The notes below the pieces were generated by a model. It did not search any database, was not told the origin of the DNA, and was given only the letters and a program-made list of their open reading frames with translations. The position numbers and the translations under genes were made by a program. A DNA stretch of 64,000 bases, from positions 186,001 through 250,000 of the forward strand of contig JAQSWY010000001.1 in assembly GCA_029266425.1 (NCBI GenBank), given 5' to 3'. This DNA comes from Xanthobacteraceae bacterium. GTDB lineage: Bacteria; Pseudomonadota; Alphaproteobacteria; Rhizobiales; Xanthobacteraceae. Shown one piece after another: positions 1 through 64,000 of the stretch. The first letter of the stretch is position 1. Each line of letters opens with the position of its first letter.

Positions 1-364
1 TAGGCCCCTCCCGAGAGAAACAATGCGATCTTGGGCTGGCAAATCTGTTCGCAAGTAAGAGCTCTATCAGTGCGCCTAGCACCGAGACGGTGAGTATGAT
101 CTTTATCCGGCTGTATAAGGAGCGGATCATTGAGTGGCAGCTTTAGCACTTGAGCATGCATATTCAAACTGAGCGCGCTATACAAATCCCATGGGATTCG
201 CCGTCCTTATCCACCGCTCAGATTCGCTCTGCGACGACAGTCCCCGCTGATGATGAAGCAGGGCAGGGATCATCGGGACAAGCATCCTTCGAGGCTCGGG
301 CGTTCGCCCGAGCACCTCAGGATGACGTGGCTTTGCTGCCCGGCAATGAATTCCGGCCCGCCCC
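1..364. other. Gene-free left edge
   Basis: No convincing coding region starts or ends here. Open frames in this stretch run antisense through the downstream ABC transporter gene and have the Arg/Ser-rich composition of shadow frames. The only recognisable structure is a palindromic repeat at 283-326. The first 250 bases show nothing I can name. Confidence 0.6.
283..326. repeat. Intergenic palindrome, family II
   Basis: Inverted repeat with outer arms CATCCTTCGAGGCT and AGCACCTCAGGATG around a CGGGCG/CGCCCG core. Such palindromes are common between genes in Rhizobiales. Related copies lie at about 7827, 12955-12991 and 44129-44162. Here it lies beyond the 3' end of the ABC transporter gene and could also act as a transcription terminator. 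Confidence 0.75.
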
Positions 365-2350
365 TCACCCCCGCCCCACCTTCTTCCCCCGCGCCTTCCT
401 CGCCCTCAAAAACCTCCCCATCAACCGCGACTTCCCCTTCCTCGGGATCAGGTCGATATCCGTCACCAGCTTCGCGCCGCCCTTCCTGCGCTCCAGCACG
501 ATCTTGCGGCTGTGGAAGGCTTCCAGCTCCACGCGGTGGGCGACGCTGACGATCGTCGCCTTGGGCAGCTCCTTGGTGAGCATCTCCATCATCTTGTCCT
601 GGCTCTTCTCGTCGAGGGCGGAGGTCGCCTCGTCCAGCACGATGATGTCGGGGTCGTGCAGCAGCAGGCGGGCGAAGGCGAGGCGCTGCTTCTCGCCGCC
701 GGAGAGCGTCTGGTCCCAGGGCGCGTCCTCCTCGATCTTCTCCTTCAGATGGCCGAGGCCGACCTTGTCGAGAGCGGCGCCGATCTGCTTGACGCTCCAG
801 TCCTCCGCCGCGCCGGGATAGGTCGCGGCGCGGCGGAGCGTTCCCGTGGGCACATACGGCTTCTGCGGCAGCATGAAGAGCCGGCGGTCGGGGTGGAAAT
901 TCACCGTGCCGCCGCCCCAGGGCCAGAGCCCGGCGATGGCGCGCACCAGCGTGCTCTTGCCGCTGCCGGAGGCGCCGGCGACCAGCACCCGCTCGCCCGG
1001 CTCGATCTCCACCTCCGTCTCGCCGACCACCGCCGTGCCGTCGTCGAGGGTGACGGAGAGGTCCTTCAGGCTCAGCATCGCCTTGGGCTCGGTCTCCTCG
1101 CGCTTGATGCGGCCGAACCCTTCGCCGAGCTCGGCCCGCTCCAGCCCGTCGAGCGACATCATCAGCGAGGCGATGCGGCGGGCGCAGGCGTTCCAGTCGG
1201 CGAGGCGCGGATAATTGTCGACCAGCCAGCCGAACGCGGTCTGCACGATGGTGAAGGCGGAGGCTGCCTGCATCACCTGGCCGAGCGTCATCGAGCCGTC
1301 GAGATATTTCGGCGCGCACAGCAGCACCGGCACCACCGGGGCGATCAGATGGGAGCCCTGCGAGACGAAGGTCGTGCGCATGTGCTGGCCGGCAAGGCGC
1401 GCCCATTGCTTCAGCACGCTGGAGAAGGTGCGGTCGATCCCCTCGCGCTCCTCCTGCTCGCCGCCGAGCAGGGCGATGCTCTCGCCATTCTCGCGCACCC
1501 GCGTCAGCACGTAGCGATATTCCGCTTCGGCCTGGTTCTTTCCCTCCGACACCTCGACGAAGCTGCGGCCGATGACGAGGATCGCGCCGGAGGCGATGGC
1601 GGCGTAGAGCACCGCGGCGATCACCAGGAAGCCCGGAATGGTGAGACTGGTGCCGCCGAACGTCACGGTAAGCGCGCCGCCGATGGTCCACAGCACCACG
1701 ATGAAGGTCGCGGCGGAGAGGAAGGCCGAGGTCACCCCGACGATGAAATCGACCGGCGAATCCGTCGCGATCCGCAGATCCTCGGCGATGCGGTATTCCG
1801 GGTTCTCATGGTCGCCGCTGACGAGGTTGAGCTGGTAATAGCGCCCGCTCGCGAGCCAGCGTGAGACCACCGCATTGGTCAGCCAGGCGCGCCAGCGCCG
1901 CTGCATCGCCATCCGCGCATAGACCTGCGCGACCCCAATCAGCACGCTGGCGATGGCGAGCGGGAAGAACACCGCGGTGAGGAAGAACACGGTGGAGGAG
2001 TCGCGCTTCTCGATGCCGTCGAAAATCGCCCGGTTCCATACATTGATGCCGTATTGCAGGCCGACATGGGCGATGATCAGCAGCAGCAGCCCGATGGTGA
2101 GCACCCAGGCGAGCCGGTCGCCCTTGCGGCCCCAATAGCCGCGCGCGCTGATCCAGAAGCGCGTCAGCAAGTAGGATTTGCGCAGCTGCTCGGCTTCCTC
2201 CGGCGAGAGCTCCTCGTCGGGCTCGACAGCTTCCGGGGGAGGCGGCTCCACCGGGGCGCCGGTTTCCGGCACCACATCGGCAAGTTCCGATTTCTCCGGG
2301 GATTGGAGTGTCTTGGACGGTGAGGGCCGCGCGGCTTCCGTAGTGCTCAT
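365..2350 (-). CDS. ABC transporter, fused permease and ATPase (SbmA/BacA-YddA type)
   Basis: Half-transporter of 661 residues. The N-terminus is acidic and Pro-rich, a membrane domain spans roughly residues 60-330, and an ATP-binding domain follows. Walker A is GASGSGKST (about 457), the signature is LSGGEKQR (about 548), and Walker B is IIVLDEAT (about 570). The arrangement matches the ABC_membrane_2 family (SbmA/BacA, YddA and the peroxisomal transporter group), which act as homodimers in the inner membrane. The substrate is unknown; relatives handle peptides or very-long-chain acyl compounds. I chose the ATG at 2350 over an in-frame TTG seven codons upstream. It stands alone, on the same strand as the dehydrogenase genes that lie upstream of it. 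Confidence 0.85.
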   Translation of the reverse strand: MSTTEAARPSPSKTLQSPEKSELADVVPETGAPVEPPPPEAVEPDEELSPEEAEQLRKSYLLTRFWISARGYWGRKGDRLAWVLTIGLLLLIIAHVGLQYGINVWNRAIFDGIEKRDSSTVFFLTAVFFPLAIASVLIGVAQVYARMAMQRRWRAWLTNAVVSRWLASGRYYQLNLVSGDHENPEYRIAEDLRIATDSPVDFIVGVTSAFLSAATFIVVLWTIGGALTVTFGGTSLTIPGFLVIAAVLYAAIASGAILVIGRSFVEVSEGKNQAEAEYRYVLTRVRENGESIALLGGEQEEREGIDRTFSSVLKQWARLAGQHMRTTFVSQGSHLIAPVVPVLLCAPKYLDGSMTLGQVMQAASAFTIVQTAFGWLVDNYPRLADWNACARRIASLMMSLDGLERAELGEGFGRIKREETEPKAMLSLKDLSVTLDDGTAVVGETEVEIEPGERVLVAGASGSGKSTLVRAIAGLWPWGGGTVNFHPDRRLFMLPQKPYVPTGTLRRAATYPGAAEDWSVKQIGAALDKVGLGHLKEKIEEDAPWDQTLSGGEKQRLAFARLLLHDPDIIVLDEATSALDEKSQDKMMEMLTKELPKATIVSVAHRVELEAFHSRKIVLERRKGGAKLVTDIDLIPRKGKSRLMGRFLRARKARGKKVGRG

Positions 2351-2436
2351 GCGCGAACAACGGACCAGCAAATCCGAATGTTCCGTGGTGAGAAGCGCCG
2401 GCCGGTGGCTATGGCTTTTCCGCCACGGGTCGGCCG

Positions 2437-4056
2437 CTAGCCGGCGAGCGAGGCCTTCACCGCCGCCACCGCGCGCAGGCTCAGCGCGGCGATGGTGAGC
2501 GTCGGGTTGGCGGTCGCGGAGGTGGGGAAGACGGCGGAGCCGAGCACGAACAGATTGCGGTGGTCGTGGCTGCGCAGGTCCCTGTCCACGACCGAGCTTT
2601 TCGGATCCTCGCCCATCCGCGCCGTGCCGATGATATGGCCGGCGCCCTGCGCGTTCGGGCTGTGCTTCACCTCGCTCGCGCCGAGGCGGGCGAAGATGTC
2701 GTCATGGGCGGCGATGGAGGCGGCAAAGGCCGCCTTCACATAATCGTCCAGCCGGTAGCTGATGCGCGGCAGCGGCACGCCATACATGTCGCGCTCGTTC
2801 GGATCGAGGCTCACGCGATTGTCGCCTTGCGGCAATTGCTCGACCAGCGAGGCGAGGCGGATATGGCGCGAGGCCTGGTCGCGCAGCGCCTCATTGAGCG
2901 CCTTGCCCCGCAGGCCCTGTTTGGCGAGCTCGCTCGCGGTGGAGATCGGCGCGCCCGTCGGCCACGACCAGCCATCATTGCCGATCTCGATGCGGAACGC
3001 GCCGCGCTCGCGGCGGAACGTGCCGTCGCGCAGATTCTCTATGCCCGAGGTCGAGAGCGGACCGCGATAGGGGTAGACCGGCGCCGGCGCCAGCGCCCAG
3101 GACAGCTGGGTCGGATGGTCCATCAGGTTGCGGCCGACCTGGTCGGAACTGTTGGCGACACCGTTCGGCAGGGTCTCGCTGCGCGAGGCGAGCAGCAGGC
3201 GCGGGCCTTCGATCGCATGGGCGGCGACGACGAACACCTTGCCCGTGGCCGTGCCCTCGCTGCCGTCCCAGCGCTTGAAGCGCACCGCGGCGATGCTGCG
3301 GTCGGCGGCGACATCGAGCGCCACCGCCGTGGTCCGCTCAAACAGCGCCGCCCCGGCGGCGACGGCACGGTCGAGATGGACGGTGGCGTCGTACTTCGCC
3401 TGCACCGGGCAGACCGGGATGCAGCTCGCATTGCCGCAGCACGCCATGCGCCCGTCGCGCTCGACCGAATTGCGGCCTTGCGGGGTGGCGCGCACCTCGT
3501 ACCTCGTGCCCTTCAGCGCGGTGCCGAAGGCGGCGTCGAGATACGTCGGCGCGATGACCGGCATCGGATAGGGCAATGAACGCGGTGAGCCGAGCGTGTC
3601 ACCGGAATGGCCGGCAACGCCGATCTCGGTCTCCGCCGCGCCATAGAACGGCTCGAGCTCGTCATAGGAGATCGGCCAGTCGACCCCCTGGCCGTGGATC
3701 GTCTTCAGCCGGAAGTCGTTCGGCACGAAGCGCAGGCAGGTGCCGAGCCAGTGCCACGTCGTCCCGCCCACCACCTTGATATAGGTGCTGGCGAACTTGT
3801 CCGGCCCATTCTGGCGGTACCAGAAATCGAGATTGTCGGAGACCGGATGCATCGCCTCCGGCACCGGCGGGTAGGGGCATTCCGGCACCTTGATCACCGC
3901 CTGCCAATAGGCATCGACGGCGTTGGCGCGATCGACCGTGGCGCCCGCTTCGAGGATCGCGACCTTGACGCCGGAGGCCGCGAGCTTCGCCGCGAGCAGC
4001 GCGCCGGCGACGCCGGAGCCCACGATGACGACATCGGCGGTGATGGTGTCGGCCAT
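2437..4056 (-). CDS. FAD-dependent sugar dehydrogenase, catalytic subunit (GMC oxidoreductase)
   Basis: GMC-family flavoprotein of 539 residues. It has an N-terminal FAD fold (VGSGVAG, residues 12-18), the HIIGTARMG motif and a C-terminal GSAVFPTSATANPT block with the catalytic-region Asn. Near the middle is CCGNASCIPVC, matching the C-C-x4-C-x3-C spacing that binds a 3Fe-4S cluster in FAD glucose dehydrogenases of the Burkholderia type. It probably oxidises a sugar, sugar alcohol or sugar acid on the periplasmic face and passes electrons through Fe-S to a cytochrome. It has no export signal; in this family it rides out with the small subunit encoded just upstream. The ATG at 4056 has GGGAG upstream. 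The multiheme cytochrome subunit is not adjacent (see 24435). Confidence 0.9.
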   Translation of the reverse strand: MADTITADVVIVGSGVAGALLAAKLAASGVKVAILEAGATVDRANAVDAYWQAVIKVPECPYPPVPEAMHPVSDNLDFWYRQNGPDKFASTYIKVVGGTTWHWLGTCLRFVPNDFRLKTIHGQGVDWPISYDELEPFYGAAETEIGVAGHSGDTLGSPRSLPYPMPVIAPTYLDAAFGTALKGTRYEVRATPQGRNSVERDGRMACCGNASCIPVCPVQAKYDATVHLDRAVAAGAALFERTTAVALDVAADRSIAAVRFKRWDGSEGTATGKVFVVAAHAIEGPRLLLASRSETLPNGVANSSDQVGRNLMDHPTQLSWALAPAPVYPYRGPLSTSGIENLRDGTFRRERGAFRIEIGNDGWSWPTGAPISTASELAKQGLRGKALNEALRDQASRHIRLASLVEQLPQGDNRVSLDPNERDMYGVPLPRISYRLDDYVKAAFAASIAAHDDIFARLGASEVKHSPNAQGAGHIIGTARMGEDPKSSVVDRDLRSHDHRNLFVLGSAVFPTSATANPTLTIAALSLRAVAAVKASLAG

Positions 4057-4071
4057 TTCTCGCTCCCGCAA

Positions 4072-4500
4072 TCAGGCCGGCTGCTGCGACCAGTAGCCGG
4101 TCTCTCCGCCGCAATTGCCGGGCGCCTTGGTGAAGCTCAGCGCCTGCCAGACCAGCGCGTCATTGAAGGTGGCGACGGCTTCGCCCTTGCCGGTGGAATA
4201 GACGCCCGAATACCAGGCGGCAACGATGGCATCGCCCAGCGCCTTGTCGGCGGCCGGGTCCACCGCAAGTCGCTTCAGAGCCTCGCCATGGCCGGTGGCA
4301 TTGAGGCCGCCAAGCAGCGTCGCCGCGACATCCTTGTCGAGCGAAGAGGCGGGCGCGCCGGTGAGGGTGGCGGAGAGGGCGAGGAAGCCATCGACATCGA
4401 GCTCGCCCGCGGCGTGCGCGAAGCCGGCCGGCCCCGCGGCCGCGATCGCGGCGGCCAGCGCGCTCAGAATGGCGTCGCGACGGGTGAGAATCAGCGCCAT
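4072..4500 (-). CDS. Sugar dehydrogenase small (gamma) subunit with Tat-type signal
   Basis: A 142-residue protein beginning with a twin-arginine signal (TRRDAILSALAAAIAAAG), followed by a helical domain typical of the FAD-SLDH small subunit family. In this family the small subunit carries the Tat signal and acts as hitch-hiker chaperone for the flavoprotein. It ends 15 bases before the flavoprotein ATG, so the two form an operon in the usual order, small then large. The ATG at 4500 is preferred; a TTG two codons upstream is possible. Confidence 0.82.
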   Translation of the reverse strand: MALILTRRDAILSALAAAIAAAGPAGFAHAAGELDVDGFLALSATLTGAPASSLDKDVAATLLGGLNATGHGEALKRLAVDPAADKALGDAIVAAWYSGVYSTGKGEAVATFNDALVWQALSFTKAPGNCGGETGYWSQQPA

Positions 4501-4691
4501 GCCCAATGTCCCAGTTTGGAATGATTGGACATCAAGACGTCGTGCCCGGCAATCGCTCGCGAAGCCGAACTCAAGCGGTGCCGTAGCAATGCTTCGGCTT
4601 TGCCGGAGCTTTGCCCTGCCGACTTACGTTGTGTGACAGGCGTTCCTCACCGGGTTGCGATAGAGTCCGCGCGGATTTTTTTTGTGCCGCG

Positions 4692-4718
4692 TGTCGATCC
4701 GCGCTCGCCTCGTTCGTC
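4692..4718 (+). promoter_or_regulatory. Candidate ECF42 sigma-factor promoter
   Basis: TGTCGA at 4692-4697, a 17-base spacer, then CGTC at 4715-4718, about 50 bases before the YCII start codon. ECF42 sigma factors are reported to use a TGTCGA-type -35 and a CGA/TC-type -10 and to drive the linked DGPF/YCII gene. The match is by eye; the element would make the YCII-sigma operon self-activating. Confidence 0.5.
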
Positions 4719-4769
4719 GTTGCAATGAGCGCCGCCGTCCTGGTGCTCTCGAACCTGAGGAAACGTCAC

Positions 4770-5162
4770 ATGCGCTTCATGTTCATCGTCCTGTCCTCCC
4801 AGATGACCCCGCCGACGCCGGAGCTGATGGAGGCCATCGGCAAGCTCAGCGAGCAGGAGATCAAGGCCGGCCGCCTCATCGACACCGGCGGTCTGGTGCC
4901 GCTTCCCATGGGCGGCGCGCAGGTTCAGCTCAAGGGCGGGCAGATCAGGACGATCGACGGTCCCTATGTCGAGGCCAAGGAGATGATCGGCGGCTTTGCC
5001 ATCTTCGAGCTGAAGAACATGGAGGAGGCGATCGCCTCGGCGCAGAACTTCATGCAGCTCCACAAGGAGCTGATGCCGGGCTGGGACGGCACCTGCGAGA
5101 TCCGCCTCATGGCCGAGAATTGTGCGGACACCCATGAAGCGCAGCGCTCCGCTGTCGCCTGA
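4770..5162 (+). CDS. YCII/DGPF-domain protein linked to ECF42 sigma factor
   Basis: Small cytosolic YCII-like protein of 130 residues. It contains the hallmark TIDGPYVEAKE segment (DGPF-like) and alternating strands and helices of a ferredoxin-like fold. Genes of this type are almost always next to ECF42 sigma factors, and the exact biochemical role is unknown. The ATG at 4770 is preceded by GAGGAAA. The 3' end overlaps the sigma factor gene by about 30-40 bases, implying translational coupling. Confidence 0.88.
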   Translation: MRFMFIVLSSQMTPPTPELMEAIGKLSEQEIKAGRLIDTGGLVPLPMGGAQVQLKGGQIRTIDGPYVEAKEMIGGFAIFELKNMEEAIASAQNFMQLHKELMPGWDGTCEIRLMAENCADTHEAQRSAVA

Positions 5163-6495
5163 GACGGGGCACGCATCGTCGGCGGCGCACCCACCCGCCG
5201 CCGACGCTCCAGCGGGTGCACATCGCGCCAGCACCGATGCCGCCATACTCGCCGTGTGGCGGATCGAGCAGCCGCGCCTCATCACTTCTTTGGCGCGGAT
5301 GCTGCGCGACGTGCCGCTGGCCGAGGACCTGACGCAGGAAGCCCTGATCGTCGCCCTGGAGCGCTGGCCGCATAGCGGCGTGCCGGAGCGGCCGGGCGCC
5401 TGGCTGTTCGCGGTCGCCCGGCGCCGCGCGCTCGATCATCTGCGCCGCAACCGCATGCTGGCGTTGAAGCATGGCGAAGTGGCGCGCGAGCTGGAGGACG
5501 AGCAGCAGTCCATGCCCGATTTCGACACTCCGCTGGATGACGATATCGGCGACGAGCTGCTGCGGCTCATCTTCACCGCCTGCCACCCGCTGCTCTCGCG
5601 CGAGGCTAAAGCCGCGCTGGCGCTGCGCATGATCTGCGGCCTGACGACGGAGGAGATCGCCCGCGCCTTCCTGGTGCCGGAGGCGACCATCTCCCAGCGC
5701 ATCGTGCGCGCCAAGCGCACGCTCGCGGAGTCCGGCCTGTCCTACGAGACGCCGCGCGGCGCGGAAGTAGCGGTGCGGCTCAGCTCGGTGCTGGAGGTGC
5801 TCTATCTCATCTTCAACGAGGGCTACACCGCGGCGAAGGGCGACGACTGGATGCGCCCGCAGCTTTGCCACGAGGCGCTGCGGCTCGGCCGGGTGTTGAC
5901 CAATATCGCCCCGAACGAGCCCGAGGCGCACGGCCTGCTGGCGCTGATGGAGCTGAACGCCTCGCGCGCCCGCGCCCGCATCGATGCCGATGGCGAGCCG
6001 ATCCTGCTGATGGATCAGGACCGCCGGCTGTGGGACCAGCTGCAGATAAGGCGCGGCCTCGCCGCCCTGGCGCGGGCGAAAGCGCTCGGCGGGGCAGAGG
6101 GCTGCTACGCCCTGCAGGCCGCCATCGTCTCCTGCCATGCCCGCGCGGCAAGCGCAGAGGAGACCGACTGGCCGCGCATCGCCGGGCTTTATGCCGAGCT
6201 GGCGGCGGTGGCGCCGTCGCCAATCGTCGAGCTCAATCGCGCGGTGGCGGTGGGCATGGCCGAAGGACCGGCGGCGGGACTTGCAATCATCGACCGGCTG
6301 ATGAACGAGCCGGCCTTGGCGCGCTACCATCTGCTGCCGGGCGTGCGCGGCGACCTGCTGTTCCGGCTCGCCCGCTTTGAGGAAGCCCGCGCCGCCTTCG
6401 AGGCCGCCGCCGCGCTGGCCGCCAACGCCCGCGAGCGCGAGCTGATGAGGCGGAGGGCAGCGGAGGCGGGGCAGGCGGCGCGGCCGTCCCGCTGA
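5122..6495 (+). CDS. ECF42-type RNA polymerase sigma factor with C-terminal helical domain
   Basis: Sigma-70 family protein of up to 457 residues. It has region 2 (LTQEALIVALERWP through AWLFAVARRRALDHLRR), region 4 (GLTTEEIARAFLVPEATISQRIVRAKR) and a long C-terminal extension (from about residue 220) of helical TPR-like repeats. In ECF42 proteins this extension replaces an anti-sigma factor as the control element. No anti-sigma gene is present here. The start is either GTG 5122 or ATG 5134, both inside the YCII gene. The stimulus cannot be read from the sequence. Confidence 0.9.
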   Translation: MRTPMKRSAPLSPETGHASSAAHPPAADAPAGAHRASTDAAILAVWRIEQPRLITSLARMLRDVPLAEDLTQEALIVALERWPHSGVPERPGAWLFAVARRRALDHLRRNRMLALKHGEVARELEDEQQSMPDFDTPLDDDIGDELLRLIFTACHPLLSREAKAALALRMICGLTTEEIARAFLVPEATISQRIVRAKRTLAESGLSYETPRGAEVAVRLSSVLEVLYLIFNEGYTAAKGDDWMRPQLCHEALRLGRVLTNIAPNEPEAHGLLALMELNASRARARIDADGEPILLMDQDRRLWDQLQIRRGLAALARAKALGGAEGCYALQAAIVSCHARAASAEETDWPRIAGLYAELAAVAPSPIVELNRAVAVGMAEGPAAGLAIIDRLMNEPALARYHLLPGVRGDLLFRLARFEEARAAFEAAAALAANARERELMRRRAAEAGQAARPSR

Positions 6496-6533
6496 ACCCT
6501 CCATGCGTCGGTATCGTGAGTCCCTCATCTGCC

Positions 6534-6634
6534 GTCATCCCGGACGGCCGGAACGGCCGATCCGGGATCGAAGGAAGGTGTAATGCGGGACTTCGCGCGA
6601 TCCCGGCTCTGCTCCGGCCGGGAAGACGCCTTGT
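6534..6634. repeat. Intergenic palindrome, family I (divergent copy)
   Basis: Starts GTCATCCCGGACGGCC, with the inverted partner GGCCGATCCGGGATCG and a second weaker stem CGGGACTTCGCGCGATCCCG. It lies between the convergent sigma factor and GST genes, where it could also terminate transcription from both sides. This layout resembles elements seen in Bradyrhizobium-like genomes. Confidence 0.6.
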
Positions 6635-6645
6635 GGGGATGAAGG

Positions 6646-7350
6646 TCACTCGCGAAACCGCTCCAGCACCTCCTTCAGCGGCACATGCCCGCGGAACGCT
6701 CCATTGCCCGGAGGCGTCTCGCCATCCTCGATCGCCTGCGCGAACCGCACCGCATCCTCCGCCTCGATCCGCCGGCGCAGCGCGGCGAGCCTGGGATAGG
6801 CATCGACATCCACCGCCCGGTGAAACTCGGCCCAGCGGGCGACGCCGATCAGCGTGGTATCGGCGAGCGTCAGCCGGTCGCCCGCAAGAAAGGCGCTCTC
6901 CCCGATCATCGCCTCCAGCTTTGCATGGCGATCCGCCACCGCCGCTCGGCCATAGGTGCGCAGCACGTCGAGCGTTGAGGGCTCGGCATCCTCCATCTCG
7001 AAGGCGGCCCAGAGCGGGGAGAAGGCCGCGGTGAAGCCGGTGTTCACGAAGCCGATCATCTGGTGCATCCGGTCGGCTTCCGTCGTGCCCGGCACGAAGC
7101 TGATGCGGCGTGCGGCATCGCGCGCCTCCAGCCACAGCGCGATCGCCATGGTCTCGGTCAGCACCCGTCCGTCATCGGTGATCAGCACCGGGGTCTCCTG
7201 CCGGCCATTGAGGCGGGCATAGGCCTCGTTCTTCATCTCGCTCAGCATGTCGACGCGGGCGAGGCGGTAGGGCTGGCCGAGGCGCTCGAACGCCGCGACG
7301 AGCCCCATCGAGCTTCCCGACGGGAAGCCGTACAACAGGATAGGTTCCAT
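6646..7350 (-). CDS. Glutathione S-transferase family protein
   Basis: A 234-residue two-domain GST. The thioredoxin-like N-terminal half holds the active-site Ser region (YGFPSGSSMG, residues 8-17), the glutathione-binding Q-E-T-P-V segment and a TETMAI motif. The C-terminal half is all-helical and carries the conserved LTLADTTL motif. Probably a cytosolic detoxification or isomerase-type GST. It is divergently transcribed from an HxlR regulator 113 bases away, the usual arrangement when such a regulator controls its neighbour. Confidence 0.88.
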   Translation of the reverse strand: MEPILLYGFPSGSSMGLVAAFERLGQPYRLARVDMLSEMKNEAYARLNGRQETPVLITDDGRVLTETMAIALWLEARDAARRISFVPGTTEADRMHQMIGFVNTGFTAAFSPLWAAFEMEDAEPSTLDVLRTYGRAAVADRHAKLEAMIGESAFLAGDRLTLADTTLIGVARWAEFHRAVDVDAYPRLAALRRRIEAEDAVRFAQAIEDGETPPGNGAFRGHVPLKEVLERFRE

Positions 7351-7416
7351 GGTCTCTCTGCCTGATGAGGGGGATCGCTGCGCAGCGAGACTGGACTCTA
7401 GGGATTGGTGGTCCCA

Positions 7417-7440
7417 TGTAAATTACGCACTAATCTGTAA
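7417..7440. promoter_or_regulatory. Candidate HxlR operator in GST/HxlR divergent region
   Basis: The AT-rich patch between the divergent genes contains two TGTAA copies at 7417 and 7436, 19 bases apart, a spacing close to two helical turns. This is the only notable repeat in the intergenic region. Binding by the adjacent HxlR protein is inferred from position only. Confidence 0.3.
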
Positions 7441-7463
7441 CCAGAACGAATGCGGCTAACTCC

Positions 7464-7808
7464 ATGAAAGATCTCGTTTCCCGCTGTCCGATCGAAGAGG
7501 CCATGCAGGTGCTGAGCGGGCGCTGGCCGAGCCTTCTGCTCTATTATCTGAAGGACGGCACCAAGCGCTTCAGCGACTTGCGACGCGACAATCCCACAGT
7601 CTCGCACCGCATGCTGGCGTTGGAATTGAGGAAGCTGGAGGAGGCCGGCATCGTGCGGCGCACCGCGCATTCCGGCTACCCGCTGCGGGTCGACTACGAT
7701 TTGATGCCCGCGGGACGAAAGCTTGTGCCGCTGATCGACGCGTTGGGCGACTGGTGGGAAGAGACGGAGAGCGAGCGCGGCGCACCAGGGATGCGCCCGG
7801 CGGCGTAA
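7464..7808 (+). CDS. HxlR-family winged-helix transcriptional regulator
   Basis: A 114-residue DNA-binding protein with the classic HxlR layout: CPIEEAMQVLSGRWPSLLLYYL, then GTKRFSDLRRDNPTVSHRMLALELRKLEEAGIV (winged helix), then a C-terminal dimerisation helix. Cys8 sits at the position of the redox- or electrophile-sensing Cys of many HxlR proteins. It likely controls the divergent GST gene in response to oxidants or electrophiles; the ligand is not known. Confidence 0.88.
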   Translation: MKDLVSRCPIEEAMQVLSGRWPSLLLYYLKDGTKRFSDLRRDNPTVSHRMLALELRKLEEAGIVRRTAHSGYPLRVDYDLMPAGRKLVPLIDALGDWWEETESERGAPGMRPAA

Positions 7809-7853
7809 GCCCCTCATTGGACCACCTCATCCTGAGGTGGTTCGGAGGACTCC

Positions 7854-7934
7854 GTCATGGCCGGGCTTGTCCCGGCCATCCACGGTTGATCTCTCGTCAT
7901 GGACGTGGATCCCCGGGACAAGCCCGGGGATGAC
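7854..7934. repeat. Intergenic bipartite palindrome, family I, copy a
   Basis: Two linked stems: GTCATGGCCGGGCTTGTCCC... and CCCCGGGACAAGCCCGGGG...ATGAC, joined by a short linker. Outer ends are GTCAT and ATGAC. A family II half-element (CATCCTGAGGTGG) sits directly before it at about 7827-7840. Copy d at 29340 shares its linker type. Confidence 0.8.
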
Positions 7935-7970
7935 GGGTCGTTTGGTGAATCGTCAGCAAGCCTCTCAGGC

Positions 7971-8144
7971 TCAGAACCAGCCGGGGAAGGAATCCTCCCA
8001 GCCACGAACCTTCTGTCCGGCCTCGGTCGGCGCCAGCTGGGCGAGCGCGGCCTTCGTCGTGGCAAGCTCGCGCGGATCGGTGTCCCAGGCGCAGGGCGAG
8101 AGCAGCACGGCAAAGCCGACCAGGCATTTGATGGCGAACTGCAT
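7971..8144 (-). CDS. Small exported or membrane protein of unknown function
   Basis: A predicted 57-residue protein with a hydrophobic N-terminus (FAIKCLVGFAVLLS) and a short polar tail ending in GWF. The ATG at 8144 has an ideal GGGAG ribosome site 6 bases upstream, which is the main reason to believe it. It follows ohr on the same strand by about 50 bases and may be co-transcribed. I do not recognise the family. Confidence 0.5.
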   Translation of the reverse strand: MQFAIKCLVGFAVLLSPCAWDTDPRELATTKAALAQLAPTEAGQKVRGWEDSFPGWF

Positions 8145-8195
8145 GGATATCTCCCGATTGCGCCCGCCCATCGCGATGGGCGGGCCGGTGCCGGT

Positions 8196-8615
8196 TCAGA
8201 CGAGATTGATGACGACGTCGATATTGCCGCGGGTCGCCTTGGAGTAAGGGCAGGTCTGGTGGGCGGCGTTCACGATTTCTTCGGCGACATCGCGCTCGAG
8301 GCCGGGCAGGCTGACATTGAGCCGCGCCTGCAGGAAATAGGCGCCGTCCGTGGTGCCGAGATCGACCTCGGCATCGACCGCATGGCCGGCCGGCAGCGCG
8401 ATCTTGCGCTGGGCGGCGGCGATGCCCATCGCGCCGATGAAGCAGGCCGACCAGCCGGCGGCGAAGAGCTGCTCCGGATTGGTGCCGGCCCCGGAGGAAC
8501 CGGGCGACGACAGCTTGATGTCGAGGCGGCTGTCCGAGCTGCGCGAGGTGCCGTCGCGCCCGCCGGTGGTGTAGGTCTTGCCGGTATAGAGCACCTTCTC
8601 GATCCTGGTGGTCAT
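8196..8615 (-). CDS. ohr: Ohr/OsmC organic hydroperoxide resistance protein
   Basis: A 139-residue OsmC-fold peroxidase. The two reactive cysteines are in WSACFIGA and TCPYSKAT, spaced as in Ohr, and the sequence begins with the typical KVLYTGKTYTTGGRDG. Ohr reduces organic hydroperoxides using lipoylated partners. The ATG at 8615 is preceded by AAGGA. Its upstream region carries a direct repeat (8719-8734) like those flanking the dipZ/response-regulator promoters, so it may respond to that two-component system rather than to a MarR-type OhrR, for which no gene is present here. Confidence 0.9.
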   Translation of the reverse strand: MTTRIEKVLYTGKTYTTGGRDGTSRSSDSRLDIKLSSPGSSGAGTNPEQLFAAGWSACFIGAMGIAAAQRKIALPAGHAVDAEVDLGTTDGAYFLQARLNVSLPGLERDVAEEIVNAAHQTCPYSKATRGNIDVVINLV

Positions 8616-8718
8616 GGGAGTGTCCTTGTGCGGGATGTGAGCGCCGTCTGGCCGCTCAGCGAATGCCCGCATAAGGCGCCCCCGCCGTATCCGGCATGTG
8701 TTCGGACGGATGCCGAAG

Positions 8719-8734
8719 TGTAAGCGCGTGTAGG
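8719..8734 (+). promoter_or_regulatory. TGTA-N6-TGTA direct repeat upstream of ohr
   Basis: TGTAAGCGCGTGTAGG, two TGTA half-sites one helical turn apart, the format bound by OmpR/PhoB-family regulators. It lies about 104 bases upstream of the ohr start. Near-identical repeats occur at 10753-10768 and, inverted, at 10782-10797 beside the response-regulator gene. Confidence 0.5.
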
Positions 8735-8788
8735 TCGGGAGAGGGCGGATACAGAGCGGTACAAGGGCCGGAACCGACCTCTCGATTC

Positions 8789-8871
8789 GTCATCCCCGGG
8801 CCTGTCCCGGGGATCTCGGCCTCTGATGCGCCATCCGGAATCGAGATCCCCGGCACAGGGCCGGGGATGAC
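8789..8871. repeat. Intergenic bipartite palindrome, family I, copy b
   Basis: Stem one is CATCCCCGGGCCTGTCCCGG, stem two CCCCGGCACAGGGCCGGGG, with outer ends GTCAT and ATGAC. The linker carries CTCGGCCTCTGATGCGC. Copy c (13032-13114) matches it at all but a few positions, linker included. The element separates dipZ (3' end) from ohr. Confidence 0.82.
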
Positions 8872-8902
8872 GTCGCATCAACGGCTTCGGGTCTCTCCCA
8901 TC

Positions 8903-10657
8903 TCACCCGAACGTAAACGCGAACGCCTCCACGCCCGGTGCGAGGAAGCGCACCTCGAAGGTGCGCTCCTCTACGTTCCCGGCCTGCCGCACCAGTTGGT
9001 AGAGCCGGGTCTCCTTCACCGTGCCGCGACCCTCGGCGTCGATATCGGCGCCGTGGTCGGCGCCCGGTGGCTGGCCGTCGATCCGCACCTCGAACGGCAC
9101 CTCGCGTCCGCTCGCACCGGGCCCCAGCACGAGATGCAGGTCGCGGGCGCGGAAGCGATAGGTGATGCTGCCACCCGGCTGGTTGAGGCTCGCCTGCTGG
9201 CCCCCCACCGTCCAGTTGCCGGCGAGCGACCACTGGTTCAGCCGAGGTGCGCCCGCCGTGTAGTCCCGAGCGCCCGCCTTCATCCCCTCGGGCGAGGCGA
9301 AGCGCCTGGCTTGCTCATAGCCCAGATACGTCTCGGGCGAGCCGAGAGCGCCGAGATCGGCGGGCGCCTCGGCGCCGGTGGCGGCGGGCGCCACCACCTC
9401 GTCCTCGGCCTTGCGGCTGCCGGCATCCTTCAGGAGGTCCTGGATCACCTTTTCCGAGCGGTCATAATTGCCCTCGCCGAACTGGTGATGGCGGATCTTG
9501 CCCTCGGCATCGATGAAATAGAGCGCAGGCCAGTAATTATTGCCGAAGGCGCGCCAGATCTTGTAGTCGTTGTCGGTGACGACTGGGAAGTCGATCTTCA
9601 GCGTGCCGAGCGCGGTCTTCACATTGTCGAGCTTCTTCTCGAAGGCGAATTCCGGCGTGTGCACGCCGATCACCACCAAACCTTGGTCCTTGTACTTATC
9701 CGTCCAGGCCCGGATATAGGGGAGGGTACGGATGCAGTTGATGCAGGAATAGGTCCAGAAATCGATCAGCACCACCTTGCCGCGGAGCTGTTCCGTGGTG
9801 AGCGGCGCCGAGTTCAGCCAAGTGCCCGCGCTCTGAAGCGAGGGGAACGTGCCTTCCACCGGCAGGCGGCTGCGATAGGGCGCGTCAGCCGCCGCAAGCA
9901 CGGTGCCATTGCTGGTCGTGACGCCTGGCGCCGCTTCAGCTTCGCTATGGGCGAACTCGAGCAATGCCTGCTCGATGCGGCCGGTCGTGGGCCCGGAGAG
10001 CCGCGCCAGCAGCCCGGTATCGAGGCCGAGCCCGATCGCCGCCACCGCAACGAGGACGGCGACACCGAGCCCGCGGCGCAGCCATTCGCCCGCGCCGAGC
10101 GCGCGCTTCATGGCGGCGAATACCTGGCCGCCGATGACCAGCGCCAGCGCCAGCGAGGTCGCCGCGCCCGCCGCATAGGCGAGGAGCAGCGCGGTGCTGC
10201 CGGCATTGGCGCCCTGCAGCGCAGCACTGGCCAGCACCAGGCCGAGGATCGGCCCGGCGCAGGGCGCCCAGAGCAGGCCGGTGGCGACGCCGAGCACCAG
10301 CGAGCCACCGACGCGCGGCTCCGTGCCCGCCGCCTGCGACAGCCGGTTGCCGAGCGCGACGATGGGCCGGGTGAAGCGCGCGGCCATAGTGGGCGAGAGC
10401 AGCGTCACCCCGAACACCGCGAGCAGCACGAGGGCGAGGCTGCGGCCGATCTCGTTGGCCTCGACCGCCCAGCCGCCGCCGACCGCGGCCAGCGTCGCGA
10501 CGCCGGCGAAGGTGAGCGCCATGCCCGCGAGCATCGGCAGCGTGCTCTTGAGGAAGGGTTGTCCGGCCCGGGCGAAGACGAAGGGAAGGACCGGCAATAT
10601 GCACGGGCTGAGTATCGTCAGCACGCCGCCCATATAGGCAATGACCAGGAGAGCCAT
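8903..10657 (-). CDS. dipZ: DipZ: CcdA-like membrane domain fused to thioredoxin and sugar-binding-like domain
   Basis: A 584-residue inner-membrane protein. Residues 1-240 form a DsbD/CcdA-type multi-helix domain with the Cys-Pro motifs LSPCILP and WAPCAGP. Next is a periplasmic TlpA-like thioredoxin domain with WTYSCINCIRT (about 300), and finally a beta-rich C-terminal domain of the DipZ type. It moves reducing power from cytosolic thioredoxin to periplasmic partners. The ATG at 10657 with AAGGAAA is preferred over an upstream extension. It is divergent from the response regulator, with a shared operator-like palindrome between them. Confidence 0.9.
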   Translation of the reverse strand: MALLVIAYMGGVLTILSPCILPVLPFVFARAGQPFLKSTLPMLAGMALTFAGVATLAAVGGGWAVEANEIGRSLALVLLAVFGVTLLSPTMAARFTRPIVALGNRLSQAAGTEPRVGGSLVLGVATGLLWAPCAGPILGLVLASAALQGANAGSTALLLAYAAGAATSLALALVIGGQVFAAMKRALGAGEWLRRGLGVAVLVAVAAIGLGLDTGLLARLSGPTTGRIEQALLEFAHSEAEAAPGVTTSNGTVLAAADAPYRSRLPVEGTFPSLQSAGTWLNSAPLTTEQLRGKVVLIDFWTYSCINCIRTLPYIRAWTDKYKDQGLVVIGVHTPEFAFEKKLDNVKTALGTLKIDFPVVTDNDYKIWRAFGNNYWPALYFIDAEGKIRHHQFGEGNYDRSEKVIQDLLKDAGSRKAEDEVVAPAATGAEAPADLGALGSPETYLGYEQARRFASPEGMKAGARDYTAGAPRLNQWSLAGNWTVGGQQASLNQPGGSITYRFRARDLHLVLGPGASGREVPFEVRIDGQPPGADHGADIDAEGRGTVKETRLYQLVRQAGNVEERTFEVRFLAPGVEAFAFTFG

Positions 10658-10752
10658 CGTGGTTTCCTTGTGCAGAGGATGCAAGATGGGCGGCATCTGG
10701 CCGCTGCCGCTTGTCCCGCATGTGTTCGCGGAAGCAGCGCTTTGGGCATTTT

Positions 10753-10768
10753 TGTAAGCCAGTGTATC
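10753..10768 (+). promoter_or_regulatory. TGTA-N6-TGTA direct repeat near dipZ
   Basis: TGTAAGCCAGTGTATC lies in the dipZ/response-regulator divergent region. It has the same half-sites and spacing as the repeat upstream of ohr. Together with the inverted copy at 10782-10797 it forms a dyad with outer TGTA...TACA and inner AGTGTA...TACACT. Confidence 0.55.
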
Positions 10769-10781
10769 CGGCCAATTCACG

Positions 10782-10797
10782 CCTACACTGACGTACA
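10782..10797 (-). promoter_or_regulatory. TGTA-N6-TGTA direct repeat facing the response-regulator gene
   Basis: On the minus strand this reads TGTACGTCAGTGTAGG, the third copy of the motif. It lies about 82 bases upstream of the response-regulator start and fits self-regulation plus control of dipZ. Confidence 0.55.
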
Positions 10798-10878
10798 ACT
10801 CTTCGGCAGCGAGCCTGCCAGCTTCGCCGCGAATGCTGCTAGAGATTTGCGGCGCGCATGAAGTGAAGGCACCGCACG

Positions 10879-11619
10879 ATGGACCACATCGACCATATCC
10901 TCGTCGTCGACGACGACCGCGAGATCCGCGAACTCGTCTCCTCCTACCTGAAGAAGAACGGCCTGCGCGTCGACGTGGCGCCGGACGGAAGGCACATGCG
11001 GGCCTTCCTCGAGGCCAATACGGTCGATCTCATCGTGCTCGATCTGATGATGCCGGGCGATGACGGCCTGGTGCTGTGCCGGGAACTTCGCGCCGGCAAG
11101 CACAAGGCGACGCCGGTGATCATGCTCACTGCCCGCGGCGACGAGACCGACCGCATCGTCGGGCTGGAGATGGGCGCGGACGATTACCTCGCCAAGCCGT
11201 TCGCGGCGCGCGAACTGCTGGCCCGCATCAAGTCGGTGCTGCGCCGCGCCCGCATGCTGCCGCCGAATTTGCGCGTCACCGAGGCCGGGCAGATCCTCGC
11301 CTTCGGCGACTGGAAGCTCGATACCGTGGGCCGCAACCTGCTTGACAGGCAGGGCACCGCCATCGCGCTGAGCGGCGCCGAGTATCGCCTGCTGCGCGTC
11401 TTCGTCGACCATCCCCAGCGCGTGCTCAGCCGCGACCAGCTGCTGAACCTGACGCAGGGCCGCGAGGCGGAACTGTTCGACCGCTCAATCGACCTCTTGG
11501 TCAGCCGGCTTCGCCAGCGCCTCAATGAGGATGCCCGCGAGCCGGCCTATATCAAGACCGTGCGCAGCGAAGGCTATGTCTTCTCCATGCCGGTCGAAAT
11601 CGCCGAGCCGCGCACGTGA
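10879..11619 (+). CDS. OmpR-family response regulator
   Basis: A 246-residue two-domain regulator. The receiver has the acidic pocket VVDDD, phospho-acceptor Asp55 (LIVLDLMMPG) and the switch residues LTAR and KPF. A C-terminal winged-helix DNA-binding domain (ALSGAEYRLLRVF ... VSRLRQRL ... TVRSEGYVF) follows. Its 3' end overlaps the kinase start by four bases (GTGA). It lies divergent to dipZ and probably binds the TGTA-N6-TGTA repeats found at its own promoter, at dipZ and at ohr; this is inferred from motif format and position. Confidence 0.92.
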   Translation: MDHIDHILVVDDDREIRELVSSYLKKNGLRVDVAPDGRHMRAFLEANTVDLIVLDLMMPGDDGLVLCRELRAGKHKATPVIMLTARGDETDRIVGLEMGADDYLAKPFAARELLARIKSVLRRARMLPPNLRVTEAGQILAFGDWKLDTVGRNLLDRQGTAIALSGAEYRLLRVFVDHPQRVLSRDQLLNLTQGREAELFDRSIDLLVSRLRQRLNEDAREPAYIKTVRSEGYVFSMPVEIAEPRT

Positions 11620-12932
11620 GCACGACCCTCGCGCTCCGTAACATGCATTTATGGCCGCGCTCGCTCGCGGCGCGGCTGTTCGTCATCCTGCTCGCCGGCG
11701 TCATGATCGCCCATGCCATGTCGTTCGGGGTGATCTTCCTCGAACGCTACATGACCGCCAGGCAGGTGATGCTCGGCACACTGGAGAATGATGTCGCAAC
11801 CTCCGTCGCCATCCTCGACAGGCTGCCGGCGGACGAGCGGGCGGCCTGGCTGCCGCAGCTCGACCGCGGCACCTATGCCTTCGAGCTCGGCCCGGGCCTG
11901 CCGGGCGTGCCGGAGCTCACCGGGCGCGGCGCGGATATCGCCATGCGGATACGCGATGCGATCGGCGCCCGCTTCCCGGTCACGGTCGAATCGATCCCCG
12001 GCGAGCGCATGCGGCTCCAGGCCCATCTCACCTTGCATGATGGCAGCCCGCTGACCGTCGACGTCAATCCCGCGCCGATGCCGCTCGCCGAATGGCTGCC
12101 CTATGCGCTGATCGCGCAATTGCTGCTGCTCGTCGGGTGCTGCTGGCTCGCGGTGCGCCAGGCGATCCGCCCGCTGGCGGACCTCGCCCAGGCTGCCGAT
12201 GCGCTCGATCCCAACCGCACGACACCGCGCCTCAGCGAGAGCGGACCGAGCGAGGTCGCCCACGCGGCGAGCGCCTTCAACGCCATGCGCGAGCGCATCG
12301 CGCACTATCTGGAGGAGCGGGTGCGCATCCTCGCCGCCATCTCCCACGACCTGCAGACTCCGATCACCCGCATGAAGCTGCGCGCCGAGATGGCGGAGGA
12401 ATCGGTGGAGAAGGACAAGCTCATGCAGGACCTCGGCGAGATCGAGCGGCTGGTGAAGGAGGGCGTCGCCTATGCCCGCAGCGCCCATGGCGACACCGAG
12501 GCCGCCACGCGCATCGATATCGGCTCCTTCGTCGAGAGCCTCGCTTATGATTACCAGGACACCGGCAAGGAGGTGACGGTAACGGGCGCCGCCGGCGGCG
12601 CGGTCGTCGTCCGTCCCCATGCCCTGCGCCGCATCCTCACCAATCTCGTCGACAATGCGCTGAAATTCGGCGGCGCGGCGGAGCTGAGCGTCGCCCGCGA
12701 GGGGGAGGGGGTGGTGATCCGGGTGCTCGACCGCGGCCCCGGCATTCCGGAAGACCAGCTGGACGCGGTGATGCAGCCCTTCTTCCGCCTGGAAGTGAGC
12801 CGCAGCCGCGACACCGGCGGCACGGGGCTGGGTCTCGCCATCGCCCAGCAACTGGCGCTCGTGATCGGCGGATCGCTGACCCTGCGCAACCGCGAGGGCG
12901 GCGGGCTGGTGGCCGAGGTGCGGATCGGGTGA
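11616..12932 (+). CDS. Sensor histidine kinase
   Basis: A 438-residue membrane kinase. It has a first transmembrane helix near residues 18-38, a periplasmic sensor of about 120 residues, a second helix near 163-182 and a HAMP region. The HisKA motif is ISHDLQTPITR (His about 244), and the ATPase boxes are NLVDNALKF, DRGPGIPEDQ and GGTGLGLAIAQ. It begins with GTG overlapping the regulator stop. The sensed signal is unknown; the linked dipZ and ohr point to envelope thiol or peroxide stress. Confidence 0.9.
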   Translation: MSTTLALRNMHLWPRSLAARLFVILLAGVMIAHAMSFGVIFLERYMTARQVMLGTLENDVATSVAILDRLPADERAAWLPQLDRGTYAFELGPGLPGVPELTGRGADIAMRIRDAIGARFPVTVESIPGERMRLQAHLTLHDGSPLTVDVNPAPMPLAEWLPYALIAQLLLLVGCCWLAVRQAIRPLADLAQAADALDPNRTTPRLSESGPSEVAHAASAFNAMRERIAHYLEERVRILAAISHDLQTPITRMKLRAEMAEESVEKDKLMQDLGEIERLVKEGVAYARSAHGDTEAATRIDIGSFVESLAYDYQDTGKEVTVTGAAGGAVVVRPHALRRILTNLVDNALKFGGAAELSVAREGEGVVIRVLDRGPGIPEDQLDAVMQPFFRLEVSRSRDTGGTGLGLAIAQQLALVIGGSLTLRNREGGGLVAEVRIG

Positions 12933-12954
12933 GGGGCGGTCATCGGGGGACGGG

Positions 12955-12991
12955 CATCCTTCTGGGCCGCTGAGCGGCACTTCAGGATGAC
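12955..12991. repeat. Intergenic palindrome, family II
   Basis: Arms CATCCTTCTGGGCCGCT and AGCGGCACTTCAGGATG with a two-base loop and a few mismatches. It lies just after the histidine kinase stop and could also serve as a terminator hairpin. Confidence 0.7.
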
Positions 12992-13031
12992 GTCCAATTC
13001 GGCGTCGCCGGTGAAGCAGGTCGTTTCCACC

Positions 13032-13114
13032 GTCATGGCCGGCCGTGTGCCGGCCATCTCGGCCTCTGATGCGCTGTCAGGAATCGAGATCCCCGGCACA
13101 AGGCCGGGGATGAC
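13032..13114. repeat. Intergenic bipartite palindrome, family I, copy c
   Basis: Stem one is GGCCGGCCGTGTGCCGGCC; stem two is CCCCGGCACAAGGCCGGGG. Outer ends are GTCAT and ATGAC. The linker CTCGGCCTCTGATGCGC is shared with copy b at 8789, showing recent common origin of whole elements rather than chance hairpins. Confidence 0.82.
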
Positions 13115-13326
13115 GGGCATGGTTGGAATTGCGGATCAGCCTCTCGGGCGCCGATGTCGTACAAAGCCTTAGGTCGACCTTGGTTAACGGAACCTTCTGT
13201 AAATCATGATCATACTGCGTTCTCGCGCGGGGCTGCGCGGGCTCATCCTTGCCCGATTCTCGGGCGATGAAGGATGGCTGCATCGTCGCCCTGCCGACAT
13301 TCGGACGCGCCTGTTGCGAGTTGCTC

Positions 13327-14361
13327 ATGAGTATCCGTGCCAGAATCTCGGCCCTTCGCCTCGTCGTCCTGTTCGGCCTTTCGCTGCTAGCCGCGGGCTG
13401 CGCCGGCGTTGCGGTCGATGATCGCGGCTCGCAGCCCATCCCGGCCAAGCTGGTCAAGGAAATGGCCGCGCGCGGCATGACGCCGGCCGATCCGATCATG
13501 ATCCGCATCTACAAGAAGGAAAGCGAGCTGGAGGTCTGGAAGCGCAACAGCTCAGGCCGCTATGCCCTGCTCAAGACCTATCCGCTGTGCCGCTGGTCCG
13601 GCAGGCTCGGGCCGAAGATGAGGGAGGGCGACCGGCAGGCGCCCGAGGGCTTCTACACCGTGACGCCGGAGCTGATGAATCCGCGCTCGCAATTCTATCT
13701 CGCCTTCAATCTCGGCTACCCCAACAATCTGGAACGTGCCCTCGGCTACCAGGGTAGCGCGCTGATGGTGCATGGTGCCTGCACCTCGTCCGGCTGCTAT
13801 GCGATGACCGATGACGGCATCGCCGAGGTCTATGCGGTGGCGCGCGAGGCGCTGGCGGTGGGGCAGCCCGGCTTCCAGGTGCAGGCGCTGCCGTTCCGCA
13901 TGACGCCGCGCAATTTCGCTTTGCATCGCAATGACCCGAACATGCCGTTCTGGCGCAATCTCAAGCAGGGCACCGACGTTTTCGCGGTGACGAAGCAGCC
14001 GCCCAACGTGTCGGCCTGCGGCGGGCGCTATCGCTTCACCTCGGCGGCAGAGCCGGCCATGCCGGGAGAGGACCCGCTGGCGCCGTGCTTCCAGGAGATG
14101 CCCGATCCCGAGGTCGCCTCGCTCGTGGCGCAGCGCGAGGCGCAGGACGAGCAGACTATCGGCCAGCTCTCGCAATCGAGCCCGGCCGTCTCCCCTGCCT
14201 ATGTGGATGGCGGCATGCATCCGGTCTATCGCGAGATACTGCGCCGCTCCGGCCCGGCCAAGCTCGCAACGCTCACATCCGGCGCCGGCAAGGTGCCGGT
14301 GAGCCGTCCCGATGCGGCGCTGGCCGACCCGTACTCGCAAGGCGATACCGACGGCGAGTGA
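13327..14361 (+). CDS. YafK-like L,D-transpeptidase-fold lipoprotein
   Basis: A 344-residue protein with a lipoprotein signal ending LSLLAAGC, so probably membrane-anchored. The catalytic YkuD-type motif HGACTSSGCYAMTD carries His, Ser and the nucleophilic Cys in the YafK/DpaA order. This subfamily remodels peptidoglycan; E. coli YafK/DpaA cuts the peptidoglycan-lipoprotein bond. A C-terminal Pro/Ser-rich tail follows. The start at ATG 13327 places the lipobox at a normal distance; longer upstream starts would bury the signal. Confidence 0.83.
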   Translation: MSIRARISALRLVVLFGLSLLAAGCAGVAVDDRGSQPIPAKLVKEMAARGMTPADPIMIRIYKKESELEVWKRNSSGRYALLKTYPLCRWSGRLGPKMREGDRQAPEGFYTVTPELMNPRSQFYLAFNLGYPNNLERALGYQGSALMVHGACTSSGCYAMTDDGIAEVYAVAREALAVGQPGFQVQALPFRMTPRNFALHRNDPNMPFWRNLKQGTDVFAVTKQPPNVSACGGRYRFTSAAEPAMPGEDPLAPCFQEMPDPEVASLVAQREAQDEQTIGQLSQSSPAVSPAYVDGGMHPVYREILRRSGPAKLATLTSGAGKVPVSRPDAALADPYSQGDTDGE

Positions 14362-14540
14362 GAGGCGGATGCGGTAGCATGCCCGTCGTCATCGCCGGGC
14401 TCGCTTGTTCCCGACAAGCCTCTGCCTGATGAGCGTCTTGCCACAAAATTCTGGTATGAGACGATCCCGGCGGCCCGGTTCGATAGACGGGACGTACGCG
14501 TATCGGTAGTGCCTGTTTCGAACATCGGGGAGGGGCGGTC

Positions 14541-15719
14541 ATGGGACGTGCAACACGCGGCGTGTCGAGACTGCCGACAGGGCGGAGTACCATTGCTGCC
14601 GGCGCTCTGCTGGCCTTGGGGCTGTGCCTCATATCGACCGGGCCCCATGCGCAGAACGCGCCGCCACCGGCGATCAGCGTCGCCAAGCCGCTGATAACGG
14701 ACGTCGTCGAGGTCGACGACTTCATCGGCCGCTTCGAGGCGGTCGACCAGATCGACATCCGCGCCCGGGTCTCCGGCTATGTCGACAGGATCCATTTCAC
14801 CGACGGGGCGATGGTCAAGGCGGGCGACCTGCTCTTCACCATCGACCAGCGCCCCTACCAGACGGCGCTCGACGAGGCGCAGGCGACCCTCGAATCCGCC
14901 AGGGCCCGGCTCGACTTCGCCACCGCCGATTTCGAGCGGGCGAAGAATTTGCGCCCCACCGGCTATATCGCGCTGCAGAATTTCGATGAGCGCGCCCAGA
15001 CGCTGGCTACCGCCAAGGCCGATGTCAGCCGGGCCATGTCCACGCTGAGCCGCATGAATCTCGACCTGCAGTTCACCGAGATCCGCGCCCCGATCTCGGG
15101 CCGCATGTCGCGGCGCTATGTGTCCATCGGCAATCTGGTGACGGCAAACGACACCATCCTGTCCAACATCGTGTCGGTGGACCCGATCTACTTCAATTTC
15201 GATGTCGATGAGCGGTCCTATCTCGAATACCAGAAGGTCACCGGCGCCGCCCTCAGTGTTTCGCGCAAGGACCGGCTCAACGAGGTGCTGGTCGCGACCT
15301 CCGACGAGACCGAGCCGACCCACAAGGGCCGCATCGACTTCACCGACAACCGCCTCGACAATGCCAGCGGCACCCTGCGTGCCCGCGCCGTGCTGGACAA
15401 CAAGGACCTGTCCCTGAAACCGGGACAGTTCGGCCGCATCCACATCCTCGCTTCCGACACCTACAAGGGTGTGCTGGTGCCGGAGGAGGCACTCGGCACC
15501 GACCAGGACAGCCGCGTCGTCTTCATCGTCGGGCCCGACAATGTCGTCGGCCAGCGGAAGGTACGGGTAGGCCCGCGCCGGGAGGGCTACCGCATCATCC
15601 GCGAGGGGCTGAAAGGCGACGAGCTTATCGTCGTCAACGGGCTGGCGAAGGTGCGGCCCGGCACCAAGATCGATCCGAAGCTGACCACGCTGCCTGCCGT
15701 CGCCGCTGCACCGAACTGA
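14541..15719 (+). CDS. RND efflux periplasmic adaptor (membrane fusion protein)
   Basis: A 392-residue HlyD/AcrA-family adaptor. It has an N-terminal signal sequence, a barrel-sandwich (lipoyl-like) domain starting at IDIRARVSGYVDRIHF, a helical hairpin, and beta-barrel and membrane-proximal domains with EIRAPISGRMSRR. It links the inner-membrane pump to an outer-membrane channel. The ATG at 14541 is preceded by GAGGGG. The pump gene follows after 9 bases; no outer-membrane channel gene is present, so TolC-like partners must come from elsewhere. Confidence 0.92.
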   Translation: MGRATRGVSRLPTGRSTIAAGALLALGLCLISTGPHAQNAPPPAISVAKPLITDVVEVDDFIGRFEAVDQIDIRARVSGYVDRIHFTDGAMVKAGDLLFTIDQRPYQTALDEAQATLESARARLDFATADFERAKNLRPTGYIALQNFDERAQTLATAKADVSRAMSTLSRMNLDLQFTEIRAPISGRMSRRYVSIGNLVTANDTILSNIVSVDPIYFNFDVDERSYLEYQKVTGAALSVSRKDRLNEVLVATSDETEPTHKGRIDFTDNRLDNASGTLRARAVLDNKDLSLKPGQFGRIHILASDTYKGVLVPEEALGTDQDSRVVFIVGPDNVVGQRKVRVGPRREGYRIIREGLKGDELIVVNGLAKVRPGTKIDPKLTTLPAVAAAPN

Positions 15720-15728
15720 GGGAAGACC

Positions 15729-18700
15729 ATGCGCTTCTCTCATTTCTTCATCGACCGGCCGATCTTCGCCGCGGTGGTCTCGATCGTCATCTCGCTGGTC
15801 GGCTTCATTGCCTATCTGGGCCTGCCGATCGCGCAATATCCGGAGATCGTGCCGCCCACCATCGTGGTGCGCGCCTCCTATCCCGGCGCCAATGCCGAGA
15901 CCGTCGCCGCCACGGTGGCGACGCCGCTGGAGCAGCAGATCAACGGCGTCGAGAACATGCTCTACATGTCCTCCTACGCCACCAGCGACGGCAACATGTC
16001 GCTGACCATCACCTTCAGGCTCGGCACCGACCTCGACCAGGCGCAGGTGCTGGTCCAGAACCGGGTCGCGATCGCCGAGCCGCGCCTGCCGGAGGAGGTG
16101 AGGCGCCTTGGCGTGACCACTCTCAAGTCGTCGCCCGATTTGATGATGGTCATCCACATGTTCTCGCCGGACGACACCTACGACCAGCTCTATGTGTCGA
16201 ACTATGCGCGCAACAATGTGCGCGACGACCTGCTGCGGCTCGATGGCGTCGGTGATCTCACCATCTTCGGCGAGCGGCAATACAGCATCCGCATCTGGCT
16301 CGACCCCGACAAGCTGGCCACCCTCGGCCTTACCTCGTCCGACGTGGTCAGGGCGATCCAGGCGCAGAACGTCCAGGTGTCAAGCGGCGCTTTGGGCCAG
16401 GAGCCGATCAGCTCGAATGCCGCCTTCCAGATCACGGTGAACACGCAGGGCCGGTTCCAGGATGCGGCGCAATTCCGCCGCGTCATCGTCCGCTCCACCG
16501 AGGACGGCAAGTTGACCCGGCTGGGCGATGTCGCGCGCGTCGAACTCGGCGCGCAGGACTACGTCACCAATTCCTATCTCGACGGCAAGCCGGCGGTGGC
16601 CATGGTCATCTTCCAGCGGCCGAACACCAATGCGCTGGAATCGGCGGCCGAGATCATCGCCAAGATGGAGGAGCTGAAGCAGTCCTTCCCGCCGGGCGTC
16701 CAGTACTCGATCGTCTATAATCCGACGCAGTTCATCGCGGAATCGGTGAACGCGGTCTATCACACGCTCGGCGAGGCGGTGCTGCTCGTCGTCCTGGTTA
16801 TCCTGATCTTCCTGCAGAGCTGGCGCTCCGCAATCATCCCGATCATCGCCATCCCGGTCTCGCTCATCGGCACCTGTGCGGTGATGGCGGCGTTCGGCTT
16901 CTCGCTCAACAACCTGACGCTGTTCGGCATGGTGCTGGCGATCGGCATCGTGGTCGACGACGCCATCGTCGTGGTCGAGAATGTCGAGCGCAATATCGGG
17001 CTCGGCATGTCGCCGCGCGACGCGGCGCACGAGACCATGGACCAGGTCGGCACCGCGGTCATCGCCATCGCCCTGGTGCTCGGCGCGGTGTTCGTGCCGA
17101 CGGCCTTCATCCCGGGCATTTCCGGGCAGTTCTACCGGCAGTTCGCGCTGACCATCGCGGTCTCGACCTTCATCTCCGCCTTCGTCTCGATCACCCTGTC
17201 GCCGGCGCTCGCCGCCTTGCTGCTCAAGCCGCACGACCACGGCAAGCCCGGCAATGCCCTGACCCGCTTCGGCGGCCGGCTGGCGGGCGGCTTCAATCGC
17301 GGCTTCGATTCCATGGCGCACGGCTATGCGCGCAGCGTCGACGGCGTGGTGCGGCGCAAATTCATCATGCTGCCGATCTATGCCGGACTGCTGGCGGCGA
17401 CGGTGTGGGTGGCGGGAGCGGTGCCGCGCGGCTTCATCCCGACGCTCGATCAGGGCTATGCCATCATCGTCGTGCAATTGCCGGACGGCGCCTCGCTGTC
17501 GCGCACCGATCGGGTCACCCGGCGGGTCTCGGAGATCGCGCGGCAGACGCCTGGCGCCGCACATGCCGTCGCCTTCGCCGGCTTCTCGGCGGCGACGTTC
17601 ACCAATGCGACCAATGCCGCGGCGGTGTTCGTGCCGTTCCAGCCGTTCGAGGAGCGCGTCAAGGAAGGCTTGAGCGCGGACAAGATCATCAAGGATCTGT
17701 TCGTCCGCATGCAGGCGGTGGAGGAGGCGTTCATCATCGCCATTCCGCCGCCGCCGGTGCGCGGCATCGGCAATTCCGGCGGCTTCAAGATGCAGGTCCA
17801 GGAGCGGCTGGGGCCGGATGTGCGGCGCATCCTCGGCGCCACCATCGAGCTGATGGGCAAGGCCCGGCAGGACCAAAGGCTCGCCGGTGTCTTCACCACC
17901 TTCTCGGCGAACTCGCCGCAGATCTTCCTCAATATCGACCGGCAGAAGGCGGAGACGCTCAACGTGCCGGTCAGCAGCATCTTCGACACGCTGCAGCAGA
18001 ATCTCGGCACGGCCTATGTGAACGATTTCAACGCCTTCGGTCGCGTCTACCAGGTCCGGGCGCAGGCCGACCAGCATTTCCGCCAGGACATCCGCCAGAT
18101 CAGCAATCTCAGGGTGCGCGCCGCGAACGGCGCGCTGGTGCCGCTCGGCACGCTGGTCGACGTCCGGGAGGTGTCCGGGCCGGACCTGATCCAGCGCTAC
18201 AACATGTACACCTCGGTGCCGTTGCAGGGCGGGGCGGCGCCCGGCGTTTCCTCGGGCGAGGCGCTCGACATAATGACCCAGCTCGCCGTCGAGACCTTGC
18301 CGCAGGGCTCGACCTTCGAGTGGACCGAGCTCGCCTACCAGGAGCGCGCGACCGGCAATACCGCGATCTTCATCTTCGCGCTGTCGGTGCTGTTCGTGTT
18401 CCTGGTGCTCGCCGCGCAGTATGAGAGCTGGTCGCTGCCGCTCGCCATCATCCTGATCGTGCCGATGGCGGTGCTCTCGGCGCTCCTCGGCGTCATGGCC
18501 CGCGGCATGGACAACAATATCCTGACCCAGATCGGCCTGATCGTGCTGGTGGGCCTCGCCGCCAAGAACGCCATCCTGATCGTCGAGTTCGCGCGCGAGG
18601 CCGAGGCGCGGGAGGGCAGGGATCCGATCTCCGCGGTGGTGGAAGCCTGCCGGCTGCGGCTGCGCCCGATATTGATGACGGCGTTCGCCTTTATCCTCGG

Positions 18701-18908
18701 CGTCGTCCCGTTGCTGATCGCGACCGGGCCGGGTGCCGAAATGCGCCAGGCGCTGGGCACCGCGGTGTTCTTCGGCATGCTCGGCGTCACCTTGTTCGGA
18801 TTGTTCCTGACGCCGGTCTTCTATGTCGCCATACGTGCGCTCACCGGCGGCAGGAAGGCCCAGCTTGCCGAGCCGGACAAGGAAGGCGGAGCCTCGCACC
18901 CGATTTGA
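15729..18908 (+). CDS. RND multidrug efflux permease (AcrB/MexB/MexF class)
   Basis: A 1059-residue HAE1-family inner-membrane pump, full length for the family. It begins MRFSHFFIDRPIFAAVVSIV, has twelve predicted transmembrane helices, and carries the proton-relay pair Asp-Asp in GIVVDDAIVVVENVERN. The second half repeats the fold (GLAAKNAILIVEFARE). It works as a trimer with the adaptor encoded upstream. Substrates cannot be inferred, and no dedicated TetR-type regulator gene is adjacent. Confidence 0.94.
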   Translation: MRFSHFFIDRPIFAAVVSIVISLVGFIAYLGLPIAQYPEIVPPTIVVRASYPGANAETVAATVATPLEQQINGVENMLYMSSYATSDGNMSLTITFRLGTDLDQAQVLVQNRVAIAEPRLPEEVRRLGVTTLKSSPDLMMVIHMFSPDDTYDQLYVSNYARNNVRDDLLRLDGVGDLTIFGERQYSIRIWLDPDKLATLGLTSSDVVRAIQAQNVQVSSGALGQEPISSNAAFQITVNTQGRFQDAAQFRRVIVRSTEDGKLTRLGDVARVELGAQDYVTNSYLDGKPAVAMVIFQRPNTNALESAAEIIAKMEELKQSFPPGVQYSIVYNPTQFIAESVNAVYHTLGEAVLLVVLVILIFLQSWRSAIIPIIAIPVSLIGTCAVMAAFGFSLNNLTLFGMVLAIGIVVDDAIVVVENVERNIGLGMSPRDAAHETMDQVGTAVIAIALVLGAVFVPTAFIPGISGQFYRQFALTIAVSTFISAFVSITLSPALAALLLKPHDHGKPGNALTRFGGRLAGGFNRGFDSMAHGYARSVDGVVRRKFIMLPIYAGLLAATVWVAGAVPRGFIPTLDQGYAIIVVQLPDGASLSRTDRVTRRVSEIARQTPGAAHAVAFAGFSAATFTNATNAAAVFVPFQPFEERVKEGLSADKIIKDLFVRMQAVEEAFIIAIPPPPVRGIGNSGGFKMQVQERLGPDVRRILGATIELMGKARQDQRLAGVFTTFSANSPQIFLNIDRQKAETLNVPVSSIFDTLQQNLGTAYVNDFNAFGRVYQVRAQADQHFRQDIRQISNLRVRAANGALVPLGTLVDVREVSGPDLIQRYNMYTSVPLQGGAAPGVSSGEALDIMTQLAVETLPQGSTFEWTELAYQERATGNTAIFIFALSVLFVFLVLAAQYESWSLPLAIILIVPMAVLSALLGVMARGMDNNILTQIGLIVLVGLAAKNAILIVEFAREAEAREGRDPISAVVEACRLRLRPILMTAFAFILGVVPLLIATGPGAEMRQALGTAVFFGMLGVTLFGLFLTPVFYVAIRALTGGRKAQLAEPDKEGGASHPI

Positions 18909-18936
18909 GGTGGAACGGCGCGCGCCGGCTCGCGGA

Positions 18937-18954
18937 GGCCTCCTCATGGAGGCC
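18937..18954 (+). terminator. Hairpin after RND operon
   Basis: Perfect 7-bp stem GGCCTCC / GGAGGCC with a TCAT loop, 29 bases after the permease stop. No long T-run follows, as is common in GC-rich Alphaproteobacteria. Confidence 0.5.
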
Positions 18955-19006
18955 ATCGGGATCGACGCGGCCTTGGTCGTGCGGTGTGTGACGTATGGGC
19001 GTGCAA

Positions 19007-19024
19007 CCTTCACCGCGCCGTCAC
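19007..19024 (+). promoter_or_regulatory. Weak Pho-box-like direct repeat upstream of pstS-like gene
   Basis: CCTTCAC at 19007 and CCGTCAC at 19018, 11 bases apart, resemble the CTGTCAT-N4-CTGTCAT PhoB box with several mismatches. It lies about 120 bases before the PstS-like start. The position is sensible and the match is weak. Confidence 0.25.
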
Positions 19025-19145
19025 ACATCGAGGTTACTTCCAATATGCTCTGGATTTGAGGGTCGCCAGCCGGGACAAGCCCGGTTTCCCGGCGGTTCGA
19101 TGGTCCTTGGCTTGGGCCATTCGGACCGGCTTGCAGGGGCTTCCC

Positions 19146-20210
19146 ATGCGCATCTCGCCCGCCAAGCATGCTCTTCTCGCCTTGGCGGTGAGCGCCGCGG
19201 CATTCGTCGGCAGCGCCCACGCGGACCCGATCAGAGGCGCAGGGTCGACCTTCGCCGCGCCGGTCATCGGACGCTGGGCGCAGGCCTACCAGGCCACGAG
19301 GACCGACGGCGGAGACTATGTCTCGCAGGACTGGACCGTCGATTACGAGCCGATCGGCTCGCTCGCCGGCTTCATGCGGCTCAGCCAGCCGGAGATGGAC
19401 TTCGCGGCGACCGACGCGCCGCTGCCGAGCACGGAGCTGAAGAAGCGCGGGCTCGCCCAGTTTCCCATCGTGATCGGCGGCATCGTTCCGGTGATCAATG
19501 TCGAGGGCGTCGCTCCCGGCACGCTGAGGATGACCGGTCCGCTGCTCGCGGAGATCTTCCTCGGCAAGGTGAAGAACTGGTCCGATCCCGCCCTCCGCGA
19601 GATCAATCCGGGCCTCAGCCTGCCTGACCAGCCGATCACCGTCGTACACCGGGCGGACGGTTCCGGCTCGACCGCCAACTGGACGAGCTATTTGTCGGCC
19701 CACAGCGCCGAATGGAAGAATTCCGTCGGCAGCGACACGCTGGTCAAATGGCCGGTCGGCGTCGGCGCCGAGGGCAGTTCGGGCGTGCTGCGCAAGGTCC
19801 AGGAGACGCGGGGCGCGATCGCTTATGTCGAGTTCGGGCAGGTCGCCCGGGCCACGCTGAGTTATGCCCTCGTGCAGAATGCGAGCGGCGCCTTCATCGC
19901 GCCCAGCCGCTCGAGCTTCCAGGCCGCGGCCGCCGGAGCCGATTGGCAGCGCAGCGCCGATTTCGCGGTCTCCCTGCTCGACACGCCCGCGGCAGAGGCC
20001 CATCCGCTCACCATCGTGACCTTCGCTCTGGTGCCGGCCGAGCCGGCCTCGCCCGGCCGTGCGCGACGGACGCTCGAATTCTTCCGCCTCGCTCTGGAGA
20101 AGGGCGGGGAGGATGCCGCCGCACTCGGCTACGTGCCGTTGCCGGAGGCGGTCGTGCGCGACGTCGAAACCTACTGGAAAGAACGTATCCACGGCGTCGG
20201 CGGGTTCTGA
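19146..20210 (+). CDS. pstS: PstS-like periplasmic phosphate-binding protein
   Basis: A 354-residue exported binding protein with a signal peptide ending SAHA. It has the PstS signatures IRGAGSTFAAPVIGRW and DYEPIGSLAGFMRL, and the phosphate-binding HRADGSGSTANWTSYL loop. It binds phosphate with high affinity in the periplasm. No pstC, pstA or pstB follows; the next gene is a sodium/phosphate symporter. The ATG at 19146 gives a proper signal peptide and has GCAGGGG upstream. It may supply the symporter, act as a phosphate sensor, or serve a Pst complex encoded elsewhere. Confidence 0.88.
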   Translation: MRISPAKHALLALAVSAAAFVGSAHADPIRGAGSTFAAPVIGRWAQAYQATRTDGGDYVSQDWTVDYEPIGSLAGFMRLSQPEMDFAATDAPLPSTELKKRGLAQFPIVIGGIVPVINVEGVAPGTLRMTGPLLAEIFLGKVKNWSDPALREINPGLSLPDQPITVVHRADGSGSTANWTSYLSAHSAEWKNSVGSDTLVKWPVGVGAEGSSGVLRKVQETRGAIAYVEFGQVARATLSYALVQNASGAFIAPSRSSFQAAAAGADWQRSADFAVSLLDTPAAEAHPLTIVTFALVPAEPASPGRARRTLEFFRLALEKGGEDAAALGYVPLPEAVVRDVETYWKERIHGVGGF

Positions 20211-20255
20211 GGGGCGCCCTCGCGCGCTCCGCGACCCGTCGCGAAACAGCGGAAC

Positions 20256-20275
20256 TCGCCGGATCAACCCGGCGA
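20256..20275 (+). terminator. Hairpin between pstS-like and Na/Pi genes
   Basis: Perfect 7-bp stem TCGCCGG / CCGGCGA with a 6-base loop, 46 bases after the pstS-like stop. It could terminate transcription or reduce read-through into the symporter gene. Confidence 0.4.
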
Positions 20276-20364
20276 AGTCGTAAGGAACAGCGAAGCTAGA
20301 GGTCTGGTTCGCGGCGGGCGGCAAGCTCCCGCGCGGGCGGGAATGTGGGCAGGGGACGACAACC

Positions 20365-22089
20365 ATGCAGGCGGATATCTTCAAGGACATTCTCGTCCCC
20401 GTCATCGGCGGGCTCGGCATCTTCATGCTGGGCCTCGAATTCATGTCGAACGGCATCCAGGCGCTCTCCGTCAACCGGATGCGGGCCTGGCTCGCCAAGC
20501 TCGCGGGCACTCCGGTGAAGGGCGTCCTCGCCGGCACGCTCATCACCGGCATCATCCAGTCCTCCACCGCGATGACGGTGATGGTGGTCGGCCTCGTCAA
20601 TGCCGGCGTCGTCGCGCTGCGACCGGCCATCAGCGTGATCATGGGCGCCAATATCGGCACCACGCTCGGCAACGGCCTCATCGCGCTGCCGCTCGGCCCG
20701 CTGGGCCTGATCTTCGCCGGGGTGTTCGCGCTGCTCTACGTCTTCTCGAAGAGCGAGAAGGTCCGCAACATCGCTCTGGCCTGCATGGGCTTCGCGCTGA
20801 TCTTCTACGGCCTGAACCTGATGACCGGCGGGCTTCGGCCGCTGCGCAACATGCCGGAAGTGATGGCCCTCATCTCCGGGCTGAAGGCCGACAACTTCAT
20901 CAACCTGCTGGTCTGCGTCGTCATCGCCGCATCCGTCACCGCGCTGATCCATTCGTCCTCGGCGACGATCGGCATCGTGATGGGCCTCGGCGCCGCCGGC
21001 ATCCTCGACTGGCAGACCGCGGTCGCCTTCTCGCTCGGCGCGGATCTCGGGACCACCATCACCTCGTGGCTGGCCTCGCTCAATCTGTCGAGAAATGCCA
21101 AGCGCGCGGCCTATGCCCACATCTCGTTCAACATCATCGGCGTGCTGGTGACGGTGCCACTGTTCTTCCCATCGATCGAAGTGCTGCGCTGGGCGATGGG
21201 ATGGTTCGGCGGCGACCCTGCGGTGGCGGTGCTGGTCAACGGCAAGGAAACCTATCCGTTGGTGCCGGTGGCGGTCGGCCTCTATTCCACCGTCTTCAAC
21301 ATCTTCAACATGTTCCTGCTGTTCCCCTTCATCGGCGTCTTCGAGCGGGTGCTCTCGCGCGTCGGCCGCACCGCGGCGGAGGACGTGGAGGATTTCTCGA
21401 CCCCGAAATACCTCGATCGCAAGCTTGCGAGCGACCTCCCGCTGGCCGTCCCCGCGGTCCAGCAGGAGACCGTCCGGCACCTTCAGGCTGGCGCGCTCTT
21501 CCTCGAGATCGCCCGCGGCATCAAGACCGCGCCCTCCAATCCCGGCGAGCATTATGTCGCGACCGACATATTGAGCCGGGACATACGGGCCTTCTCGGCC
21601 TCGCTCTTCCATGACGGCATGCCGCACGAGCAGGTCGACCTGATCGCCAGCCTCATCGAGGAGGCGGACTTCTCGGCGAGCCTTGCGGAATCGATGCATC
21701 AGGTCGCGCGCCGCGTGAAGCGCGAGCAGTTCAGCCCCCAGGCCCAGGAAGTGGTGAATGCTTCACTCGGCGCGCTGGAGGTGACCTTCCGCGACATCCT
21801 CCCCGACGGCGGGATCCCGCATCCGACCATGCCGGCTGGGCATGTGCAGGTTGCATCCGTCGAGCAGCTTCGCGACCGCGTGCTCAATCTCGGCCCCAGC
21901 GTCTCCTCGGGCGAGCGCGGCGCGCTTCTCGCCCTTCTGGGCAGCGTCGAGCGAGCCGAGTTCCTGATCCGCCGCATCGATGCCAAGCGCAAGTCGGTGA
22001 ACCGCGCCGCCGTATTGGCGCGCGCCACCGTCGCCCGGCCCGAGCCGGCCGGCGATATGGGCGGACTCAGCCCGGTGCCCGCCGAATGA
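20365..22089 (+). CDS. Na+/phosphate symporter with C-terminal PhoU-like domain
   Basis: A 574-residue NptA-type transporter. Two inverted-repeat membrane modules each carry the Na/Pi signature, GIIQSSTAMTVM in the first and LIHSSSATIGIV in the second. A cytosolic PhoU-like helical domain of about 190 residues follows (from about residue 380). It takes up or exports phosphate coupled to sodium. The ATG at 20365 lies 155 bases after the PstS-like gene on the same strand, so co-regulation by phosphate is plausible. Confidence 0.92.
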   Translation: MQADIFKDILVPVIGGLGIFMLGLEFMSNGIQALSVNRMRAWLAKLAGTPVKGVLAGTLITGIIQSSTAMTVMVVGLVNAGVVALRPAISVIMGANIGTTLGNGLIALPLGPLGLIFAGVFALLYVFSKSEKVRNIALACMGFALIFYGLNLMTGGLRPLRNMPEVMALISGLKADNFINLLVCVVIAASVTALIHSSSATIGIVMGLGAAGILDWQTAVAFSLGADLGTTITSWLASLNLSRNAKRAAYAHISFNIIGVLVTVPLFFPSIEVLRWAMGWFGGDPAVAVLVNGKETYPLVPVAVGLYSTVFNIFNMFLLFPFIGVFERVLSRVGRTAAEDVEDFSTPKYLDRKLASDLPLAVPAVQQETVRHLQAGALFLEIARGIKTAPSNPGEHYVATDILSRDIRAFSASLFHDGMPHEQVDLIASLIEEADFSASLAESMHQVARRVKREQFSPQAQEVVNASLGALEVTFRDILPDGGIPHPTMPAGHVQVASVEQLRDRVLNLGPSVSSGERGALLALLGSVERAEFLIRRIDAKRKSVNRAAVLARATVARPEPAGDMGGLSPVPAE

Positions 22090-22098
22090 GGTGAAGGC

Positions 22099-22125
22099 GG
22101 CGCCACGCCCCATGGTAGTGGCGCC
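22099..22125. terminator. Bidirectional hairpin between convergent genes
   Basis: Perfect 8-bp stem GGCGCCAC / GTGGCGCC with an 11-base loop, placed between the Na/Pi symporter stop and the 3' end of the DUF4399 gene. It can fold on either strand. Confidence 0.55.
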
Positions 22126-22159
22126 TCCGCACTCCGGCATTGGATGTCCTGAGCCCTTC

Positions 22160-22666
22160 CTACTGCTTTTTCTTGGAGGTCTTCGCCGGTGCCGATGGCA
22201 AGACCGTTATGGTCACCTTCTTGGAGAGCAGCATCGGTTTGAACGGCCGGTGTTCCGCATCCCCGAGGACCAGTTGCAGGGTGTGTTTCCCCGGCGGCAG
22301 CTCAAGCCTTGCTTCCGTCTGGCCGGCACCGAAATGAAGATGCTGGTTGTCGGTCGGAAGCGGCTCTTCCGGATCGATCGCGTCGGTGACATCGACCAGC
22401 AGGTGATGGTGGCCGGCATTCGGAGCGGAACTGCCGGCCTGCGTCACGCCCATGTTCCGCAGCCCGAACCGCACCCAGAACTCGCCGCGGATCTGCGCTC
22501 CGTCCCAGGGATAGATGATGTAGAGGCGCGCATCGGGAGCGGGCGCCTTCTGCGGCGTCGCGGGCTTCGGGGCTTGCTGCTCCGGCGCGGGCTGCGCGAG
22601 GGCGCCGATTGGGAACAGGCTCACTAAACCCAAGGCAAGTATGATGCTGCTGGCTGATCGGCCCAT
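22160..22666 (-). CDS. Exported DUF4399 protein
   Basis: A 168-residue protein with a signal peptide (LGLVSLFPIGALA) and a Pro/Ala-rich linker. A DUF4399 beta domain follows, containing PWDGAQIRGEFWVRFGLRNMGV and the His-rich GHHHLLVD and NQHLHFG segments. The tail is Lys-rich. The clustered histidines suggest metal binding, but the family has no established function. It starts 12 bases after the cyclase gene ends, on the same strand, so the two form a likely operon. Confidence 0.82.
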   Translation of the reverse strand: MGRSASSIILALGLVSLFPIGALAQPAPEQQAPKPATPQKAPAPDARLYIIYPWDGAQIRGEFWVRFGLRNMGVTQAGSSAPNAGHHHLLVDVTDAIDPEEPLPTDNQHLHFGAGQTEARLELPPGKHTLQLVLGDAEHRPFKPMLLSKKVTITVLPSAPAKTSKKKQ

Positions 22667-22678
22667 TGAGCCCTCCTG

Positions 22679-24229
22679 TCAGAGCGATCGAGCTACCCTC
22701 ATTCCGTGTGCCGGATAACGCACGCCCGTATCGTAATGGGTCCGGCTTGCTGGCCGCACCGAGGCCGCGTTGCTGCGCCAGGAACCGCCTCTCAACACGT
22801 TCTCGCGGCAATTCTCGACCGTTCGAGCCGAACCGTCCGATGGCGCATCCCGGTAGTTGGGGAGCCAGCAATCCGCCACCCACTGCGCGACACCACCGCC
22901 GAAATCGGCACCGCCGAATGCGTTGCGTGCGAAACTGGCGACCGGCATCGGCGCCTTGGCATCTTGGGGCGCCCCGCAATCCTTGCAATTGGCCTTGCCG
23001 GGCTCGAGCGCCTGTCCCCACCAGAAGCGGGTCGCGCTACCCGCCCGGGCGGCGTATTCCCATTCCGCCTCGCTCGGCAGCCGGTAGGGCTTGCCGGTCA
23101 GTTGCGCGAGCCAATCGACGTATTGCTTGGCATCGAGCCAGCTCAGATTGCGGGCTGGTGCCGTGTCGCTTCCGTCCATTTTGAAGCTGCAGCCCTTTGC
23201 CTCCGCGCATCGGTTCCACTCGGCGACCGAGACGGGAGACAGGCCGATTGCGAACGGGGCGATGGTCACGCTCCGGATCGGTTGTTCCGAGGGATCTTCG
23301 TCGCTGCCCATCCGGAAAGATCCGCCGGGTATGCGGATCATCTCGGGACAGGTTTCGCAGTCGCGGAAGCCGGAAGCGGTCTGGATCGTCTGCGCGGCAG
23401 GAAGGTTCGGAGCAATCGCGACCCGCGGATCCGGAGCCGGGACGCCGGGGCTAGCCGCATCCGGACTGTTGCTTGCCGGCGGCGCACGCGCCGGTTCGTT
23501 TGTGGCGGTGCGCGGGCTGAGCACCCGCTGCGGGGACTGGTCGATGGACGCCAGGATTGTCCCGCCGTCGACCGGCAGGTAGCCGGTGGCGTAGAGACCG
23601 CCGGCCGCCAGCGCAATGGCGGCCGCGATCCCTGCTGGGACCACGAAACGCCGCAGGTTTTTTGTCGCGCGCGTGACCGATGCCGGATCGGGGAGCACAC
23701 GATAGATGCGAACAGGATCGGTGATGTTCTTCAGCTTCTCGTCGCCGAGCGACTGATATCCGCAGACCAGCTTGTTCTTGATCTGCTCGTACACCCCGCC
23801 CGAGATATAGACGTCTCCCGGCGTCGCCAGGGACTCCAGGCGCGCGGCGATGTTGACGCCATCGCCAAAGACATCGTCCGGCTCGACGATGACGTCGCCG
23901 AGGTTCACCCCGATGCGGTATTGCATCCAGTAATCGCGTGGGAGGCCGGTGTTCCTTGCCGCCATGGACTGTTGGATGACGATCGCGCACCTGACGGCCT
24001 CGAGAGGGCTATCGAACATGGCGAGAAAGCCATCGCCGGTGCTCTTGATCAGCTTGCCGTAGTGTTCTTCGAGTGTCGGGTCGACGATCTCGCGGCGAAT
24101 GTGCTTCAGCCGACGCACCGTTCCTTCTTCGTCCCGGTTCATCATCTGGCTGAACCCGGCGAAGTCTGCCATGAGGATAGCCGCAAGCCTCCGATGAGGG
24201 TGCGGATGCGTCGAAAAGTCTTCGGGCAT
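22679..24229 (-). CDS. Class III adenylate cyclase fused to an FGE/SUMF1-like domain
   Basis: A 516-residue fusion. Residues 13-190 form a class III nucleotide cyclase with metal-binding Asp22 (LMADFAGFS), KSTGDGFLAMF and GVNLGDVIVEPDDVFGDGVNIAARL, all expected of an active enzyme. A single transmembrane helix (about 202-222) and a Pro/Ala-rich linker lead to a C-terminal formylglycine-generating-enzyme fold (IPGGSFRMGS ... LPSEAEWEYAARAG ... VLRGGSW). The Cys pair used for formylglycine formation is missing (SNAASVRPASR at that place), so this domain is probably a sensor or scaffold outside the cytosol. ATG 24229 is chosen; a GTG eight codons upstream is possible. Confidence 0.88.
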   Translation of the reverse strand: MPEDFSTHPHPHRRLAAILMADFAGFSQMMNRDEEGTVRRLKHIRREIVDPTLEEHYGKLIKSTGDGFLAMFDSPLEAVRCAIVIQQSMAARNTGLPRDYWMQYRIGVNLGDVIVEPDDVFGDGVNIAARLESLATPGDVYISGGVYEQIKNKLVCGYQSLGDEKLKNITDPVRIYRVLPDPASVTRATKNLRRFVVPAGIAAAIALAAGGLYATGYLPVDGGTILASIDQSPQRVLSPRTATNEPARAPPASNSPDAASPGVPAPDPRVAIAPNLPAAQTIQTASGFRDCETCPEMIRIPGGSFRMGSDEDPSEQPIRSVTIAPFAIGLSPVSVAEWNRCAEAKGCSFKMDGSDTAPARNLSWLDAKQYVDWLAQLTGKPYRLPSEAEWEYAARAGSATRFWWGQALEPGKANCKDCGAPQDAKAPMPVASFARNAFGGADFGGGVAQWVADCWLPNYRDAPSDGSARTVENCRENVLRGGSWRSNAASVRPASRTHYDTGVRYPAHGMRVARSL

Positions 24230-24434
24230 CGCAACCACCGCTGGATGACCCACGAGCGCTCAATCTATCCATATCGCCGATGCGGCGCAAACCGCGATAC
24301 GCAGAACCGCACGCTACCGGCCACCGCCCAACACGTATCCTCGCCAGTAACCAATGCCTCCCGAACTCGTGGCACATGACACTGGGATCGGTCTAAATTG
24401 ATGCCGCTGCGACAGCGCGGTATGGGGGAGCGGA

Positions 24435-26378
24435 ATGATGTGCGTGCCGAACTCGAACTCGGGGCGCGCGCTCGCCGCCGCGATATGGCTCCTCGGTACC
24501 TCGCTCGCCTGTGCGCAGGCGCCGGGCGGCGCAGCCCAGCCCGACGATGCGGCGCTGGTGCCGCGCGGCGAATATCTCGCCCGCGCCGCGGACTGCATGC
24601 CGTGCCACACCTCGGACAAGACCAAACCCTATGCCGGCGGCCTCGCGCTGAACACGCCGTTCGGCGCGATCTATTCGGTGAACATCACCTCCGATCCGAC
24701 GACCGGTATTGGCCGCTGGACCTATGACCAGTTCAAGCGCGCGCTGCATGACGGCATCCGCGCCGATGGCGCCTATCTCTACCCGGCCATGCCGTTCGAC
24801 GCCTATACCGGCATCGAGGAAGACGACCTCAAGGCGCTGTGGGCCTTCGTCCGCCGCATCCCGCCGGCGGCGGTGGAGAACACCGAGAACGGGCTCTCCT
24901 TCCCCTTCAATATCCGCTTGGGCATGCTGGCGTGGCGCGAGCTGTTCTTCACCCCGGCCACCTTCAGGCCGACGCCCGGCAAGAGCGCGGAATGGAACCG
25001 CGGCGCCTATCTGGTCGAGGCGCTCGGCCATTGCTCGGATTGCCACAGCCCGCGCAATATCCTCGGCGGCATCAAGGGCAAGGCGCAGTTCACCGGGGCC
25101 GAGATCGACGGCTTCTACGCCCCGGACATCGCCTCCGCCGCACTGGCGCAGAACTGGACCAAGGACGGGCTGGTGCAGTTCCTCAAGACCGGCTCCGCGT
25201 CTGGAAAGACCGCCGTGTTCGGCCCGATGGCGGAAGTGGTGCACGACAGCCTGGCTTATCTGACCGACCCCGACCTTGCGGCGATGGCGACCTATCTGCT
25301 CGACAGCCCGCCGCCGCCGGATGCGCCGGGGCCGCAGAAGCTCTCGCCGTTGCCGGCCGACGTCTATCAGCGCGCGGCCAAGCTCTACATCGACAATTGC
25401 GCCGCCTGCCACCAGGACCACGGCACCGGCATCGCCAACGCCATCCCGCCGCTCGCCGGCAACCCGGCGGTGACCGCCAACGAGCCGTACAACATCATCA
25501 CCGTCGCGCTCGAAGGCCTGCCGGCCGGCGGGACCTACGGCGCCATGCCCTCATTCGCCGGGCGCCTGTCCGATCGGGACATCGCCGATCTCGCCAATTA
25601 TGTGCGCACCAGCTGGGGCAACAAGGCGGCGCCGAACGCCAGCGCGAAGATGGTCGCCGCCTGGCGCGAGACCGTTCCGGTCCCCGAATACGGAACGCAG
25701 GCCGCCTCCGCCTTCGACTGCGGGCAGGTGGGCGGCGCGCCCGGCACGGCGAGCCCCGACCCGAAAGCGGTCGCCGCCATCTCGGCGATGCTCGCGGGCG
25801 GCAATCGCGATGTGCCGGCCATGGTGGACAGCTATGAGGACGCCGATCCCTCGGCGGATCCGAACGAAGTCGTGAACGCGCTGGTCACCGCCTATTGCCC
25901 GGTGGTCGCGGCGAGCAGCGCCGAGACCTACCAGAAATACACCGAACTGCGCCGCTTCTCGCTCGAGGCCATTGCCGCGGTCTCACCCGGTGCCGCCGCG
26001 GTCGCGTTCCCTCCGGTCGACACCATTTGGGCGAGCCCGGCCGGCCACTCGCTGGTGTCGCGCGAGCCGGGCAGTCTCGCCGGCCCGCTCACCTGTCCGG
26101 CGGACAATGCCAAGCTGGTGCCGACGGCACTCGCCGGCAAGGCCTCCGCGCTCATCGGCAAGCCGCCGCTGCCGGTCCCCGGCGACAAGGCGAGCCAGCT
26201 CGCCGGGGCGCTCGCCACCACCAACCCGAAGGCCCGCCTTGCCGATGTCGCGAACGCGCTGATCGCGAGCTACTGCACGCTGGTAGTTGCCAACGCCTCG
26301 CTGGAGCCGGCGCAGCAGCATCAATGGATGGAGCAGTTCGGCGAGCAGGTCATCGAGGCGTTGCAGCTCCGGCAGTGA
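24435..26378 (+). CDS. Triheme cytochrome c, dehydrogenase electron-transfer subunit, with duplicated C-terminal extension
   Basis: A 647-residue exported cytochrome with three haem sites: CMPCH (54-58), CSDCH (about 200) and CAACH (about 322). The first 420 residues match the triheme cytochrome subunit of gluconate, sorbitol and FAD-glucose dehydrogenases, including LSDRDIADLANYVRTSWG. The last 220 residues are unlike that family. Two copies of a unit follow, each with Cys, 58 or 59 residues, then YC within VxNALxxxYC. It is probably the beta subunit for the flavoprotein pair at 2437-4500, though 20 kb apart. It stands alone as a transcription unit. Confidence 0.85.
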   Translation: MMCVPNSNSGRALAAAIWLLGTSLACAQAPGGAAQPDDAALVPRGEYLARAADCMPCHTSDKTKPYAGGLALNTPFGAIYSVNITSDPTTGIGRWTYDQFKRALHDGIRADGAYLYPAMPFDAYTGIEEDDLKALWAFVRRIPPAAVENTENGLSFPFNIRLGMLAWRELFFTPATFRPTPGKSAEWNRGAYLVEALGHCSDCHSPRNILGGIKGKAQFTGAEIDGFYAPDIASAALAQNWTKDGLVQFLKTGSASGKTAVFGPMAEVVHDSLAYLTDPDLAAMATYLLDSPPPPDAPGPQKLSPLPADVYQRAAKLYIDNCAACHQDHGTGIANAIPPLAGNPAVTANEPYNIITVALEGLPAGGTYGAMPSFAGRLSDRDIADLANYVRTSWGNKAAPNASAKMVAAWRETVPVPEYGTQAASAFDCGQVGGAPGTASPDPKAVAAISAMLAGGNRDVPAMVDSYEDADPSADPNEVVNALVTAYCPVVAASSAETYQKYTELRRFSLEAIAAVSPGAAAVAFPPVDTIWASPAGHSLVSREPGSLAGPLTCPADNAKLVPTALAGKASALIGKPPLPVPGDKASQLAGALATTNPKARLADVANALIASYCTLVVANASLEPAQQHQWMEQFGEQVIEALQLRQ

Positions 26379-26449
26379 GGTGGCCGGGCGGTCGAGGCGA
26401 TCGGTAGCCACCAAGGATGCGATGACGCACGAAAAGGCCGCTTATCATC

Positions 26450-26890
26450 ATGGAGAAGCTCAACGCCATTTCCACGTGGATAAAGTCTAACCCGCTGATC
26501 GTATTTGTCGGGGCGATAGCGGCCGCCCTGGCTACGATATCTTCCCTGATCGGCAGCGTCGGCAATGTGGTTCCAGCAACACTGAAGATCCTCGATCTGC
26601 CTGACTGCTACTCATACGCCAATATTTACCGTAGCGCGCACAGCTTTTTCAGGATGGATGGCGAAGGTGTCTGGCGTGAGTATCCGCCGGATGGCGGAAC
26701 GGTCCTTTATGAATTCAAGGAGGTCCATCGCACCCGGGAATATATCGACCTGCTCAATCTGACCGAGCGGCCGGGCATGCCGGAGTGGAGAGCGATGCTC
26801 GTTCGTCTGCCGGCCTGCGGAGGGCAGTCGGAAATCAGCATCGGCATCCCGGAACGCTGGAGCAACCTGTTTCAGGTTTGGCCGGAATAG
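26450..26890 (+). CDS. Small membrane-anchored protein of unknown function
   Basis: A 146-residue protein with one N-terminal transmembrane helix (about 15-36, LIVFVGAIAAALATISSLIG) and a soluble domain of about 100 residues with paired Cys (LPDCYSY, LPACGGQ). Codon and base use is noticeably less GC-biased than in neighbours. The start at ATG 26450 has AAAAGG upstream. No family recognised; the short gap after the cytochrome gene allows but does not prove co-transcription. Confidence 0.6.
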   Translation: MEKLNAISTWIKSNPLIVFVGAIAAALATISSLIGSVGNVVPATLKILDLPDCYSYANIYRSAHSFFRMDGEGVWREYPPDGGTVLYEFKEVHRTREYIDLLNLTERPGMPEWRAMLVRLPACGGQSEISIGIPERWSNLFQVWPE

Positions 26891-26915
26891 ATCGCGACCC
26901 GGATTCCGGCGCAAC

Positions 26916-27776
26916 TCACGCGAAGCGCTTCGCGCCGGCGACGCACAGCACCACCAGTCCGGTCACCGCGATCATCGGCCAGGCGACCGGCTCGTGCAGC
27001 AGCAGTCCGGCGAGCGCCAGCCCGAAGAAGGGCTGGAGCAGTTGTAACTGCCCGACGCCGGCGATCCCGCCCAACGCAAGCCCGCGATACCAGAACACGA
27101 AGCCGATCAGCATGCTGAAGACGGAGACATAAGCGAGCCCGGCCCAGACCGGGAGGCTGATCCCGCTCCACGTCTCGGGACGGGTCGCAAGCGCGGCCAG
27201 CGCCATGACGGGCAGCGACAGCACGAGCGCCCAGGAGATGACCTGCCATCCGCCGAGCCGGCGCGACAGCGTCGCTCCCTCGGCATAGCCGAGCCCGCAG
27301 AGCAGGATCGCCGCGACCATCAGGAGGTCGCCGACGAGCGAGCCGCCGCCACTTTGCGAGAACGCGAAACCGGCGACCGAGAGCCCGCCAATGATGGAGA
27401 ACAGCCAGAAGGCCGGCTTTGGCCGCTCCCCGCCACGCAGCACCCCGAACAGCGCGGTGGCGAGCGGCAGCAGCCCGACGAAGACGATCGAATGCGCCGA
27501 GGTGATCTGCTGCAGGGCGAGGGCGGTCAGCAGCGGAAAGCCGATCACCACGCCGAGTGCCACGATGGCGAGCGAGGCGAGGTCGCTCGATGCAGGGCGC
27601 CGTTGCCGCAGCGCCCAGAGCAGGGCGGCGCCGAGCACCGCGGCGATCACCGCGCGCGCCGAGGTCAGGAACAGCGGGGTGAAGCCGCCCACCGCGACCC
27701 GGGTCGCCGGCAGCGAGCCGCTGAAGATGATCACCCCGAGGAGGCCGCTGCCCCACCCGTCCGTCGTCCGCTGCAT
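26916..27776 (-). CDS. EamA-family (DMT superfamily) exporter
   Basis: A 286-residue protein with ten predicted transmembrane helices as two EamA repeats. The first includes the conserved LTSARAVIAAVLGA and SAHSIVFVGLLPLATALFG; the second includes LQLLQPFFGLALAGLLLHEP. It exports small metabolites or amino acids; the exact substrate is unknown. ATG 27776 with GGGAGGACGAGG is chosen because the sequence upstream is non-membrane and overlaps the divergent regulator region. MocR-type regulators often control a divergent transporter such as this. Confidence 0.85.
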   Translation of the reverse strand: MQRTTDGWGSGLLGVIIFSGSLPATRVAVGGFTPLFLTSARAVIAAVLGAALLWALRQRRPASSDLASLAIVALGVVIGFPLLTALALQQITSAHSIVFVGLLPLATALFGVLRGGERPKPAFWLFSIIGGLSVAGFAFSQSGGGSLVGDLLMVAAILLCGLGYAEGATLSRRLGGWQVISWALVLSLPVMALAALATRPETWSGISLPVWAGLAYVSVFSMLIGFVFWYRGLALGGIAGVGQLQLLQPFFGLALAGLLLHEPVAWPMIAVTGLVVLCVAGAKRFA

Positions 27777-27840
27777 GGCCTCGTCCTCCCGCTGCGGCGG
27801 GCGTAGCGCGGTCGGGCTGGTTGCAACAGCAACAGTCCGG

Positions 27841-27860
27841 TACAGTTCAGCCAAACTGTA
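27841..27860. promoter_or_regulatory. Inverted-repeat operator in EamA/MocR divergent region
   Basis: TACAGTT-CAGCCA-AACTGTA is a perfect 7-bp dyad midway between the divergent exporter and MocR genes, overlapping the region where both promoters must lie. It is the strongest dyad in this 122-base gap. It is probably the MocR binding site, inferred from position. Confidence 0.5.
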
Positions 27861-27898
27861 TGGGCCAATGTACCGATACACTTGAGTGGCGATCGAAA

Positions 27899-29296
27899 AT
27901 GAAGAGCGACACCAGCACCCGCACCGGCGAGGTGATGAATGCGATCCATCGAAAAATCGCGACCCGCGCGCTTTCCCCCGGCGAGAAGCTGCCCTCGATC
28001 CGCAGCTTCGCCGCCACCATGCGGGTGTCGCCTTCGACCGTCGTCGAGGCGTATGACCGGCTGGCCGCGGAAGGCGTGATCCGCTCCCGGCGCGGTTCGG
28101 GCTTCTATGTTTCCGGCCCCGCACAGCCGCTCGCGCTGGCTGAGGTCGAGGCCCGGCGCGACCGGGCGATCGATCCCCTGTGGGTGTCGCGCCAATCGCT
28201 CGATACCGGTGCGGAGATGCTGAAGCCCGGCTGCGGCTGGCTGCCGTCCGACTGGATGCCCAATGCCGCCATCCGCCGCGCCATCCGCAGCCTCGCGCGG
28301 GCCGACGATCCCGTCCTGGCGGACTATGCCAACACGCGGGGGGCGCTTGCCCTGCGCCGGCTGCTGGTCCGCCAGTTTGCGGGGGAGGGCATCGATGCGC
28401 GGGCGGACCAGATCCTCCTCACCTCATCGGGGACCCAGGCGATCGACCTGATCTGCCGGTATGTGCTGCAGCCCGGCGACACCGTGCTGGTGGACGATCC
28501 GTGCTACTTCAATTTCCAGGCCCTGCTGCGCGCTCATCAGGCGAAGCTCGTCAGCGTGCCCTACACGCCGACCGGACCCGATCCCGCGCTCTTCGCCGAG
28601 GTGCTGGCCTCGCACCGGCCGCGCCTCTACATCACCAATTCCGCGCTCCACAACCCGACCGGCGCGACCATCTCTCCCCAGACCGCCCACCGTTTGCTGA
28701 ACGCGGCCGCCGCCCATGACCTCACCATCGTCGAGGACGACATCTTCGCCGACCTCGAGCCCGAACCCTCGCCGCGCCTTGCTGCCCTCGACGGCCTGTC
28801 GCGGGTGATCCGGATCGGCAGTTTTTCCAAGACCCTGTCCGCCTCGATCCGCTGCGGCTACATCGCGGGACGTGCCGACTGGATCGAGCCGCTGGTCGAC
28901 CTTCAGGTGGTGACGAACTTCGGCGGGCCGAGCCCCGTCGCGGCGGCACTGGTGTTCGACACCCTGAGCGACGGCAGCTACCGCAAGCATCTGGACGCGC
29001 TCCGCCGGCGCCTGTCGAAAGCGCGCCGCGAGGGCGAGGCGAAGCTGGCGGCGCTCGGCATCCGGCCCTGGTTGATGCCGCGCGGCGGCTTCTATCTCTG
29101 GTGCCGCCTGCCGGACGGTCGCGATGCCGCCGACCTCGCCCGCGCGGCGCTGCAGGAAAATCTCGTGCTCGCTCCTGGCAACGTCTTCAGCCTCTCCCAA
29201 TCGGCGCCGGACTTCATGCGCTTCAACGTAGCGCAGATGGGCGATCCTCGGGTGTGGGCCGTGCTCGCACAGGCGCTGGCTGGGCAGACGAGGTAG
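27899..29296 (+). CDS. MocR-type regulator (GntR winged helix fused to aminotransferase-like domain)
   Basis: A 465-residue fusion. The N-terminal GntR-type winged helix (IATRALSPGEKLPSIRSFAATMRVSPSTVVEAYDRL) is joined to a fold-type I PLP domain with TSSGTQAIDLIC, SALHNPTG and the Schiff-base Lys in IGSFSKTLSASIRCGYI. MocR proteins sense PLP-linked amino compounds and control vitamin B6, GABA or transporter genes. ATG 27899 is chosen because it begins the GntR fold; the upstream in-frame extension is Gln-rich and covers the operator. Confidence 0.9.
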   Translation: MKSDTSTRTGEVMNAIHRKIATRALSPGEKLPSIRSFAATMRVSPSTVVEAYDRLAAEGVIRSRRGSGFYVSGPAQPLALAEVEARRDRAIDPLWVSRQSLDTGAEMLKPGCGWLPSDWMPNAAIRRAIRSLARADDPVLADYANTRGALALRRLLVRQFAGEGIDARADQILLTSSGTQAIDLICRYVLQPGDTVLVDDPCYFNFQALLRAHQAKLVSVPYTPTGPDPALFAEVLASHRPRLYITNSALHNPTGATISPQTAHRLLNAAAAHDLTIVEDDIFADLEPEPSPRLAALDGLSRVIRIGSFSKTLSASIRCGYIAGRADWIEPLVDLQVVTNFGGPSPVAAALVFDTLSDGSYRKHLDALRRRLSKARREGEAKLAALGIRPWLMPRGGFYLWCRLPDGRDAADLARAALQENLVLAPGNVFSLSQSAPDFMRFNVAQMGDPRVWAVLAQALAGQTR

Positions 29297-29339
29297 CGTT
29301 GGGCCGATGTGCAGGGCACAGCCACGTCACCAAAAGTGC

Positions 29340-29421
29340 GTCATGGCCGGGCTTGTCCCGGCCATCCACGGTTGCCCCCTTTGTCACGGACGTGGATGCC
29401 CGGGACAAGCCCAGGCATGAC
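29340..29421. repeat. Intergenic bipartite palindrome, family I, copy d
   Basis: Stem one GGCCGGGCTTGTCCCGGCC is the same as in copy a (7854); stem two is CCCGGGACAAGCCCAGG, with ends GTCAT and ATGAC. The linker CCACGGTTG is shared with copy a. It lies between convergent mocR-type and ddl genes. Confidence 0.8.
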
Positions 29422-29446
29422 GCGCCGGAGGATGACGCCTACGCCG

Positions 29447-30523
29447 TCAGGTGGACCGGGCGGCGCGGGCCAGGCCGTGCGCGACCAGCCGGTCGATGAT
29501 CTCGGGATAGCTGACGCCGCTTGCCGCCATCGCCTTGGAATACATGCTGATATCGGTGAAACCGGGAATGGTGTTGAGCTCGTTGACGAGAATCCGCATA
29601 TCCGTTGTCACGAAGAAATCGACGCGCGCCATCCCATCGCAGCCCACCACCTGGAAGGCTTTTGCCGCCATCGCGCGGATATTGGCTTCGACCTCGTCCG
29701 GCAGCTCCGCCGGGACCTTCAACGCTGCGCCATCCGCGTCGATATATTTGGCGTCGTAGCTGTAGAAGCCGTGGCTCTCCGCCGGCACGATCTCGCCGGG
29801 CCGTGACACGAACAGACCGCCCTCGGTGTCCTCCAGCACGCTGCACTCGATTTCGCGGCCGCGAATGAACTCCTCGGCCAGCAGTTTGCGGTCGTGCCGG
29901 AAGCCCTCGGCAAGCGCTGCGGCATAGTCCTGTTCGCTCGCGACCTTGCTCACCCCGACCGAGGAGCCCTGCCGCGCCGGCTTGATGAAGACGGGCAGCC
30001 CGAGCGCCCCTGCAAGCTCGCCGAAGCTCGGCGCCGCTCCAGGGCGGATCGTAACTGAACGCGCGGCGGGGATGCCGGCCTCGCTCAAGAGGCGCTTGGC
30101 GATGTCCTTGTCGAGCGCGGTGGCGGAACCGAGTATGCCGCAGCCGGCGAGCGGCACGCGCGCCACCTCTGCCAGCCCCTGCACCGAGCCGTCCTCGCCG
30201 GGGAGGCCGTGCAGCACCGGGAACAGGATATCGACCTTCGGCAGCTCGTAGGGCGCGCCATCGGCCGGGATCGCCATCATCCGTCCCTGTCCGCCCGGCA
30301 CCAGGCAGACTTCCGTTCCGCTCAACGGCTTCGCCAGCGTGCCGTCCTCGAAGCTGCTCAGCAGCCATCGCCCCTCGCGGGTGATGAAGACGGGGAGGGC
30401 GTCATATGTCGCGGGCGCCAGCGCGCGCATCACATTGGTCGCCGAGAGCACGGAGACATCATGCTCGGCGGAGCGCCCGCCAAAGAGCACGGCGATACGC
30501 AGTCGGTTCGGCAGCGGGGACAT
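29447..30523 (-). CDS. ddl: D-alanine--D-alanine ligase
   Basis: A 358-residue ATP-grasp ligase, the longer DdlA-like type. Motifs: FGGRSAEHDVSV near the N-terminus, LHGLPGEDGSVQG, KPARQGSSVGVSKV (ATP binding) and VNELNTIPGFT near the C-terminus. It makes the D-Ala-D-Ala dipeptide for peptidoglycan precursors. It stands outside any cell-division cluster, so it may be a second ligase besides a dcw-linked ddlB. ATG 30523 has TGGAG upstream. The terminal Phe of GFTDISMYS fits a D-Ala rather than D-Lac enzyme only loosely. Confidence 0.9.
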   Translation of the reverse strand: MSPLPNRLRIAVLFGGRSAEHDVSVLSATNVMRALAPATYDALPVFITREGRWLLSSFEDGTLAKPLSGTEVCLVPGGQGRMMAIPADGAPYELPKVDILFPVLHGLPGEDGSVQGLAEVARVPLAGCGILGSATALDKDIAKRLLSEAGIPAARSVTIRPGAAPSFGELAGALGLPVFIKPARQGSSVGVSKVASEQDYAAALAEGFRHDRKLLAEEFIRGREIECSVLEDTEGGLFVSRPGEIVPAESHGFYSYDAKYIDADGAALKVPAELPDEVEANIRAMAAKAFQVVGCDGMARVDFFVTTDMRILVNELNTIPGFTDISMYSKAMAASGVSYPEIIDRLVAHGLARAARST

Positions 30524-30558
30524 GCGAGGCTCCAGGAACATCCGTCTCTTCGGACGGC

Positions 30559-30620
30559 CTAGAGCATATTACGCAAAAGTTGAACGGCTTTTGCTCCAGC
30601 CTACTGAATCCAGAGCCCTT
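30559..30620. repeat. Intergenic repeat, family III (AGAGC element), single module
   Basis: Starts CTAGAGCAT, has an inner dyad GCAAAAG / CTTTTGC, then TTGCTCCAGCCTACTGAATC and ends CAGAGC. The second half aligns with the element at 56247-56379 over about 30 bases with few mismatches. It lies in the gap between the ABC operon and ddl. Confidence 0.65.
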
Positions 30621-30654
30621 TCGTCGCAATGCAATTACCCTGATGAGCGCCACG

Positions 30655-32370
30655 CTATATTGGCGGGTGCGGGATCGAGGACAGGAGCTCGCGGGTATAG
30701 TCCGCCTTCGGCGCCGCCATCACCTCCTCGGTCATGCCCTCCTCGACGATGCGGCCGGTCCGCATCACGATGACCCGATCGCACAGCATGCGCACCACTT
30801 CGAGGTCGTGGCTGACGAAGATGTAGCTCATGCCGAGCCGCGTCTTCAGGTCCTGCAACAGGTTCAGCACCACCGCCTGAACCGAGACGTCGAGCGCGGC
30901 GGTCGGCTCGTCCAGCACTACCAGGTCCGGATTGAGCGCGATGGCGCGGGCGATGCCGACGCGGGCCTTCTGGCCGCCTGAGAGCTGGTGGGGGAACCGG
31001 TCGAGAAGCGACGCCGGCAGGCCGACCAGCCGCGCCAGCTCCTCGACCCGCCCCCGCAAGGCCGTCCTCGAAAGCTTCTCGCCCATGCGCAGCAGCGGGT
31101 CCGCGATCGAGCGGGTCGCGGTGAAGCGCGGATTGAGGCTGTCGGTCGGATCCTGGAACACCATCTGGATGCGCCGCCGCCACGGCGAGCGGGCGAATTC
31201 CTTCGCCGGGATGGTGGAGAGGTCGGTGCCGTCGAACAGAATGCGGCCGGAGGTGGGGTCGATCAGCCGCATCAGCATCATCGAGGCGGTGGACTTGCCG
31301 CAGCCGGATTCGCCGACGACGCCGAGGCTTTCGCCGCGACCGACTTCGAAGCTGATGTCGTCCACCGCGCGGAACGGATCCTCCACCGGCCCGCGCACGC
31401 CGAACACCTTGCCGAGCCCGCTACCGGGCGTCTGGCGCGGATATTCCTTCACCAGCGCTTCCACCTTGAGCAGCGGCCCGTCGCCGCTCGGTGGAAGAGC
31501 GACGATGGGCTCGGCCGCCGGCGCATCCTCCGGCAGCAGATCGCGCAGCGTGACGCCGCGGCGCGGCGTCGCCCGCATCAGCTTTCGTGTGTAGCGATGT
31601 GTGGGGGCGCGGAAGATGGCCTCGGCGGTGGCGGTCTCCACCACCTTGCCCTTCTCCATTACCATCACCTTGTCGCAATAGGCGGCGGCGAGGCCGAGAT
31701 CATGGGTGATGAGGATGGTCGACATGTTGCGCTCGCGCGTCAGCTCGACCACGAGGTCCATCACCGCCTTCTGCGTCGTCACGTCGAGGCCGGTGGTCGG
31801 CTCGTCGGCGATCAGCAATTGCGGGCGGCAGGCGAGCGCCAGCGCGATGACAATGCGCTGGCACATGCCGCCGGAGAGCTCGAACGGATAGGCGTGGTAG
31901 CGCTCCTCGGGGCGGGCGATGCGCACTGCCTTGAGCGCCTCGATCGCCTTCTCCTTCGCATCGCTCGGCTGCGCCTGGACATGCTCGATCAGCACGTCCT
32001 CGATCTGCCGGCCCACCTTGCGGATGGGATTGAGCGCCGCGCGCGGGTTCTGGAAGATCATCGACATCTCCCGTCCGCGCAGCGCCCGCACCGTCGATTC
32101 CGGTGCGGTGCCGACCTCGACGCCGGCGAGGCGGATGGTGCCCGAGGCGATCCGCCCGGCGCGATCGAGGATGCGCATCACGGTATAGGAGGTGACGGAT
32201 TTGCCTGAACCGGACTCGCCGACAATGCCCAGCGTCTCGCCCTTGGCGAGTGAGATGTTGACCTTCTCCACAGCCCGCACCGTGCCGCGACGGGTGGCGA
32301 ACTCGACGGTGAGGTCGCGGACTTCGAGGAGGGGAGGCTGCGCGTAATTGGCCGGAGCGTGGACGTTCAT
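30655..32370 (-). CDS. Peptide/nickel-type ABC transporter, fused double ATPase
   Basis: A 571-residue protein with two complete nucleotide-binding domains (DppD and DppF types in one chain, as in GsiA). Walker A motifs are GESGSGKS and GESGCGKS. Signatures are LSGGMCQR and LSGGQKAR, and Walker B sites are LLIADEPTTGLD and LVVLDEPTAALD. It powers uptake through the two permeases upstream. The start lies 10 bases after the DppC-like stop. Last gene of the operon. Confidence 0.93.
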   Translation of the reverse strand: MNVHAPANYAQPPLLEVRDLTVEFATRRGTVRAVEKVNISLAKGETLGIVGESGSGKSVTSYTVMRILDRAGRIASGTIRLAGVEVGTAPESTVRALRGREMSMIFQNPRAALNPIRKVGRQIEDVLIEHVQAQPSDAKEKAIEALKAVRIARPEERYHAYPFELSGGMCQRIVIALALACRPQLLIADEPTTGLDVTTQKAVMDLVVELTRERNMSTILITHDLGLAAAYCDKVMVMEKGKVVETATAEAIFRAPTHRYTRKLMRATPRRGVTLRDLLPEDAPAAEPIVALPPSGDGPLLKVEALVKEYPRQTPGSGLGKVFGVRGPVEDPFRAVDDISFEVGRGESLGVVGESGCGKSTASMMLMRLIDPTSGRILFDGTDLSTIPAKEFARSPWRRRIQMVFQDPTDSLNPRFTATRSIADPLLRMGEKLSRTALRGRVEELARLVGLPASLLDRFPHQLSGGQKARVGIARAIALNPDLVVLDEPTAALDVSVQAVVLNLLQDLKTRLGMSYIFVSHDLEVVRMLCDRVIVMRTGRIVEEGMTEEVMAAPKADYTRELLSSIPHPPI

Positions 32371-32380
32371 GGCCTTCTCC

Positions 32381-33256
32381 TCACGTCCGGCGTTGCGGGT
32401 CGACGAGGTCGCGCAGGCCGTCGCCGAGCAGATTGAAGCAGAACACCGCGAGCATCAGCGCCGCCCCAGGGAAGAAGGCGATCCACCATTCGCCGGAGAC
32501 GATGAAGGAGGCGCCCTCCGCCACCATGATCCCCCATTCCGGCGTCGGCGGGCGCACCCCGAGCCCGATGAAGGACAGGCCGGCCGCATTGAGGATGGCG
32601 TAGCCCATGGTGAGCGAGACCTGCACCATCATGATCGGCAATATGTTCGGTGCGATCTGCGTCAGCAGGATGCGCATCTCCGAATTGCCGCACAGCCGCG
32701 CCGCCTGCACGAAGCCGGCCTCGCGGCGGACGTTCGCCTCCGCCCGGGCGACGCGCACATAAAGCGGGAAATTGATGATGGCGGTGGCGATGACGATGTT
32801 GGTCACCGTATTGCCGAGCGCGGCGACGATGCCCATGGCCAGCACGAACAGCGGGAAGGCCATGATGGTGTCGGAGACGCGCCCGACGATGCGGTCGGTC
32901 CAGCCGCCGAAATAGCCCGAGGCGATGCCGGCAAAGCCGCCCGCGAGGAACACCAGCGCCACCGAGGCGATGGCGATGATCATGTCGAGCCGGGTCGCCA
33001 CGACCACCCGGCTGAAGATGTCGCGGCCGAGCTGGTCGGTGCCGAACCAGTGCGCCAGGGACGGCGCCTGCAAGGCCGCCGCGGTGTCGCTGGCAAGCGG
33101 ATCATAGAGCACGATCCACGGCCCGATCAGCGCGGCGGCGACGAGCAGCGCGAACAGCGCGAAAGCGACGCCCGTCACCGGGTTCTCGGTGACGATGTGC
33201 TTCAGGTGCGCGAGGAGGCTGTCCTCGGCGGCGGCAGGAGAGCTGGCGATGCTCAT
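32381..33256 (-). CDS. Dipeptide-type ABC permease (DppC-like)
   Basis: A 291-residue inner-membrane permease with the DppC layout: N-terminal helix, FGTDQLGRDIFSRV, about five further helices and the EAA loop (EANVRREAGFVQAARLCG). It pairs with the DppB-like protein. ATG 33256 overlaps the preceding stop by four bases (ATGA), fixing the start and showing translational coupling. Confidence 0.92.
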   Translation of the reverse strand: MSIASSPAAAEDSLLAHLKHIVTENPVTGVAFALFALLVAAALIGPWIVLYDPLASDTAAALQAPSLAHWFGTDQLGRDIFSRVVVATRLDMIIAIASVALVFLAGGFAGIASGYFGGWTDRIVGRVSDTIMAFPLFVLAMGIVAALGNTVTNIVIATAIINFPLYVRVARAEANVRREAGFVQAARLCGNSEMRILLTQIAPNILPIMMVQVSLTMGYAILNAAGLSFIGLGVRPPTPEWGIMVAEGASFIVSGEWWIAFFPGAALMLAVFCFNLLGDGLRDLVDPQRRT

Positions 33257-34266
33257 GCCTCGATCCTCACGCGCGGGTCGACAAGGCCGTAGACGATGTC
33301 GATGGCGAGGTTGAGCAGCACATAGAGGATCGCCATGGCGAGCACGAAGCCCTGCACCGGCGCATAGTCCGAGGTGATGAGCGCCTCGATGGCGTAGGAG
33401 CCGATGCCCGGCCAGGCGAACACCTTCTCCACCAGCACATTGGCGCCGAGCAGGAAGGAGAACACCATGCCGAGCGTGGTGATCACCGGGAGCAGCGCGT
33501 TGCGGAAGGCATAGCCCATCACGACCTTGGAGGGCCTGAGACCGCTCGCCCGCGCCGTGCGCACGAAATCCGAGGCCAGCACCGCCAGCATCGAGGCGCG
33601 GGTCATGCGGGCGATCGGCGCCAGCGAGAAGATGGCGAGCGTCACCGCCGGGAGCCAGATCTGCGACCAGGCGGCGCGGAAGGTCTCGATGTCGGCGGTG
33701 AGCAGGCTGTCGACGAGGTAGAAGCCGGTCACCGGATCGGGCGCGATGTAGAACACGTCGAGCCGGCCGAGCGGCGCCGGCGCCCAGCCGAGCTTGAAAT
33801 AGAACATATAGACCAGCAGGAGGCCGGTGAAGAAGACGGGGAGCGAGACGCCGGCGGTCGCGATGATCCGGCACAGATGATCGATCCAGGAGCCCTCCTT
33901 CACCGCCGCCATGATGCCGAGCGGCACCGCCACCGCGATCGAGATGAGGAGGCCGAGCAGCGTCAGTTCGGCGGAGGCCGGCAGTCGGTTCCTTATGTCG
34001 TCGAACACCGGCTGGCCGGTGGTGAGCGAGGTGCCGAGATTGCCCGTGGCGAGGTCCTTCACATAGGCGAGGAATTGCACCGGCAGCGGCTGGTCGAGGC
34101 CGAGCTTGGTCTTGATCTCGGCAATGGCCTCAGGGGTCGCCGCCGGCCCGGCGAAATAGGCCGCGGTGTCGCCCGGCAGCACCCGAGTCAGGAGGAAGGT
34201 GACGATGATCACGCCGACGATGCTCGGCACTGCCGTCATCAGGCGCTTGGCGATCTGTGCAAGCAA
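33253..34266 (-). CDS. Dipeptide-type ABC permease (DppB-like)
   Basis: A 337-residue permease with the DppB hallmark N-terminus (TAVPSIVGVIIVTFLLTRVLPGD), six predicted helices and the EAA loop (RTARASGLRPSKVVMGYAFRNALLP). The start is TTG at 34266: a perfect AAGGAGG lies seven bases upstream, and the residues AQIAKRL in front of the first helix are normal for the family. ATG 34239 would cut into that segment. A 39-base gap separates it from the binding protein. Confidence 0.92.
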   Translation of the reverse strand: MLAQIAKRLMTAVPSIVGVIIVTFLLTRVLPGDTAAYFAGPAATPEAIAEIKTKLGLDQPLPVQFLAYVKDLATGNLGTSLTTGQPVFDDIRNRLPASAELTLLGLLISIAVAVPLGIMAAVKEGSWIDHLCRIIATAGVSLPVFFTGLLLVYMFYFKLGWAPAPLGRLDVFYIAPDPVTGFYLVDSLLTADIETFRAAWSQIWLPAVTLAIFSLAPIARMTRASMLAVLASDFVRTARASGLRPSKVVMGYAFRNALLPVITTLGMVFSFLLGANVLVEKVFAWPGIGSYAIEALITSDYAPVQGFVLAMAILYVLLNLAIDIVYGLVDPRVRIEA

Positions 34267-34305
34267 CGCGGCCTCCTTGTCGGCTGGACGGCGGGTGGGG
34301 GCGCG

Positions 34306-35934
34306 TCAGGTTTTGGAAAGCGTCCGATAGTCGAGCTGGCGGTGGAACCAGTATTGATAGCCGCTCACCTGCTTCTGCATGGCGACGCTGAGATAGGGCT
34401 GGAACAGCGGGATGCGCGGCACCTCGGCAAAGGCGAGGTCGATGAAGCCCTTGACGTCGGTGGTGTAGGTGGGCCAGTCGGCCTTGGCGGCGGCGGTGCG
34501 CGCGCCGTCGATCAGTGTGTCCATCGCCGGGTTCTTGTAGCCCATGGTGTTGAACACCGCGTTCTGGCCATGATAGCACCAGAAGAAGAAGTATTCGGGA
34601 TAGTCGAGCCAGCCCGAGAAGAAGTTGACGATCAGCGGCATCTCCTTCTTCAGCAGTTCGCCGCGCCAGTTGGCGCCGGGGATCTTGTTGAGCGTGGTGC
34701 GGATGCCGATTTGGGCGAGGCTCTCCTGCACCAGCGTCGCCAGGGGTTCGTTCACCGCGCCGGCGCCGAGGTCGAACGAGAGCGTGGTCTCGAAGCCTTC
34801 GGGATAGCCGCCTTCCGTCAGCAGCGCCTTGGCCTTGGCGAGATCGATGTTGTAGCCGTGGGCCTGTGGCCAGGCCGGCTCGCTCGCCAGGTTCGTGGCG
34901 CCGCCGAACATCGGCTTGGCGAGGCCGAACATCACCGCGTCCATGATCTTCTGGTAGGGCAGGGCGTAGGCCACCGCCTGGCGCACCGCCACCTTGTCGA
35001 ATGGCGGCTTGTTCACGTTCATGCCGATATAGGTGATGCCGTTGCCGATCGGGTTCGACACCACCGCGACCTTGCCGCCGGCTTTCAGCTCGACGAAATC
35101 CTTGGACGGCAGGTCGAACGAGATGTCGGCATCGCCGCGTTCCACCAGCGCGCGCCGGTTGCCGGCGGAGGGCACCATGCGCCAGATGACGCGCTTCAGG
35201 GCCGGCTTTGGTCCGCTGGTCCAGGCGTCGTTGCGCTCATAGACCACCTCGGTGCCGGGCTGCCAGCGTGTCACCTTGTAGGCGCCGCCGCCGGCGGTGT
35301 TCTGCTTGGTGTATTCGAGGCCCCAGGGGTCCTGCGCGGTCGCCTTGGACTTCACCAGCTTCGAATTGAACACGCAGGGTACGATCACCGCGAGGTCGGG
35401 CATGGTCAGCCGATCGGGGCGGAGGAAGTCGACGCGGAAGGTGCGCTCGTCCACCGCGACGAACTGCTCGGGCTTCTCCAGCGAGCCGGCCTTCATCTGG
35501 AAGGTGGGGAAGCCGCCGACCGTCACCGCGCGGTCGAACGACCATTTCACGTCCTCCGCCGTCAGCGGCGAGCCGTCATGGAATTTGGCGTCCTTGCGCA
35601 GCTTGAAGGTCACCGAGGTCGGAGTCTCGGTCCATTCCTCGGCGAGCTCGGGGGTCAGTTTGTCGCGGTCGTAGGAGCGGGTGCCGTCGGGAAGCGTCTT
35701 CGAGCCGTAGCTCATCAGCCGGTCGTAGCAGTTCCACGCCACCTCATAGCCCGGCCGGTTGGAGCCGACCCCATGAATGTCGAGATTGTTCGGCCCGCCC
35801 TCGGTGACGAGGAGCAGCGTCTCGGCCCGCGCCGACTGGGCATTGGCGGAGGACCACACCGCTGGGGCAGCGACGCCGGTGGCAGCCGCAGAGGAGAGGA
35901 CGGACGCTGACTTCAGGGATTCGCGACGGTTCAT
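34306..35934 (-). CDS. ABC transporter substrate-binding protein, peptide family 5
   Basis: A 542-residue SBP_bac_5 protein. The signal peptide includes NRRESLKSASVLSSAAATG, a possible Tat or Sec signal, and cleavage is likely after NAQS. The body has DGTRSYDRDKLTPELAEEW and DAKFHDGSPLTAEDVKWSFDR, the family core. It delivers peptides or related solutes to the permease pair. ATG 35934 is chosen as the start of the signal. It is the first gene of the operon; a FadR-type regulator is divergent to it. Confidence 0.92.
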   Translation of the reverse strand: MNRRESLKSASVLSSAAATGVAAPAVWSSANAQSARAETLLLVTEGGPNNLDIHGVGSNRPGYEVAWNCYDRLMSYGSKTLPDGTRSYDRDKLTPELAEEWTETPTSVTFKLRKDAKFHDGSPLTAEDVKWSFDRAVTVGGFPTFQMKAGSLEKPEQFVAVDERTFRVDFLRPDRLTMPDLAVIVPCVFNSKLVKSKATAQDPWGLEYTKQNTAGGGAYKVTRWQPGTEVVYERNDAWTSGPKPALKRVIWRMVPSAGNRRALVERGDADISFDLPSKDFVELKAGGKVAVVSNPIGNGITYIGMNVNKPPFDKVAVRQAVAYALPYQKIMDAVMFGLAKPMFGGATNLASEPAWPQAHGYNIDLAKAKALLTEGGYPEGFETTLSFDLGAGAVNEPLATLVQESLAQIGIRTTLNKIPGANWRGELLKKEMPLIVNFFSGWLDYPEYFFFWCYHGQNAVFNTMGYKNPAMDTLIDGARTAAAKADWPTYTTDVKGFIDLAFAEVPRIPLFQPYLSVAMQKQVSGYQYWFHRQLDYRTLSKT

Positions 35935-36001
35935 GACCAGGGCTCCGATCCGGCCAAGACGGCTCAAGCCGCTCCGGCCGCTATGCATTCTCCGCCATGA
36001 C

Positions 36002-36013
36002 TGTGCATGCAAT
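36002..36013. promoter_or_regulatory. Candidate operator between ABC operon and FadR-type regulator
   Basis: TGTGCATGCAAT, containing the perfect 8-bp dyad TGCATGCA, lies about 70 bases before the binding-protein start. FCD-class GntR regulators bind short dyads, but this site does not match a published consensus closely. Confidence 0.25.
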
Positions 36014-36141
36014 TTAGAGGGATTGCGTGCTGAAATAGAGATCATCGTCGCTCATTTTCTGGGCTGTGTGCATTCGCGGATTTATGCGAGACATTGAGGG
36101 TGATTTTCGCGCTGACAGCAGCGGGATAGGGCCTGCGCCTG

Positions 36142-36807
36142 ATGGTGGACGAACGGCAGACCAGAACCGAGAAGCTGGCCGAGGAACTGGCCGATGCCAT
36201 TCTCGACGGCACGCTCGAACCCGGCTGCCGGCTCGACGAGCAAAGGCTTGCGGAACGCTACGGCACGTCGCGGACCCCGGTGCGCGAAGCCTTGCGGCAG
36301 CTTGCGACCACCGGGCTGATCGAATTGCGCCCGCGCCGCGGCGCGGTGGTGACGCAGGTGACCTCCGGACAATTGGAGATGCTGTTCGTCGCCATGGGCG
36401 AACTGGAGGCGACCTGCGCCCGGCTCTCCGCTCTGAGCATGACGCCGATCGAGCGCCGCCGGCTCGAATCCTTGCAGGAGGCGATGGGCGAGATGGTGGC
36501 GCGTGGCGACGTCGCGGCCTACACCGCGGCCAACACCGCCTTCCACACGCTGTTCTATAGCGGCGCCCACAATCCAGTGTTGTCGGAGATGGCGATCGGC
36601 CTGCGCCGGCGCCTCGCCCCGTTCCGGCAGGCGCAGTTCCGCGCGCCGGGACGGCTCGCGCGCTCCTATGCGGAGCACGGGGCGGTGGCCCGTGCGGTGT
36701 TGGCCGGCGATGCCGCCGGTGCCCACGCCGCCATGCTGCACCATGTGAGCCTGGTCGAGGACGCGTTCGAGCAGCTAAAGCTGCAGAGCGGCCGGGCGGC
36801 ACGCTGA
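36142..36807 (+). CDS. GntR-family regulator, FadR/FCD subfamily
   Basis: A 221-residue repressor-type protein. The N-terminal winged helix is AILDGTLEPGCRLDEQRLAERYGTSRTPVREALRQL. A helical FCD effector domain follows, with the metal-binding His positions in NTAFHTLFYSGAHN, YAEHG and MLHHV. It probably senses an organic acid or amino-acid-like ligand and controls the divergent peptide ABC operon. The start codon at 36142 lies 207 bases from the binding-protein start. Confidence 0.9.
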   Translation: MVDERQTRTEKLAEELADAILDGTLEPGCRLDEQRLAERYGTSRTPVREALRQLATTGLIELRPRRGAVVTQVTSGQLEMLFVAMGELEATCARLSALSMTPIERRRLESLQEAMGEMVARGDVAAYTAANTAFHTLFYSGAHNPVLSEMAIGLRRRLAPFRQAQFRAPGRLARSYAEHGAVARAVLAGDAAGAHAAMLHHVSLVEDAFEQLKLQSGRAAR

Positions 36808-36931
36808 GGCGCCGGATGCGGGCAGTATAACCGGCTGAGGCAAAGCTGTGCGGATCGGCCCTGAGCCATCATGCAAGTATCGCGTGCCTTAAAATGATGT
36901 ACTCTCGTCAGATCAATCCATGGTCTGCAGG

Positions 36932-36951
36932 GCCGGCCGGTTCCGGCCGGC
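36932..36951 (+). terminator. Strong GC hairpin before the lipase-like gene
   Basis: Perfect 9-bp inverted repeat GCCGGCCGG / CCGGCCGGC around TT. It lies 125 bases after the gntR stop and 31 before the next start codon. It may terminate gntR transcription or sit in the leader of the next gene. Confidence 0.4.
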
Positions 36952-36981
36952 GCGGCGACAGTCCGGCTGGGGGCAGCTTTC

Positions 36982-38460
36982 ATGGAATCGGACGCGACGA
37001 TCTCCAACATCGAGAGCGCCGCAACGCCGCCGCGCGCCGCCAAGAGGACCGCGGTCGTGGTCATCCACGGCATGGGCGAGCAATGGCCGATGGACACCTT
37101 GCGCGGCTTCGTCGATGCCGCCTGGACGAGGGACCCGGAGCTGACGCCGCCCGGCGAGACGCAGATCTATTCGACACCGGACTGGGTCGCCGGCAGCTTC
37201 GAGCTGCGCCGCATCACCACCCGCTACTGGCGCGGCGAGAAGCCTCGGCGCGTCGATTTCTTCGAGTTCTACTGGGCCCACATGATGCAGGGCAACACGC
37301 TCAGCGCCGTCATCGGCTGGCTCCGGAGGCTGCTGGTGCGCTCGCCCTCGCGCGTGCCGCGGCGCCTGGTAGGGGGCTGGCTTGTCGGGCTCGTGCTGCT
37401 TGGCCTCTGTGCCGCTGTCGTGGTGATCGCCCAGCTCAAGCTGGATGGCCTGTTCGGCTGGCAGCCTGTCATCTGGGGGGCGCTCGCCGCTTCGGCCGGG
37501 CTGGTCTCGACGGTCTGGCTCGTTCCCGTCCTCGGTGATGCCGCCCGCTATCTGAGCCCAGCACCGGGCAATGTCGCCGCGCGCCAGGCGATCCGGGAGG
37601 CGGGGGTCGAGCTCATCACCAAGCTGCAGGCGACCGACAATTACGACCGCATCGTCCTCGCCGGGCATTCGCTCGGCTCGGTGATCGGCTACGACATCCT
37701 CAATTTCGCTTGGGGGCGGCTGAAGGCCGACGATCTCCTCGCCAGCCACCGCAAGGGCTCGCGGGCGATGCAGCTTCTGGCCCTGCTCGAGGAGATCACC
37801 CCGACGCTCAATCGGGATGCACCCGACGGGCTGTCAGACTATCGCGAATTGCAGCGCGCCTATTTCGCCGAATTGTCGAAGATGAAGGACAAGGACGGCA
37901 AGCCACTCTGGCTCGTCAGCGATTTCGTCACCATGGGATGCCCGCTGTCGAAGGCCGACGTGCTGATCGGCAAGGACGAGGCCGATCTCGAAGCACGCAA
38001 GGCGCTGCGCGAAGTGCCGACCATCCCACCCCATCTGGAGCGCAAGAAGCCGCCGCGCTTCTCCTATCCGCCGGACACCGATGCGCGCCGGCCCCACCAT
38101 GGCGCGGTGTTCGCGCCGACGGTGTGGACCAACATCTATTATCCGAGCGTGCTCGGCCTCATCGGCGATTTCATCTCCGGCCCGGTCGCCCCGCTGCTCG
38201 GCGCCGGCGTGCGCGACATCCGCGTGCCGATCGGCGCCCCGCGCTTTCGCCATCTGTCGTATTGGAGCAATCCGGAAAAGGCCGGCCCCGCCATCCGCGC
38301 CCTGCGCCGCGCGCTCAACCTGCGCGGCCATGACGAAGCCGAGCTCTGGGGCGCCGCGGCAGACCTCAACCCGGTCGCCGCCGAGACGCTGGGCGAGCGC
38401 ATCGTGCCGGAGCCGACTGCGCCTACAGCTCAAGCCGAACCGGCCCTTCCGCCACCTTGA
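36982..38460 (+). CDS. Alpha/beta-hydrolase (lipase-like) protein with two transmembrane helices
   Basis: A 492-residue protein. The N-terminal strand VVVIHGMGEQW is followed by a hairpin of two transmembrane helices (about 130-150 and 160-183) inside the hydrolase fold. The nucleophile elbow is IVLAGHSLGSVIGYDIL (Ser about 231), and a later FRHLSYW with nearby His residues is a possible catalytic site. Probably a membrane-associated esterase or lipase; the substrate is unknown. Its last 38 bases overlap the 3' end of the convergent metallo-hydrolase gene. A link to that locus is possible but unproven. Confidence 0.72.
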   Translation: MESDATISNIESAATPPRAAKRTAVVVIHGMGEQWPMDTLRGFVDAAWTRDPELTPPGETQIYSTPDWVAGSFELRRITTRYWRGEKPRRVDFFEFYWAHMMQGNTLSAVIGWLRRLLVRSPSRVPRRLVGGWLVGLVLLGLCAAVVVIAQLKLDGLFGWQPVIWGALAASAGLVSTVWLVPVLGDAARYLSPAPGNVAARQAIREAGVELITKLQATDNYDRIVLAGHSLGSVIGYDILNFAWGRLKADDLLASHRKGSRAMQLLALLEEITPTLNRDAPDGLSDYRELQRAYFAELSKMKDKDGKPLWLVSDFVTMGCPLSKADVLIGKDEADLEARKALREVPTIPPHLERKKPPRFSYPPDTDARRPHHGAVFAPTVWTNIYYPSVLGLIGDFISGPVAPLLGAGVRDIRVPIGAPRFRHLSYWSNPEKAGPAIRALRRALNLRGHDEAELWGAAADLNPVAAETLGERIVPEPTAPTAQAEPALPPP

Positions 38461-39715
38461 TGTTTCCCTCGCGTTTCCAGCGGGCAACGATGTCGGCAAT
38501 TGCATGCCTGGCCGGATCGAACGGTCCGTCCTTGCGGTCCTTCAGCCAATCCTTGTGGGTCGCGTCGCAGGACTCCGCACTGTAGGTCAGATGGACCGTG
38601 TACCCGCCTTCGGGACGGGCCTTCTCGATCATGTTCAGTGCATCGAGGTCGGGATTGCCATAGGTGCCATCGCCCGAGGCCACATAGTGGTCGGCGTGGA
38701 TCTTCTCGAAGAAGTCGTCGTCGAGATTGCGCGCGGAGCCATGATGCGGAAGCTTGAGGATATCGACCTTGAGCGGTTCGGACGCTGGCATCAGCCCTGC
38801 TTGCTTCAATCCCTTCAGGATGTGATCACCGCGCGCGTCGCCGGTCAGCAATACCCTCGTGCCGTTGCATTCCATCAGCACGACGATGCTCGACAGGTTC
38901 GGAACGCTCCTGTCGAGGTACTTGGCCAGCGCAGCGGTGGCTTCCTTGTCCTTCTGCTTCGCCTTCCATTTAGCCCATTTGTCCTGAAGATCATCGATCT
39001 CTTTCTTCAGCGGGCCGACAATGGTCAGCGTAGCATCGCCGAGCCGCATCAGGCGCGGTCGATCGGTCGTGAACTGTATGAGTCCCTGGTCCGGAGGATT
39101 GCGGCTGATCTTCAAGGCGGCCGCGAGGGAGGCCAGCTTGCTCCCTTGGCCATAGCTTTGCAGCACCAGGCGAGCGGTGTGCGATTCCCGCTTCTGCAGC
39201 AGGTCCGGCAGCGCGCCGCCAAGGCCTGCCAGCACCGTCGGCCCCTCGATCGTGCGAGCCGCCCCGCCTTCGCCTTCGCCGATCAGGCCGTCGAAGCTGT
39301 TGTGCAGCAGCCAGCGTGGCTGATAGGGGCGAGGCGCCTGGCGCTCGTCGGCGTCGCGTATCGCGCCGAAGAGGTCGAGCACGCCGAGTATGTGGTCCTC
39401 GTCGATATGGCTGACCATGATCGCGTCGATGGTGAGTGGCGTCTTATCGACGATTTCCTGGTCGAGGCGGGGCTTCAGAAAGGTACGGAACACGCCGGAG
39501 GGCCCGCCATCGATCAGGAGCCGCACGATTCCTCGCGGCCCCGGCACAGTCAGGAGCAAGCAATCGCCATAGCGCGCTTGCAGTGCCTCGAACACGAACG
39601 GCGGCTTCGCCGTCTTTGGCGTCGCAGGCCGGGCGGCTGCGGTGCGCGAGGGGCGGGAAGAGGCGCGAGATGTCGCGCGCTTGCGCGGCCTGGCTGAGGA
39701 CGGTGTCTTTGCCAT
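38423..39715 (-). CDS. ComEC-like metallo-beta-lactamase-fold hydrolase
   Basis: A 430-residue soluble protein. After a basic, Ala/Arg/Thr-rich N-terminal tail of about 38 residues comes an MBL domain of the ComEC/Rec2 type: LLIDGGPSG, MVSHIDEDHILG (about 98-109), VLLTGDARGDH (about 288) and LKLPHHGSARN (about 320). These supply all metal ligands. Relatives outside ComEC cut nucleic acids or phosphodiesters. There is no membrane domain. ATG 39715 starts two bases after the protease stop, so the pair is translationally linked. A Lys-rich coiled segment (about 225-250) interrupts the fold. Confidence 0.8.
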   Translation of the reverse strand: MAKTPSSARPRKRATSRASSRPSRTAAARPATPKTAKPPFVFEALQARYGDCLLLTVPGPRGIVRLLIDGGPSGVFRTFLKPRLDQEIVDKTPLTIDAIMVSHIDEDHILGVLDLFGAIRDADERQAPRPYQPRWLLHNSFDGLIGEGEGGAARTIEGPTVLAGLGGALPDLLQKRESHTARLVLQSYGQGSKLASLAAALKISRNPPDQGLIQFTTDRPRLMRLGDATLTIVGPLKKEIDDLQDKWAKWKAKQKDKEATAALAKYLDRSVPNLSSIVVLMECNGTRVLLTGDARGDHILKGLKQAGLMPASEPLKVDILKLPHHGSARNLDDDFFEKIHADHYVASGDGTYGNPDLDALNMIEKARPEGGYTVHLTYSAESCDATHKDWLKDRKDGPFDPARHAIADIVARWKREGNIKVAEGPVRLEL

Positions 39716-39717
39716 TC

Positions 39718-41634
39718 TCACACCCTCTGCAAGGCGCGCAGCGCATCCACGAGACCAGCGCCCTGGAAATAGGGCTCCCGTCCGAGGCTGGTGGCGCTTT
39801 CCATGATGATCTCCTTCACCCGTCTCGGCTTGCCGATGAGTTCGGGGTGCCGCGCCATCAACAGCGCCGCGACGCCGGAGACATGCGGCGCCGCCATGCT
39901 GGTGCCGTCGAGCCGGCCGAAGCCGAGATTGGGCAGCGGCCCGTCTATGCGCTCGCCCGGCGCCACGACGTCGGGCTTGACGCGTCCGTCGGCGGTCGGC
40001 CCGCGCGAGGAGAAGAAGCTCACACCATATTCGTGCGGCCTGTCCCGGTGGGTGGCGCCCACCGTGATCACCGAGTCCGCATTTCCGGGATCGGCAATCG
40101 ACATGTCGGCATAACCGGAAAAATTGCCGGTCTCGGTCGTGTACTTCTGTGCGCCCCAATTGCCTGCGGCGGCTACCACGCTCACCCCCGCGGCGACGGT
40201 CGCATCGCAGGCGAGGCATACCGGGGTGCGCCCGCAGGGATAATTGTCGCGGTCGTGCTCGAGTCCGATGGAGAGGTTGACGCCATGCACGCTCATGTAG
40301 CGGTTGCGGGCGTTCAGCCAACGCACGAACTCCAGTGCGGCGATGACCGCGAATTCGGTCTCGGCCGCGCTCTCGCCCAGCACGCGTAGATCGAGCAGGC
40401 GTATGTTCGGACAGACGCCGCGATAGATGCTGGAGCTGTCCTCCCGCCAGTCGCCGGCCAGTACGCCGGCGACATGGGTGCCGTGTCCCTCCGGCTTGTT
40501 TCCATTGGCCGGTTTGAGCTGGTCTGTCGCCACTTCCAGCAATTTGGAGAGCGATTGCCAGTCGAAGGCGCGGCCGGCCTCGGCATCCTGGCGCAGCCGG
40601 TCAAGCAGGACCTCCGCCTCGTTTTCCTCGACAAGCAGCTTGTCGGCGATTTCCGACAGCAAGGCCTCGTACAGCGCCCTGTCGGCCAGGATGTCGAATG
40701 ACGCCATCTTGCGCAGGCTGGAGAAATCGTAGGCATTGTCGATCCGCGTGGCGAAGTTGCCGGCATCGTGGTCCCGGAAGGCGGGATGAGATCCATCTAT
40801 GCCGGAATCGATCACGGCCCAGGTGAGGGTGCGGCAGTCGATATCAAAGACACGGTGAGCAGCATCGGCCTTGATGGTGGAGACCGAGACCGCAAGCGCT
40901 GAGACCTTGCGATTCAATGCCACCCGCCAGATGAGCGGCGGGGCTCCGAGAACCATGCCGCGGCTGAGATAGCTCGACAGGTCGAGCGGAGCCTTGCCCA
41001 GCACAGCGGGAAGATCGCCCAGTCCGTCGAGCGTCAGTTTCTCGACGGCCTTGTCGGCTTTGAGGTTCCGGACGAGCAGCAGCGCGGCGACCAGGACTGC
41101 CACCCGCATATCAGGGGAAAGTCGGCCGCGATTGGCGCGGATGAAATCGAACAGTTCCTCGCCGGTTATGATCGCGTCCCGGACGGGAACGGCATCGCCC
41201 CGGCTAAGCCGACGCGCGTCCACGATGTCGAGCAGGTTCTGCAGGGCGGGGCCGAGTTCAAAGCCGGTACGCGGCAGGACTTCCTGGACGAAGTCCTCGA
41301 AATCCAGATTTGCGGCGACGGCCGACTCGAGTGGTGCGATGCAGCGCAGCCGCTTTTTTGCCAACGCCTCCCGAGGTACTCCCTCTCGCAGCCACGGCCT
41401 GTCCTTCTTCGGCCAGGGCCCATCCTTCGTCGGCCAAGCCGCGTGCAGCTCCGCAGCGACCTGCGACGCCGGCGTCTTGTCGAAGGTCATCAGCAGCAAT
41501 TCAGCGGGCTGGGCGGGTGCCTCGGCGAACCGGCTCCACACATCGATATGCACACCGGATTCATTGAGCAGGCGCTGTCCGGCGCGCCCATCGAGCAAGA
41601 TCTCGCGTACGAACTTTTCCGTGACCTTGGCCAT
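39718..41634 (-). CDS. Subtilisin-like (S8) serine protease with N-terminal extension
   Basis: A 638-residue protein with the S8 triad: Asp in WAVIDSGIDGSHPAF (about 276), His in HGTHVAGVLAGD (about 385) and Ser in LDGTSMAAPHVSGVAALLM (about 575). About 250 residues of a mixed helical region precede the catalytic domain. A helical insert of about 80 residues sits between Asp and His, rich in Leu, Glu and Asp. No signal peptide, so it is probably cytosolic. ATG 41634 has a GGGGGG ribosome site and is preferred over an upstream extension. Two-gene operon with the MBL hydrolase. Confidence 0.85.
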   Translation of the reverse strand: MAKVTEKFVREILLDGRAGQRLLNESGVHIDVWSRFAEAPAQPAELLLMTFDKTPASQVAAELHAAWPTKDGPWPKKDRPWLREGVPREALAKKRLRCIAPLESAVAANLDFEDFVQEVLPRTGFELGPALQNLLDIVDARRLSRGDAVPVRDAIITGEELFDFIRANRGRLSPDMRVAVLVAALLLVRNLKADKAVEKLTLDGLGDLPAVLGKAPLDLSSYLSRGMVLGAPPLIWRVALNRKVSALAVSVSTIKADAAHRVFDIDCRTLTWAVIDSGIDGSHPAFRDHDAGNFATRIDNAYDFSSLRKMASFDILADRALYEALLSEIADKLLVEENEAEVLLDRLRQDAEAGRAFDWQSLSKLLEVATDQLKPANGNKPEGHGTHVAGVLAGDWREDSSSIYRGVCPNIRLLDLRVLGESAAETEFAVIAALEFVRWLNARNRYMSVHGVNLSIGLEHDRDNYPCGRTPVCLACDATVAAGVSVVAAAGNWGAQKYTTETGNFSGYADMSIADPGNADSVITVGATHRDRPHEYGVSFFSSRGPTADGRVKPDVVAPGERIDGPLPNLGFGRLDGTSMAAPHVSGVAALLMARHPELIGKPRRVKEIIMESATSLGREPYFQGAGLVDALRALQRV

Positions 41635-41875
41635 AGTGCCCCCCGGAACTGGCTGGTCCCTGCACTCAGGCGCGTTCGCCCCGATCGCGATCAGCCCGGC
41701 CGAGGCAGCGTGCCGCACAATTCGCAGGATACGATCGAAAGGTGCATATCCGAAAGGCGTACCTGCATCTCCGGTCTGACGCCGTCCATTCGATCATGCG
41801 CTCCTGCGTCACCTATCGCGGCGGCGCGTCATGGCTTATCTGCGCGCGACAATCCCCTGAAGGTTCCTCCCGCGC

Positions 41876-43498
<1,623 letters not shown>

Positions 43499-43622
43499 GG
43501 GGGCAGGCTCATGAAGCGGCTGACGGCGTCGCTGCCATCAGAAATCTGAGAGCGTAGTGTCGGCTTGGCGAAGCCTCGCTCGTCCTTGGGGCGTGGATCG
43601 GCAATTCATGAGGATAACCAGC

Positions 43623-44066
43623 ATGCCCAGCACCGTACGCTTGCACCGGGTTCTGGCCACCAGCCCGGAGAAGGTCTATCGCGCCTTCATCGAGGCCGAC
43701 GCGCTCGCGAAATGGCTGCCGCCCAACGGCTTTACCTGCGCCGTGCACCATCTGGAGGCGAAAGTCGGCGGCACGTTCAGAATGTCCTTCCGGAACTTCA
43801 CGACGGGCGACAGCCATGCCTTCGGCGGCGAGTACGTTGAACTCGTCGTGGGCGAACGCCTGAGCTACACGGACAAGTTCGACGATCCCAACCTGCCCGG
43901 CGAGATGCAGGTCACCGTGGTATTGAAAAAAGTGTCGGTCGGCACCGATGTGGATATCGTGCAGGCGGGCATCCCGGACGCGATCCCGGCCGAAGCCTGT
44001 TACCTCGGCTGGCAGGAATCGCTGCGAAATCTGGCAAGGCTCGTCGAGCCCGAGATCAATCAATAG
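43623..44066 (+). CDS. SRPBCC (AHSA1-like) domain protein
   Basis: A 147-residue single-domain protein with the AHSA1/START-like opening TVRLHRVLATSPEKVYRAFIEADALAKWLPPNGFTC, and the closing helix AEACYLGWQESLRNLARLVEPE. The fold binds hydrophobic ligands; the function is not known. ATG 43623 is preferred because GAGGA lies 7-11 bases upstream; ATG 43608 has no clear ribosome site. It is a single gene. Confidence 0.85.
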   Translation: MPSTVRLHRVLATSPEKVYRAFIEADALAKWLPPNGFTCAVHHLEAKVGGTFRMSFRNFTTGDSHAFGGEYVELVVGERLSYTDKFDDPNLPGEMQVTVVLKKVSVGTDVDIVQAGIPDAIPAEACYLGWQESLRNLARLVEPEINQ

Positions 44067-44128
44067 CGCATCTGTCCGGTTTGGCGCAGCCATGACCGCA
44101 CCCTCAGAGCCCGACAAAAAATAGACGA

Positions 44129-44162
44129 CCTCATCCCGAGGTGCCGCCGCAGGCGGTGGTTT
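44129..44162. repeat. Intergenic palindrome, family II (half element)
   Basis: TCATCCCGAGGTGCCGCCGC followed by the partly complementary AGGCGGTGG. It is a degenerate copy of the CATCCTGAGGTG palindromes at 283 and 7827, in the gap between the SRPBCC and VOC genes. Confidence 0.5.
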
Positions 44163-44332
44163 TGATATCGGCGCCGAGTTTTGGTCAGGCTCTCAATGTG
44201 AGGACGGGCCCGATCAATGCTCGGGCGAGCGTTGTCGATATCTGCATCCCCAAGGCCGACCCATGCCTGCCCGGTGGAGCAGCGCGGTTGGCGACCTAAT
44301 TCGATAGAACGCAAAACATCGGAGGAATACGT

Positions 44333-44812
44333 ATGCCAATGGCAAAAAATTCGATCTGCGTCTGGTACGACAAAGACGCCGAGGCTGCGGCCCGCTTTTA
44401 TGCCGACACCTTTCCCGACAGCGCTGTGGGTGCCACTTACCGCGCGCCGAGCGATTATCCATCAGGCAAGCAGGGCGACGTTCTGATGGTCGAATTCACC
44501 GTCGCTGGTGTTCCTTGTCTCGGCCTCAATGGTGGACCCGCGTTCAAGCATAGTGAAGCTTTCTCGTTCCAGATCTCCACCGACAGCCAGGAAGAGACGG
44601 ATCGCTACTGGAATGCCATCGTCGGCAATGGCGGCCAGGAGAGTGCTTGCGGCTGGTGCAAGGACAGATGGGGCGTGTCGTGGCAGATCACGCCACGTGT
44701 GCTGATGGAGGCAATGGCGGCCGGCGGCGATGAGGCCAAGCGCGCCTTCGAGGCCATGATGGAGATGGGGAAGATCGACGTCGCGGCGATCGAGGCAGCC
44801 CGGCGCGGTTGA
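44333..44812 (+). CDS. VOC/PhnB-like protein (glyoxalase fold)
   Basis: A 159-residue protein of the 3-demethylubiquinone-methyltransferase-like (PhnB) VOC family. Signatures are CVWYDKDAEAAARFYADTFPDS, FTVAGVPCLGLNGGP and CGWCKDRWGVSWQITPRVL. Such proteins bind metals and small ligands; most have no proven activity. ATG 44333 has CGGAGGAA upstream. A strong hairpin follows 11 bases after the stop. Confidence 0.88.
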   Translation: MPMAKNSICVWYDKDAEAAARFYADTFPDSAVGATYRAPSDYPSGKQGDVLMVEFTVAGVPCLGLNGGPAFKHSEAFSFQISTDSQEETDRYWNAIVGNGGQESACGWCKDRWGVSWQITPRVLMEAMAAGGDEAKRAFEAMMEMGKIDVAAIEAARRG

Positions 44813-44822
44813 GACCCGCTTC

Positions 44823-44851
44823 GCACCCGGCGGCACACCGTTGCCGGGTGC
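44823..44851 (+). terminator. Hairpin after VOC gene
   Basis: Perfect 9-bp stem GCACCCGGC / GCCGGGTGC with an 11-base loop, starting 11 bases after the stop codon. It is located where convergent transcription from the deaminase-like gene also ends. Confidence 0.6.
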
Positions 44852-45027
44852 ATCCGCACACACGCTGGCGGAAAATCCAGGCCCGCGTTTGTCGCCTGCC
44901 TTTCCATTCGACGGGAATTGTCGATCAGGAAAGTGCCGCGTGCTCTCCGACCGCGAGAGGGCGCCGCGCCCTCCGCGCGAACAGCGCGGCTGTGACATCA
45001 GCGCCTACGACGCCACCATACCCGCTC

Positions 45028-46572
45028 TCACAAAGCACCCAGCACCACCCCCCTCACCACCGCCCGCAGCCACACCCCCCACGGCTGCTCATCCGCCACT
45101 GACCGCTCGAGCTCGGCAAACGACCGATCCAGCCGATCAAGCTCCCGCCGCTTCTCGTCCTCGGCAAGGAAGGCGTGGGTGATCGCGTTGCGCGCGAGTG
45201 ACTTCAGTCTCTCGTAGCCGAGCCGGTGATCGCGTGCGGCCCGGTAATATTCATTGGAAAGATCGATGCGCGACACGCCGGCATCGTCGGTCGCCAGCAC
45301 CACCGGCACGCCGGCCTTGAGATAGGTCGTGATCGGGTGCTCCTTGCCGCGCACGCCGAGAATGACATCGCTCGAGGTCAGGGCGATCTCGACGGTCACG
45401 CCGCGTCGGCGCATCTCTGTGAGCAAGCCCGCCATGTCGCGCTCGAAGGCGATTGCGGTGCCGTGGCCGATCCGGCGGGCGCCGGCCACCTCCACCGCTT
45501 CGCGGATGTGGAAGTCGAGATCGGGAGGCGGCACCAGCCCGAGCCACAATTCCCCGGCATGCAGCGCCACCGGCACGTCCTTGCCGGTGAGGAAGCCGAT
45601 CCACTTCATGTGGGTGCGGTACTCGCGCAGCGAGACGCGATAATCTTCGGGCCCCACATAATTGAGGCCGGCGACGATGTGCGGCGCTGCCCGGATCAGC
45701 GCGGCCGCATGCGCCGTCTGGGTGAAGACATCTGCCGGGGCGCCGTTGCGGTTCACCTGCGCGATGAAGCGGAATGTGACGCCGCATCCGGGATTTCGCC
45801 GCTCGCTGCCGCAATCGAGCAGGACGTCGATCTGGCCGACGAGCTCTGCGACCTCTTGCGCCCTCACGGCGACCGACTGGGCAAGTCCGGCCTTCTGAAG
45901 CGCCGCAAGCATGGCGGCTGGCTCGGTCTCGGCGCCGATCGCCTGTGCCAGTTGCCGGCGCTCCTCGCCCTCCAGCAGGGTGACCATGAACTCCACATAC
46001 TGGACCGCGTCGGCATCGTATTGCCTGAGCTGGTCGGCAACCATCTCGGCCATGCGGGCCCGCGTCGCCTGCCAGTCGGCTCCCCCCGTGGCGGCGTTGA
46101 ATTTGCCGAACGTGCCGAAGAACTGGTCATGGCCCGAGGGGATGGCTGGCGTCGGCAGGAACCACCGCGTCGACAGGGCATCGAGCAGAAGATCGTAAGT
46201 CGTCTGCCCCCTCGGCCCTGACACCGCGTCCGCGATCGGAACGATGGAAGGATCCCCGCCGCAAGGCTGGTCCGCTGCGGCGCCATCCGGGCGGGGCAGG
46301 ATGGCCCAGTCGCTTGCCCGCAGGCACTGCGCGTCGCGAACCGCCCAGGCGATGTAGCGCTCGGCATAGACGGCGCCGGAGAGATGCGTGTGCAGATCGC
46401 CGCCCTTCGGCATGCGGTGCAAGAAGGCGCGCATCCGCGGGTGGTCGGCGCGCAGCTCTTCGAAATGCGCGGCTGTGACGAGCTGGGGAAGATCGCCGGC
46501 AATGGTGATGAGGCGCAAGGCGAGGGCGAGCACCGCGAGCAGGATGACGGCAGCCCAGATACGGCGTCGCAA
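45028..46572 (-). CDS. Membrane-anchored adenosine deaminase-like hydrolase
   Basis: A 514-residue protein of the metallo-dependent hydrolase superfamily, closest in layout to secreted ADGF-type adenosine deaminases. A single N-terminal helix (WAAVILLAVLALALRLI) should anchor it with the catalytic domain in the periplasm. Catalytic motifs: GGDLHTHLSGAV (about 57-68), VALHAGELWLG, RRIGHGTAIAF and VVLATDDAGVS. The start is TTG 46572, with GGGAGG five bases upstream; earlier frames are Arg-rich non-coding-like. It would deaminate adenosine or a related base outside the cytosol. Confidence 0.82.
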   Translation of the reverse strand: MRRRIWAAVILLAVLALALRLITIAGDLPQLVTAAHFEELRADHPRMRAFLHRMPKGGDLHTHLSGAVYAERYIAWAVRDAQCLRASDWAILPRPDGAAADQPCGGDPSIVPIADAVSGPRGQTTYDLLLDALSTRWFLPTPAIPSGHDQFFGTFGKFNAATGGADWQATRARMAEMVADQLRQYDADAVQYVEFMVTLLEGEERRQLAQAIGAETEPAAMLAALQKAGLAQSVAVRAQEVAELVGQIDVLLDCGSERRNPGCGVTFRFIAQVNRNGAPADVFTQTAHAAALIRAAPHIVAGLNYVGPEDYRVSLREYRTHMKWIGFLTGKDVPVALHAGELWLGLVPPPDLDFHIREAVEVAGARRIGHGTAIAFERDMAGLLTEMRRRGVTVEIALTSSDVILGVRGKEHPITTYLKAGVPVVLATDDAGVSRIDLSNEYYRAARDHRLGYERLKSLARNAITHAFLAEDEKRRELDRLDRSFAELERSVADEQPWGVWLRAVVRGVVLGAL

Positions 46573-46811
46573 GCAAGCCTCCCAGCGTGGAATCGCTGGA
46601 GAGCGTAACTCACGGTGGTGGGTACTCAAATCCGGCCCGGCGCATTTGCTTTTGGCTGGGCCACCGCTGTCGGTCCTGTTGCGAAGGCGGCTCCGACGCG
46701 GGAAGGGGACGCCGTTCTGCCGCGGCCCGCCGTGGCTTTCTGCCCGGCGGCTTGAAGCCATGACCCGTGGCGCCCTATAGCATTCCCGCGTGCCATCGCG
46801 GCACCGGGAAA

Positions 46812-47036
46812 ATGGGGGATCGCTTGAACGGCGAAGAACTGAGAAAAATCCTGTGCCTTCTCGAGCCGGGAATGTCGCTCACCGTGCCGGATGAGTGGGT
46901 GGATCGGGTCATGCCCGGCACCCGCGTCGCGCGTGCCCGCCTCGTCAGCGAGATCGCGCTCCAGTATGGCTGCACCTGCGAGCAGGGCTATGGCATCCAG
47001 AAATTCGAGAAACTCGAGATCCCCGCGACGGGCTGA
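46812..47036 (+). CDS. Small conserved-looking protein of unknown function
   Basis: A 74-residue soluble protein (MGDRLNGEELRKILCLLE ... EKLEIPATG) with three Cys (CLLE, YGCTCEQG). ATG 46812 has CGGGAAA upstream. I recognise no family. A 33-base remnant of its 3' end, coding FEKLEISATG and a stop, lies at 58245-58277, showing that this sequence exists as a family in the genome. The region around it is otherwise without genes from 46573. Confidence 0.6.
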   Translation: MGDRLNGEELRKILCLLEPGMSLTVPDEWVDRVMPGTRVARARLVSEIALQYGCTCEQGYGIQKFEKLEIPATG

Positions 47037-47108
47037 GCGATCGTTGAACTCGAAAAGAACCGGCTCTTCGGCGTTCCCGGATCGCGTTTTGAGCGGATGC
47101 GCTTAAGG

Positions 47109-47711
47109 CTAGGACGCGTTGTAGTAGACCTCGCTTTGCACGATCCGTCCGTCTCGCACGGTACAAAGCTCTACCTTGCGAATTGTCACGCGCTTTCGGG
47201 TCCGCTTGATTGCCGCGTCGATAAGGAAGCGAACGGCGAACTGGTCACCTCCGACGAGGGGATCTGCGATATCGATGCCGTGGACCTTGTATTTCTGCGC
47301 AAATCCCCGGCTGTGTTCCTCGATCGCTTCCAAGCCATGCACTTCGGTGGGCGGCCCCGTCACATCGGTGGGCTCGACGCGCACGTGATCCGGGGAGAAT
47401 AGTTGCGCCATCGCCTCGTCGAATTCCCCGCGGCGGCAAAGTGCTGCGTATTCTTCCGCCACGCCCGCGGTCATCTTGGCGATGTCACCGCCGCCGAAAT
47501 CGGATGACCGTTCGGCGTGCATCGCGCCGACGGTCATCTTGTCGATTTCCAGTTCCCTTATCCGCGCCTTGCGAATTGTAAGACGGCCGATCGCCAGGGC
47601 GCCAATTGCATAGGCGCCGACGGCGAGAGCCCCGACGGCAAACGCCCCGATCGCGGCCGAGGGCCGGGCGTCTCTGGATTGTCGACCGGGTTGTCCCACG
47701 AGGTACCGCAT
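47109..47711 (-). CDS. AIGALAIG-repeat membrane segment fused to SnoaL/NTF2-like domain
   Basis: A 200-residue protein in two parts. Residues 21-62 are a run of five-residue repeats (AIGAFAVGALAVGAYAIGAL), turning into a basic/acidic repeat (RLTIRKARIRELEIDKMTVG), reminiscent of pentapeptide-style solenoids. The C-terminal 120 residues form a SnoaL-like NTF2 fold (EEYAALCRRGEFDEAMAQLFSPDHVRVEP ... VRDGRIVQSEVYYNAS). The repeat could be a membrane or surface-binding stalk. Function unknown. ATG 47711 has only a weak ribosome site. Confidence 0.7.
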   Translation of the reverse strand: MRYLVGQPGRQSRDARPSAAIGAFAVGALAVGAYAIGALAIGRLTIRKARIRELEIDKMTVGAMHAERSSDFGGGDIAKMTAGVAEEYAALCRRGEFDEAMAQLFSPDHVRVEPTDVTGPPTEVHGLEAIEEHSRGFAQKYKVHGIDIADPLVGGDQFAVRFLIDAAIKRTRKRVTIRKVELCTVRDGRIVQSEVYYNAS

Positions 47712-47849
47712 CCCGCGCTAACCCGGATGTTCCTGACAGGTTCCGCGCCCGACGGCAGCCAACCCCAAACCCATCCCGTCTCTCGGCTGTGCGGAACAAC
47801 GTTCGCCGCCAAGCGTATCACTGTATGGTCATGCCGCGGACGAAGGCCG

Positions 47850-48833
47850 ATGGAAGCGCCACGTTTCTCCGTTCTATCGCTTGCACTTCTCTTCGCCCTC
47901 ATTGGCACGCCCGGCTTTGCGCTCACCGCCGAGGATGTGCGCCAGGCGACCTTTCGCAGCGATACGCGCGATGGTGCCAAGGAGCCCGATCCCTTCATTG
48001 CAAAGGCGCAGGTGCTGCTCAGCCGGCGCAGCATCTCTCCCGGCGTGATCGACGGGATCGACGGCGAGAATTATCGCAAGGCCGTCGCCCAGTTTCGTCG
48101 GCAGGAGAGGCTCGGCGAGGGTGACGAGATGGACGAGCAGACCTGGCGTGCGCTCGGCGGCGATACCGCCGGGGACATCGTGACGGAATACGTTCTGTCG
48201 AAGAAGGACGCGTCCATGAAATTCGCCCGCAGGATCCCGCGCGATTACGCCCGTCAGGCCGCGATGCGGCGGCTTGCCTACACCAGCGCGGAGGAGATGT
48301 TCGCCGAGCGCTTCCACATGAGCGACGGGCTGCTCAGAGCCCTCAATCCGCGCGCAAAGTATCGCAAGGCCGGAGAGCGGATACTTGTCGTCTCGGTGGA
48401 ACGCGCGCCGCCGCAAGCCGCGGTGGAGCGGATCGACGCCGTCAAGAGCACGGGGATGGTCGTCGTCTACGGCCCGGGCGACACGATACTGGCGAGCTAT
48501 CCGGCCACGATCGGCAGCAGCGAGACGCCTTCGCCCGAGGGCGAATATTCGGTCAAGCGCATCGCACGGAACCCGACCTACCACTACGATCCCGAGAAGA
48601 ACTTCCAGCAGGGGCGCAACAAGAGGAAGCTCGTGCTTCCGCCGGGCCCGAACAATCCTGTGGGCACGGTGTGGATCGCCCTGTCGAAGCCGACCTTCGG
48701 CATCCATGGCACGCCCGAGCCCTCGCAGGTGAGCAAGACCTCGTCGCACGGCTGCGTCCGGCTGACCAATTGGGACGCCGATGAACTCGCGGACCTGGTG
48801 AAACCGGGCGTGCCGGTGCGCTTCGTGGAATAG
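47850..48833 (+). CDS. L,D-transpeptidase (YkuD family), exported
   Basis: A 327-residue protein with a signal peptide (SLALLFALIGTPGFA) and a peptidoglycan-binding-like segment (DPFIAKAQVLLSRRSISPGVIDG). The YkuD catalytic domain carries FGIHGTPEPSQVSKTSSHGCVRLTNWD, with His and the catalytic Cys. It forms 3-3 cross-links or anchors proteins in peptidoglycan. ATG 47850 gives the signal peptide at the right place. It is followed after 8 bases by the extensin-like gene, so the two are probably one operon. Confidence 0.9.
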   Translation: MEAPRFSVLSLALLFALIGTPGFALTAEDVRQATFRSDTRDGAKEPDPFIAKAQVLLSRRSISPGVIDGIDGENYRKAVAQFRRQERLGEGDEMDEQTWRALGGDTAGDIVTEYVLSKKDASMKFARRIPRDYARQAAMRRLAYTSAEEMFAERFHMSDGLLRALNPRAKYRKAGERILVVSVERAPPQAAVERIDAVKSTGMVVVYGPGDTILASYPATIGSSETPSPEGEYSVKRIARNPTYHYDPEKNFQQGRNKRKLVLPPGPNNPVGTVWIALSKPTFGIHGTPEPSQVSKTSSHGCVRLTNWDADELADLVKPGVPVRFVE

Positions 48834-48841
48834 CCGGCACC

Positions 48842-49669
48842 ATGAGACGGCCGAGACACCTGAGCCTGGCATTGACCGTATGGGTGATCATTGCGGCCTC
48901 GATGACGCCGGCTTTGGCGCAGCCGCAGCAGGTCAGGCCGGGGCCTGCGCTTTCCGCTGCGAAGCCGGAGCCGAGGCCCGTTGTCCCCCGGCCTATCCCG
49001 AAACCCGCCATTCCCCCGCTCCCACCACCCCGGCCGTCCGAGCCAGCGGCGCCATCTTCGGACGCCGGCGCTCCCCAGGTCCCAGCCGTCGACGCCGCCG
49101 CCCTCGCAGCCTGCCTCAAGGACCTCGATGCGCGAGGCGGCGAGGCGACGCCGGTCAAGCTCCCGGACGAGGCATCCGATGCGATCGCTGACTGCGCGAT
49201 CCCCGGTCCGGTGCGATTTGCGCGCGTGCGTCTGCCGGATGGATCGGCCGTCACCCTCGACAGCCCGGTGACCGTGCGCTGCACCCTGGCACTCGAGCTG
49301 GCGGACTGGATCCGCGACGATCTTTCCGCCATCGCCACACGACATGGCGCGGCTCTGGCAAAACTGGCCGGGGTCGGCGGCCACGCCTGCCGCATGCGCA
49401 ACAACCAGACGGATGCGCCGATAAGCGAGCACGCCAGCGGCAACGCGTTCGACCTCCGCGCCGTCAAGCTCGCGGACGGGCGTGTGATCGAGCTCGCGCA
49501 TGCCGATGCCGCCACGAAGGCGGTGCGCGAGGAGGTGCGCGAGAGCGCCTGCGCCCGCTTCTCCACCGTGCTGGGTCCGGGTGCGGACAGCTCGCACGTG
49601 GATCATCTGCACGTCGACATGCGCCAGCGCCGCGGGGGTTTCCGCCTGTGCCAGTGGACGGTCGAATGA
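48842..49669 (+). CDS. Extensin-like exported protein
   Basis: A 275-residue protein with a signal peptide (VWVIIAASMTPALA) and a long Pro-rich linker (residues 30-80). An extensin-like C-terminal domain follows, with CRMRNNQTDAPISEHASGNAFDLRAV, SSHVDHLHVDMRQR and paired Cys. The family is widespread in Alphaproteobacteria; the His/Asp pattern resembles metal-dependent peptidoglycan peptidases of the LAS type. Its place behind a YkuD transpeptidase supports a cell-wall role. Start ATG 48842. Confidence 0.85.
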   Translation: MRRPRHLSLALTVWVIIAASMTPALAQPQQVRPGPALSAAKPEPRPVVPRPIPKPAIPPLPPPRPSEPAAPSSDAGAPQVPAVDAAALAACLKDLDARGGEATPVKLPDEASDAIADCAIPGPVRFARVRLPDGSAVTLDSPVTVRCTLALELADWIRDDLSAIATRHGAALAKLAGVGGHACRMRNNQTDAPISEHASGNAFDLRAVKLADGRVIELAHADAATKAVREEVRESACARFSTVLGPGADSSHVDHLHVDMRQRRGGFRLCQWTVE

Positions 49670-49720
49670 GGTTGGGGGAGGCGGTTGGCACTCCGGTCAT
49701 CAACGTGCGGGATCATCCGC

Positions 49721-50326
49721 TCACGCACCCGCCACCAGGCCCGCGGCGATCGCCCACATCGTCACCGCGATGCCCGCCTCCAGCACGCGCCACGCCTCCG
49801 GCTTCGCGAACAGCGGTCGCAGCCAGCGCGCCCCATATCCCAGCGCGAAGAAGAACAGGAACGACGCCGTCGTCGCCCCGAGCGCAAACGCGGCTTCGCG
49901 TCCGGAGAACTGCGTCGAGATGGTGCCGATCAGCACCACCGTGTCGAGATAGACGTGCGGGTTCAGCCAGGTGAGGGCGAGGCAGGTGGCGAGCGTCGGG
50001 CCGAGCGCGGCCGGCACGCCGTTCGCCGCCACCAGCACCTCGCGCGAACGCAGCGCCGAATAGAGGCTCCGCGCGCCGTACCAGATGAGGAAGGCCGCGC
50101 CGGCAAGGCGCATGGCGGGGTCGACCCAGGGCAGCAGAGCCGAGATCTGCCGGAAGCTGCTGACGCCGAGCGTGATGAGCAGCGCGTCCGAGATCGCGCA
50201 GGCGAGGCACACCGCCAGTACATGCTCGTCGCGCAGGCCCTGGCGCAGCACGAAGGCATTCTGCGCGCCGATGGCGAGGATGAGACTGAGGCTCACCGTC
50301 AGGCCGGCAAGATAGGCGCTTGTCAT
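49721..50326 (-). CDS. argO: ArgO/LysE-type amino-acid exporter
   Basis: A 201-residue membrane protein with six predicted helices and the LysE-family signature LILAIGAQNAFVLRQGLRDEH. Other conserved parts are WYGARSLYSAL and TWLNPHVYLDTVVLIG. It exports arginine or lysine. It is divergent to an ArgP-type LysR regulator gene, the classic exporter/regulator pair. The start codon is ATG 50326. Confidence 0.9.
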   Translation of the reverse strand: MTSAYLAGLTVSLSLILAIGAQNAFVLRQGLRDEHVLAVCLACAISDALLITLGVSSFRQISALLPWVDPAMRLAGAAFLIWYGARSLYSALRSREVLVAANGVPAALGPTLATCLALTWLNPHVYLDTVVLIGTISTQFSGREAAFALGATTASFLFFFALGYGARWLRPLFAKPEAWRVLEAGIAVTMWAIAAGLVAGA

Positions 50327-50424
50327 GGGAGATGGACTCGTCCGTTGCGGTTGCGTGCCGCCGGACTAGCCTTTCCCACTGGATTAGCCCAATTAAGATG
50401 TATAAGGCTGATTAAGGTTCGCTA
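50327..50424. promoter_or_regulatory. argO/argP divergent promoter region
   Basis: A 98-base region whose second half is unusually AT-rich for this genome, with GATTAGCCCAATTAAG and GGCTGATTAAGG, two related ATTA-type patches about 20 bases apart. ArgP/LysG would be expected to bind here. No precise LysR T-N11-A site is asserted. Confidence 0.4.
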
Positions 50425-51357
50425 ATGCTGGATCATGCCGCGCTCCGGGCCGTTGCCGCCGTCGCGCAGACCGGCAGCTTCGAGAAGGCCGCGCTCTCGC
50501 TCAACGTCACACCTTCGGCCATCTCCCAGCGCGTCAAGCAGCTGGAGGAGCGGCTCGGCGTCGTGCTCATCGTGCGCGGCCAGCCGTGCACCGCGACCGA
50601 CCAGGGCGCGCTGCTGTGCCGCCATGTCGAGACGGTCGGCATGCTGGAGGCCGGCCTTATCGAGCAGCTCCCGGCGGCGACGCAGATCGGCGCCGGCGGC
50701 GAGCGCGTCACGCTGCGCATCGCCACCAATGCCGACAGCCTCGGCACCTGGTTCCTCAACGCGCTGGCGGATTTCACCCGCCGCTCGGAGCATCTGCTCG
50801 ATATCGTGGTCGATGATCAGGACCACACCGCCGATTGGCTGCGCCGCGGGCAGGTGGTCGCCGCGGTGACGAGCTCGGCTAAGTTGGTGGCGGGCTGCCG
50901 GCGCACCGCGCTCGGCGCGCTGCGCTTCCGCGCCACCGCGAGCCCTGCCTTCGTCAAACGGCATTTCCCCAAAGGCGTGACCCCGGCCGCGCTCGCGCAG
51001 GCGCCCGCCATCACCTTCAACCAGAAGGATCGGCTGCAGGAGCGCTGGATCCATGAGGTCTTCGGGCGCGGCATCAATCATCCGACGCATTGGCTGCCCT
51101 CGACGCAGAGCTTCGTGGAAGCGAGCCTCGCCGGCATGGGATGGGGGATGAACCCGGTGCAGCTGGTCGATGGGCATCTGCGTGCCGGTCGCCTCATCGA
51201 GCTCAGGCCCGACACGCCGATCGACATCCCGCTGTTCTGGCAGGTGAACCGGCTCTCCGCCGGGCACCTCGGCGAGCTGACGCGCGCCATCGTCACGGTG
51301 GCGCGGCGCGAGCTGGTGCAGGATGTTGCCCCGTCGGCCACCCATACGCACGTATAG
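50425..51357 (+). CDS. argP: LysR-family regulator ArgP (LysG/IciA type)
   Basis: A 310-residue LysR-type regulator. The winged helix is DHAALRAVAAVAQTGSFEKAALSLNVTPSAISQRVKQLEERLG, typical of ArgP. The C-terminal domain contains the conserved LRIATNADSLGTWFLNAL and NQKDRLQERW. It senses lysine or arginine and activates argO. ATG 50425 lies 98 bases from the divergent exporter. Confidence 0.92.
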   Translation: MLDHAALRAVAAVAQTGSFEKAALSLNVTPSAISQRVKQLEERLGVVLIVRGQPCTATDQGALLCRHVETVGMLEAGLIEQLPAATQIGAGGERVTLRIATNADSLGTWFLNALADFTRRSEHLLDIVVDDQDHTADWLRRGQVVAAVTSSAKLVAGCRRTALGALRFRATASPAFVKRHFPKGVTPAALAQAPAITFNQKDRLQERWIHEVFGRGINHPTHWLPSTQSFVEASLAGMGWGMNPVQLVDGHLRAGRLIELRPDTPIDIPLFWQVNRLSAGHLGELTRAIVTVARRELVQDVAPSATHTHV

Positions 51358-51480
51358 CGCGAGCCTCCGCATCGGCTAGCCCCGCATATCGGCGTTCAAT
51401 GTCGGCATTGCCCCCGCCGCCGTAGCCTTCACATCGTCATCGCAGCACCGCGACAGGTGGTGCAAGAAGGAGTGACGATC

Positions 51481-51726
51481 GTGCACATGAAAGCGATTTC
51501 GATCCTCGTCCTCTCCGGCCTGATCGCCGGCGCCGCCATTTCCAATGCCGATGCCCAGTCGCGCCGCGTGCCGTTGCCGCCGGAGGCTCCCGCCATCGTC
51601 GACCCGTGGCTCGCCGCCAATGGCGAGACCGCCATCGAGCTGCAGTCGGGCTACGACCAGGGCAACCACACCCATGAGCATCACGACATGGGCGGCCATG
51701 GCGGCGGCCACGGCGGCCGCCGCTGA
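51481..51726 (+). CDS. Small exported His-rich protein
   Basis: An 81-residue protein with a signal peptide (ISILVLSGLIAGAAISNADA) and a short linker. The C-terminus is rich in His and Gly (HTHEHHDMGGHGGGHGG), a likely metal-binding tail. GTG 51481 is chosen because AAGGAG lies 9 bases upstream; the in-frame ATG two codons later would be too far from it. Possibly a periplasmic copper, zinc or nickel buffer; no family recognised. Confidence 0.6.
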   Translation: MHMKAISILVLSGLIAGAAISNADAQSRRVPLPPEAPAIVDPWLAANGETAIELQSGYDQGNHTHEHHDMGGHGGGHGGRR

Positions 51727-51825
51727 GCCGGCCGACGCCTGGAGGCGGCGCTGCAGCAGGCGTCTGCTGAGTCGCCTGCAGGGCCGGACGTTCGGATCTC
51801 GAAGTCCGGTCCGCACCGTTTCGTT

Positions 51826-51890
51826 GTCATGGCCGGGCGCGTCGCGGCTATGGGAGCGGGCAGTGGATGCCTGGGACAACCGGGCATGAC
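51826..51890. repeat. Intergenic palindrome, family I, copy e (shortened)
   Basis: Starts GTCATGGCCGGGCGCGTCGC, ends CTGGGACAACCGGGCATGAC, keeping the GTCAT and ATGAC ends of the family, but the inner stems are partly degraded. Confidence 0.55.
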
Positions 51891-51961
51891 GGCAAACGCG
51901 CACCCGGTCGGCTCCACACCCGGCGGACGATTCACCGGATTCACTCGGAAGGAGGCTCATT

Positions 51962-52336
51962 ATGTCCGCGTTCAGTCTTCGCTCAAGTCTTCCATGGATC
52001 GCCGGCGGCCTCATGCTGGCAAGCTTCGGCGTATCCGCGCCGGCGCTCGCCGAGAGCTGCGCCGGCGATATCGATCAGGTGCAGTCGCAGGTGGATGCCG
52101 CACTGGCGCGGCACGCCGAGACCGCCCCCTTCGCCCCCGAGACCAGCTTCGCCACGCTGGGCCATCAGCCCACCCCGGCGACGGTGGCCCGCGCCGAGGC
52201 CGGCCTCGAGCACTGGGCGGGCGGCGACCAGGCGGTTGCCGCGCTCACCCGCGCCCGCGACGCTGATGCCGCAGGAAGCGCCAGCCAATGCCTGGCCGAT
52301 GTCCAGGCCGCACGCCGGGCGCTGCGCACGCCGTGA
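51962..52336 (+). CDS. Exported protein of unknown function
   Basis: A 124-residue protein with a clear signal peptide ending APALA and a mature helical domain with two Cys (ESCAGDIDQ near the start, SQCLADVQAARRAL near the end), likely joined by a disulfide. ATG 51962 has AAGGAGG eight bases upstream. Short exported helical proteins like this are common in Rhizobiales; no function is known. The metallo-hydrolase gene follows after 23 bases. Confidence 0.7.
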   Translation: MSAFSLRSSLPWIAGGLMLASFGVSAPALAESCAGDIDQVQSQVDAALARHAETAPFAPETSFATLGHQPTPATVARAEAGLEHWAGGDQAVAALTRARDADAAGSASQCLADVQAARRALRTP

Positions 52337-52359
52337 CCGATCCCGAGGGGGCCATCAAG

Positions 52360-53223
52360 ATGAACACAACTGCCGCGACAGACAGCCTTCAATGGGAAGT
52401 GCTGACCATCAAGCGCCCCGGCCTCAGCCGCGATGTGCCGCCCGGCAAGGAAGAACTGATGTGGGTGGCGAATTCGTCGACCCTCATCTATGGCAAGCGC
52501 GATGCCGTTCTGGTGGACACGTTCCTCACCAACGAGCAGTCGCAGACCCTGGTGGATTGGGTGGCGGCGAGCGGCAAGAACCTCACCGCCATCTATGTCA
52601 CCCATGCCCATGGCGACCATTTCTTCGGCCTCGCCGCGCTGTTGGAGCGCTTCCCGCGCGCCAGGGCGGTGGCGAGGCCCGGGGTCGTCAAGGCCATGCA
52701 GGAGCATCTCGCGCCCGCTTCGATCGACGGGTTCTGGCGCCGGCTGTTTCCCGGCGAGATACCGGACCGCCTGCTCATTGCCGAGCCGCTGGAGCACAAT
52801 GAACTGGAGCTCGAAGGGCACAAGCTCGTCGCGGTAGATGCCGGACGGACCGACACGGCGCAGTCCAGCTGCCTGCGCGTCCCGACGATCGGGCTGATTG
52901 TCGGCGGGGACGTCGTCTACAACGGGATTCATCCCTATCTCGGCGAGACCAACACGCTGAGCCGGCGCGAATGGATCTCCGCACTCGATCGGCTGGAGAC
53001 TTTGAGCCCCCGCACAGTGATTGCCGGCCACAAGATCCCCGAGAACGCCGACGATCCCCGCATCATCGCCGAGACACGACAGTATCTGCGCGATTTCAAC
53101 CGCCTCGATGCCTCGACGACGACCGCGCGCGAGCTCTATGACGCGATGCTGGAGCTCTATCCCGAACGCGCAAATCCCGGCTCGCTGTGGGGCGGGGCGA
53201 ACTGGGCGAAGAAGCCGGTATAG
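52360..53223 (+). CDS. Metallo-beta-lactamase-fold hydrolase
   Basis: A 287-residue MBL-fold enzyme. The metal site includes YVTHAHGDHFFGLAALLERF, VAVDAGRTDTAQSS (in place of the usual GHT), VGGDVVYNG and VIAGHKIPE. Similar proteins hydrolyse lactones, thioesters or beta-lactams; the substrate here is unknown. No signal peptide. ATG 52360 is used; an upstream extension overlaps the preceding gene. It is possibly co-transcribed with the exported protein gene. Confidence 0.85.
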   Translation: MNTTAATDSLQWEVLTIKRPGLSRDVPPGKEELMWVANSSTLIYGKRDAVLVDTFLTNEQSQTLVDWVAASGKNLTAIYVTHAHGDHFFGLAALLERFPRARAVARPGVVKAMQEHLAPASIDGFWRRLFPGEIPDRLLIAEPLEHNELELEGHKLVAVDAGRTDTAQSSCLRVPTIGLIVGGDVVYNGIHPYLGETNTLSRREWISALDRLETLSPRTVIAGHKIPENADDPRIIAETRQYLRDFNRLDASTTTARELYDAMLELYPERANPGSLWGGANWAKKPV

Positions 53224-53251
53224 GGCTGTCCGCCCCACCCGTTCGCGCGCG

Positions 53252-53428
53252 ATGTGCCGTTCCTTCGCCGCCCCCCGCATGGCCTGCTCGCCCGCTATCA
53301 TGGACCAGGAGCGGAAATTCCTGAGCGCGCTTGAAACGGTGCGCGGCTGGCGGGTCGGCCGGGTCCGGCGCAAGCTCGTATTGCTCGGCGCCAGGGGTGA
53401 GACGCTGGTCGTGTTCACGCGGATGTAG
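53252..53428 (+). pseudogene. Truncated META/HslJ-domain gene remnant
   Basis: A 58-codon frame that covers only the C-terminal half of a META domain: RMACSPAIMDQERKFLSALE through LLGARGETLVVFTRM. It aligns with the intact META protein at 60474-60890 over its whole length, with differences scattered at the DNA level. The N-terminal half and signal peptide are absent. Probably a decayed paralogue rather than an expressed gene. Confidence 0.65.
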
Positions 53429-53694
53429 GGGATTTTCGGAGTCTTACCGAAAACTCTGGATCGCCCTCATCCCCGGATCAAGTCTGGGGATGAGGGTCAT
53501 TTTGTTGGTCTGATGGACCAGTCCTGTTGACGCGCCACCCGAGTCTTCTATCTCCAGCTGCATGCGGATTGTGGTACAACAGTCTTCCACTATAGCCGCC
53601 CCGCGCCGGGAAACCGACGCGGCGCTCCGGCTCCCAAACGTGCAGCAAGTCCAGGGAAAGCTCGGCGTCACAAAGTCCGACAGGGAGACGAACA
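53429..53694. other. Gene-free stretch before the lectin genes
   Basis: Contains a perfect hairpin of 11-bp arms (CCCTCATCCCC / GGGGATGAGGG, 53464-53496) that looks like a minimal family I repeat, then AT-richer sequence. From about 53640 it holds the leader of the first lectin gene, which resembles the leader of the second. Confidence 0.55.
53464..53496. repeat. Minimal family I palindrome
   Basis: Perfect 11-bp inverted repeat CCCTCATCCCC / GGGGATGAGGG with an 11-base centre, 36 bases after the META remnant. The sequence resembles one stem of the family I bipartite elements. Confidence 0.65.
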
Positions 53695-54123
53695 ATGTCC
53701 ATGAGGGCCGCCGTCTTTAGTTTTGCCGCGTTGATACTTGCCGTGCTCGCGCTTCACACCCCGCCGGCTCGCGCCGACTGGTACTCCACCGGGCCGATCT
53801 GGAGCGAGTTGGACGCCCAGCGCATATGCACGAACGTCTGCTACCGGGAGGGCTGGAACGGCCGCTGGAAGACAGTTTATGTGGGCCGCACGTCCGCCTG
53901 CTTCTGCAACGACAGAGGCGGCAGATACTGGAGTGCCATTCATCGTCTCGGGCCGAGGATCTGCATCGAGACCGATCCGATCCGGACCAGCCTGGAAGCG
54001 AAAATGATCTGTCCGGGCGCCTGCGGCTCGGGCAAGTGGGACGGCAGCTGGCGCCGGATAGATTCTGCCCGCGCCACTTGCGGCTGTGCCTGGCACCAAC
54101 CCCCCATATTTGATCCGATTTGA
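53695..54123 (+). CDS. Exported Cys-rich MVL-type (mannan-binding) lectin, copy 1
   Basis: A 142-residue secreted protein. The signal peptide ends PARA, followed by two repeats of the MVL fold pattern. The first has STGPIWSELDAQRICTNVC and GWNGRWKTVYVGRTSACFC. The second, more diverged, has TSLEAKMICPGACGSGKWDG and CGC. The GP-W-DAQ and G-W-G-W-T-V spacing matches the Microcystis viridis lectin (MVL) family of mannan-binding proteins. Four Cys per repeat (CxxxC and CxC) suggest disulfides not found in MVL itself. Carbohydrate binding is inferred. ATG 53695; a near-copy follows 115 bases downstream. Confidence 0.78.
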   Translation: MSMRAAVFSFAALILAVLALHTPPARADWYSTGPIWSELDAQRICTNVCYREGWNGRWKTVYVGRTSACFCNDRGGRYWSAIHRLGPRICIETDPIRTSLEAKMICPGACGSGKWDGSWRRIDSARATCGCAWHQPPIFDPI

Positions 54124-54238
54124 ACCGCAGACCGACCGGGGAGGCCGGTTGCAATCAAGTCATGGTGCGTGCCGGTTCGCGAAACGTGCAGCATCCGGGA
54201 AAAGTCGGCGAAACACGTCCGACAGGAGGAGATGAACC

Positions 54239-54628
54239 ATGTTGATCAGGGCCGTCATCTTAGTGCTTGCCATGCTTGCGCTTCACGTCCAGCCGGCCCG
54301 CGCCGACTGGCAATCCGCCGGGCCAATCTGGAACGACATGGACGCCCAGCGCAAATGCCCGAACACCTGCGGCCGCGACGGCTGGGACGGCAACTGGAAG
54401 ACCGTCGAAATGGGCCGGAACTCCGTCTGCTTCTGCAAGGGCAAGGGCAAGGTCGGGCGGAACTGGAGCGAGCGCGCGCCCCGCAGGCAATCCGTCGATG
54501 CCGGAGTGATCTGGAACGATGGCGACGCCAAGTGGAAGTGTCCGCGCGTCTGCGGCAACGGCAAGTGGGACGGCAATTGGCGCCACTCCGGCGCCGCGCG
54601 CTCCGTCTGCGACTGCATCGGGCGCTAG
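54239..54628 (+). CDS. Exported Cys-rich MVL-type (mannan-binding) lectin, copy 2
   Basis: A 129-residue secreted protein and tandem paralogue of the previous gene. The signal peptide ends PARA. Two well-kept MVL-like repeats follow, with AGPIWNDMDAQRKCPNTCG and GWDGNWKTVEMGRNSVCFC, then GVIWNDGDAKWKCPRVCG and KWDGNWRHSGAARSVCDC, joined by a basic linker. Cys positions are the same in both copies. The 5' leader also resembles that of copy 1, so the duplication took in regulatory sequence. The phosphoesterase gene follows after 47 bases. Confidence 0.8.
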   Translation: MLIRAVILVLAMLALHVQPARADWQSAGPIWNDMDAQRKCPNTCGRDGWDGNWKTVEMGRNSVCFCKGKGKVGRNWSERAPRRQSVDAGVIWNDGDAKWKCPRVCGNGKWDGNWRHSGAARSVCDCIGR

Positions 54629-54675
54629 CCTCGTACGTTCATCCTGAATGGCAGACTGACCGGCGAGGTGGAGAT

Positions 54676-56250
54676 ATGGCACGCAAATACACGCGCCGGC
54701 GTTTCGTCGGCCTCGCTGGCGGCCTCGCCGCCATGGGAGCTTCCCATGCGGTGGGCGAGACGGCGCCGCAGAAAGCCGGCCACCTGCCGGCGCCGGCCGA
54801 TGCCCCGTTCGACACCGTCGTCGTCTTGATGATGGAGAACCGCTCCTTCGACCATGTGCTGGGCTGGCTGCCCGGCGCCAATGGCCGCCAGCAGGGGCTC
54901 TCCTTCCTCGACAAGGACGGCGCGGCCCACGAGACATGGCCGCTGGGGCCGGATTTCCAGGGCTGCCCCTATGATGATCCGGACCACACCTGGCCCGGCA
55001 TCGCCGTGCAATATGCCGAGGGCCGCTGCGACGGGTTCCTGCAAACCGCCAAGGTCGGCGACAGGTTTCCGATCGGCTACTACCGCGAGGATGAGTTGCC
55101 GATCCTCAGCGCGCTCGCCAAGGGCTACACCACCTTCGACGCCTATTTTTCCTCGATGATGGGGCCGACCTGGGAAAACCGCCTTTTCGCGCTCACCGGC
55201 ACCACGCAGCTCGACGAGGGCTGGTGCGATTTCCCCAAGCCCGGAGAGCGCCGGCCGGTGCTCATCAACACCTCGATCTTCGATCGGGTGCGTAAAGCCG
55301 GATTGAGCGCCGGCTATTACTATCACGACTCGCCGGTCACCGGCCTGTTCGCCAGCAAGCGCTACGACGACATCTCGTATCCGATCGAGAAGTTCTGGAC
55401 CGATGCGCGCGAGGGCAAGCTCGCCAATGTCGTCTTCGTCGATCCCGATTACACCGACCGCGCCGAGGACATGGGAACCTCGAACGACTACCACCCGTGG
55501 GGCAATCTCTTGGTGGCGGAGGGCTTCCTCGCCCAGGTCCACGACACACTGAAGAACAGTCCGCAATGGGATCGCATGGTGTTCGTGCTCAATTTCGATG
55601 AGCATGGCGGCTTCTACGATCATGTGCCGCCGCCCGCCTGCCAGGACGACACGAGGCTGGCGGGGACCGGCCCGCTGCCGGACCTGAAGCGCCTCGGCTT
55701 CCGGGTTCCGGCCATCGCCATGGGTCCGTTCGCGCCGCGCAAGATCGAGACGTCAGGGCCCTATGAGCATTGCTCGATCCTGAAGATGATCGAGTGGCGC
55801 TGGGGCTTGGAGCCGATGACGACGCGCGACCGGCACGCGAAGAACCTGGCGGAAGCGCTGGATTTCGGCACGCGCCGCGAAGCCATCGACCTGCCGCGCT
55901 TCGATCCGCCGCCCGCCCGCGCCTGCGCCATTGGCGGCGGCTGGCTGGAACTGAACGCCTCCAGGGATGGTCTGGTGAAGATCGTCTGCGAGGGCTCCGC
56001 CGATGCGGACTGCAGCGCGAGGCTCGTGGCGCTCGAGGGCGAACTGCAATTGGCCGGCACGCCCGTCACGAAGTTTGGCCAGGCCAGCAAGCTGATCCTG
56101 GACCTGGAACTCACGGAAAAAGCGCGCGTGTTGCTGGCATCCGGAGCCAACCGCCTTCCCGTTCTGCTGGAGACGACGGTTACGCCCAGAAATGGGCCGG
56201 TGTGCCGAAGCGTGTTTTCCTCGATGCTCAACGGGCCGCCGGTTCGCTAG
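54676..56250 (+). CDS. Tat-exported phospholipase C-type phosphoesterase
   Basis: A 524-residue protein of the phosphoesterase family (bacterial PLC/acid phosphatase AcpA type). A Tat signal (TRRRFVGLAGGLAAMGASHA) is followed by the metal-site motifs VVLMMENRSFDHVLGWL, MGPTWENRLFALTG and LNFDEHGGFYDHVPPP. It has a C-terminal beta domain of about 110 residues. It would cleave phosphodiesters or phospholipids in the periplasm or outside. ATG 54676 has GGTGGAG upstream. The stop codon TAG falls within the CTAGAGC end of the repeat at 56247. Confidence 0.88.
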   Translation: MARKYTRRRFVGLAGGLAAMGASHAVGETAPQKAGHLPAPADAPFDTVVVLMMENRSFDHVLGWLPGANGRQQGLSFLDKDGAAHETWPLGPDFQGCPYDDPDHTWPGIAVQYAEGRCDGFLQTAKVGDRFPIGYYREDELPILSALAKGYTTFDAYFSSMMGPTWENRLFALTGTTQLDEGWCDFPKPGERRPVLINTSIFDRVRKAGLSAGYYYHDSPVTGLFASKRYDDISYPIEKFWTDAREGKLANVVFVDPDYTDRAEDMGTSNDYHPWGNLLVAEGFLAQVHDTLKNSPQWDRMVFVLNFDEHGGFYDHVPPPACQDDTRLAGTGPLPDLKRLGFRVPAIAMGPFAPRKIETSGPYEHCSILKMIEWRWGLEPMTTRDRHAKNLAEALDFGTRREAIDLPRFDPPPARACAIGGGWLELNASRDGLVKIVCEGSADADCSARLVALEGELQLAGTPVTKFGQASKLILDLELTEKARVLLASGANRLPVLLETTVTPRNGPVCRSVFSSMLNGPPVR

Positions 56251-56379
56251 AGCATTTCCCGATCAGATGGAATCATCTGATCTGGAATCATCTGATCGAA
56301 GAGGAGTTGCTCCAGCTTATTGAATCTAGAGCACTCATCTGTCGTTCGGATGTTTCCATCCGAACGGAAAGGGCTCTAG
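56247..56379. repeat. Intergenic repeat, family III (AGAGC element), double module
   Basis: A 133-base element with inverted ends CTAGAGC and GCTCTAG. Inside are GATCAGATGGAATCATCTGA and ATCATCTGATC dyads, the common block TTGCTCCAGCTTATTGAATC, and a second module with a GTTCGGATG / CATCCGAAC stem. The related single-module copy is at 30559-30620. The left end supplies the stop codon of the phosphoesterase gene. Confidence 0.75.
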
Positions 56380-56420
56380 CCCCGATCGCAGGTGCCGGTC
56401 GGCGGTCGCCATTCCGACCC

Positions 56421-58067
56421 CTACGCAAGCGGCGCCGTGATCACCGCCTGCGCCGCTCCCACCTCGTACGATCCCCGCATCCGGTCCATCGCGCGGTGAT
56501 AGAGCGCCGCCCGGGTCGGCGGGATGGCGGGCGGCGCGCCACAGCCGACGAGGAGCACGGCGTCCCCGCCGCGCCGCTGGATGTCGACGGTCAGGGTCGC
56601 CCCGTCGCGCTGCGAGGCGAGGGTCTCCAGCGTCGACAGCAGCACCATCTGGAACGCGATGGGATCCACCTCCGCCACCAGCTCCGGTTCGGCCGAATGA
56701 AGACGGACCTCGCAACGCCACAAAGCGTGTGACGAGATCAGGTTCTCCGCCAGCAGGCGGCGGAAGGCCTCTTTATCGTCCGCCGCCGCCAGGAACTCCT
56801 CCGCATGGTGGGCGGGCGCCTGCTCGCGTTGGATCATCTGCCGCACCATCGCGACAAGGTCGGTTGCCTCGGTGGGAAGCGGGAACATCAGCCCGCGGAT
56901 CGCCTGGAGGAAGGCGTCGATCAGATATTCGATCCGCCCGATCATGGTGAGCGGCCGGGGGCCCACCGGCTGGAAGCGCTCCACCGCCCGCGCGATCCGC
57001 CCGACCGTGGCGCCGGCCTTCATGGCGACGGAAAGCTCCGGCTGGTCGCCGCGCTCGAAGCCACGCGCGAACTCGCGGAACTCGGAGAGCAGCCCATCGA
57101 TCTCGTCGAAATCGATGGCGTCGGCGAGCCGCGCCGCCTCTTCGCTCTCCTCCAATTGTTCGAGATGGCTGGCCGCCAGCAGCAGCCGTGCGCCCACCAG
57201 CGCCATCAGGCGCTCGATCTCTCGCAAGAGCTCGATCGCGAATTGCCGCAGCAGCGTGATGCGCTCCTCGTCGATCCGCACGATCTCGCCGAGATCGCCA
57301 AGCTGCCGCTCGACATCGGCCAGCGTCGCCACCGCCGCAGCGCCTTCGAGCGGGCGGCCATGGCCGGTCCAGCAGGTCTCGATCCCGTGCGCGGCGATGA
57401 GCGCGCGGATCCGGTGGGTCGATGCGCGCAGCTCCTCGCTGCTCCATCCGCTGAGGCCCGCCAGTCCCGGGCTGGCGCCGAACGGCACATCGCCGATGAT
57501 CAGTTCCCGCCCGATGCGGAACGTGACGCTGCAGGTGGAATGACCGGGCGTCGGATAGACCTCCATCACGATCCCCGGCCCGATCTCCAGCGTCTCCACC
57601 GCCACGTGGCTCCCGCCGATCGTCTCCATCCGCCGTCGCCCCCCGGCGAGCGGCGCTTCGCCGAAGAACTCCTCGTCGATAGCGAGATCGGGGATCGCGG
57701 CGTTCCGATAGAGGATGGCGAGCGTGTGGTCGCGGTCCTCGTTGCGCATCGCACTGGCTCCGGCGGCGTGCACCACGGTCCGGGGCCGCAAACCGACATC
57801 GAGGTGGCCCACCGCGCGGAAATGATCGAGATGCGCGTGGCTGAGCAGCAGCGACACCTCGCGGGCGCGATCCTCCAGCCGGTCCGCTGCCAGGCTTTCC
57901 GCCACCAGCGCATTGATGCGCGAGACCTGGTCGTGCTCGGCGCCGGGATCGATGATCAGGATGCGCGTCGCCGTGCGGATGAGGTAGGCATTGGAATTGG
58001 TGATCGACGGCTTGTTAATGAGCGCGAAGATCTCGACCCCAGATGCGCCAGCGACCGGTCGCCACAT
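56421..58067 (-). CDS. MBL-fold protein fused to a helical and degenerate histidine-kinase-ATPase-like region
   Basis: A 548-residue fusion. Residues 1-220 are an intact metallo-beta-lactamase domain: LLLSHAHLDHFRAVGHLD (about 74-91), PTPGHSTCSV, LIIGDVPFG and CWTGHGRPL. A long helical coiled region (about 240-400) rich in Glu, Arg and Leu follows. The C-terminal 130 residues resemble a histidine-kinase ATPase: VDPIAFQMVLLSTLETL sits where the N box should be, and VGCGAPPAIPP where the GxG box should be. The Asn and the GxGxG are lost, so it is probably not an active kinase. ATG 58067 has AGGTGG upstream. Confidence 0.75.
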   Translation of the reverse strand: MWRPVAGASGVEIFALINKPSITNSNAYLIRTATRILIIDPGAEHDQVSRINALVAESLAADRLEDRAREVSLLLSHAHLDHFRAVGHLDVGLRPRTVVHAAGASAMRNEDRDHTLAILYRNAAIPDLAIDEEFFGEAPLAGGRRRMETIGGSHVAVETLEIGPGIVMEVYPTPGHSTCSVTFRIGRELIIGDVPFGASPGLAGLSGWSSEELRASTHRIRALIAAHGIETCWTGHGRPLEGAAAVATLADVERQLGDLGEIVRIDEERITLLRQFAIELLREIERLMALVGARLLLAASHLEQLEESEEAARLADAIDFDEIDGLLSEFREFARGFERGDQPELSVAMKAGATVGRIARAVERFQPVGPRPLTMIGRIEYLIDAFLQAIRGLMFPLPTEATDLVAMVRQMIQREQAPAHHAEEFLAAADDKEAFRRLLAENLISSHALWRCEVRLHSAEPELVAEVDPIAFQMVLLSTLETLASQRDGATLTVDIQRRGGDAVLLVGCGAPPAIPPTRAALYHRAMDRMRGSYEVGAAQAVITAPLA

Positions 58068-58244
58068 ATCAACCACCTGACTGCTGCTGGCCAGAACACC
58101 ACTGCGGCCAGCTTAAGCCGTCGAGCGGAGGCGAACAAATGGCGGGGCTCGATCAGGCGGGCGGGGACCGCCGCCTCGGCACATGGTGTGACGGGGACTG
58201 GAGCCGATGACGTCGCGTGACCGGTGCCGGCTACGGAGCGGACG

Positions 58245-58277
58245 TTCGAAAAGCTCGAAATTTCCGCGACGGGCTGA
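58245..58277 (+). pseudogene. 3'-end remnant of the 46812 gene family
   Basis: Thirty-three bases coding FEKLEISATG plus stop. They match the last eleven codons of the gene at 46812-47036 at all but five positions. Weaker similarity extends about 15 bases upstream (GGCTACGG against GGCTATGG) with a frame change. No start or body of the gene remains. Confidence 0.6.
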
Positions 58278-58315
58278 ATGGTCGACGCCGGCACGCCGCT
58301 CAGCGCAGCTTCCGC

Positions 58316-59089
58316 TCAGCCAGGCTTGCGTGCGCTCGTCGCCGTGAACGCGATGGTCGTGGTCCAGTAGTCCGGATCGCGCGCCAGCGCATAGAATTCG
58401 TCCAGCGCCGCGTCGGAGACGCCGCCTTCGCTCTTCAGCCGGGCGGCGACCTCGCTCAGCCCGTAGTCCCACCACTGGGCGAAGTCCGAGCCGCCATTAT
58501 AGACCTCGGCATGGCCCTGCGAGCTGATCTCAGTGAGGCCCTCCTGCTGCACCCAGGCCGGGATCTTGCGGCCGACATAATAGTCGATCTGGTGAGCGTC
58601 GGCCCAGCAGATGAACTGCTCCCAGAGGATCTTCTGGGAGGGCGGCTCCACCGTCCAGGTCGGATAGAAGTCGGGCTCCTGCACAAACAGCCAACCGCCC
58701 GGCTTCAGCCAGCGCACCATGCGCGTGACGACGGCGCGGCGCTCCGGCAGATGGTGCAGCAGCGCGCGCACTGCGACCAGGTCGAACGGCGCGCCCGGCG
58801 GCTCGTCATGCACGACGTCGAACGCGCGCACTTCGAGATTGCCGCCGGCAATCCCCTGCATCAGGTCGGGGCGAAGGTCGGTCGCCAGCACATGCCCGCT
58901 CGGTCCCACCTGTTGCGCCAGCCATTGCGACACCGAGCCGTTGCCGGCACCGATCTCCAGGCAGCGCCAGCCCGCGCCCACGCCGATGCGCGACAGATGA
59001 AAGCGGGTCGACGGGTCGAGCAGCCGCGACATCAGTCGCAGCCGATCCGCTTCGCCCGTCAGGTCGTGCTGCCAGACATAGTCGGACAT
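58316..59089 (-). CDS. Class I SAM-dependent methyltransferase
   Basis: A 257-residue enzyme. The SAM-binding motif I is CLEIGAGNGSVSQWLAQQ, followed by VLATDLRPD, AVRALLHHLPERR and LKPGGWLFVQEPDF. The target is unknown (small molecule rather than nucleic acid from the layout). ATG 59089 has GGAGGGG five bases upstream. Same strand as the serine hydrolase gene upstream, separated from it by 93 bases. Confidence 0.88.
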   Translation of the reverse strand: MSDYVWQHDLTGEADRLRLMSRLLDPSTRFHLSRIGVGAGWRCLEIGAGNGSVSQWLAQQVGPSGHVLATDLRPDLMQGIAGGNLEVRAFDVVHDEPPGAPFDLVAVRALLHHLPERRAVVTRMVRWLKPGGWLFVQEPDFYPTWTVEPPSQKILWEQFICWADAHQIDYYVGRKIPAWVQQEGLTEISSQGHAEVYNGGSDFAQWWDYGLSEVAARLKSEGGVSDAALDEFYALARDPDYWTTTIAFTATSARKPG

Positions 59090-59182
59090 GGCCCCTCCAT
59101 GCGCATTCATCGCGGCGCAGATGTTGGTAAGGGAATGATCTTGCCGGAATGGGGAAGCTGCGCGTCGCCACCGGCCGATCCC

Positions 59183-60319
59183 TCACCAGTCCACATCTCC
59201 CGGAAACAGCAGCTTCGCCAGCTTCACGAACAGCCCGCTCGACATCGAGGTGTCGTCGGCGTCGAGGCGGGCGGCGTTGATGACGAAGGTGGCGCCGGTG
59301 GAGGGCAGATAGAACATCTCGGTGCTGAAGCCCATGATGGTGCCGTTGTGGCCGCAGAACCGGCTGAGCAGCCCCACCGCTTCGCCATAGCGCACGAAGG
59401 CGGGGCCCGGCTTGCCGGGGTCGGCCTCGGTGCCGGCGAAGGGTTCGCTCTGCATGCGCGCCGCCTGGGTGTGCGGCTGGAGCAGCCGGCCGGTGCAGAG
59501 CGCGGAGGCGAAGCTGTAGAGATCACCGATCGAGGAGATCGCCGCGCCGGCCCCGCCCACCGGGCCGGGATTCAGCTCGGTCTTGTCGTCGTATTTCTTG
59601 ACCTCCGCATTCCAGCCATAGCCGCGCAGCCCGCCGGGCAGTTCCGGGCCGCTCGGCACCAGCGTCGCGTTCATGCCCAGCGGCTTGAAGACGCGCTCGC
59701 GCAGCTGGGTCTCCGCCGGCGCGCCGCCGGCCACTTCCATGATGTGCCCGAGCATCACGAAGTTCACGTTTGTATAGATCGTCGCCCGGCCGGGCGGCTT
59801 GAAGTCGGCGACATCCTTCGCCGCCCGCTCGATCATGTCCTCGGCGGTCACCGCCATCATCGGTTCGGCAAAGTACTTCTGGAGGAGCTCCTGCGTCCAG
59901 GAATCCGGAATGCCGCTGCGCATGCGGAGCAGGTCGTCGATGGTGATCCTCTCGGCATTGGGAAAGCCGGGGAACCATTTGGCGATCGGGTCGGTGACGC
60001 TGAGCCGGCCCTCGTCCGCGAGTTGCAGGATCACCGTGCCGTACATGGTCTTGGTGATGCTGCCGATCCGGAACGGCTGGTCGAGCCGGCGCGGCTCATG
60101 GGTCTCGAGGTTCGCGTCGCCGCGGGCGGAGAGATAGAAGCCGCTGCCGGGCATCCAGATGCCGATGGCAAGGCTCGGCAGCCGGTATTCGGCAATATGC
60201 GCCGCGACCACAGCGTCGATCTCGCGCGAAAGATCCGGCGCGAGGTTGGTGCGGGTCTCGTCGGCGCGGGCCGTCGCAGCGCAGAGCAGTGCCAACAGGG
60301 TCAGGGCAATCGCTTTCAC
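59183..60319 (-). CDS. Exported serine hydrolase, beta-lactamase/DD-peptidase family
   Basis: A 378-residue exported protein of the class C beta-lactamase/D-Ala-D-Ala carboxypeptidase-like family. Active-site motifs are GSITKTMYG (Ser-x-x-Lys), YTNVNFVML (Tyr-x-Asn) and CGHNGTIMG (His-x-Gly variant). The signal peptide is AIALTLLALLCAATARA. GTG 60319 is the better start: GGAGG lies 6 bases upstream of it and the signal begins there. Two ATGs at 60331 and 60334 are alternatives with no ribosome site. The substrate may be a peptide, ester or beta-lactam. Confidence 0.85.
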   Translation of the reverse strand: MKAIALTLLALLCAATARADETRTNLAPDLSREIDAVVAAHIAEYRLPSLAIGIWMPGSGFYLSARGDANLETHEPRRLDQPFRIGSITKTMYGTVILQLADEGRLSVTDPIAKWFPGFPNAERITIDDLLRMRSGIPDSWTQELLQKYFAEPMMAVTAEDMIERAAKDVADFKPPGRATIYTNVNFVMLGHIMEVAGGAPAETQLRERVFKPLGMNATLVPSGPELPGGLRGYGWNAEVKKYDDKTELNPGPVGGAGAAISSIGDLYSFASALCTGRLLQPHTQAARMQSEPFAGTEADPGKPGPAFVRYGEAVGLLSRFCGHNGTIMGFSTEMFYLPSTGATFVINAARLDADDTSMSSGLFVKLAKLLFPGDVDW

Positions 60320-60473
60320 CCGGGCCTCCATCATTGAGCGCCGGTATTCGGTCAGCTTTCAATCCGTGCCGCAAGAGCTGATTGGAGACCGAGAGCCGAA
60401 TGTCGTGTGCAGCGCATGACGACCGGCCGCTGCATCCGTGCCAAGATGCCGGTGCTCGCACGGGATCAGGACC

Positions 60474-60890
60474 ATGAGACAAGGCGCACGGCGCAGCTGC
60501 CTGACGATCGCTGCTTTCCTGGCAATGGCGCTCCATGCCTTTGCGGAGCCCGCGGCTTCGCCCACCGGGCGCTGGCTGGCGGAGGACATAGGCGGCGGCG
60601 GGGTGATCGACCGGCTGCAGACCGTTCTGGAGATCGCCGGGGACGGGCGGATCAGCGGCACCAGCGGCTGCAACCGCATTGCCGGCAAGGCGCGTGTCGA
60701 AGGCATCAGGATCAGCTTCGGTTCGATCGCCAGCACCCGCATGGCGTGCTCGCCGGCCGTGATGGACCAGGAGCGCAAATTCCTCGCCGCGCTCGAAAAG
60801 GTGCGGCGCTGGCACGTCGATCCGGCTGGCGGCAAGCTCGCGCTGCTCGGTGCGCGGGGCAAGCCGCTCGTCGTCTTCTCGCGGATGTAG
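60474..60890 (+). CDS. Exported META/HslJ-domain protein
   Basis: A 138-residue protein. A signal peptide (SCLTIAAFLAMALHAFA) leads into a META domain: GRWLAEDIGGGGVIDRLQTV, SGTSGCNRIAGKARVEGIRI, TRMACSPAVMDQERKFLAAL and a closing LVVFSRM. HslJ relatives link to heat stress and novobiocin resistance. ATG 60474 is chosen for the signal peptide. A truncated relative lies at 53252-53428. Confidence 0.85.
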   Translation: MRQGARRSCLTIAAFLAMALHAFAEPAASPTGRWLAEDIGGGGVIDRLQTVLEIAGDGRISGTSGCNRIAGKARVEGIRISFGSIASTRMACSPAVMDQERKFLAALEKVRRWHVDPAGGKLALLGARGKPLVVFSRM

Positions 60891-61115
60891 GCGGGGCAAG
60901 CGCCCGGATCCGGCGCAAGCGTGCAAGGCCTGGTCGCGGCCAATGTGTACAAAGGCTTTCGGGAAGTGGTGACGCGGCGCTCGAGCCGCGTGACCGCAAG
61001 ATCGCGACAGTCCCCGCAACCGCGCGACGGCACCCCATCGGCGCACTCGCTAGAATCCTTCCAGTTCGTGCGCCCCTTAGGCGGTCCGGCGCGCATGATT
61101 ACGGGAGGGCGGGAG

Positions 61116-61592
61116 ATGACACTCCAACTGAGTGTGAATGGCGCGCGCGCCGAGGTGGATGTCGAGGGCGATACGCCCATGCTCTGGGTGCTGCGCGATG
61201 AGCTCGGGCTCACCGGTACCAAGTATGGCTGCGGCGTCGCGCTGTGCGGGGCCTGCACCATCCATGTGGACGGCGAGGCACGACGCTCCTGCGTCACCCC
61301 GGTCGCGACCGTCGGCAAGGCCGAGGTGCGCACCGTCGAGGGCTTGAGCGAGACGCCGGCCGGCAAGGCGCTGCAGCGCGCCTGGATCGAGCTCGAAGTG
61401 CCGCAATGCGGCTATTGCCAGTGCGGGCAGCTGATGTCCGCGGCGGCACTGCTCGCCGCCAACCCCAAGCCTGCCGATGCGGACATCGACCTGGTGATGT
61501 CCGGCAATATCTGCCGCTGCGGCACCTATGGGCGCATTCGCGCCGGCATCAAGAAGGCGGCGGAATATCTCGCGCAGGGGAGCACGCTGTGA
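61116..61592 (+). CDS. Molybdenum hydroxylase small subunit, two 2Fe-2S clusters
   Basis: A 158-residue subunit of the xanthine-dehydrogenase superfamily (IorA/aldehyde-oxidase type). The plant-type 2Fe-2S cluster is in [18 protein letters not shown] with RRSC, and the second cluster uses the four-helix domain motifs [10 protein letters not shown] and GNICRCGTY. It passes electrons from the Mo site. ATG 61116 has GGGAGGGCGGGAG upstream. The stop overlaps the ATG of the large subunit by one base, so the two are coupled. Confidence 0.93.
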
Positions 61593-63751
61593 TGAACATC
61601 CAGTCCCCTTCGCTCCAGCTTTCCCGTCGGGCCCTGCTCACCGCGGCCGCGGCGGCGGGCGGCGGCCTGCTCATCGGCTTCCCGCTGCGCCAGCCGGCCC
61701 GCGCCCAGGCGCCGGCCAAGCTCCCGGTGCCGAACGCCTTCATCCGCATCGGCCCCGACAACAAGGTCACCTTCCTCGTGCCCTATGTGGAAATGGGGCA
61801 GGGCGCCTACACCGCGCAGATGCAGATCCTCGCCGAGGAGCTGGAGGTCGATCCCTCGACCGTCACGGTCGAGCCTGCGCCGCCGGACGAGCCGCTCTAT
61901 GCGAACCCGCTGCTCGGCGGGCAGATCACCGGCGGCTCGGCCTCGCTGCGCGGCGCCTGGATCACGCTGCGCACCGCGGGCGCCTGCGCCCGCCTGATGC
62001 TGGTCGAGGCCGCCGCCCGGCAATGGGGCGTGGCAGTGGAGAGCTGCACCGCCGCCAACGGAACCGTCACTCATGCCGCGAGCGGGCGCACGCTGTCGTA
62101 TGGCGCGCTCGCCACGGCTGCAGCGCAGCTTCCGGTGCCGCAATCGCCGGCATTGAAGAAGCCCGGCAGCTTCAAGGTGGTGGGCAAGCCGACGCCGCGC
62201 GTCGACACGCCGGCCAAGGTCACCGGCGAAGCGAAGTTCGGCATAGACGCGCGCGTGCCCGGCATGCGCTACGCCTTCGTTTCCGCCTGCCCGGTGTTCG
62301 GCGGCACGCTGGCGAGCATCGACGACAGCGCCGCGCTGAAGGTGCCCGGCGTGCAGCAGGTCGTGCGCATCGAGGATGCGCTCGCCGTCGTCGCCAGGAA
62401 CAGTTGGGCCGCGCGCACGGGCCTGGCGGCGCTCCGCGTCACCTGGAATGACGGGCCGAACGCCAATCTCGACACGGCCGCGCTCATTGCCGAGCTCGAT
62501 GCCGGGCTGGACCGGCAGGGGCTCATCGCCACCAACACCGGCGATACCGCCGCCGCCGAGGCCGGCGCTGCCAGCCGCTACCAGGCGGATTTCCGCCAGC
62601 CCATCCTCGCGCACGCCGCGCTGGAGCCGCTGAGCTGCACCGTGCATGTGCGCGACGGCGGCTGCGAGATATGGCTCGGCAGTCAGGTGCTGGGCCGCGC
62701 CCAGAAGGCGGCGGCCGATGCGCTCGGCGTGCCGCTCGACAAGGTGGTGGCGCACAATCATCTGCTCGGTGGCGGCTTCGGCCGGCGGCTGGAGACCGAC
62801 TATGTCAGCCAGGCGGTGAAGCTGGCGAAGAACGTCGAAGGTCCAGTGAAGATCACCTGGACCCGCGAGGAGGACATGCGGCACGACTATTACCGCTACC
62901 TCAACAACAGCCGCGTCACTGTCGGGCTCGACGCCAAGGGTCAGCCGGTGAGCTGGCGCCACCGCGTGGTGGGGCCGAACATCATGTCGCGCTTCCTTCC
63001 CATCTATCAGAAGGACGGCGTCGATCTCGACATCGTCGGCAGTGCTCACGGCCCCTACGACATCCCCAACGTGTTCATCGAATATGTGCGGCAGGAGGCG
63101 CCGAACGGGCTGAACACCGGCAATTGGCGCGGCGTCGGCGCGACGCGCAACGTCTACATCGTCGAGAGCGTGATGGACGAGCTCGCCGCCCGCGCCGGGC
63201 GCGATCCGGTCGAATATCGCCTCGGCCTGATGCAGGGGGCGCCGCGGGTACGTGCCGCGCTCGAGATCGCCGCGCGCATGGCGCAATGGGGCCGGAAGCT
63301 GCCGGAGCGCACCGCCATGGGGGTCGCCACCTTCACTGATTTCGGCAGCTATCTGGCGGTGATCGCCCAGGTGCGGGTGGCGAATTCGGGTCACGTCACG
63401 GTGGAGCACGTGTGGTGCGCGGTCGATACCGGCATCCCGATCAATCCGGACATCATCCGCGCCCAGATCGAAGGCGGCATCGTGTTTGGCCTCACCGCGG
63501 CGCTGCAGGGCAGGATCACGGTGGCGAAGGGGCGGGTGGTGGAGGGCAATTTCGACACCTATCCGGTGATGCGCATGCGCGAATCCCCGCCGATCGAGGT
63601 GCACATCATCGAGAGCGAGGCCGATCCCGGCGGGGTCGGCGAGCCCGGAACCTCCGGCGCCATCGCCGCGGTGGCGAATGCGGTCGCCGCCGCAACCGGC
63701 CGGCGCGCCTTCACGCTGCCGCTCGATCCTAACCAGCTCAGGCAGGCGTGA
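61592..63751 (+). CDS. Molybdenum hydroxylase large subunit, Tat-exported (IorB/AdhB type)
   Basis: A 719-residue molybdopterin subunit of the isoquinoline 1-oxidoreductase-like family. A Tat signal (LSRRALLTAAAAAGGG) is followed by the aldehyde-oxidase a/b hammerhead part and the Mo-binding part. These include YVEMGQGAYTAQMQILAEEL, LLGGGFGRRLETDYV, NTGNWRGVGATRNVYI and GGVGEPGTSGAIAAVANAV with the catalytic Glu. It oxidises aldehydes or N-heterocycles in the periplasm. It is followed by a cytochrome c gene after 11 bases. Confidence 0.93.
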   Translation: MNIQSPSLQLSRRALLTAAAAAGGGLLIGFPLRQPARAQAPAKLPVPNAFIRIGPDNKVTFLVPYVEMGQGAYTAQMQILAEELEVDPSTVTVEPAPPDEPLYANPLLGGQITGGSASLRGAWITLRTAGACARLMLVEAAARQWGVAVESCTAANGTVTHAASGRTLSYGALATAAAQLPVPQSPALKKPGSFKVVGKPTPRVDTPAKVTGEAKFGIDARVPGMRYAFVSACPVFGGTLASIDDSAALKVPGVQQVVRIEDALAVVARNSWAARTGLAALRVTWNDGPNANLDTAALIAELDAGLDRQGLIATNTGDTAAAEAGAASRYQADFRQPILAHAALEPLSCTVHVRDGGCEIWLGSQVLGRAQKAAADALGVPLDKVVAHNHLLGGGFGRRLETDYVSQAVKLAKNVEGPVKITWTREEDMRHDYYRYLNNSRVTVGLDAKGQPVSWRHRVVGPNIMSRFLPIYQKDGVDLDIVGSAHGPYDIPNVFIEYVRQEAPNGLNTGNWRGVGATRNVYIVESVMDELAARAGRDPVEYRLGLMQGAPRVRAALEIAARMAQWGRKLPERTAMGVATFTDFGSYLAVIAQVRVANSGHVTVEHVWCAVDTGIPINPDIIRAQIEGGIVFGLTAALQGRITVAKGRVVEGNFDTYPVMRMRESPPIEVHIIESEADPGGVGEPGTSGAIAAVANAVAAATGRRAFTLPLDPNQLRQA

Positions 63752-63762
63752 GAGGCGAAGCC

Positions 63763-64000
63763 ATGGAACATCTTCCGATCTCACGTCCCGGTGTCGCTCG
63801 GCTGGCCTGCGCCGCGCTCCTCGTCGGCGGGCTCGCCGCCGGGCTGATGGGGGCCTTTGCCGGCGCCGGCGTCTCGGCCGAGACCGCGACGCTGAAGCCG
63901 GTCTCGGCCTTTGCCGGCATCGCGGACCAGAGCGCCCGCTCGGCCGCCCTGTTCCAGGAGGCGGCGAAGGTGATCGAGAGCCCGCGCTGCATGAACTGCC
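63763..64000 (+). CDS. Cytochrome c subunit of the molybdenum hydroxylase (partial)
   Basis: Begins with ATG 63763, with GAGGCGAAG upstream. The first 79 residues show a signal helix (LACAALLVGGLAAGLMGAFAG) and reach the first haem motif CMNC as the window ends. In this family a multi- or single-haem cytochrome takes electrons from the 2Fe-2S subunit to the respiratory chain. The gene is cut by the window edge, not broken. Confidence 0.8.
   Translation, partial: MEHLPISRPGVARLACAALLVGGLAAGLMGAFAGAGVSAETATLKPVSAFAGIADQSARSAALFQEAAKVIESPRCMNC

Follow-up and report, generated by a model that had tools for sequence, protein, structure and literature searches.

A composite operator that probably places ohr and dipZ of a Xanthobacteraceae bacterium under an adjacent OmpR-type two-component regulator

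Control of ohr by the thiol-switch repressor OhrR is a textbook case. In the stretch of DNA analysed here (the window; 64,000 nucleotides of one contig of a Xanthobacteraceae bacterium), ohr and dipZ, two genes of bacterial defence against damage by peroxides and to thiols, lie beside the genes of a two-component system. No MarR-family ohrR gene adjoining ohr was present among the eight genes scanned between positions 5122 and 14361 (ohr, dipZ, regulator and kinase genes included), where an HxlR-type protein and an ECF sigma factor are the only other regulators. The genes concerned are the following:

7464-7808: HxlR-family gene whose product resembles redox-responsive RrpA/RrpB, with scores far under both cut-offs; 388 bp separate its end from the 3' end of ohr
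7971..8144, minus strand: 57-aa ORF with a signal-like N-terminus, downstream of ohr
8196..8615, minus strand: ohr, Ohr family peroxiredoxin with OsmC fold, 139 aa (TIGR03561, 162.5 bits; cut-off 88.85)
8903..10657, minus strand: dipZ, DsbD-like membrane domain plus redoxin plus Thioredoxin_10 C-terminal domain, 584 aa (Pfam)
10879..11619, plus strand: response regulator of the OmpR/PhoB family, 246 aa (Response_reg and Trans_reg_C)
11616..12932, plus strand: histidine kinase with HAMP, HisKA and HATPase_c domains, 438 aa (Pfam)

The solved chain nearest to Ohr is 4mh4 (1.2e-67), and the genome holds three Ohr-family genes. The ohr gene of the window lies downstream of dipZ on the minus strand, with an intergenic region of its own; the 57-aa ORF is possibly on the same transcript, and relatives of it were absent from the loci examined except for copies of this same place. 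In the dipZ product, the only Thioredoxin_10 match in the genome, the Redoxin and Thioredoxin_10 domains scored above cut-off and DsbD_TM below it (21.3 bits; cut-off 27.1). The regulator and kinase genes diverge from dipZ, and their domains are those of an OmpR/PhoB-family regulator with an adjacent partner kinase.

Head-to-tail boxes one turn apart are the format of OmpR-family binding sites. A half-site of this kind, TGTA-N6-TGTA, occurs four times in the window (mean of 0.05 in shuffled sequence; at least four copies in none of 100 shuffles). The four copies are the following:

8719-8732, plus strand: proximal inverted pair of the ohr operator (TACA-N6-TACA towards ohr)
8750-8763, minus strand: distal pair of the ohr operator
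10753-10766, plus strand: proximal inverted box pair of the dipZ operator
10784-10797, minus strand: distal box pair of the dipZ operator

A sequence-only reading of the window had reported three of these copies, all of which were found in place. It had overlooked the fourth, as well as the third repeat and the third target gene (a hydrolase) described below. In both intergenic regions the half-sites form a 45-bp palindrome, TGTA-N6-TGTA-N17-TACA-N6-TACA (8719-8763 and 10753-10797), with identical centre length of 17 bp. The dyad which that reading placed between the divergent dipZ and regulator genes does exist, but it is not peculiar to them, as the ohr region has the same one. Exact full palindromes number two in the genome, both in the window, versus none for the reversed-pattern control (5.67-Mb assembly in 222 contigs; completeness 91.65, estimated contamination 7.51%). 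The half-site TGTA-N6-TGTA is not enriched in the genome as such (seven copies versus 29 for the reversed-pattern control) and is useless as a genome-wide predictor. A fifth half-site, at 37467-37480 of contig C156, is part of the third operator.

Conservation was examined in the best 80 loci retrieved with the regulator as query, whose regulators are between 52 and 87% identical to it. The genera represented include Rhizobium, Ensifer, Mesorhizobium, Microvirga, Pseudomonas, Paraburkholderia, Variovorax, Massilia, Lelliottia and Lysobacter. A third repeat, GACACAT-N4-GATAC, was seen in these loci on the target-gene side of the palindrome, 15-16 bp away and followed by a -10-like element. Comparison of the sites gives, in target orientation, an operator TGTATC-N4-TGTATC-N13-GATACA-N6-TNCA-N15/16-GACACAT-N4-GATAC-N10-(-10). 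Box-to-box distances in it approximate whole helical turns; two of the box pairs are turned towards one another, and the third pair is closest to the promoter. Two profiles were built, R1 from 47 sites, none of them from the window, and R2 from 25 exclusively beta- and gammaproteobacterial sites. The remaining elements in the window are the following:

8668..8763, minus strand: whole ohr operator/promoter (R1 50.6 bits, genome E 7.4e-13; R2 E 1.2e-7)
8687..8702, minus strand: third repeat of the ohr operator, AACACATGCCGGATAC, over the expected -35 region (alignment; 56-site consensus)
8671..8676, minus strand: putative -10-like element of ohr, CCTTAT, model positions 88-93 (profile alignment)
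10711..10726, minus strand: third repeat of the dipZ operator, AACACATGCGGGACAA, with 3 mismatches and 26 instead of 16 bp from the palindrome (alignment)
10695..10700, minus strand: putative -10-like element of dipZ, CCAGAT (profile alignment)

In a consensus of 56 sites, the window's ohr site included, the -10-like element stands ten bases past the third repeat. These sites were chosen by their boxes, and box conservation among them is therefore not independent; the letters of the -10-like element were unselected, and A (70%) and T (88%) are conserved at model positions 92-93. The conserved distance between repeat and -10, together with the unselected A/T, may reflect a class II layout of the PhoB type with predicted promoter elements. 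At the pho box, PhoB binds direct repeats where a -35 element would otherwise be, some ten bases upstream of the -10. The window regulator differs from PhoB (39% identity), and here two facing pairs form an additional palindrome further upstream, at an almost constant distance.

The ohr site has a palindrome-to-third-repeat spacing of 16. The dipZ site has GACAA where GATAC is expected in the third repeat, and its 10 extra bases amount to one helical turn. Because of these extra bases and the imperfect repeat, it scored weakly as a whole: R1 found parts of it at genome E 0.034 and 0.059, in an alignment with a 10-base insert, and R2 gave E 0.125. Third repeat and -10 were matched on the dipZ side only, contrary to the implied service of the dyad to both divergent genes.

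The ohr and dipZ leaders do share further blocks, as had been claimed, including GCATGTGTTCG, which overlaps the third repeat conserved in relatives, and CCTTGTGC, which by eye includes the likely ribosome-binding site. Several such common blocks within one genome would fit duplication of a promoter segment, or an element acting as leader or RNA, instead of a protein-binding operator. Against this origin, sites from different classes keep the boxes and the -10-like element but vary at most spacer positions, the dipZ insert measures 10 bp, and the box spacing comes close to whole helical turns; we regard it as very unlikely, and as the least probable of the alternatives considered here.

The composite operator is found before a third gene. 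On contig C156, R1 matched 37386-37480 (genome E 4.9e-10; R2 E 8.7e-7) before an alpha/beta hydrolase ORF, a gene type preceded by the same site in Rhizobium relatives too. The product shares 62-71% identity with the hydrolases found in the 80 loci, carries a signal and looks exported; among solved chains, 5bov, a putative epoxide hydrolase, comes closest to it (E 6.5e-132). The hydrolase contig is separate from the window, in an assembly with the contamination estimate given above. Elsewhere in the genome R1 found one more partial match (E 0.47).

In alphaproteobacterial loci the typical neighbourhood comprises dipZ, an alpha/beta hydrolase gene (four of the hydrolases were confirmed by Pfam), regulator, kinase and ohr. 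The sites were first picked by pattern; an independent test is that of R2 over 13 alphaproteobacterial loci, where it gave 33 matches. Judged by position, these include sites before the hydrolase gene in all 13 loci, before the gene for full DipZ in 10 of 11 and before that for Ohr in 7 of 12. R1 was trained on many of the same 80 loci, so that its counts there describe and do not test: 120 rows at E <= 0.001, 88 of them reaching at least model position 72, and 59 loci with any row. The full operator preceded 11 of 17 Ohr genes, 11 of 13 full-length and two of eight short DipZ genes (and was missing from six, two and six of these, respectively), and 17 of 20 hydrolase genes, one more having the palindrome only. 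It preceded none of 53 kinase genes (palindrome only in one case) and 8 of 1090 other ORFs of at least 200 aa (palindrome only in three more). Where the regulator was at least 69% identical, 35 of 44 loci held a full operator and the fetched stretch of the other nine held none; at 50-68% identity the figure was 17 of 36. A strict fixed pattern detected 51 operators in 34 of the 80 loci and none with each of 200 permuted patterns, and it undercounts (Ohr 6 of 17, N-terminal DipZ 7 of 20, hydrolase 14 of 20). The palindrome count of 62 was equalled by one of 200 symmetric permutations, presumably the one that restores the same pattern. Loss of the motif before ohr and dipZ in relatives had been named as the observation that would speak against the regulon; in the event the site is kept in many of them.

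The regulator's own gene behaves differently from what had been proposed. In none of the 80 loci did R1 find a full operator at the regulator gene, the palindrome alone being present in 16. Autoregulation through the full operator is not supported by these counts, nor is membership of the two-component genes in the regulon.

The distribution of the site was then compared with that of the regulator across 199 genomes of a single order, the one to which this co-occurrence analysis applies. The regulator (E <= 1e-90) was found in six; a site better than 1e-6 was found in the same six and in none of the 193 others. At E <= 0.001 R1 matched in 16 genomes, and the six best by E are the six that bear the regulator. 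This search used filters that lose some weak matches, and the six positive genomes may overlap the species on which R1 was trained. The other ten genomes lack a close regulator and have weak sites (1.0e-5 to 9.9e-4); 11 of the 13 weak-site loci retrieved hold a more distant regulator, two of these in part only, and hence the palindrome is not unique to this regulator subclade.

These data bear on whether another regulator owns the site, be it the HxlR-family protein (7464-7808) or an unlinked regulator of the OhrR or OxyR type, with the two-component genes as chance neighbours. The HxlR-type gene is close to ohr, and two reports (PMC13367049, PMC7464077) give OhrR as the usual regulator of ohr. 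However, the site tracks the response regulator through the 199 genomes, it recurs in alpha-, beta- and gammaproteobacterial loci that were retrieved by the regulator alone, and its head-to-tail boxes fit the OmpR family; we consider ownership by another regulator very unlikely. Because operator and regulator are found together in distantly related bacteria, the operator is very probably the switch of this mobile two-component regulator. The ohr and dipZ intergenic regions very probably carry one composite operator of the adjacent OmpR-type regulator, which would drive ohr, dipZ and the hydrolase gene. The sequence-only proposal that ohr and dipZ are under two-component control by the adjacent OmpR-family regulator is strongly supported by site conservation and by the six-of-six versus 0-of-193 co-occurrence.

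Neither regulator nor site was found in the same-genus genome or the five same-family genomes of the sample, in keeping with horizontal gain of the system; one relative, a Microvirga locus, is on a plasmid. When the first 20 kb of the window were compared as DNA with two relatives (40 candidates each), the matches from ohr to the kinase end were short, up to about 480 bases; the next gene was matched at 77% and small intergenic repeats were in common. The last two observations lean against a foreign contaminant as the source of this stretch.

A further alternative is that the system is an orthologue of a known one, the copper-responsive DsbRS or RstAB, OmpR or HprSR, with a few extra targets. 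Pseudomonas DsbRS likewise exerts two-component control over DsbD-type envelope thiol genes in divergent gene order, and DipZ is a DsbD/redoxin fusion. According to the available text of PMC10141476 and PMC13101516, DsbRS responds to copper and controls dsbDEG; ohr is not mentioned among its targets there. Ten of 11 strong Pseudomonas dsbG loci were fetched. Nine have a divergent regulator nearby that is 34-36% identical to the window's, and one is without a match; the name DsbR for these dsbG-side regulators follows the gene order in the part of PMC13101516 available. The palindrome was absent from all ten at up to four mismatches, and the same ten genomes also hold a regulator 79-83% identical to that of the window. 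With its low identity, lack of the palindrome and a separate clade (three dsbG-side regulators in the tree), orthology to DsbRS was rejected.

RstA of E. coli and Klebsiella is likewise an OmpR-family regulator that binds a direct repeat, TACA-N6-TACA, which is TGTA-N6-TGTA on the other strand. Its box TACATNTNGTTACA has this form in the available text of PMC4117788, and the E. coli asr promoter, TACATATCGTTACA, has it as in the window. Two recognition-helix arginines reported for RstA in that text are retained in the window regulator according to our own alignment, in which residue numbering is approximate. The targets of RstA differ, and facing pairs and a third pair are not named for it in the portion of PMC4117788 available. 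An RstA orthologue was rejected at 36% identity to the E. coli protein (NF007977, 177.5 bits versus 330), as was an OmpR orthologue at 46% (NF007005, 259.5 bits versus the equivalog cut-off of 331), a CztR/SilR/CopR-type heavy-metal regulator (TIGR01387, 147.1 bits; cut-off 279.2), and HprR or CusR (33% and 37% identity; separate clade, with a long-branch warning). E. coli HprSR, which senses reactive chlorine and controls msrPQ, also serves envelope oxidative repair, with other targets, according to the available text of PMC13367049. A tree built from 44 regulators puts the protein of the window in a 16-row clade (100/99) which includes Rhizobium, Ensifer, Microvirga, Pseudomonas, Burkholderia, Lysobacter, Lelliottia, Massilia and Variovorax, and from which DsbR, RstA, OmpR and HprR are absent, the E. 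coli rows being long-branched. Identity with any of these known systems is likewise very unlikely. With respect to OhrR, the target enzyme is the same; control there is by a MarR-family thiol repressor and here presumably by a phosphorylated winged-helix regulator. In our judgement the regulon is of the OmpR type, in a new variant that has spread horizontally. A two-component system joined to ohr and dipZ was not found in the open-access literature among the matches listed, which is weak evidence of novelty.

A transmembrane cysteine has been reported in the sensor HprS. The kinase of the window has a cysteine, Cys175, that is invariant in 30 aligned sequences (the window and 29 of 32 relatives; loci L043, L050 and L052 were left out). 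In a structural model of the kinase (mean pLDDT 77.6, pTM 0.40), which served solely for placing this residue, Cys175 is inside a helix, 161-195, taken as the second transmembrane helix.

Twelve Pseudomonas genomes, selected for holding the regulator, all had matches, 2 to 13 each, some of these being one palindrome read on both strands. Targets in 30 Pseudomonas loci, of which ten proteins were scanned, include DUF2790 proteins, hydrolase, EF-hand proteins with repeated EGKCG motifs, DUF2282 proteins and MbnB/TglH/ChrH enzymes; one DUF2282 target gene is followed by DoxX. We take the EF-hand/EGKCG, DUF2282 and MbnB/TglH/ChrH targets to resemble copper-binding bufferin clusters, and the DUF2790, DUF2282 and MbnB/TglH/ChrH-type targets may point to a copper signal. 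In P. fluorescens biofilms, hypochlorite is reported to induce Ohr 30-fold (PMC7464077). Because of this reported induction and the control of ohr by OhrR, oxidant sensing appears the likeliest signal, with copper still a candidate; we infer that the stimulus is oxidant, electrophile or copper stress. The earlier description of a 'peroxide or envelope-thiol stress' regulon is plausible.

A mechanism can be proposed for control through the composite operator. The kinase would sense envelope stress via its periplasmic or its second transmembrane segment and phosphorylate the response regulator, dimers of which would bind cooperatively at all three box pairs. The pair nearest the promoter would stand in for the -35 element, as with PhoB at the pho box, and the bound regulator would recruit RNA polymerase, leading to transcription of ohr, dipZ and the putative epoxide hydrolase gene. 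Reduction of organic hydroperoxides would then fall to Ohr, the opening of epoxides to the hydrolase, and the supply of reducing power for periplasmic thiols to DipZ; as a set, the three would repair oxidised lipids and envelope thiols. More tentatively, and at rather less than even odds in our estimation, this may be an undescribed, horizontally spread proteobacterial system in which oxidative or electrophilic damage to the envelope is sensed, perhaps by Cys175, and a portable repair set is switched by a six-box operator with two facing dimers backing a third at -35, extended in pseudomonads to DUF2790 and bufferin-like genes.

If true, phosphorelay control of ohr would allow a signal sensed outside the cytoplasm to drive the defence against organic peroxides. 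The operator is specific enough for regulon searches in further genomes, and it connects an uncharacterised putative epoxide hydrolase with Ohr and DipZ. In pseudomonads it ties DUF2790 and DUF2282/MbnB-type genes to what would be the same switch, which makes a common stimulus directly testable.

An alpha/beta hydrolase encoded on contig C156 of the same genome is predicted to be a third member of the regulon, next to ohr and dipZ. Its gene and further features of the window and the genome are as follows:
L092:419-1468 (contig C156), minus strand, alpha/beta hydrolase, predicted third regulon member.
L186:1492-3292 (contig C219), minus strand, second Ohr gene and signal-bearing hydrolase.
Window 5122-6495, plus strand, ECF sigma factor with DUF6596 C-terminal extension (domain scan).
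Window 7971-8144, minus strand, 57-aa ORF with signal-like start, immediately 3' of ohr.
Window 7850-7940, 8784-8870 and 13030-13115, short intergenic inverted-repeat elements (found by eye).

By eye, the C156 hydrolase carries a twin-arginine-like signal, and in a comparison with solved structures it was close to 5bov, a putative epoxide hydrolase. The hydrolase upstream of the second Ohr gene likewise appeared epoxide-hydrolase-like on inspection, and a short-chain dehydrogenase gene adjoins that Ohr gene. When the genome was searched with R1, a profile built from 47 operator sites of other organisms, no match was obtained on C219. In Caballeronia (L041), one operator lies upstream of a gene of the EHN family (epoxide-hydrolase N-terminal family).

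Within the window, one of the three inverted-repeat elements is situated between dipZ and the ohr operator; the element at 7850-7940 is REP-like and matched many places in one related genome in DNA comparison. Among the retrieved loci, the 57-aa ORF matched only copies of this same place. No anti-sigma gene was present among the scanned genes downstream of the ECF sigma factor. The spacer (7398-7463) from which a glutathione-transferase gene and the HxlR-type regulator gene diverge contains TGTAA/TTACG elements of its own (by eye), perhaps the HxlR operator.

In the kinase (11616-12932), Cys175, which sits in the presumed second transmembrane helix, is invariant (30 of 30 aligned sequences) and Met52 nearly so in the same alignment; both are candidate redox-sensing residues.

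In Pseudomonas genomes (L130-L159), genes of the DUF2790, DUF2282/DoxX, EF-hand EGKCG-repeat and MbnB/TglH/ChrH kinds have the operator seen at ohr and dipZ upstream of them, which suggests that the regulon there responds to copper or thiol stress.
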